Shown in pieces: positions 1 through 33,155 of a DNA stretch of 33,155 nt (its first letter is position 1; the number at the start of each line of letters is the position of its first letter). The notes under the pieces were generated by a model that was not told where the DNA came from, made no database searches, and saw only the letters and a program-made list of their open reading frames with translations. Origin of the DNA: Clostridiales bacterium (GTDB lineage Bacteria; Bacillota; Clostridia; Christensenellales; Pumilibacteraceae); the NCBI GenBank assembly GCA_022508505.1, contig JAFLVC010000017.1:1-33155 (forward strand). Reading direction: 5' to 3'. A program made the translations under genes and the position numbers.

Positions 1-15
1 TATGTTTGTAAGTGT

Positions 16-87
16 TTGTTAACAATTTGTTCATAATTATATACCTACACACGTAAATGTTAACACATTGTTCACATTTTGTCAACA
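16..87. promoter_or_regulatory. 11-bp-phased direct repeats (PHO-box-like or DnaA-box-like array)
   Basis: Five 9-mers of the form (T/A)TGT(T/C)(A/C)A(C/T)A start at 16, 27, 57, 68 and 79, so they lie 11 bp apart within two groups. Seen another way, a unit of TGTTAACA followed by TTGTTCA after two bases occurs at about 17-37 and again at 58-78. Direct repeats of TT(A/C)A(C/T)A at one helical turn are the known architecture of PhoP/PhoB-type response-regulator sites. The 9-mer plus 2-bp spacing also resembles low-affinity DnaA arrays. The repeats flank a leftward promoter (36-63), so their target is probably a gene left of the window. The regulator's identity is inference. Confidence 0.5.
36..63 (-). 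promoter_or_regulatory. Leftward sigma-A-type promoter
   Basis: On the minus strand a TTAACA -35 element (58-63) and a perfect TATAAT -10 element (36-41) are separated by 16 bp, giving a start near position 29. Three of the phased repeats lie over and upstream of the -35 and two lie across the start-site region. The gene it drives would be beyond the left edge. Confidence 0.5.
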
Positions 88-116
88 GGTTTTGACGAAA
101 AAACGCGCACTAACTT

Positions 117-156
117 AAAAGAAAATACAATCTCGCAAAAAATATATGCGGGATTG
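117..156 (-). terminator. Rho-independent terminator of the SDR gene
   Basis: A 9-bp stem (128-136 with 148-156, one G-T pair) with an A/T-rich loop lies 41 bp past the SDR stop codon. On the minus strand it is followed by the T-rich tract TATTTTCTTTT. Confidence 0.6.
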
Positions 157-196
157 CATTCTATAAAGCGTCATTTATTGCGAAAAATGAGCCGCG

Positions 197-841
197 CTAC
201 CAAACAAACACAGATTTGGCGGCCTCGCCGTTGTCTATCAGGATATCCTGAGCGGTCATCGACTTGTTGACTACAGTAAAAAAGTAGCAAAACTCGGCAA
301 TCTCCTCGGGCGTCGCCCACTTAGGAAGCAGCGTTTGCTCCATTATTCTACCCCACTTTTCGGGATCGCTCATCACGCGGTCGTTGGAGCGGGTGCAAAC
401 GCCGCCCGGCGAAACGCTGTTGACCGTCGCGCCGTACTTTGCGAGGGCGAGAGCCGTGTTTTTCATGTACGCGACGAGCCCGCCCTTGCTCGCCGCATAC
501 TCGGCGAACTCCGCACCCGTCCGCGCGCTCGCCGACGCGACGAACAGAACGCTCTTTATTCCGTCGCGGAAGGCGTACTTTTCGGTTACGCGCATAGCGC
601 CTTTGAGGTTGACTTCGATGTCGCGCCCCGAGTTTTGAACTCCGGCATTGTTTATGAGGATATCCACGCCGTCCACGTCGGGAAGCTCGCCCGTGACGTC
701 GGCGGTCAAGTGGGTGTAGCGGGAATGCGAAACCGTGCCGACCTCTTTGTCTATTCCTATTACTATATGCCCGCACGCCAAAAACTTTTCGGCAATCGCC
801 TTGCCTATTCCGCCGCTCGTTCCCGTTATCAGTACTTTCAT
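197..841 (-). CDS. SDR family NAD(P)-dependent oxidoreductase
   Basis: This 214-residue protein is a classical short-chain dehydrogenase/reductase. The nucleotide-binding motif TGTSGGIG is at residues 6-13, NNAG at 64-67, the structural Asn at about 78, and the catalytic Ser (103 or 105), Tyr115 and Lys119 (YAASK) are in place. It is shorter than the usual 240-250 residues, mainly through compact loops, but every catalytic element is present. The substrate cannot be told from sequence. The start is supported by GGAGG about 10 bases upstream. The ATG overlaps the stop codon of the upstream transporter gene (ATGA, 838-841), so the two are probably translationally coupled. A hairpin terminator follows the gene. 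Confidence 0.88.
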   Translation of the reverse strand: MKVLITGTSGGIGKAIAEKFLACGHIVIGIDKEVGTVSHSRYTHLTADVTGELPDVDGVDILINNAGVQNSGRDIEVNLKGAMRVTEKYAFRDGIKSVLFVASASARTGAEFAEYAASKGGLVAYMKNTALALAKYGATVNSVSPGGVCTRSNDRVMSDPEKWGRIMEQTLLPKWATPEEIAEFCYFFTVVNKSMTAQDILIDNGEAAKSVFVW

Positions 842-1653
842 TGCGCGTTTTCCTCCGTCAGTAATGGTGTTTGTCGTGTTTCCGCTTCTTCGTCCGCGAC
901 ATTTTCACGATTTTTCGCAGCGACGAACTCGAAATACTCTTCGCCCACGCCGTCGCGCTTCCAATTGCGGCAGATTTTATAGCCTATCGGCGAAAAGACG
1001 ACCTCGAACAGCAGCTCGGCTACCATTCCTGTCGCCGCGCACGTCACGCATTGAAGCGGCGACCAGCCGAAAAAGAAGTAGCTGACTATAAACGCGAATA
1101 CGAGGTTGTCGGTAAACTGCGCGACTGCCGTCGAAACGTACGCGCGCGTAAAGTACGCCGCCCCGCCGTCGGGGTTCTTTTTGAACAGCTTGCCTATGCC
1201 GTAGTTGAGAAAGTTGTTGACGACTGCCGAAGCGAGAAACGCTACGGTGCTACCCAAGAGCACGTACCAAGTGCCGCCGAACGTGCCGTCGAGCGCCCTG
1301 TTTATGTCGCCGCCGTTCGAGAACGCAAACGACTCCCCCCAGCTCCCCGGGATGAGACTGCCGAGAAAGAACAGCAAGCACAGCACGAGGTTGAACATAA
1401 TGGCGAGCACCGAGATCTCTGTCGCCGCCTTGGGTCCGTAGTGCTTTGTCAGGACGTCCATGGTGAGGAATGCAAACCAGGAAACGATTATGCCGCAGTC
1501 GAGCGCGAGCCAATCGACGGGAATGTTTATGCTCTTGTTTGCGAGAAGGTTCATAGCAAAGACCGACACCGAAAATATGACGACGGCGACGGCGGGCACA
1601 GACCTAAGCAATATTTTCAATTCGGCAAGCTCGCGCTTGATCTTTTGTATCAC
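838..1653 (-). CDS. VUT/YhhQ family transporter, probable queuosine precursor transporter
   Basis: This integral membrane protein has about six hydrophobic segments and matches the VUT (YhhQ) family, whose studied members import queuosine precursors. Family-like features include the internal stretch VLTKHYGPKAA and the conserved polar helix around VNNFLNYGIGK. I chose a GTG start at 1653 (271 residues) because GGAG lies six bases before it. The longer reading frame starts at a TTG at 1665 whose own codons contain that GGAG, leaving it without a ribosome binding site. The last 40 residues are a charged cytoplasmic tail. The gene lies 120 bp downstream of tRNA-Leu on the same strand with no obvious terminator between them, so read-through from the tRNA promoter is possible. 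The substrate assignment is by family only. Confidence 0.82.
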   Translation of the reverse strand: MIQKIKRELAELKILLRSVPAVAVVIFSVSVFAMNLLANKSINIPVDWLALDCGIIVSWFAFLTMDVLTKHYGPKAATEISVLAIMFNLVLCLLFFLGSLIPGSWGESFAFSNGGDINRALDGTFGGTWYVLLGSTVAFLASAVVNNFLNYGIGKLFKKNPDGGAAYFTRAYVSTAVAQFTDNLVFAFIVSYFFFGWSPLQCVTCAATGMVAELLFEVVFSPIGYKICRNWKRDGVGEEYFEFVAAKNRENVADEEAETRQTPLLTEENAQ

Positions 1654-1773
1654 GGTTTTCTCCAAACAAAAATGACGTAATTTTTCAACACGCCATCCGT
1701 GCGCTCATCGCGCGTCCATAGTTTTGTTTACAGACAGGATGGTTTCGAACTGTCTACTGTATTTCATAAATAA

Positions 1774-1858
1774 TGGTGCGGAGGACGAGACTTGAACTCG
1801 TACGGTGTTACCCACAGGCTTCTGAGACCTGCGCGTCTGCCAATTTCGCCACCCCCGC
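1774..1858 (-). tRNA. tRNA-Leu (anticodon CAG)
   Basis: Read on the minus strand, a 7-bp acceptor stem (GCGGGGG with CCTCCGC, one G-T pair), a D arm with the GCG/CGC stem, an anticodon stem CAGGT/GCCTG with loop CTCAGAA, a long variable arm (class II) and a T arm ACGAG-TTCAAGT-CTCGT fold into a complete tRNA. The anticodon is CAG, reading CUG leucine codons. The 3' CCA is encoded (1774-1776). Confidence 0.96.
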
Positions 1859-1873
1859 AAAGGAAGCTTGATA

Positions 1874-1902
1874 ATTATACTATACGTTAAGCGGTTTGTC
1901 AA
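1874..1902 (-). promoter_or_regulatory. Consensus sigma-A promoter of tRNA-Leu
   Basis: TTGACA (1897-1902) and TATAAT (1874-1879) are both perfect matches with a 17-bp spacer. The predicted start is about 8 bases before the mature 5' end of tRNA-Leu at 1858. Confidence 0.88.
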
Positions 1903-1964
1903 GCGCATGACGGCATATTCGCGCTTTCCGTATGCTCGGTATTTAATATAAAAGGCGAAAAGGA

Positions 1965-1993
1965 TTGACATTTCACGCCGTATATATTATAAT
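1965..1993 (+). promoter_or_regulatory. Consensus sigma-A promoter of the activase gene
   Basis: A perfect TTGACA (1965-1970) and a perfect TATAAT (1988-1993) are separated by 17 bp, giving a start near 2000 and a leader of about 39 bases before the ATG at 2039. It diverges from the tRNA-Leu promoter. Confidence 0.88.
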
Positions 1994-2038
1994 GATAAGT
2001 GCGTTTTCGCAAGCAACACACTTTTCGGATAATGTAAG

Positions 2039-7697
<5,659 letters not shown>

Positions 7698-7698
<1 letters not shown>

Positions 7699-9443
7699 TG
7701 AAAAAGAAAAATATGTTTGTGCGGTTTGCGTCATACTACAAGCCGCACAAAACGCTGTTTATTATCGATATGATATGCGCGTTTACGATATCGGCGTTCA
7801 ACCTCGTTTATCCGTACATCACCAAAGAGATAATAAACAATTACGTTCCCAATAAGCTTATAACCATGCTGCTCAGTGCGGCAGGGCTTTTATTGGGCTT
7901 TTATATCGTCAAAGCCGGGCTCAACTACTTTATGCACTGTTGGGGGCATATCGTGGGCGTGCGCATTCAGTCGGACATGCGGCGCGAGATGTTCACGCAC
8001 CTTCAAAAGCTGCCGTTTGCGTACTTCGACGACAACAAGACGGGCGTCATTATGAGCCGCATGACAAACGACCTGTTTCAGGTGTCCGAGCTCGCCCACC
8101 ACGGGCCCGAGGACGTGTTCCTGTCCGCAATAACGCTTGTCGGCGCGTTCATCCTGCTCGCGACGATAAACATATATCTCGCGCTTATCGTATTTGCGTT
8201 CATTCCGTTTTTTGTGCTGTTCATTATTTTGATGCGCAAAAACATGAAAAAGGTATATGCCGAAACGCGCGTCGCACAGGGCGAAGTCAACGCCGATATC
8301 GAAAGCGCGATTTCGGGCATGCGCGTGTCTCGCGCGTACACCGCAAGCGAGCACGAGCGCCAAAAGTTCGACGTCGGCAACGACCGCTTTGTGCTGAGCC
8401 GATACCGCCAATTCAAACTGCTCGGAAAGTTCCACGCCACCATGACCTTCTTTATGGACTTTCTGTACTTTGCGGTACTGCTTGCAGGCGGACTGTTCTT
8501 TTACTACGGAATAATCGACGTGGGCGACTTTACGGCATTCGTGCTGTATATTTCCACGCTCATAACGCCCATACGCACGCTCGTTACCATTTACGACCAA
8601 ATACAAGAGGGCGCAACCGGCTTTAAGCGGTTTTGCGACGTAATGGACGAGCAGCCCGAGACGGAAAACGAAAACGCCCTTTCGCCGGACTCGCTCAGCG
8701 GCGACATAGTATTTGACAACGTGACCTTCGGCTACGACAGCGACGGCGACGGCGAGAAAAAGTCGGTCATAAAAGACTTTTCGATGACCATTCCGCCAGG
8801 AAAGACCATTGCGCTCGTAGGACCGTCGGGCGGCGGCAAGACGACGCTTTGCCACCTCATCCCCCGCTTTTACGAGATTGACGGCGGCAAAATAACGATT
8901 GACGGAATAGACATTCGCGACATGAGCAGATACAGCTTGCGCAAGAATATCGGCATCGTTCAGCAGGACGTCTTTCTCTTTAACGGTACGGTGCGCGAGA
9001 ATATCGCCTACGGCAATTTCGACGCGACCGACGAAGAGATAATCGATGCCGCCAAAAAGGCGAACATACACGACTACATAATGTCACTTCCCGAAGGCTA
9101 CGACACAGGCGTCGGCGAGCGCGGCATAAAGCTTTCGGGCGGGCAGAAGCAGCGCATTTCGATAGCGCGAGCATTCCTCAAGGATCCGCCCGTCTTGATA
9201 CTCGACGAAGCGACCTCGGCGCTCGACAACGCGACCGAAATGCTGATACAGGACGCTCTTTATAAGCTTGCGGAAGGCAGGACGATGCTCGTCGTCGCGC
9301 ACAGACTGTCCACCATAAAGAACGCCGACGAGATAATAGTTATTACAAGCAACGGCGTGGAAGAGCGCGGCACGCATGAAGAGCTCATGGCGAACGGCGG
9401 CATGTACAAAACATTATATGAATATCAATTTAAAAATCTGTAA
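7698..9443 (+). CDS. ABC transporter, fused permease/ATPase (exporter type)
   Basis: This 581-residue half-transporter has a six-helix membrane domain (about 1-310) followed by an ATPase domain. Walker A GPSGGGKTT is at 375-383, the Q-loop at about 422, the signature LSGGQ at 479-483, Walker B VLILDE at 499-504 and the switch His at 535. The arrangement is that of MsbA/LmrA-type exporters, which work as dimers. No second half-transporter lies nearby, so a homodimer is the simplest reading. The ATG shares one base with the purA stop codon and there is no good ribosome binding site of its own, which points to translational coupling. The cargo cannot be inferred. Confidence 0.93.
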
Positions 9444-9466
9444 CGACCACAAATAAAATACACGAC

Positions 9467-9502
9467 CACCCCGAAAGTGCGCGGCTTGCGGGGTGTTTTT
9501 CT
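9467..9502 (+). terminator. Terminator after the ABC transporter
   Basis: A 7-bp stem CACCCCG/CGGGGTG (9467-9473 with 9489-9495) is followed by TTTTTCT. It lies 24 bp past the stop codon and separates the purA unit from mntP. Confidence 0.85.
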
Positions 9503-9535
9503 ACTAAACGCGCGGGGACAAGCATATATTCGAAT

Positions 9536-10081
9536 ATGTTTACTCTTATATGCTTATCGCTGTCGCTCGCCGCCGACGCGTTTGTTACAGCTATCTGCGA
9601 CGGGCTTGCGTACAGTCCCAAAACCGTAAAGCGCATAGCAATAGCCCTTTCGTTCGGCGCTATGCAAGGAATAATGCCCGTCATCGGCGCGCTGTGCGGA
9701 GATAAAATTCTCGGCTTTCTCGACGCGCAAAACTATGTCGCGTTTGCCGTACTGTTTATCATCGGCGTACTTATGTTTATCGAAGGGTTTGACAAGAAAG
9801 CGAGATCTTCGCCGCGGTTCGGCGCAAAGACAATCGCATTTCAGGCGTTTGCTACGAGCGTGGACGCGTTCGCCTGCGGTCTCACTCTCAACACCATTTC
9901 GCTCCCCTTGTGGGTGGAAGGACTGACAATCGGCGGAGTCACAACCCTACTATGCGCCGTCGGCGTGTTCTTTGCGGGCGCTATCGGAAAGACTGTCGCC
10001 CGCCCCGAACGGTTCAAGATAATCGGCGGGCTCGTTCTCATCTCGCTCGCACTCAAAAACTTAGTGTACTGCTTTTTGTGA
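9536..10081 (+). CDS. mntP: Manganese efflux pump MntP
   Basis: The protein (181 residues) has six hydrophobic helices in two halves and matches the MntP (YebN/DUF204) family, which exports Mn2+. The paired family motifs are present, with the key acidic residues Asp14 (SLAADAF) and Asp110 (ATSVDAFACG) in equivalent helices of the two halves. Length is typical. The ribosome binding site is poor: the nearest G-rich run ends about 17 bases before the ATG. The 92-bp space upstream is mostly a terminator, so no yybP-ykoY manganese riboswitch fits there. Confidence 0.92.
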   Translation: MFTLICLSLSLAADAFVTAICDGLAYSPKTVKRIAIALSFGAMQGIMPVIGALCGDKILGFLDAQNYVAFAVLFIIGVLMFIEGFDKKARSSPRFGAKTIAFQAFATSVDAFACGLTLNTISLPLWVEGLTIGGVTTLLCAVGVFFAGAIGKTVARPERFKIIGGLVLISLALKNLVYCFL

Positions 10082-10128
10082 GATGTTTTTGTATTGACTT
10101 ATATAAAATTGCGGAAAACATAAGCACG

Positions 10129-10164
10129 ACAAAAGCCCTCGCAAGCGAGGGCTTTTGCTTTTTG
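10129..10164. terminator. Bidirectional terminator between mntP and pyrG
   Basis: A near-perfect stem (10130-10142 with 10145-10157; core AGCCCTCGC/GCGAGGGCT) is flanked by A and T runs on both sides. It serves the convergent genes mntP (plus) and pyrG (minus). Confidence 0.9.
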
Positions 10165-10166
10165 TA

Positions 10167-11756
10167 TTATTCGGTTTTCTGTGCGTCCTTTTCCCTGCTT
10201 ATGACCTTGATAAACTCGGCGAACAGCGGGTGCGTCGAAAGCAGGCGCGAGCGGTACTCGGGGTTATACACCGTGCCGATATAGAACTTGTCGGTCGGCA
10301 CCTCGAACGCTTCGGGTACGCCCGTCGGCGAGTGCGCCGAGAACACCATGCCGTTCTTTAACAGCATTTGCTCGAACTTAGCGTTAATATCAAAACGGTG
10401 ACGGTGACGCTCTTTGACGGACGGAACACCGTAAATCTTGCTGAGGTGCGTGCCCGCCGTAATCATTGTCGGGAAGGAACCTTTTTTGAGCATTCTCGGC
10501 TCGGTATAGCACACTACGGGATACGGGTTATCCTCGTCAAACTCTTGCGAGTGCGCGCCCACCATTGTACACACGTTTCGCGCGTACTCGACGACGCCCG
10601 CTTCCGCGCCGAGGCCTATCATGAGGCACGGAATGTCGTTCTCGCGCGCGTACTTGCACGCCGCGACCTTGCCCTCAAAGCCGCGCACGCCAAAGCCGGG
10701 CGCGATGATTATTCCGTCGTAGCCGCTCAGCTTTTCGGCGTTCTCTTCCATTTCGGCGCTCGGAACGAGCGTAATGTCGACGGCGATGTTCTTGAGTAGT
10801 CCCGCTGTCGTAACCGCGTCGGTGATCGACCTGTATGCGGTCGCACGCTCGGTGTACTTGCCGACGATGGCGATTTTGAGCTTGTTCTCCGCCTTTTCCG
10901 CCTTTTCGGCTTTTTTGCACATGCTCTCCCACTCGGCGAGGTTGCTTTCTCGCTCCTCGAGCTTGAGCTTTTTGAGCGCTATGCCCGAAAAGTTCTGTTC
11001 CTGAAGCTTGATGGGAACCATATACAGATTGTTGGTCGTGATGCTCTCTATTATGCAGCTGCGCTCTACGTTGCAGAACATGGAAAGCTTTTTCTTAGCG
11101 CTCTCGTCGAGCGGATAGTCGGACCGACACACGATTATGTCGGGCTGTATGCCGATATTTTGAAGCTCTTTTACAGAGTTTTGCGTTGGTTTGGTCTTAT
11201 GCTCGCCGCTCATTTCGATAAGCGGAACGTATGTTACGTGTATGTAAAGCGCATTACCCTTGCCGAGCTCGCCGCGGCACTGCCTTATCGCCTCTAAGTA
11301 CGGGTGGTTTTCTATATCGCCGACAACGCCGCCTATCTCGCAGACGACGACGTCCGTTTCGGGCTTGTCCAACCGATAAAGCGTTCTCTTTATCTCGTCG
11401 GTGATGTGCGGAACGACCTGAACGGACTCGCCGTCATAGCCACCCTCGCGCTCGCGGTTGATGACAGAAAGGTATATCTTACCGCTCGTGATATTGCTGT
11501 TTTCGGTGAGGTCCTGATCGAGAAAGCGCTCGTAATGACCGAGCACGAGGTCGCCCTCGCCGCCGTCGTCGGTGACAAACACTTCGCCGTGCTGATACGG
11601 ACTCAAATACAGCGAGTCTACGTTGAAGTACGGATCGAACTTGACGATATCCACCGTGTAGCCCTGCGATTTGATGAGCATTGCAAGGCTCGCCGCCGTT
11701 ATGCCTTTTCCGAGGCCGGACACGACGCCGCCTGTTACAAATACAAACTTTGACAT
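10167..11756 (-). CDS. pyrG: CTP synthase with inactive-looking glutaminase domain
   Basis: The 529-residue protein has the CTP synthase layout. In the N-terminal synthetase domain the ATP loop SGLGKG (13-18), SPYQHGEVFVTDDG (52-65), LGHYERF (72-78) and EIGGVVGDIE (140-149) are preserved. The C-terminal class I glutaminase domain is not. Family members have a nucleophile Cys in GICLGMQ, but here the aligned segment reads MIGLGAE, with Gly381 in the Cys position. The catalytic His of the HPE motif is Asn498 (NPE, 498-500), and the oxyanion strand has lost one Gly (PGFGVRG, 353-359). The reading frame is intact, so this is not decay by frameshift. I infer ammonia-dependent CTP synthesis or a regulatory role. 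AAAAGGAG supports the start. It lies 27 bp downstream of the RnlA-like gene. Confidence 0.9.
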   Translation of the reverse strand: MSKFVFVTGGVVSGLGKGITAASLAMLIKSQGYTVDIVKFDPYFNVDSLYLSPYQHGEVFVTDDGGEGDLVLGHYERFLDQDLTENSNITSGKIYLSVINREREGGYDGESVQVVPHITDEIKRTLYRLDKPETDVVVCEIGGVVGDIENHPYLEAIRQCRGELGKGNALYIHVTYVPLIEMSGEHKTKPTQNSVKELQNIGIQPDIIVCRSDYPLDESAKKKLSMFCNVERSCIIESITTNNLYMVPIKLQEQNFSGIALKKLKLEERESNLAEWESMCKKAEKAEKAENKLKIAIVGKYTERATAYRSITDAVTTAGLLKNIAVDITLVPSAEMEENAEKLSGYDGIIIAPGFGVRGFEGKVAACKYARENDIPCLMIGLGAEAGVVEYARNVCTMVGAHSQEFDEDNPYPVVCYTEPRMLKKGSFPTMITAGTHLSKIYGVPSVKERHRHRFDINAKFEQMLLKNGMVFSAHSPTGVPEAFEVPTDKFYIGTVYNPEYRSRLLSTHPLFAEFIKVISREKDAQKTE

Positions 11757-11783
11757 ATCTATTAACTCCTTTTTCTGCTGTTG

Positions 11784-13529
11784 TTACTTGCCGTCAGGCG
11801 ATATCGAAAAGCCGATCTCTTTCAGCTTTTTCGCGTTGTACTCCACTACGTTCAACAAGTTTTCAAAGACGTTCTTTGCGACGTTGCGGTCGGGCATGCC
11901 GCGCGACTTGCTGTCATCCGTGTTGTCGGAGTGCAAATAGAAGTTGCGCTGCGAAAAATATTCTGTGTACAACGCGACCATGACCTCGCAATACACGACG
12001 CTGCCTATCCGCTGACGGTAACCTTTTTTGAGCACGTATTTGCCGCTGTCGTCCTTGTCGTACGCCTGACCTATCATCTTGACCTTGATGCCCTCGGCGC
12101 GCTGAAGGTCGAATACAAACCGCTCCAAGCCCCTGTACGGCGGCACCAATAGCCCCGAATAGTCGGAAAGCGTCAGATTGTCCTGCGAAAAGTCGTGCAG
12201 TCCGTACGAAAAGTCTATCCTCGACTGTTCGGACAAAAACCCGTACGCAGTCGGAAGCCGCTTTTTGAGCTTGTTGTCGACGTCGGACACCTTGGTCTTT
12301 GACGTCGCGTCGGAGGACTCGATGTAGTTTTCGAGCGCCGACGAGTAATCGCTTTCGCGGCTGACCTGCGCCTGTATCTCGCCGAAGATGTTTGTCTTGC
12401 GGCCCTGAAGCTGCAACGTCATCTTTTTGGTCGCGTACCTCAGGTACACCTTTGCGCCCGACGCGTCGGACACTATGAACATCTTGACTTCCTGCGACGT
12501 CCCGGCAAACTCCGTGCCGTCGTTTTTGACCGTATAGCCGTCCGACTTAAGCCGCTTTAGCATGGCATTAAGCTTTTCTTCGGGAAAGTTCTTTACCGAA
12601 TAGCCGTTTTTGTATTCGAGCGTCGGCGCGGGCTTTGCTTCCTCTTTTTCGAGCGTCGGCGGCTGTATAGAGGGTTCCGCCTGCACTTCCTTGCGCGGGC
12701 GTCCGCGCTTGCGCTTTTGAGGCGCTTCCGTCGGTTGCTGACTGACGGTTGTTGCATGCGACGCGATATCGGCGTAAAGCCCCGTGCCGCTCTTTTTGAG
12801 CACGGGCAATGTTTTGCCGCTGTCCTCGTCGTCGTCGCCGAACGATATCGTCGCCTTTTTCGGTCTGCCCAAAGGCCGCTTCGACAGCGGCTGTGATACG
12901 TTTCTTTCGGCTTGTTGTTTTTCAAAGTACTCGTCGACCGAAGCCGCCTTTTGCGGCGATTGCCGCGCGTTCACCACTCTGCCGTAGTCGGTCTGTCTCG
13001 GCGGTTCGGTTCTGTCGCTTGAACCCTGCTCGGTGCGACGGAATGAGCGCTGCGGCGGGAAAATCTCGTCAGTCGAAATTTCCAATCCCTTTGACGTCGC
13101 AAGCACCGTCGTCGGCTTTATATTCGGGCGGCGCTTTATCGCGTCGGGCGACATGAACAGCTTTGCGCGCGTGTCGGGCTGCCCGCCCTCGACCGATATA
13201 GATACGTTTGTTGTCGGCTTGCGTTCGTGCTTTACCGTGTTTTGCGCGGGTACGGTAGAACGCTTGACCGTGCGCGTGCCCGGCGAAAAGAGGCTTAGAA
13301 GCTCGTCCGCAAACGCTTCGGGCGCGGTTATGGATATGACGCTCGCCGACGTGTCGTACACCACCGCAATCTTGCTGTCACCGCGCGAAAAGGTGTACCT
13401 GTCGTAATGCGAGCGCATGTCCGCTTTGACCGTCGCTCGTTCCGTATATACCGCCTTATCGATCTTACCGATAAACGTCTCCGCGTCCTGCTGCGAGCAC
13501 GGCGATATATTATACCTTATATTGTGCAT
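11784..13529 (-). CDS. RnlA-like HEPN ribonuclease-type protein with AT-hook linker
   Basis: The 581-residue protein resembles RnlA/RNase LS toxins. The C-terminal third (about 425-575) is an all-helical HEPN-like domain with the signature R528-x4-H533 (RNFYLH) and a Glu at 469 in LERFVF, where RnlA has a conserved Glu. Residues about 315-395 match the RnlA beta domain, including the strand around LQLQGRKTNIFGE. A similar pattern at about 5-85 (KIAVVYDTSASVISITA) suggests a duplicated copy. Between them lies a ~220-residue low-complexity linker with two AT-hook-like motifs, LGRPKK (220-225) and RGRPRK (275-280), suggesting DNA binding. Known RnlA is an mRNA endonuclease neutralised by RnlB. 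No RnlB or other small antitoxin is adjacent, and pyrG follows by 27 bp. The start is supported by GAGGAA. The family call is from motifs, not a search. Confidence 0.65.
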   Translation of the reverse strand: MHNIRYNISPCSQQDAETFIGKIDKAVYTERATVKADMRSHYDRYTFSRGDSKIAVVYDTSASVISITAPEAFADELLSLFSPGTRTVKRSTVPAQNTVKHERKPTTNVSISVEGGQPDTRAKLFMSPDAIKRRPNIKPTTVLATSKGLEISTDEIFPPQRSFRRTEQGSSDRTEPPRQTDYGRVVNARQSPQKAASVDEYFEKQQAERNVSQPLSKRPLGRPKKATISFGDDDEDSGKTLPVLKKSGTGLYADIASHATTVSQQPTEAPQKRKRGRPRKEVQAEPSIQPPTLEKEEAKPAPTLEYKNGYSVKNFPEEKLNAMLKRLKSDGYTVKNDGTEFAGTSQEVKMFIVSDASGAKVYLRYATKKMTLQLQGRKTNIFGEIQAQVSRESDYSSALENYIESSDATSKTKVSDVDNKLKKRLPTAYGFLSEQSRIDFSYGLHDFSQDNLTLSDYSGLLVPPYRGLERFVFDLQRAEGIKVKMIGQAYDKDDSGKYVLKKGYRQRIGSVVYCEVMVALYTEYFSQRNFYLHSDNTDDSKSRGMPDRNVAKNVFENLLNVVEYNAKKLKEIGFSISPDGK

Positions 13530-13746
13530 TAAATTTCCTCACATTTTCATTTCACAAAAATTTTTATCCGACGACATGCGCGTTGCAGTAAAAATTTTAT
13601 ACGGTTTACTTTATGTCAATCGCAGTATTTTCTATGCAATAACCCAATTTCATTGGGGCAATCTTTATTTGATTGCCTTGCATAAATCTTTAATAACTTA
13701 GATATTAAACCCCGTGGCAAGTCCAGATCCCGCGCGTTCTGCGCGC

Positions 13747-13772
13747 ATGTTACGCCGTTTACGGCGTAACAT
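13747..13772. repeat. Perfect 12-bp inverted repeat with 2-base loop
   Basis: ATGTTACGCCGT (13747-13758) and its exact complement (13761-13772) are separated by TT. No T-tract follows on either strand, so it is not a standard terminator. It may be a REP-like element or an operator. Confidence 0.6.
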
Positions 13773-13819
13773 ACCGAATTTGTCTTCGCCGCTAATTTGC
13801 CATTGCAAGCAAATTTACT

Positions 13820-13860
13820 CCTCGAAATAAATTATAAGCGGCGCTGAGGCCGCTTATAAC
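13820..13860 (-). terminator. Terminator-like hairpin after the surface protein gene
   Basis: An 11-bp stem TTATAAGCGGC (13832-13842) pairs with 13849-13859 around a GCTGAG loop, 20 bp past the stop codon. On the minus strand it is followed by ATTTATTTC, an imperfect T-tract. Confidence 0.65.
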
Positions 13861-13879
13861 CTATATTCGAAGTTTTGTC

Positions 13880-16800
13880 TTATTTCTTGACTTTGCGGAA
13901 CCTTACAACGTAGACGATTACGCCCGCGAGAAGGACAACCGCGATGATGATGAGTACCGTGGACAGTGTCGTGAACGTCGTAGGCGTGCTCGTGCCGCTT
14001 GCCGAAACGGTGACGTAAACGATGTACGGATCTTCGTTGCCGACAGAGTCTTTTACCGTGTAGACTACCTTGTAGGTGCCCGACTTGGAAAGCTTGATTG
14101 TCGATCCGTTGTTCTTCTTGTCTGCGTAGCTGTTGTACGAGCCGCTAACGGTAGAGCCCGAAACTTCCGCGCCCGACGGATCGTAGAGCTTCTTGGTTAT
14201 CGTGGCCGTGCTCTTGTCCTTTTCCAAGGAGTCGCCGACGAGCTTGATTTCGCCGTAGGTGAAGGTGTCGCCCTGGCTCTTTCTGCCAGAGGTACCGCCG
14301 CTTACCGTGAACTCGGGAGCTTCTACGTCGCCGATGTTGACGGTGTAGGTCGCGGACGCTTCGCCTGCGTCGGCGCGGGTCGCCGTAACTCTTATCGTGT
14401 AAACGCCGTCCTTCTTGCCCTCGAACTTGTACTTGTTAGTGCCTTCGATCTTCTCGGTCTTGACCGGATCGCCGCTGACGGTGACTTCGATCTTGACGTT
14501 TGCAGGACCGTTAGAGGAATATGCGATTACCGAGGGAATCTCGACGTAGACCTTGTTGTCGTCCGTGCTCTTTTTCGCATACTTGGGCATGACGCCTTGA
14601 ACTTCGATAACCGGCTTTTCGCTGTCGGTGATGCTGAAGCTGTAGTTGGCGCCGTTGACGCCGTCGGACAGGAAGTCCTCGCCGAGGTCGCTGTAGTCGT
14701 TGACCTTTTCCGCGTCGACAAAGCCGTCGGTTATCGAGTAGCTGCTCTGCGACTTGGCGGTGAACTCGTTGCCCATGAGGCTGTACGTCCAGCCTCTTAT
14801 CTTGCGAGCGTGATAGTATTCGTGGTCGTTCTCCGCACCGGCGAAGCTGTCGTCTGTCGCGTGGAGAGTGTACTTGACGTTGACGTTGCCGACCGAGTCG
14901 GGAGCAATCTCGGCAGCGGGCTTAACGGTGCCGCCGCCCGACTGAGCCTTCTCGACCTGGAACTTATAGACGTACACCGAGTTGATGTCGTTTACGTCGA
15001 ACACGCGGATTGTGAGGTAGTAGTACTCTTCTTCCGCAGTCTCCTTGGTCGGTCTGAAGCCGATGTTTTGAACGTAAATCTTTGCAGTGTCTTCGGTGTA
15101 GGTGGTGTAGGTCTCCAGCCAAGTTTCGATAGCCGCGCCTTCGGCGTTGACGACCGAAATCTCGAAGCCGGTGTACTTGCGCATATCGTAGGTGGTGTCA
15201 ATCGTGAAGCCGCCTGCGTTGACCTCTTGTCCGGTCAAAATCGTTTCGCCGGACTTCCAGCTTGTGACGCCGTCCTCGACAGACTTGGTCTTGAACTCTA
15301 TATTGCCGTGATAGGTGTAGGACTTTTCCTCGGACTTTTCGATTACCTTGACAACGTCCGAGCTTTCGTTGTAGTTGTCGATCGTGTAAGCGCCTTCCGC
15401 CTTCTCGGAGTTGAGCGCAACGTTGCCGACAGCGTCGGTGGCGGTCACGCAGAAGTACATATTGCCGACGAGCTTGAGCTCTTTTGCGTAGTCCTTATCC
15501 TTGTCGATGATGAGGTACATGCCGTCGTCGCGCGTCTCGATATCGGCTGCCTCGCCGCCCTTGACGACGATATAGCGGCCGCCGTCCTTATCCTCGAGAC
15601 CGTTGTCGGAGTAAATCCTGTACTCGACGTGAATGGTGGAGGACTCGGAGTCCTGAGCGACTGCCGACGGAATGTTGAACGTCGTGTCCGCAGTCGAGAT
15701 ATAATCGGGAACGTTGATGTCGTCAATCGTCGGCGCGTTCTCGTCCTTGTACTCGGACTGAAGGTCGATGGTGAACGTGCGCGTCGAACGGTTGCCCGCG
15801 GCGTCCTGTGCGCGGTAGTAAACGGTGTACGTGCCCGCCTTGTCTACGGGGTCGCCGTTCTTGTCCTTTCTGTCGTACTTGGTGAAGTCGAACTTGAACG
15901 GGGTGTCGGAATACTGGCTGAACGTCTGCGTCTTGCCTTCGTCGTACACTTCGTTGGAAGCGTTGCAGTCTGTGGTCTTAGACTCTTTATCTTCGTCCTC
16001 GTCGCCCTTCTCTTGCTCCGCGGGCTTTGCGAGCACGTTTCTGAATACCAATATGTCGCGCGAATAGTCGGAGTCGGTTATGCGGACGTACAGCGAGATG
16101 AGGTCTTTGTCTTCTTCCTCGCCTTCCTCGACTTCTTTAGCCTTCATATGGTCCTTGTTGTCTACAAGGAAAGGAATGGGTATTTCAATCGCCTTGGCAT
16201 CGTTTTCTTCGATCTCGCCCTCGGCGTTGGTTACGGTAAGACCCCACTTCGCGGGAATCTTCCAATCGTCAATCTCTTGGAATACGGGAGCGACCGAGTC
16301 GCCTGCCGTCATAGTCCATGACTTGGACGACGAAACGTTGCCTGCGTCGTCTTTTGCGACGTACTTGACGTGATACTGTCCGGCGATGAGCGGATAGAAC
16401 GTCATGACGTCCTTATTGTCGAACGCAACCGCGGGATACTCGTCATTCTTGAGCTTGTCCGCGTCTTGATATGCGTACCCGTAACGGTCGATATCGACGA
16501 CCTTGACGGCGTCGCCGTTGGGATCGGTTACGGTTATCTCTACGAGCGGGTTCGTGTCGTAGTCGTCGCTGACGGTCGCAATGGGAAGAGTGACCGCGCG
16601 CTTGACCGAAATATTGGAAGTGATGCCCGAAACGGTGAGCGACGGGGCGCGCTTATCCTCAAACGACGACTGCGCATTGACCTCGAAGGTCTCGCTGAAC
16701 CATTTTGTGCCGTTGTCCTCGATCTGAGCCGAGTAAGTCAAGTACAGCTTGCCGCTCTGCTTGACCTCGACGTCGTCGCCGAACTTGTGCTCGTGCTCCT

Positions 16801-17371
16801 CGCCCTCGCCGAGCGAGTCGGTTATCTGCCAATTGACCTTGCCGGGATAGTAGCGAAGAATTTTGTTCTCGTCGTAGTACGCGATGTGCGCTTCGGGAAG
16901 TCCCTTAATGCTGTCGCCCGTCTTGATACGAGTGGGAATGCCCGCGCCGTTGTTGTCGACCTTGAGGAAATAATCCTCTTCGAGCGAAACGCTTACGTTA
17001 AACGAATACGCCGCTTTCTCGTCGCCGGACGCCGCATACTTGACAACGTAGTTGCCGACCTGCTTGGCCGCTATCGTGTAGTAGCCTTCGGACGCAGCGC
17101 CGAGCTCTACGTCGGTGCCGTCGGGAGCCGTAACGGTGAGGTCCGCGCCGGACGCCTGCTTGACCTTAAAGGTCTTGCCGTAGTCGGCCTCGGTGGGTAC
17201 CGTCAAGCCGTCGAACACCATCGTATCCGTCTCGACAGTTCTCGCCGAAGGGCTGTCCGCGAACGCACGGTAAGGCATGGAGCACGCCAAGCCGGTGCCG
17301 AGAAGCGCCGCGCTGACCGATAGGGCTGTGAATGCGAGCCCGGTTTTTCTGATTTTTCCGATCTTTTTCAT
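13880..17371 (-). CDS. Large secreted, membrane-anchored Ig-like surface protein
   Basis: The 1163-residue protein begins with a signal peptide (positively charged start, hydrophobic core to about residue 30, probable cleavage after AFA at 38). It ends with one membrane helix (about 1136-1156) and the tail RFRKVKK, with no LPxTG, so it is membrane-anchored with a short cytoplasmic tail. The body is beta-rich. The pattern A/V-x-D-x-x-GN recurs four times (AKDDAGN, AQDAAGN, ATDAVGN, VKDSVGN), each preceded by a Tyr/Phe-rich strand, as in bacterial Ig-like and cadherin-like extracellular repeats. An acidic stretch lies near residues 410-470. There are no enzymatic motifs; adhesion or a structural role is inference. 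AGGAG lies 12 bases upstream and a perfect promoter at 17420-17448. Confidence 0.8.
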   Translation of the reverse strand: MKKIGKIRKTGLAFTALSVSAALLGTGLACSMPYRAFADSPSARTVETDTMVFDGLTVPTEADYGKTFKVKQASGADLTVTAPDGTDVELGAASEGYYTIAAKQVGNYVVKYAASGDEKAAYSFNVSVSLEEDYFLKVDNNGAGIPTRIKTGDSIKGLPEAHIAYYDENKILRYYPGKVNWQITDSLGEGEEHEHKFGDDVEVKQSGKLYLTYSAQIEDNGTKWFSETFEVNAQSSFEDKRAPSLTVSGITSNISVKRAVTLPIATVSDDYDTNPLVEITVTDPNGDAVKVVDIDRYGYAYQDADKLKNDEYPAVAFDNKDVMTFYPLIAGQYHVKYVAKDDAGNVSSSKSWTMTAGDSVAPVFQEIDDWKIPAKWGLTVTNAEGEIEENDAKAIEIPIPFLVDNKDHMKAKEVEEGEEEDKDLISLYVRITDSDYSRDILVFRNVLAKPAEQEKGDEDEDKESKTTDCNASNEVYDEGKTQTFSQYSDTPFKFDFTKYDRKDKNGDPVDKAGTYTVYYRAQDAAGNRSTRTFTIDLQSEYKDENAPTIDDINVPDYISTADTTFNIPSAVAQDSESSTIHVEYRIYSDNGLEDKDGGRYIVVKGGEAADIETRDDGMYLIIDKDKDYAKELKLVGNMYFCVTATDAVGNVALNSEKAEGAYTIDNYNESSDVVKVIEKSEEKSYTYHGNIEFKTKSVEDGVTSWKSGETILTGQEVNAGGFTIDTTYDMRKYTGFEISVVNAEGAAIETWLETYTTYTEDTAKIYVQNIGFRPTKETAEEEYYYLTIRVFDVNDINSVYVYKFQVEKAQSGGGTVKPAAEIAPDSVGNVNVKYTLHATDDSFAGAENDHEYYHARKIRGWTYSLMGNEFTAKSQSSYSITDGFVDAEKVNDYSDLGEDFLSDGVNGANYSFSITDSEKPVIEVQGVMPKYAKKSTDDNKVYVEIPSVIAYSSNGPANVKIEVTVSGDPVKTEKIEGTNKYKFEGKKDGVYTIRVTATRADAGEASATYTVNIGDVEAPEFTVSGGTSGRKSQGDTFTYGEIKLVGDSLEKDKSTATITKKLYDPSGAEVSGSTVSGSYNSYADKKNNGSTIKLSKSGTYKVVYTVKDSVGNEDPYIVYVTVSASGTSTPTTFTTLSTVLIIIAVVLLAGVIVYVVRFRKVKK

Positions 17372-17419
17372 TGAGTCAATATTCTCCTAATGAGAGTATA
17401 AGTAAACATATACCGTTAA

Positions 17420-17448
17420 ATTATACTATTATGCAAGGTGTTTGTCAA
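17420..17448 (-). promoter_or_regulatory. Consensus sigma-A promoter of the surface protein gene
   Basis: TTGACA (17443-17448) and TATAAT (17420-17425) are perfect and 17 bp apart. The spacer begins AAC and ends ATAG, as in the tRNA-Leu promoter. Confidence 0.88.
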
Positions 17449-17596
17449 ACATTTTAACGCCCTTATACAAAATACTTTGACCAATTTACACGGGCGTTTC
17501 TCTCATATTATGAGGAAGTGGGCCATTTAATATGTACTCGTCGGCACAACAATCGGCGCGCCCGCTGAAAACGGCGGTAAAAGCTGTCGCACTCCG

Positions 17597-18871
17597 CTAC
17601 AAAACCCTTATCACCGAGGATATTTGTATGACGGACGACAGCTTGCCTATTTCGTCGAGCGATCGCATGATCGCCTTTTCGCCCGCCGCGTACGTCAAGA
17701 ACACGATCGCCGTCCTGCCGTTTTCGCCGGGAGCCTGCGTCGCCGCCTTGATGCTGACGTCGTTGTCGCCGAACACCGTCGATATGCGGCTCAAAACGCC
17801 CGGCTTGTCCTCAACCGCCACGTCGATATAGTACCCGCTCGTAAAGTCGCTCACGAGCTTGACCTTGCCGTCGAGCTTTCCGCTGTTGTCGAAGTCGCAA
17901 TATTTAATATCGCCTTTCAGCGCCTTGATTACGTCGGACACGATTGCGCTTCCCGTCGGCGCCGCACCGGCACCCGCGCCGTAGAACATCAAATTGCCGA
18001 CGTGGTCGCCCGTCAAGTACACCGCGTTGAACGCGCCCGAGACCGACGCGAGCGCGTGGTCCTTTTCGACGAACGCCGGATGAACGCGCACCTCCAATCC
18101 GTCGCCCTTTCTCTTGCCTATCGCGAGCAGTTTGATTTCGTAGCCCAGCCGCGACGCGTTTTCTATGTCGCGCGCCGACACCTTGGTTATGCCCTCGCGG
18201 TAAATGCAGCCGTACGGCACGCAGGTATGGAAAGCGAGCGACGCGAGTATTGAAAGCTTGTACGCCGCGTCGTAGCCGTCGACGTCGGAGGACGGGTTTG
18301 CTTCGGCGTAGCCCAACCTCTGCGCTTCTTTGAGCGCCGTTGCGTAGTCGCAGCCGTCCTTACTCATCTTGCTGAGGATATAGTTGGTAGTGCCGTTGAT
18401 TATGCCGTAAACAGATTCAACCCTGTCGCCCTGAAAGCTCTCGCCGAGCGCACGAATTATGGGAACGCCGCCCACACAGCTCGCCTCGAAAAACAGCCCG
18501 CACTTGTTCTTGCGCGCTATCGGTTCGAGCTCGTGCCACGATTTTGCGAGTAGCTCCTTGTTCGCCGTCACGACCGACTTGCCGCTCGCCAACATTTTTT
18601 CTATAAAAGTTTTAGCGGGCTGAACGCCGCCCATAGTCTCTATGACGACCTCGATTTCCTTGTCCGCGGCGAGCTTGTCGACGTCCGAGCAGAAAAGCTC
18701 GGTCGGTATGCCACGCTTTTCGAGTGGCGTCACGTCGCGGTCGAGTATGTACTTGACCTCTATGTCGACTCCCTGCGTTTTCATTATATATTCGCGGTTG
18801 CGCGTAAGGATGTCGTACGCGCCGCCGCCAACAGTGCCGAGCCCCATTATGGCTATCTTTTTCTTTTTCAT
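17597..18871 (-). CDS. hom: Homoserine dehydrogenase
   Basis: This enzyme reduces aspartate semialdehyde to homoserine in the threonine/methionine pathway. The NAD(P)-binding loop GLGTVGGG begins at residue 10. The substrate region around GTTNYIL and the segment with YAEANPSSDVDG are typical. A C-terminal ACT domain (about 345-424, beginning YYIDVAVEDKPGVLSRI) suggests feedback control, usually by threonine. I place the start at 18871 (424 residues), because GGAGAG lies just before that ATG; the frame stays open for 13 more codons upstream without a ribosome binding site. It follows coaX by 19 bp. I see no convincing terminator downstream. Confidence 0.95.
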   Translation of the reverse strand: MKKKKIAIMGLGTVGGGAYDILTRNREYIMKTQGVDIEVKYILDRDVTPLEKRGIPTELFCSDVDKLAADKEIEVVIETMGGVQPAKTFIEKMLASGKSVVTANKELLAKSWHELEPIARKNKCGLFFEASCVGGVPIIRALGESFQGDRVESVYGIINGTTNYILSKMSKDGCDYATALKEAQRLGYAEANPSSDVDGYDAAYKLSILASLAFHTCVPYGCIYREGITKVSARDIENASRLGYEIKLLAIGKRKGDGLEVRVHPAFVEKDHALASVSGAFNAVYLTGDHVGNLMFYGAGAGAAPTGSAIVSDVIKALKGDIKYCDFDNSGKLDGKVKLVSDFTSGYYIDVAVEDKPGVLSRISTVFGDNDVSIKAATQAPGENGRTAIVFLTYAAGEKAIMRSLDEIGKLSSVIQISSVIRVL

Positions 18872-18890
18872 TTGCTCTCCGTTTCGGTTT

Positions 18891-19667
18891 TTACTTGCGC
18901 TTTTCGGCATTAAGCCCGTAGATGATGTTGAGACCGCGAAGCGTGAGCGTGCGGTCGACGACGTCGATTACGTCCACGCACTTGTTTACTATGTCGGATA
19001 TGCCGCCCGTCGCTATGACCTTTGCGCCTGTCAGCCCCGTTTCCTTTTTTATGCGCCGCACCATGGACTCGACCATGCCCGAGTATCCGAAGATTATGCC
19101 CGACTGCATGTTGGTTATCGTGGTCTTGCCGACTGCGCTCGCGGGAACCGAAAGCTCGACCTCGGGAAGCCGCGCCGCAGACGCCGCAAGCGCTTCCGCG
19201 CCCGCCTTGAGCCCGAACGAAATCGCACCGCCGAGAAGTTCTCCGCTCCCCGACACGACGTTGAACGTCGTCGCCGTGCCGCAGTCGATGACTATGCACG
19301 GCCCGCCGTAAAGCTTGTACGCCGCGACGCACCCCGCCACGCGGTCCGCGCCGAGTTCCTTGGGGTTGTCGTACTTGATTGAAAGCCCCGTCTTGAGCCC
19401 CGCGCCGACGGTCAAAGGCTTAACGCCGAAGTACGTCGACACCATGTGCTCGAACGTGTAATTGAGCGCGGGATTGACCGAGCTTATCACCGCGCCCTTG
19501 ATGTCGCGCGGCAGGTGGTTTTTGAGCGCGAGCATGTCTTTTATGAGCACCCAATACTCGTCGCCCGTCTTGTTGCTCGACGCGAGCCTAAGCGTTTCGA
19601 CGAGTTCGTCGCCCTCGAACAGACCTATCTTGATATTGGTATTTCCTATGTCGAAAACTATTATCAT
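18891..19667 (-). CDS. coaX: Type III pantothenate kinase
   Basis: The 258-residue protein phosphorylates pantothenate, the first step to coenzyme A. The ASKHA phosphate motif DIGNTN is at residues 6-11. The type III signature PKELGADR (102-109) with Asp108, the second phosphate loop DCGTATTF (128-135) and the LGGAI segment are all intact. Type III enzymes are typically insensitive to CoA feedback and need a monovalent cation (family knowledge). The ATG overlaps the stop codon of the upstream transporter gene (ATGA, 19664-19667), so the pair is translationally coupled. Confidence 0.95.
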   Translation of the reverse strand: MIIVFDIGNTNIKIGLFEGDELVETLRLASSNKTGDEYWVLIKDMLALKNHLPRDIKGAVISSVNPALNYTFEHMVSTYFGVKPLTVGAGLKTGLSIKYDNPKELGADRVAGCVAAYKLYGGPCIVIDCGTATTFNVVSGSGELLGGAISFGLKAGAEALAASAARLPEVELSVPASAVGKTTITNMQSGIIFGYSGMVESMVRRIKKETGLTGAKVIATGGISDIVNKCVDVIDVVDRTLTLRGLNIIYGLNAEKRK

Positions 19668-20290
19668 ACTGTCGTCCTACCGTTTTGGTCCAATTGTTTT
19701 TCGCTCTCGATCGGCTTAGGCTGAAAGCGTTTTCTGTCGCGCAGCACCGTCTTTTCAAGCGTCAAGGTTATCGGCGGCGTGAGAATCGCCATGCACGGAC
19801 ACTCTATCGCGCCGTCGACGAGAAGAAAGGGCGCATAAGCGAGCATGGTCATCGCGCCGCTGCTGCCGACTATTCCCATATCGGGCATGACGAGCACCAA
19901 AAGCCCGACGACGAACGCGGTGTTGAAAAGGCTGCCGAGACCCGCCGCTATGGCGACGGTGGCTATTCTTCCGCCTCGCCCCGTCGGCTTGAACAGCTTT
20001 TGCGCGAACTTATACACGCCGAACGTCGCTACCGCCGCGAGTATTCGCGCGCCTATCGGAATGTACGGAGCTTCGATGAACGCCATTGCGACCGGCGACG
20101 TCGGCATTATAAAGCTGTAAGCAAGGCTTATGCACCCGAATGCCAGCCCGACGAACGCCGCCATGCCGAGCGACAGGGTTGTCGCCGCCACCATGACGGG
20201 CAGAAAGAACACGTAAGGTATAAAGCCTGTAACCGCACATAGCGCCGCAAGCGTCGCCGCAAGCGTGATAGCGCGCGTTGATATTTTCAT
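19664..20290 (-). CDS. ECF transporter S-component, possibly for pantothenate
   Basis: The 208-residue protein has about six hydrophobic segments, small-residue-rich helices and a short charged C-terminal tail, typical of substrate-binding (S) subunits of energy-coupling factor vitamin transporters. The ATPase and T subunits are not in the window, as expected for group II ECF systems that share an energising module. Overlap with coaX makes pantothenate or a relative a reasonable substrate, but that is inference from context. AAAGGAG six bases before the ATG fixes the start. A short imperfect hairpin (20361-20385) lies in the leader region. Confidence 0.78.
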   Translation of the reverse strand: MKISTRAITLAATLAALCAVTGFIPYVFFLPVMVAATTLSLGMAAFVGLAFGCISLAYSFIMPTSPVAMAFIEAPYIPIGARILAAVATFGVYKFAQKLFKPTGRGGRIATVAIAAGLGSLFNTAFVVGLLVLVMPDMGIVGSSGAMTMLAYAPFLLVDGAIECPCMAILTPPITLTLEKTVLRDRKRFQPKPIESEKQLDQNGRTTV

Positions 20291-20360
20291 GACACTCTCC
20301 TTTCGATAGGCTTTCCTTTCCCTCGGAATAACCTTCGACCGATTTAGTTACAACTTATAT

Positions 20361-20385
20361 AAGGTCTGCCCTACGGCAGTACCTT
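20361..20385. repeat. Inverted repeat upstream of the ECF gene
   Basis: AAGGT-CTGCC and GGCAG-T-ACCTT form a stem with a short loop, extended by A/T pairs on both sides. It lies about 70 bp upstream of the ECF S-component start. There is no T-tract, so a role in mRNA structure is more likely than termination. Confidence 0.45.
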
Positions 20386-20398
20386 TATATTGTTAGTA

Positions 20399-20648
20399 TA
20401 TCACAAGCAAAAATGCTTGCTTGCAATGGCATTTTTGCGCCGTGATTCAATACCGCAGTCGCGCGAATTGCGCGAGGCGCATTTGCGCCACGATTGCAAC
20501 GCAATCGTAACTGCGAATATTATATCACAAGTAAAATATGCTTGCTTGCAATAGCATTTTTGCGCCGTGATTCAATACCGCAGTCGCGCGAATTGCGCGA
20601 GGCGCATTTGCGCCACGATTGCAACGCAATCGTAACTGCGAATATTAT
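20399..20648. repeat. Two tandem copies of a ~124-bp hairpin-rich repeat
   Basis: Two near-identical units start at 20399 and 20523, differing by a few bases and a one-base indel near the left end. Each contains nested inverted repeats: TCGCGC/GCGCGA, GGCGCA/TGCGCC and ACGATTGC/GCAATCGT. The first unit also has GCAAAAATGC paired with GCATTTTTGC. A shared 13-mer recurs at about 13797-13812. The unit looks like a REP/BIME-type element. Short open frames through it are not credible genes. Confidence 0.85.
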
Positions 20649-20773
20649 AACACGAATTAAAATACAGTGCAAATATTTTCTCGGTCAAAAAGAAAATGTA
20701 CTCACACAAGTTGAAAATCCCCATACACTGAAAATAGGTAAGCGCTCACCGTACAAAAGAAATACAGAGCGGA

Positions 20774-20812
20774 CCGCCTCGCACGCGCACCGCGGGCGCG
20801 TTCGACAGGCGG
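20774..20812 (+). promoter_or_regulatory. GC-rich leader hairpin before the Cys-rich gene
   Basis: CCGCCT (20774-20779) pairs with AGGCGG (20807-20812), and inside it CGCGC (20784-20788) pairs with GCGCG (20796-20800). The structure ends 16 bases before the AAAGGAGG ribosome binding site. It could protect the transcript or control translation; no known riboswitch class is recognised. Confidence 0.45.
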
Positions 20813-20845
20813 ACCACAAAAATTTTTAAAGGAGGAATACCCACG

Positions 20846-21025
20846 ATGTTTAACGGTTGCGGAGGCTGCGGCGATATATTCCTGCTCTTGTTACTCTGCT
20901 GCTGCTGCGGAAACGGCGGATACGACTGCGGCGGCAAAAAGGGCTGCGACTGCCAGGACCTTATCCTGCTCTATATCATCATGAACTGCTGCTGCGGCGG
21001 CAAGGACCATAAGTGCTGCTGCTAA
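20846..21025 (+). CDS. 59-residue cysteine-cluster microprotein
   Basis: The frame encodes 59 residues with 15 cysteines (25%), arranged as C5, C8, C18-21, C28, C34, C36, C48-50 and C57-59. Glycine-rich linkers and two hydrophobic stretches (IFLLLLL, 11-17, and LILLYIIM, 39-46) lie between clusters. AAAGGAGG ends ten bases before the ATG, the best ribosome binding site in the window, and a strong hairpin terminator follows at once, so it is almost certainly a real single-gene unit. Similar short high-cysteine proteins occur in Clostridia without known function. Metal binding, membrane association or a modified peptide precursor are all possible. There is no maturation enzyme nearby. It is the only plus-strand gene to the right of mntP. 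Confidence 0.85.
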   Translation: MFNGCGGCGDIFLLLLLCCCCGNGGYDCGGKKGCDCQDLILLYIIMNCCCGGKDHKCCC

Positions 21026-21061
21026 TACACGGCATGTCCTAAATAAAAGTACAAGTACATA

Positions 21062-21093
21062 ACAAAATCCTCCGCTTTTGCGGAGGATTTTGT
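21062..21093. terminator. Bidirectional terminator (Cys-rich gene / glyS)
   Basis: A perfect 14-bp stem (21062-21075 with 21080-21093, core AATCCTCCGC/GCGGAGGATT) with a TTTT loop lies between the convergent Cys-rich gene and the glycyl-tRNA synthetase gene. T-rich ends occur on both strands. Confidence 0.88.
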
Positions 21094-21108
21094 GTTGGAA
21101 TAAGTGAT

Positions 21109-22494
21109 TTATTTCAATTTGCACGCATCGGTTACGTATTCGGCGACCTTTGCTTCGTCGATGCGGATTTGGCTCATGGAATCGCGGTCACGGATCGTAA
21201 CCGTTCCCGTCGCTTCGGTATCGAAGTCGACCGTCACGCAGAACGGCGTTCCTATCTCGTCCTGACGGCGGTAGCGCTTTCCTATAGAGCCGGGCAGATC
21301 ATATGTCGACACTATGCCCTGCTTTTTGAGCGAGCGGTACAGCTTGTCGGCGCGCTCGGAAAGAGCTTTTTGCAACGGCAGCACCGCCGCCTTGTACGGC
21401 GCAATCGCAGGCGCGAAGTGCATGACGGTACGCGTTTCCTTTTCGAGCTGTTCCTCGTCGTACGCGTCGCACAGCACTGCGAGCATCGCCCTGCCCACGC
21501 CAAGCGACGGCTCGACGACGTACGGGATATACGTTTCGCCCGTGACGGGATCGGTGTAGTCAAGCTTTTCGCCCGAGTGCTCGGAGTGCGTTTTGAGGTC
21601 GTAGTCGGTGCGGTCGGCAATGCCCCACAGCTCGCCCCACCCGAACGGGAAGCGGTACTCGAAGTCGCTCGTCGCTTTGGAGTAGAAGGAAAGCTCGGCT
21701 TTGTCATGGTCGCGCACGCGCAGGTTTTCCTCTTTGAGCCCGAGCCCGAGCAGGAACTCGCGGCAGTAGTTTTTCCAATACTCGAACCACTGCAAGTCCT
21801 CGCCCGGCTTGCAGAAGAACTCCATTTCCATCTGCTCGAATTCGCGCAGGCGGAAAATGAAATTGCCGGGGGTGATCTCGTTGCGGAACGACTTGCCTAT
21901 CTGGCAGATTCCGAACGGAACGCGCGCGCGGCAGGAGCGCACGACGTTCTTGAAATCGGCGAATATGCCCTGTGCCGTTTCGGGGCGCAGATAGCAGGTC
22001 GCGGCGGTATCCTCGGTCACGCCCTGGAAGGTCTTGAACATGAGGTTGAACTTCTTGACCGCCGTAAAATCGGACTTGCCGCACACCGGGCACGGTATCT
22101 TCTTTTCGGCGACGAACTTTGAAAGCTCGTCGTTATCCATGGTCGCTACGGGAATATCGAGCTTGTGTTTTGCCGCATACGCCTCGACGAGGTCGTCGGC
22201 ACGGCAACGGCTCTTGCACGACTTGCAGTCCATGAGTGGGTCGGAAAAGCCCGCGAGGTGTCCCGACGCTTCCCATACCTTGGGGTTCATCAGTATCGCG
22301 CTGTCGAGCCCGAAATTGTTTTCGCTCTCCGTCACGAACTTTTGCCACCACGCCTTTTTGATGTTGTTGTAGAGCTCGACGCCGACGGGGCCGTAGTCCC
22401 ACGTGTTCGCAAACCCGCCGTATATCTCGCTGCCCGCGAATATGATGCCGCGCGACTTGCAGAGCGCGACGAGCTTTTCCATTGTAACCTTCAT
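21109..22494 (-). CDS. glyS: Glycine--tRNA ligase (single-chain, dimeric type)
   Basis: The 461-residue protein charges tRNA-Gly and belongs to the alpha2 class II type, not the split glyQ/glyS form. Class II motifs are present: the WGPxG-like DYGPVG near the N-terminus, the motif 2 region around [17 protein letters not shown], and motif 3 near [12 protein letters not shown]. The zinc-type pairs CKSCKSRC and CPVC lie in the insertion. The C-terminal anticodon-binding domain follows, with [12 protein letters not shown]. Start and ribosome binding site (GAAGGG) agree. The leader is only about 25-30 bases, too short for the T-box often found before glycyl synthetase genes in Gram-positives. Confidence 0.95.
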
Positions 22495-22524
22495 AGCGAT
22501 ACCCTTCTTTCTTTATTTTATATG

Positions 22525-22554
22525 ATTATACGCCGAACAAAGCCGAATTGTCAA
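22525..22554 (-). promoter_or_regulatory. Sigma-A promoter of glyS
   Basis: TTGACA (22549-22554) and TATAAT (22525-22530) are perfect, with an 18-bp spacer. The start would be near 22518. Confidence 0.85.
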
Positions 22555-22622
22555 CCAATCACGGATTGGATTTTTGTCGTGTATAAACTTTCGTCCTTCA
22601 TTTACGTTACACCCGACGAAAT
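22555..22622. repeat. Copy of the TACACCCGACGAAAT repeat family
   Basis: The hairpin CCAATC-ACG-GATTGG plus ATTTTT is followed by TCGTGT, about 30 bases, and TACACCCGACGAAAT. The same order occurs at 27974-28054 (CCAAGC-ACA-GCTTGG plus ATTTTT), and its second half at 27859-27917. This copy directly abuts the glyS -35 element. Confidence 0.6.
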
Positions 22623-22671
22623 AAGGGTCTGAAACAACATATCCACGTCACGCCGTGGCGGCGTAGGCGCC

Positions 22672-22704
22672 ACGAAAAAGCGCGGGCATCCGACTCCCGC
22701 GCTT
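22672..22704 (-). terminator. Terminator of the 354-residue lipoprotein gene
   Basis: AAGCGCGGG (22678-22686) pairs with CCCGCGCTT (22696-22704), followed on the minus strand by TTTCG. It sits about 27 bp past the stop codon. The hairpin and its flank recur at 28230-28284. Confidence 0.75.
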
Positions 22705-22731
22705 CCTTACTTATTCAATATTCACTTAAAA

Positions 22732-23796
22732 CTATGCGGGATACACCACCCAAATCTTGTTGCTGTCCCACGTGTACTTGAAGTAGAACGTGTAGTAGCC
22801 GGACTCTAATATCGAGTAGTTATTGCCGTCGGCGCTTTCCGCGATACAAGATAGTGAGCTCCTGTTTTCGATTTGGTCGTAGTTTATTCCGTCATTACCG
22901 TAACGGATTTTGACTTCGTCGCCCGCCTGCAAATAGACGTCTATCCTGTATTGGGGATAGTTGGGATCGTCGGCGCGTACCATGCGGTAGCCGTTGCCCC
23001 AGCCGGTATCCCAAGTTTGTCCCCTTTCCTGAATGACGCCGACAAGCCATGCGCCGTCGCCTACGCATTCCTCGAATGTGAGTTGACCGTTGTTGCCGGT
23101 GTCGCCACCGCCGCCGCCACCGCCGCCGTCATCGTCGTCGCCGCCGACGGGTGTTTCCGTCCAGTGCGCGTAAGCGATGCCGTTAGCTGTGAAGGTCGTG
23201 TTTATGACGAGGTTGCCGCCGCTCGCAGCGGTATACCAGCCGTCGAGCGTAAAGCCCTCGCGCGTTACGTCGGGAAGCTGTGCCGTGGTAATCTTGCCCT
23301 TGTTAGTCGTGCGCGTAACGGGCTCGTCGTCCTCGGTGAACGTGCCGCCGTTGGCATTGAAGGTTATAGTGTATTCGGTGCCCGGCACGTCTTCCTCGCC
23401 GCCGCCACCGCCGCCGCCGTCATCGGCAGTCCACAGCGCGTAAATCTTGATGCTCGAATCAAACGTCTTAGGGAACGCGATCGGACTCGCCGCCGAAGCG
23501 GTAAGCCCCCAGCCCTTGAACGTGCAGTCCTCCTTTGCGGTGTCGGGCGCGGCAGGCTGAGTGGATATTTTGCCGCTCTTGTCGGTCTGCACGTCCTTGG
23601 TGGTGACTCCGCCCGTGAACGCGCCGCCGTTTGCGTCCAGCGTAATGGTGTACGACTTGTCGCCACCGCCGCCGCCTACTCCCGGAATGTCGCCGTCCAA
23701 GTCGAGCGTGCCGTCCTTAGAACATGCGGCAAGCCCGAGCGCCGACGTGGCAAACATAGTGGCCGCAAGAGCCGCAACAAAAAATCTCTTTTTCAT
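22732..23796 (-). CDS. InlB-repeat lipoprotein (354 residues)
   Basis: A signal peptide with lipobox LAAC (22-25) predicts lipid attachment at Cys25. Two InlB_B-type repeats follow (about 48-122 and 141-213), each starting YTIT(L/F)(D/N)ANGG and ending (A)LW or AHW. They are separated by glycine runs (41-45, 127-133, 224-231) that act as flexible linkers. The last domain (about 237-354) is beta-rich, with paired Trp and Tyr residues and the ending YYTFYFKYTWDSNKIWVVYPA-like, nearly the same as in the larger neighbour; a carbohydrate-binding fold is possible but unproven. It has its own promoter and terminator. There are no catalytic motifs. Confidence 0.85.
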   Translation of the reverse strand: MKKRFFVAALAATMFATSALGLAACSKDGTLDLDGDIPGVGGGGGDKSYTITLDANGGAFTGGVTTKDVQTDKSGKISTQPAAPDTAKEDCTFKGWGLTASAASPIAFPKTFDSSIKIYALWTADDGGGGGGGEEDVPGTEYTITFNANGGTFTEDDEPVTRTTNKGKITTAQLPDVTREGFTLDGWYTAASGGNLVINTTFTANGIAYAHWTETPVGGDDDDGGGGGGGGDTGNNGQLTFEECVGDGAWLVGVIQERGQTWDTGWGNGYRMVRADDPNYPQYRIDVYLQAGDEVKIRYGNDGINYDQIENRSSLSCIAESADGNNYSILESGYYTFYFKYTWDSNKIWVVYPA

Positions 23797-23830
23797 ACAT
23801 TACCCCTTATGAAAATTAACGTATACACAC

Positions 23831-23858
23831 ATTATACCACTAATTTCGCGTTTGTCAA
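23831..23858 (-). promoter_or_regulatory. Sigma-A promoter of the 354-residue lipoprotein gene
   Basis: TTGACA (23853-23858) and TATAAT (23831-23836) are perfect with a 16-bp spacer. The ribosome binding site AAGGGG follows before the ATG at 23796. Confidence 0.85.
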
Positions 23859-23879
23859 TAGCTAATATGAATTTCACAA

Positions 23880-23915
23880 TCAAAAAAGCAACCCCGATTT
23901 GGTCGAGGTTGCTCT
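23880..23915 (-). terminator. Terminator of the 1281-residue lipoprotein gene
   Basis: An 11-bp stem (23887-23897 with 23903-23913; AGCAACC/GGTTGCT at the base, one G-T pair) is followed on the minus strand by TTTTTTG, 15 bp past the stop codon. Confidence 0.88.
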
Positions 23916-23927
23916 TTTGTTGATTTA

Positions 23928-26900
23928 TTATGCGGGCAATGCAATCCACATTCTGTCGTTGTTGTATTCGTTTTTGTAGTAGAACGTGTACTTACCTGCT
24001 TTTTCGACCTTCAGATAGGTTTCGGTCCCGTGCGTTACTTTGCTCAAGTAGCCTGTTACGTTGCAACCCGACTCGACAGTTGCGCAGAGGAACGACCAGT
24101 CGGGAACCCATATGGCGATTTCGTCGCCTACCGCAAGCGTTATCGAAATCGTGTATTGATTGCTGTTGCCCTCTTTCTTTTCGTAAGGGACGAAGTATCC
24201 GTAGCTCTTGCTTACGTCAGTCATCGAGCCGAACTTGCCGACAAGGTAGACGTTGGGATGAGAGCTGTCCTGATTGCCGCCTTTCGTAGCGACCATGCCG
24301 GCGGGTATTTCGCCTGCGTCAACCTCGCCCTGAATCCACATCTCTTTTGCCGCGTAGTCGTAGTAGAAGTCGTACGTACCCGCCGAAAGCGTGAGTATGC
24401 CGCCGCTGAGCGAGCCGAGGCTGTTGGGTTTGAGTTTGTAATCGGAAACCTGTTTGCCTGCGTACTTGAGCGTCAACGTGGTTTTGGCGGTCAGCTTAAC
24501 GCCCGCGACGTAAACCTCGTTGTTTCCGTCCTCGTTCACCTTAAATGCGTACACCGTGGTTCCGGCTATCATGCCGTCGCCCTCTTTAAGCTCGGACTCG
24601 ACGGCGTCGGCTTCGTCTTCCACCCACAGCAGTTTGCTGCCGAAATCATAGTACATGGAGAAAGTGCCGCCGTTCTCGCAATAGAGCTTGCCGTCTTTAA
24701 GCACAATCTTTGACGTGCTGGGCGTGCCGTCGTCCTTCTTCTTGATTGTGGGAAGGACTTCGTATCCGCCGTAGACGAAGGTCAATACGCTTTTCTCTTC
24801 GAACTTGACGTGCATGAGCTTGACTTCGCTCGTGTTGTGCGGCTCAAACGCCTTGATGAGCGTATCGCCGACGTACACGCCGTCCGTTTCGTATTTGGGA
24901 TCTTCCTCTTCGCCTTCCTTGGTGACGGTTACGACCGTGCCGTCGAGCGTGATGATATACGTGCCCGCGCCGCCGGTAATTGCGAAGTTCCTGTTGGCGA
25001 TTTTTTCCGCGACCCTCGATTTGAGTGTGAACTCGTCGGTCTTCCATACCGTATTGCCGTCGGCGTCGCTCATTGCGACCTGGAACTCGACGCCCGCCGA
25101 GAGCTCGATTGTTATCGAATACTTGCCGCCCGCAGCTTTCAGGTCGTAACCTTCGGTAAGCGCCCAGCCGTTCATGCTGCCTACGAGATAAGGCGTGTTG
25201 GGCTTGATTTCGTCTTTCTTGTTGTCCGTTATCTGGACTACCCAGCACGGCGGATTGCCGTCCTCGTCCTCGTTGTAATGACGGACGTAAATATCAAACT
25301 TGCCTGTCGTCTTTACCGTGACCTTGCCCGCTTTTTCGTCAACCGTCACGCCGTGGCAATCCGCGCCGTAGAACTCCGCGAGAAGCTTGCCGTCCACCTT
25401 GAAGGTGAGCACGTCGCCCTGCGTGAGATCTACCTGCAAAGCGTACAATTCGACGTCCGCCGTCTGATCGTCGGCAATTTTATCGTTGTTGGTGAGGGCG
25501 CTTTCCTTACCGCCTATGATATACGCGCCGGTGTGGTCATTGACGGGCTCGTCTTTGTCCGCCTTGCCGCCTACGTACAGCGCCTTTGCGACGTAGTCGT
25601 AGTAGAAGTCGTACGTGCCCGCAGAAAGCTTGAGCCCGCCGTCGCTCTTCGTGCCGAGGCTGCCGTCTTTGAGAGTGTAATCGGTTACGCTCTTGCCGCC
25701 GTACATGAGCGTGAGCGTCGTTTCGGCTTCGAGCTTAACGCCCGTCACATACACCTCGTTGAGGCCGTATTCGTTGACGGTGAACGCGTACGTTTTTCCG
25801 CCGCCACTCATGCCGTCGCCGGGTTTAAGATCGGGAGCTATCGCGTCCGCTTCGTCGATAAACCACACGCCGTTTTCAACAAAGTCGTAGTACAGCGAGA
25901 ACGTGCCGCCGTTGGGGCAAACGAGCTTGCCGCCCTTGAGCACTATTCTCGTCGTGCACGGGCCGTCGTCGCCGCTCTTGATTGCGGGGACCACAACCTT
26001 GCCGTCATGGACAAAGGTGAGCTCGTCGCCCGCACCGAACGTGATGTGCTCGATCATGACCTCGTTTTCGTTATCCTTATTTGCGACGAACTTTTTGACA
26101 ATCTTGCCGCCTACATAAATGCCGTCGGTGTCGTACTCGGTATCCTCGTCGCCCGCCGTCTTGTACTTGGCGGTGACAACCCAGCACGCGCCGTCGCGCT
26201 TCGCTTCGTTATCGGGATAGTGTATGATGTAGAATACGAAGTTGGCAGTCTTTTGAATAGTTATTTCGGATATCAAACCGTCGGCGGACGCTACGCCCGT
26301 GCTGTCGGGCGTGAGGAAGAACTCAATCGCCTTGCCGTCGATCTTGAACGACACCTTGTCGCCCGCAGTGAGGTCTATTCCGTCCTCGTAGTCGCTGCCT
26401 ACCGAGTACATGATATCGCGGTCGTCGTTCTGGTCGGGCAGCCATTCGTCGCGCTTGGTGAGGCTTGTTTCGGCATTGCCGACAACTATCATGCTGTCGC
26501 CCGTCACGGGATCGTCCTTGCCGGGACCGTCCTCGCCGGGATCGTCGCACTGAACGGTTATCGTCCAGCACGCATTCGGTCTGCCGTCGGCTACGGGATA
26601 GTGCGCGAGGTAAATGACGAACGTCGCCGTCTTTTCTATTGAAATTTCGGAAATCTCTTTGTCGGTAACCGAAACGTCTACGCCCTTGCTGTCGCCCGCG
26701 AGGTAGAACTCAATCGGCTTGCCGTCGATCTTGAACGATATCTTATCGCCTGCCGTGAGCGCTATGCCTGCCTCGACGCTACTGCCTATCGAGTACATGC
26801 GGTCGCGGTCGTCAGGCTGATCGGGCAGCCACGAGGTTCTGTCGGTGAGGTCGACTTGCCTGCCGCCCACTACGAGCACGTTGTCGGTGAGAACGGGGTT

Positions 26901-27773
26901 TTCCGTCCAATGCGCGTACACCGTGAGCCCCGCCGCCTCGACATTGGTCGTAGCGGTGAACGGCTCGGTCTTGGACACTGCGTCCTTATAGTAGCCGTCA
27001 AAGGTGTAGCCCGTGCGGTACGGCGTGGGAAGGGTTGCAATTACGCCGCCCGACGTCTTTACAGTGACGGTGTCCTGCGCTTCGTCGTTTATGTAGTACT
27101 TGCCGCCGTTGGCGTTGAACGTTACGTCGTACTCGGTGGCGGGGTTCTCCTGCTGCTTATCGCCCCAGCTCGCGTACACCTCGCCGTCCTTAGCAAAAGT
27201 CGTGACGTTGACTACGACCTTGTTCGCCTCGAGCGTGCTGTCCTTTACGGTGTACCAGCCGAGGAATTCTTTGTCGCCGTTTGCCGCCGTCGGGAGCGTG
27301 GACGTCAGCTTGCCGCCCACCGTCGTCATTGTGCTCTGCCCCGATGTTATCGTGCCGCCGTTGGGATTGAATGTTATCGTGTACGCGCCTGTCGAGAGCT
27401 GTTCGCCGCCCCAAATCGCGTATATCGTGTCGTCCTTTGTAAAGGTTATCGACGTGGGACTGATTGCGTCGTCCGCAGACGCAGTCGGCGTGAGCGCCCA
27501 GCCCTTAAACGTGTAGTCGGGCGTAGCCGCGGGCGGCGTTGTGGGGTCGCCGGGAACGGAGCTCGCAATGAGCTTGCCGTTGAGCGTCTTGGTCTTGTAC
27601 GTAGATTCCGAGCTTGCAAAAGCGCCGCCGTTTGCGTCGAACGTGATTGTGTACACGCCGTGCTCTTTGGTGGCTTGATCCAGCTCCGCGTCGGAACACG
27701 CGGCAAGACCGACAGCTGTCGTACCGAGCACCGCCGACAATGCCGCGGCAAGCGCTATTTTCGACTTTTTCAT
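23928..27773 (-). CDS. Modular lipoprotein with InlB-type and repeated beta modules (1281 residues)
   Basis: Lipobox LAAC (23-26) predicts lipidation at Cys26. Three InlB_B-type repeats follow (about 40-122, 130-204, 214-290). Then come repeated modules of three kinds. Kind A (about 297-408, 427-538, 748-850) has VVGG/VVGN, a DDRDxMYS(I/V)GS segment in two copies, FK(I/V)DGK and ACW(T/V)(I/V)T. Kind B (548-740 and 964-1150) has YVGxxIKxF, the GGTFS(L/M)YYDF strand, a DEADA linker and LSAGTYDFYYDY. Kind C (about 858-953) starts YLVGSMNGW, like SusE/SusF-type starch-binding domains. The C-terminal cap (about 1172-1281) matches the end of the neighbouring lipoprotein. Aromatic-rich beta modules suggest ligand, probably glycan, binding (inference). 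The larger gene probably grew by internal duplication. AAGGGG precedes the ATG. Confidence 0.85.
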   Translation of the reverse strand: MKKSKIALAAALSAVLGTTAVGLAACSDAELDQATKEHGVYTITFDANGGAFASSESTYKTKTLNGKLIASSVPGDPTTPPAATPDYTFKGWALTPTASADDAISPTSITFTKDDTIYAIWGGEQLSTGAYTITFNPNGGTITSGQSTMTTVGGKLTSTLPTAANGDKEFLGWYTVKDSTLEANKVVVNVTTFAKDGEVYASWGDKQQENPATEYDVTFNANGGKYYINDEAQDTVTVKTSGGVIATLPTPYRTGYTFDGYYKDAVSKTEPFTATTNVEAAGLTVYAHWTENPVLTDNVLVVGGRQVDLTDRTSWLPDQPDDRDRMYSIGSSVEAGIALTAGDKISFKIDGKPIEFYLAGDSKGVDVSVTDKEISEISIEKTATFVIYLAHYPVADGRPNACWTITVQCDDPGEDGPGKDDPVTGDSMIVVGNAETSLTKRDEWLPDQNDDRDIMYSVGSDYEDGIDLTAGDKVSFKIDGKAIEFFLTPDSTGVASADGLISEITIQKTANFVFYIIHYPDNEAKRDGACWVVTAKYKTAGDEDTEYDTDGIYVGGKIVKKFVANKDNENEVMIEHITFGAGDELTFVHDGKVVVPAIKSGDDGPCTTRIVLKGGKLVCPNGGTFSLYYDFVENGVWFIDEADAIAPDLKPGDGMSGGGKTYAFTVNEYGLNEVYVTGVKLEAETTLTLMYGGKSVTDYTLKDGSLGTKSDGGLKLSAGTYDFYYDYVAKALYVGGKADKDEPVNDHTGAYIIGGKESALTNNDKIADDQTADVELYALQVDLTQGDVLTFKVDGKLLAEFYGADCHGVTVDEKAGKVTVKTTGKFDIYVRHYNEDEDGNPPCWVVQITDNKKDEIKPNTPYLVGSMNGWALTEGYDLKAAGGKYSITIELSAGVEFQVAMSDADGNTVWKTDEFTLKSRVAEKIANRNFAITGGAGTYIITLDGTVVTVTKEGEEEDPKYETDGVYVGDTLIKAFEPHNTSEVKLMHVKFEEKSVLTFVYGGYEVLPTIKKKDDGTPSTSKIVLKDGKLYCENGGTFSMYYDFGSKLLWVEDEADAVESELKEGDGMIAGTTVYAFKVNEDGNNEVYVAGVKLTAKTTLTLKYAGKQVSDYKLKPNSLGSLSGGILTLSAGTYDFYYDYAAKEMWIQGEVDAGEIPAGMVATKGGNQDSSHPNVYLVGKFGSMTDVSKSYGYFVPYEKKEGNSNQYTISITLAVGDEIAIWVPDWSFLCATVESGCNVTGYLSKVTHGTETYLKVEKAGKYTFYYKNEYNNDRMWIALPA

Positions 27774-27805
27774 ACTTTTCCCCTTATTAAGTTATTTGTA
27801 TAATA

Positions 27806-27835
27806 ATTATATACTATATCACTTGCAAATGTCAA
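27806..27835 (-). promoter_or_regulatory. Sigma-A promoter of the 1281-residue lipoprotein gene
   Basis: TTGACA (27830-27835) and TATAAT (27806-27811) are perfect, with an 18-bp spacer. Confidence 0.82.
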
Positions 27836-27858
27836 TACACTCTGTAAATTTTTTTAAC

Positions 27859-28078
27859 CCTCGTGTATGGACTGCCGTTGTTCGTTTTTTGTTACACCCG
27901 ACGAAATGTGTGACGGTAATAAATGCTTTGACGCCACTCGCGGCCATGTTGCACTTAATCAATGTTCCGTCCAACCAAGCACAGCTTGGATTTTTCCTCG
28001 TGTGTGGGCTGCCGTTGTTCGTTCTTTGCTACACCCGACAAAATGCGTAACGGTAATAAATGCTTTGACGCCGCTCGC
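27859..28078. repeat. Two direct copies of an 83-bp repeat
   Basis: 27859-27941 and 27996-28078 align end to end with no gaps and roughly 10 mismatches. Both contain GCCGTTGTTCGTT, TACACCCGAC(G/A)AAAT and CGGTAATAAATGCTTTGACG. A hairpin plus ATTTTT precedes the second copy. A third partial copy lies at 22555-22622. Short frames across the repeats look non-coding. Confidence 0.75.
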
Positions 28079-28083
28079 AATCG

Positions 28084-28220
28084 GCTCCCCCTTATTAAGG
28101 GAAAACATCACATCCCCTCAGTCTGCCGCAAGCGGCAGCCAGCTCCCCTTATTAAGGGAAAACATCACATCCCCTCAGTCTGCCGCAAGCGGCAGCCAGC
28201 TCCCCTTATTAAGGGGAGCC
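28084..28220. repeat. Tandem 57-bp palindromic repeat (2.3 copies)
   Basis: Units begin at 28084, 28142 and 28199 (the last partial). Each carries GCTCCCCTTATTAAGGG, an ACATCACATCCCCTCA box and the hairpin CTGCCGC-AA-GCGGCAG. There is no variable spacer, so it is not CRISPR. A further copy with a different hairpin arm lies at 32961-33008. Confidence 0.85.
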
Positions 28221-28229
28221 TAATATATG

Positions 28230-28284
28230 GAAAAACGCGAGCATATCTATCTCGCGCTTCCTTACCTATTCACTATTCACTAAA
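28230..28284. repeat. Second copy of the GCGC-hairpin/TTCACT element
   Basis: GAAAAA, a CGCGAG/CTCGCG hairpin and CTTCCTTACCTATTCACTATTCACT match 22674-22730 in order and nearly base for base. Conservation extends beyond the hairpin into the flank, so the two are dispersed copies, not independent terminators. Confidence 0.6.
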
Positions 28285-28285
28285 T

Positions 28286-28310
28286 AAAACTCCCCTTTTT
28301 TGGGAGTTTT
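28286..28310 (-). terminator. Terminator of gpsA
   Basis: AAAACTCCC (28286-28294) pairs with GGGAGTTTT (28302-28310) directly after the gpsA stop codon. The T-richness lies in the stem end and the ATTTAG that follows on the minus strand. Confidence 0.75.
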
Positions 28311-28313
28311 ATG

Positions 28314-29318
28314 CTATATGTCGTCTTTAAGACTCCTGTCAAACAGTTGTTCCATAACTACGCGCGGCGGGATTTTGTCGAGTATCATGCTGTTAACTGC
28401 GCTCGTTATCGGCATGTCGACGCCCAGCTTGTCGGCGACAATGGACAGCGCCCTTGCGGTGTGCACGCCCTCTGCCAAAAGATCGAACTTTTTGCCGAGC
28501 ACGTAATTTTCGCCCCAGGTGCGGTTGTGGCTGAACTTGCTGAACAGCGTCGTTTCGTAATCGCCGAGATGACACAGCCCGTACGCAGAAATGGGGTTGC
28601 CGCCCATTTCCTGAATGAGCCTTGCGACCTCGCGGCTGCCGCGCGCCATGAGCGCGCCCTTGAGCGACGAGAGATTCATGCCGTCTAGAACGCCCGCGAC
28701 GATGCCCATGACGTTCTTTGCCGCAGCGCCTATCTCGGTGCCGATTATGTCGTTGCCGTAATAGAAGCGTATGAGCGGGCTTCTGAAGTACTCGACTATG
28801 CGCTCTGTCGTCGCCCTCTCGTATGCATCGATGAGCATGCAGTTGGGGTTGCCGACTACAAATTCCTGAACGTGCCCGGGACCCGCCCACACGGCGATCT
28901 GCCATTTTTCGAGCCCGAATTCGAGCGCGACCTCGCTTAGGCGTTTGCCCGTCGAGATCTCTATGCCTTTCATGTTGGTTACGAGGTACTTGCCCTTGAG
29001 GTCGCACTTGCTCGTAAGCTCCGCCATGACGTCGCGGAACACCTGCGACGGCACGGACACTTGCAATATTTCAGCGCTCTTTACCGCGCTTTTGAGGTCG
29101 TTTGTCAGTTCGACGGACTGCGGGAGCTTGAGGTAGTCGTTCGCCCGCGTCATTTTGAGCTGTTCGTAGCTGATCTCGCCCGTCTTGCCGTACAGCGTCA
29201 CCTTGTGCCCGAGCTGAGCGGCATACCATGCGAGGAATGATCCGAACCGTCCGCAGCCGATTATCGTAACCTTTTTGCGCGGCCGCGTATAGTCCATTGG
29301 AATGGTGTACTTTACCAT
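28314..29318 (-). CDS. gpsA: Glycerol-3-phosphate dehydrogenase [NAD(P)+]
   Basis: The 334-residue enzyme reduces dihydroxyacetone phosphate to glycerol 3-phosphate for phospholipid synthesis. The Rossmann loop GCGRFG is at 21-26. The MKGIE segment provides Lys117, AGPGH (145-149) is the phosphate-binding region, and AAKNVMGI provides the catalytic Lys201. The C-terminal helical domain is complete, although the segment that usually reads GLGDL reads GLCHLGD here. AAAGGA about nine bases upstream supports the start. It follows guaB by 21 bp and is the last gene of its operon. Confidence 0.92.
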   Translation of the reverse strand: MVKYTIPMDYTRPRKKVTIIGCGRFGSFLAWYAAQLGHKVTLYGKTGEISYEQLKMTRANDYLKLPQSVELTNDLKSAVKSAEILQVSVPSQVFRDVMAELTSKCDLKGKYLVTNMKGIEISTGKRLSEVALEFGLEKWQIAVWAGPGHVQEFVVGNPNCMLIDAYERATTERIVEYFRSPLIRFYYGNDIIGTEIGAAAKNVMGIVAGVLDGMNLSSLKGALMARGSREVARLIQEMGGNPISAYGLCHLGDYETTLFSKFSHNRTWGENYVLGKKFDLLAEGVHTARALSIVADKLGVDMPITSAVNSMILDKIPPRVVMEQLFDRSLKDDI

Positions 29319-29339
29319 GATAGGCTTCCTTTAGTAATA

Positions 29340-30809
<1,470 letters not shown>

Positions 30810-30815
30810 TTAGAC

Positions 30816-32207
30816 TTATGCGTTTTGAAACAGTCTGAGATAGTCAGACATCTCTTCCTCGTATATGGCGCTCAGCTCGCGGTAGACCGGCTTCTCGTCG
30901 GAATCGTAGCCGACGATGACGGAACGCGCATACTTGAAGGCGTCGGAATAGTACTCGTTGCTTATTTTAGTGGAATACGCGCCGTAGGCTTCCCTGCTGT
31001 GGAACAACAGCATCTGCATGTTCCACAACCTGTTGACCGCCGAAACCATCACGCTCAGCCAGTGCAGTCTTTTAAGCTTGTAGTCCGTGTTGCCACGTAT
31101 GTCAAAGTGGTACGCGAGCTGCACGTACTTAAAGATAAGCCCCTCGCGTCGCGTGGACATATTGTCGTCGTAATAGAGCTCACTTGTTCCCATGAGGTAA
31201 TCGTACACGTCGGTAAACGGCGTGTTCCTGTTGCCCTTGGGCGTCGGCGTAACCAAAACAGTAAACTCGTCGCCCTTCAACACGTGTGAAAACTTGTCCA
31301 TCGCCGATACGCCCGTCAAGGTGCCCGTCACGCCCAGCCTTTCTTCCTGTATGGCGAGATAGGTGTTGAGCTGATCGAGGTAGTCGACGAACCAATCGAG
31401 ACGGCTCATCTGCACGTTCCACGGCATATCGTCAACGCTGATAGCATACAGGTTGTGCGACTGGTCGGACGGCGACATCAAGTATTCGCCGCTGCCGTTG
31501 GTGTTGACAATCATCATATTGAGCTTTTCGGCGTCGCCCGAATACACGCGTGCGGCATAGTCCATGGTCATAAGCGTGTGCCGATAATCGTACACGAACG
31601 GGTGGTATGCCGGCGGCATGGCGTCGAGCATTTCCTTGCTCTTGTCGCTGCTTATGGTCGGCTCGCCGTTAAGCGACATGTATATCCTTATATACTTGTC
31701 CAGCCTGTCCGCAAAGTACGCGGCGCTCTTTTGGTCCTTGCCGACGTATTTTTTCATGAGGTCGTCGGAAAGATCGATACACACGTCGAGCGCTTCAAGC
31801 ATATCGGCGTCAGACAGAGCTGTTCTGTACCGAACGAGATTGTACTCGCCCTTGTCGTTCGTCTTGTTGGCTTTTGCGTCGTCCAGCCGCGATTCGATGT
31901 ACCTGTCGCCGCTGTTGAGGGCGCGCTCGTACATTCCCAAATTATTAAAAACGCGCATTGCCGAAAGCGGCATTGCGACGACCAAAATAGAAACTATGAG
32001 TACCACGAGCGACAGTGCGACTGCAACTGCCTTGACTGAAAGCGCGACGAGTTCGCCGGCAAAGCTCATAGGCTTGTCAGATTGGACTTCGACACTGTCG
32101 GGCTCATTCCGAACGCCGTCATCCGTGTCGCGATGCACGGTCAAAGAGTATTTATCGCCTTTAGATTTGCCGTTGCTCTTTGCTTTTTTGTCGTCCGTAT
32201 CTTCCAT
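30816..32207 (-). CDS. Unrecognised single-helix membrane protein (463 residues)
   Basis: I do not recognise this family. A hydrophilic Lys/Asp-rich N-terminus (1-47) is followed by one strong membrane helix (about 51-80). The long remainder (about 85-463) is mostly alpha-helical with many Tyr, Asp and Met residues, has no Cys cluster and no nucleotide-binding or protease motif. There is no signal peptide, so the helix probably acts as a signal anchor with the large domain outside. It heads the guaB-gpsA operon. The ATG lies seven bases from the -10 element with no Shine-Dalgarno, which suggests a leaderless message. Met47 is a weaker alternative start because it would remove the charged N-terminal region. 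Confidence 0.75.
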   Translation of the reverse strand: MEDTDDKKAKSNGKSKGDKYSLTVHRDTDDGVRNEPDSVEVQSDKPMSFAGELVALSVKAVAVALSLVVLIVSILVVAMPLSAMRVFNNLGMYERALNSGDRYIESRLDDAKANKTNDKGEYNLVRYRTALSDADMLEALDVCIDLSDDLMKKYVGKDQKSAAYFADRLDKYIRIYMSLNGEPTISSDKSKEMLDAMPPAYHPFVYDYRHTLMTMDYAARVYSGDAEKLNMMIVNTNGSGEYLMSPSDQSHNLYAISVDDMPWNVQMSRLDWFVDYLDQLNTYLAIQEERLGVTGTLTGVSAMDKFSHVLKGDEFTVLVTPTPKGNRNTPFTDVYDYLMGTSELYYDDNMSTRREGLIFKYVQLAYHFDIRGNTDYKLKRLHWLSVMVSAVNRLWNMQMLLFHSREAYGAYSTKISNEYYSDAFKYARSVIVGYDSDEKPVYRELSAIYEEEMSDYLRLFQNA

Positions 32208-32213
32208 TAACGT

Positions 32214-32243
32214 ATTATAGCACGGTTTCTAACACAATTGCAA
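32214..32243 (-). promoter_or_regulatory. Promoter of the guaB operon, probably leaderless
   Basis: TTGCAA (32238-32243) and a perfect TATAAT (32214-32219) are 18 bp apart. Six bases separate the -10 from the A of the ATG at 32207, so transcription would begin at or beside the start codon. Confidence 0.7.
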
Positions 32244-32264
32244 GCGTTTTAAGACAAGCCGATT

Positions 32265-32915
32265 TCACTTTTTTACCGCGAGCGCCTTTGCGGACGTCGG
32301 GTCAATCAATACGCCGTAGTCCTTGCCGTCTTTGTAGTAGTACGCAACGTGCCAACACAAGCCCTCGCCTCCTATCGGGTTTTCTATCATGCGAACGCGA
32401 ACCTCGTGCTGACCCTCGGGAAGCTTTAGCGCCTTGCCCGCCGCCTCGATTGCTTGTCGATAGCTTATCATGTCTTTTGTGACGAGCGAAGTCGGGCTGT
32501 ACTCCCGCGCCGTGCCGCCGCCCTTTATCTCGATTGTGAACGCGCCCGTCGTCTCGCTGTCGAACTCCGCCGAAAACGACGCCGCAAAAGGATGCACGGT
32601 GAGCGTGCCGCCGAACTCCCCCTTTTTGGTCTTTGCGGTAAAGGTGTAAATCGCGTCGACGTCAAACTCTTTCGGCGCTACCGTGACGAGGGTGTACGGC
32701 TTTAGCTCACCCGCCTTGCCGTCCGCCTCGTACGTCTTTTCGCGAACGCCGGAAACTACGGTGATTGTAAAAGCGTCGTCGCTTGCGCTGAAAAATCCGC
32801 TGCGCCTTTCGCTTACATTTTCCATGGCGTCGGCGCCGCACGACAAGAACACCCACACCGTCGCCGCCGTCATTATCGCGGCGAATATCATACACAGCTT
32901 TTTCGTTATATTCAT
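32265..32915 (-). CDS. Exported protein of unknown function with PepSY-like C-terminus
   Basis: I use the internal ATG at 32915 (216 residues), because MNITKK followed by a hydrophobic core ending FLSC is a normal signal peptide. The Cys may be a lipidation site, though Phe at -3 is unusual for a lipobox. The frame extends to a GTG at 32963 inside a palindromic repeat, which is less likely. Neither start has a clear ribosome binding site. The mature part looks like a beta-rich domain (about 45-135) and a C-terminal domain that begins TKDMISYRQAIEAAGKAL and has the W-x-V-x-YYYKDGK strand pattern seen in PepSY-like domains. No enzymatic motif is visible. It lies 57 bp upstream of the guaB operon promoter. 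Confidence 0.65.
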   Translation of the reverse strand: MNITKKLCMIFAAIMTAATVWVFLSCGADAMENVSERRSGFFSASDDAFTITVVSGVREKTYEADGKAGELKPYTLVTVAPKEFDVDAIYTFTAKTKKGEFGGTLTVHPFAASFSAEFDSETTGAFTIEIKGGGTAREYSPTSLVTKDMISYRQAIEAAGKALKLPEGQHEVRVRMIENPIGGEGLCWHVAYYYKDGKDYGVLIDPTSAKALAVKK

Positions 32916-32960
32916 GGAATATATATATGAAAGGAGATAAAAAATAAGAATGAAAAATTT

Positions 32961-33008
32961 CACATCCCCTCACCGCCTTCGGCGGAGCTCCCCTTATTAA
33001 GGGGAGCC
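32961..33008. repeat. Palindromic intergenic repeat, single copy
   Basis: CACATCCCCTCA, hairpin CCGCC-TTC-GGCGG and AGCTCCCCTTATTAAGGGG match the tandem family at 28084-28220, except that the central hairpin differs in sequence but not in structure. Confidence 0.8.
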
Positions 33009-33039
33009 GAATAAAGCGGAAAAAGAGCTCGCGCTTGAC

Positions 33040-33155
33040 AGATTCCTCGACAAGCTCGGAATGACACCGTTGATATGGCTTTGCGATTCTTTACGCCATG
33101 CCGTTTTGGAATAAGGTGTGTTTTTTATTTGTCATTCTGAGCGAAGCGCCGCAAG
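33040..33155. repeat. MITE-like element with TGTCATTC inverted ends (partial)
   Basis: TGTCATTCCGAGC reads leftward from 33066 and TGTCATTCTGAGC rightward from 33130, 63 bp apart. Inward and outward sequence resembles the TGTCATTCTGAGCGAAGCG repeats frequent in Clostridia (from memory). The right part runs off the window. No transposase is visible. Confidence 0.55.

Follow-up and report, generated by a model that had tools for sequence, protein, structure and literature searches.

An RnlA/LsoA-family HEPN protein without a detectable antitoxin gene, probably a domesticated RNase, in a family of Christensenellales

RnlA (RNase LS) and LsoA of Escherichia coli belong to the type II toxin-antitoxin systems RnlAB and LsoAB. 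RnlA is described as consisting of an N-terminal domain (NTD), an NRD, and a DBD; the E. coli NRD binds both RnlB and RNase HI, the latter being the activating partner of RnlA, and rnlB is reported not to be deletable in cells with RNase HI (PMC5308261). The NTD and NRD of RnlA are described as having a common topology (PMC7180214). Fusions of RNase LS to RNase H or TBP-like domains have been reported, and the TBP-like domain was read as binding RNA-DNA hybrids (PMC3710099). Two further comparisons are relevant here: MazF-mx and EzeT, described as chromosomally kept toxin homologs without a cognate antitoxin gene (PMC4803016), and AbiF/RCd22, in which a HEPN-like protein is described as preceded by an RNA antitoxin (PMC12373285).

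The DNA analyzed here (the window) is a stretch of 33,155 nucleotides from a Clostridiales bacterium of the Pumilibacteraceae. It carries a gene (11784..13529, minus strand, ATG start) for an RnlA/LsoA-family HEPN protein of 581 amino acids, for which no antitoxin partner was found; the gene is present in one copy in its own 1.89 Mb genome and occurs also in Anaerocaecibacter muris CLA-AA-M11 (record L034). The window protein has homologous NRD and DBD/HEPN domains and the R-x2-E and R-x4-H motifs in common with RnlA and LsoA, with an NTD-NRD-DBD order in which the NTD is probable, and its probable TBP-like plus HEPN layout resembles that of the RNase LS fusions. In contrast to RnlAB and LsoAB, no RnlB was found for it, and its gene is core and mostly vertically inherited; unlike RnlA and LsoA, it has a linker at residues 93–304, a putative AT-hook in its genus, and an NTD without a direct match. 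Other families of the order contain rnlB-linked RNase H fusions (L037 and L038) and an RNase HII-family fusion (L060), whereas the window protein lacks any RNase H part. MazF-mx and EzeT are likewise solitary, but the gene described here is conserved in 14 of the 18 genera of one family. Their folds also differ from that of the window protein. A putative structured, RNA-like element lies before the HEPN gene at the window locus, which recalls AbiF/RCd22 as the latter is described (PMC12373285), but the window protein belongs to another HEPN family, no repeats were found, nothing in Rfam matched above a gathering score, and the element is restricted to one genus.

RnlA/LsoA homology and domain layout

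By profile comparison, the C-terminal half of the window protein is homologous to RnlA/LsoA. Single-sequence Pfam matches fell below the cut-offs: RnlA-toxin_DBD (PF19034) matched residues 415–535 with E 6.9e-6 and 26.9 bits, 0.1 bit under the cut-off of 27, and RnlA_toxin matched residues 310–386 with E 0.0012 and 19.4 bits (cut-off 27). A profile of 29 family sequences matched LsoA (PDB: 5hy3) with E 6.3e-12, and the HEPN part alone, also as a family profile, did so with E 1.5e-8; hhalign against three rnlB-linked RnlAs of the same class gave 98.4% and E 4.4e-15. PF19034 matched 29/29 members of the family alignment A1 at E ≤ 0.1; this alignment has 29 rows and omits L016 (a near copy) and L030, both of whose genomes are in the 65-genome set. 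Because the family profiles are stronger than the single-sequence Pfam scores, we regard the homology as settled. The original prediction of an RnlA/HEPN relationship is therefore borne out; it had named, as one possible refutation, profile searches without an RnlA or HEPN match, and the searches produced matches instead. A tblastn search with residues 294–581 recovered one plasmid-encoded RnlA (E 1e-4) from Aliarcobacter, annotated beside RnlB. NCBIfam and PADLOC gave no match for the window protein, and phmmer with the single sequence against the PDB returned chance-level matches only.

The DBD/HEPN domain occupies residues 415–581 (11787..12287, minus strand), as located by PF19034, LsoA 5hy3, and conservation across 65 genomes, and contains R466, E469, R528, and H533. 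YRGLER lies opposite R-x2-E in the LsoA alignment, and RNFYLH lies opposite R-x4-H. The R-x4-H signature at R528–H533 and the conserved glutamate at 469, both of which had been predicted, are present, and all three residues are identical in 65/65 family proteins; position 466 is arginine in 62/65 and lysine in 3/65. The closeness of R528 and H533 in the fold rests on homology to RnlA/LsoA.

An NRD-like beta domain (residues 305–400; 12330..12617, minus strand) was assigned from the sub-cut-off RnlA_toxin match and from hhalign against canonical RnlA (E 1.2e-5, probability 81%). It lies beside the DBD, as the alignment of the 29-sequence profile to LsoA covers chain residues 93–338. The NTD (residues 1–92; 13254..13529, minus strand) is a probable TBP-like copy of the same domain, based on an in-register hhalign match of residues 1–92 to 310–400 (E 1.8e-4, probability 48%). 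Residues 1–92 had no match of their own to Pfam (RnlA_toxin_N), the PDB, or a canonical RnlA profile. Of the RnlA-type beta domain and second copy proposed originally, residues 310–400 match RnlA, and the copy at 1–92 is in register, at a probability of only 48% and with no RnlA match of its own. Two beta domains before the HEPN domain are to be expected because the NTD and NRD of RnlA have the same topology. The architecture, which had been considered new, is in this respect the standard RnlA layout of NTD, NRD, and HEPN; what differs is the long basic linker between the NTD and NRD.

Family-made profiles found the HEPN domain in 65/65 family ORFs and the NTD in 64/65, the remaining ORF being truncated at the edge of its contig. 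At i-E 0.001, the NRD matched in 52/65, one of which (G065) matched on the NTD instead; four more ORFs gave weak matches (0.0014–0.005), and the rest, G041 included, gave none. The NRD is recognizable, then, in about 51/65 ORFs and not in about 14/65, one cut ORF counted. L114 (G048) and L111 (G055), of 342 and 357 codons, have an NTD and a HEPN domain but no recognizable NRD.

The basic, fast-evolving linker (residues 93–304; 12618..13253, minus strand) was delimited by composition, lengths, and dN/dS. Its K+R fraction is 0.14–0.43 across the 64 proteins in which such a stretch is present, one of these stretches being only 14 residues long. Over nine pairs, dN/dS was 0.05–0.46 for the linker compared with 0.046–0.136 for NRD plus DBD, the latter range indicating strong purifying selection. 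NTD and NRD are 212 residues apart in the window protein, 212–314 in its genus, and 20–215 elsewhere (G065 left out), and the genus linker holds the short conserved motifs RxKxFVxPD, STDEIxPPQ, and ISFG. The linker of approximately 220 disordered residues in the original prediction is indeed long, at about 212 residues, and its composition and variability suggest disorder.

Within the linker is a putative AT-hook region, KRKRGRPRK (residues 272–280; 12690..12716, minus strand), identified by Pfam AT_hook and [RK]GRP counts. The Pfam score in the window protein is 15.8 bits, under the cut-off of 17.4, and 13/29 A1 members matched at E ≤ 0.1 (best 3.2e-5). An [RK]GRP hook was present in 18/19 proteins of the window's genus, 13 of which have two copies, and the expectation per shuffled genus linker was 0.006–0.06. 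The hook-less genus member, G004, is from a genome with 7% contamination and has matches on two contigs. No hook was found in the 46 proteins of other family genera, one of which is cut before the linker. By these counts, the predicted AT-hook is a trait of one genus and not of the whole family. A second hook-like motif had been proposed at LGRPKK (220–225) and was rejected because it is not kept in relatives; KRKRGRPRK is conserved in the genus.

Antitoxin search and gene neighborhood

An adjacent rnlB, the defining feature of an RnlAB system, was not found at the window locus, nor was RnlB found in any of the 74 family genomes searched with an RnlB model, its own genome included (0/74). Of six outside genomes that encode an RnlA-type DBD, five were positive with the same model, RnlB lying directly after the RnlA-type domain; this control comprised seven genomes, with its own genome and G091 as the negatives. 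No family-conserved ORF of at least 80 amino acids was found beside the gene except the larger neighbors. The original observation that no small antitoxin gene flanks rnlA thus holds, and it extends to the rest of the genome for rnlB-like genes. As the defining antitoxin was sought and not found, the protein is placed in the RnlA family but not filed as an RnlAB system.

The recurring gene order is coaX, hom, an Ig-like gene, rnlA, and pyrG. The conserved upstream neighbor encodes an Ig-like surface protein (13880..17371, minus strand; Pfam and synteny); in 49/59 readable flanks, with tails read by eye, no long upstream ORF lies closer to rnlA. The remaining ten flanks belong to genus g7 and carry an insert between the Ig-like gene and rnlA; the insert genes, which we take by eye to be glycerol-3-phosphate-dehydrogenase-type and DUF1667-like, were rejected as antitoxin candidates on this resemblance. 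The Ig-like protein keeps its position across the family despite poor sequence conservation (median 28.4% identity, 32 genomes), and its C-terminal membrane-like tail looks alike in most flanks. The Ig-like gene is followed by a terminator-like inverted repeat (13827..13864, minus strand) that was not flagged by a consensus scan; a similar stem follows it in all 17 flanks of the genus that were folded.

Downstream, pyrG (CTP synthase, named by eye from its translation; 10167..11756, minus strand) lies 27 nt from rnlA and is the next called gene in 38/65 loci by naive gene calls. A scan of the interval between rnlA and pyrG found no terminator-like site on the minus strand, and a terminator-like symmetrical stem follows pyrG, between it and the convergent MntP gene (10130..10157, no strand assigned). 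From this arrangement, co-transcription of rnlA and pyrG is likely. Elsewhere in the window, a tandem array of approximately 2.1 copies of a 125-base unit lies at 20397–20664, beyond a 208-amino-acid ORF, and a perfect 57-base tandem repeat of 2.2 copies lies at 28088–28215.

Searches of the same genome found RNases HI, HII, Y, and J, and a role for the protein as stand-in for a missing RNase was rejected for this reason. G014 and G015 keep the RnlA-type protein, yet no RNase HI was found in either, so RNase HI is apparently not obligate as a partner. Other arrangements were seen outside the family. In L060 (G091; 631–2544, minus strand), a HEPN domain of the RnlA type, scoring under its Pfam cut-off, is followed at the C terminus by a domain of the RNase HII family (PF01351), and RnlB was not found in that genome. 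L037 and L038 are RnlA-type proteins that carry a Cauli_VI/RNase H part at the N terminus (by Pfam for L038 and by eye for L037), and rnlB follows each of them directly; in L037, the RNase H and HEPN parts are in two overlapping frames.

Distribution, inheritance, and a putative upstream element

The rnlA-type gene was found in 65/74 family genomes, representing 14/18 genera, and in 42/43 good genomes (completeness of 90% or more and contamination of 5% or less, its own genome included). The nine genomes without it, among them one good genome and both g18 genomes, were also negative in a profile search, so the gene is not strictly required. All 65 family ORFs contain a HEPN domain and no internal stop, and one (G041) ends at a contig edge; stops inside ten gene matches (G003, G020, G021, G023, G026, G038, G045, G057, G060, and G062) are the natural C-terminal end. 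With the low dN/dS, these ORFs rule out a pseudogene or relic. In an even draw of the order, PF19034 matched 26/297 genomes, 21 of this family and 5 elsewhere; PF19034 counts are lower bounds, as the model missed the window's own genome at E ≤ 0.001. Profile A3, in a 391-genome draw of the class, found only the window's own genome and G598; A3 is narrow and misses canonical RnlAs found by PF19034 (G074 and G205), so this low count is uninformative on RnlA at large.

The gene tree requires 14 genus-label changes for 14 genera (minimum 13), with g9 and g15 not forming single clades, and points to mostly vertical inheritance. It has 64 rows, the truncated G041 being left out, and uses the last 285 residues, which are other sequence in members without a recognizable NRD; several of these members (G004, G048, G055, and G068) are among the long branches. 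Outside the genus, the HEPN domain has a median identity of 59.0% to the window protein (46 genomes), about as conserved as the housekeeping neighbor proteins: in the same comparison, CoaX is at 61.6% (22 genomes), Hom at 55.7% (16), and PyrG at 51.9% (20), some PyrG values possibly being lowered by naive gene calls. The Ig-like protein is at the 28.4% given above. Searches at E ≤ 0.01 gave no phage match and a single plasmid match, the annotated Aliarcobacter RnlA-RnlB pair; seven further plasmid matches at E ≤ 10 were chance, with E 2 or more. A mobile or plasmid-borne toxin-antitoxin module was rejected on these grounds, and family-wide presence, recurring synteny, a mostly vertical tree, and housekeeping-like conservation likewise do not fit a roaming module.

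Between the terminator-like stem and rnlA, a putative three-helix element (13633..13684, minus strand) is drawn with P1 TATGCAA/TTGCATA, P2, and P3 CCAAT-GAA-ATTGG, on the basis of genus covariation and a covariance model. It is also placed upstream of rnlA in L031, L032, L034, and L069–L082; in the genus figure, P2 varies in sequence and P3 reads (C)CAAT-NNN-ATTG(G). In the alignment of 11 genus members, 94.9% of P2/P3 cells were paired and 27 cells were double-changed, each value reached in 0/500 shuffles, and two weaker measures, pairs with a double change and further pair types, were reached in 17/500 and 216/500. P1 pairing within 17 genomes exceeded that of swapped flanks (0/2000), with hand-chosen P2 anchors. 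The 11 seeds (alignment A7) exclude G000 and G019, which MAFFT had misaligned in A6, G009 and G014, whose P1 could not be placed clearly next to an insert, and also G012 and G016, which have a long nested insert in P2. Across 65 loci (1.02 Mb), the strong matches of the model were the 11 seeds together with G009 and G014, and the weak ones were G012 and G016; every one of these lies upstream of rnlA. Neither G000 nor G019 was found at E ≤ 10. The 46 loci outside the genus, where flanks can be 66–90 nt, gave no significant match (best E 0.049, L118). The window copy ranked first with filters off but was non-significant (11.8 bits, E 0.28), so the element in the window rests on the drawn figure. 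No match above an Rfam gathering score and no repeat array at the rnlA locus were found. The element could act as an RNA leader or, alternatively, as a site in the DNA.

A possible core RNase and its alternatives

The reading we favor, and consider reasonably probable, is a domesticated RnlA/LsoA-family HEPN endoribonuclease encoded by a core gene and needing no antitoxin; such an enzyme would probably act on RNA near DNA. Family-wide conservation, the absence of RnlB, a mostly vertical tree, and purifying selection all support the solitary, repurposed RNase of the original prediction. The family ancestor would have held an RnlA-type enzyme that lacked rnlB or had lost it, and the enzyme would then have been kept as a core gene in a fixed chromosomal neighborhood. 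As the active site is kept, it may work as a HEPN dimer that cuts RNA, with an activity weak or spatially confined enough that an antitoxin is not needed. Action near DNA is suggested by the TBP-like domains, through the link to hybrids made in PMC3710099, and by the basic linker and the hook: together, the TBP-like domains and linker, with the putative AT-hook in this genus, would hold the enzyme on DNA or RNA-DNA hybrids. There it could take part in RNA processing or turnover at the nucleoid, whether of nascent transcripts, primers, or R-loops, the substrate being a guess. The binding step is the weak one because the NTD has no direct RnlA match, the NRD is unrecognizable in about 14/65 ORFs, and the hook is confined to one genus. 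That the NRD is unrecognizable in some members weakens hybrid binding and slightly helps independence from RnlB; since the NRD binds RnlB and RNase HI in E. coli, a domain decaying in some lineages would be in keeping with such independence. With RNases HI, HII, Y, and J in the same genome, no RNase gap accounts for the need for this enzyme.

The protein could instead be a self-restrained single-chain toxin or defense effector, in which the NTD and linker would act in cis to block the HEPN domain until it is released by stress or an infecting phage. The RnlA family is described as a phage-defense toxin in E. coli (PMC5308261), the single-chain zeta toxin EzeT is a described solitary toxin with a cis-antitoxin domain (PMC4803016), and both the retention of the NTD in all but the cut ORF and the conserved short motifs of the genus linker would be compatible with internal control. 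We nevertheless think this unlikely: the gene is a core gene among housekeeping neighbors, with housekeeping-like conservation and a mostly vertical tree, and an NTD-to-NRD distance ranging from 20 to 314 residues would be odd for a precise inhibitor.

Control by RNA is less probable still. The upstream element would be transcribed and would restrain the protein or be cut by it, as in AbiF/RCd22 or type III systems, where the RNA antitoxin is usually repeated, and the precedent in PMC12373285, the P2/P3 covariation (0/500 shuffles), the P1 pairing (0/2000), and the restriction of strong matches to sites upstream of rnlA within 1.02 Mb of flanks are all consistent with this. Against it, the two weaker covariation measures were reached in 17/500 and 216/500 shuffles, no significant match was found at 46 loci outside the genus, the window copy has E 0.28, and the locus has neither a repeat array nor an Rfam match over a gathering score; a terminator-like stem precedes the element, and a DNA site is equally possible. 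A combined scheme, in which a phage-defense toxin became a DNA-tethered housekeeping RNase across the family and a structured RNA leader replaced the protein antitoxin in this genus, seems to us similarly improbable.

An antitoxin that is unlinked and not RnlB-like is very unlikely: a distant antitoxin, MrpC, has been reported for MazF-mx of Myxococcus, a claim described as contested (PMC4803016), but such a partner would need to be kept in as many genomes as the toxin, and the partner search covered PF15933 and the neighbors. A non-catalytic, RNA-binding HEPN protein can be given almost no weight, because the active-site positions are kept across the family, although some HEPN domains are described as having lost catalysis (PMC3710099).

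Among the open-licence matches listed, no paper describes, by its title or the opening of its abstract, an antitoxin-free core RnlA-type RNase, which is not proof of novelty. For the domesticated RNase that we favor, the E. coli system provides a comparison: rnlB is reported not to be deletable there in the presence of RNase HI (PMC5308261), yet this family keeps an RnlA-type active site without a detectable RnlB. The same fold occurs with and without an antitoxin inside one order, which makes the question of how a toxin becomes a normal enzyme directly testable. The family-wide position of the gene and the missing antidote gene suggest a former toxin that has turned into an ordinary enzyme of the cell.
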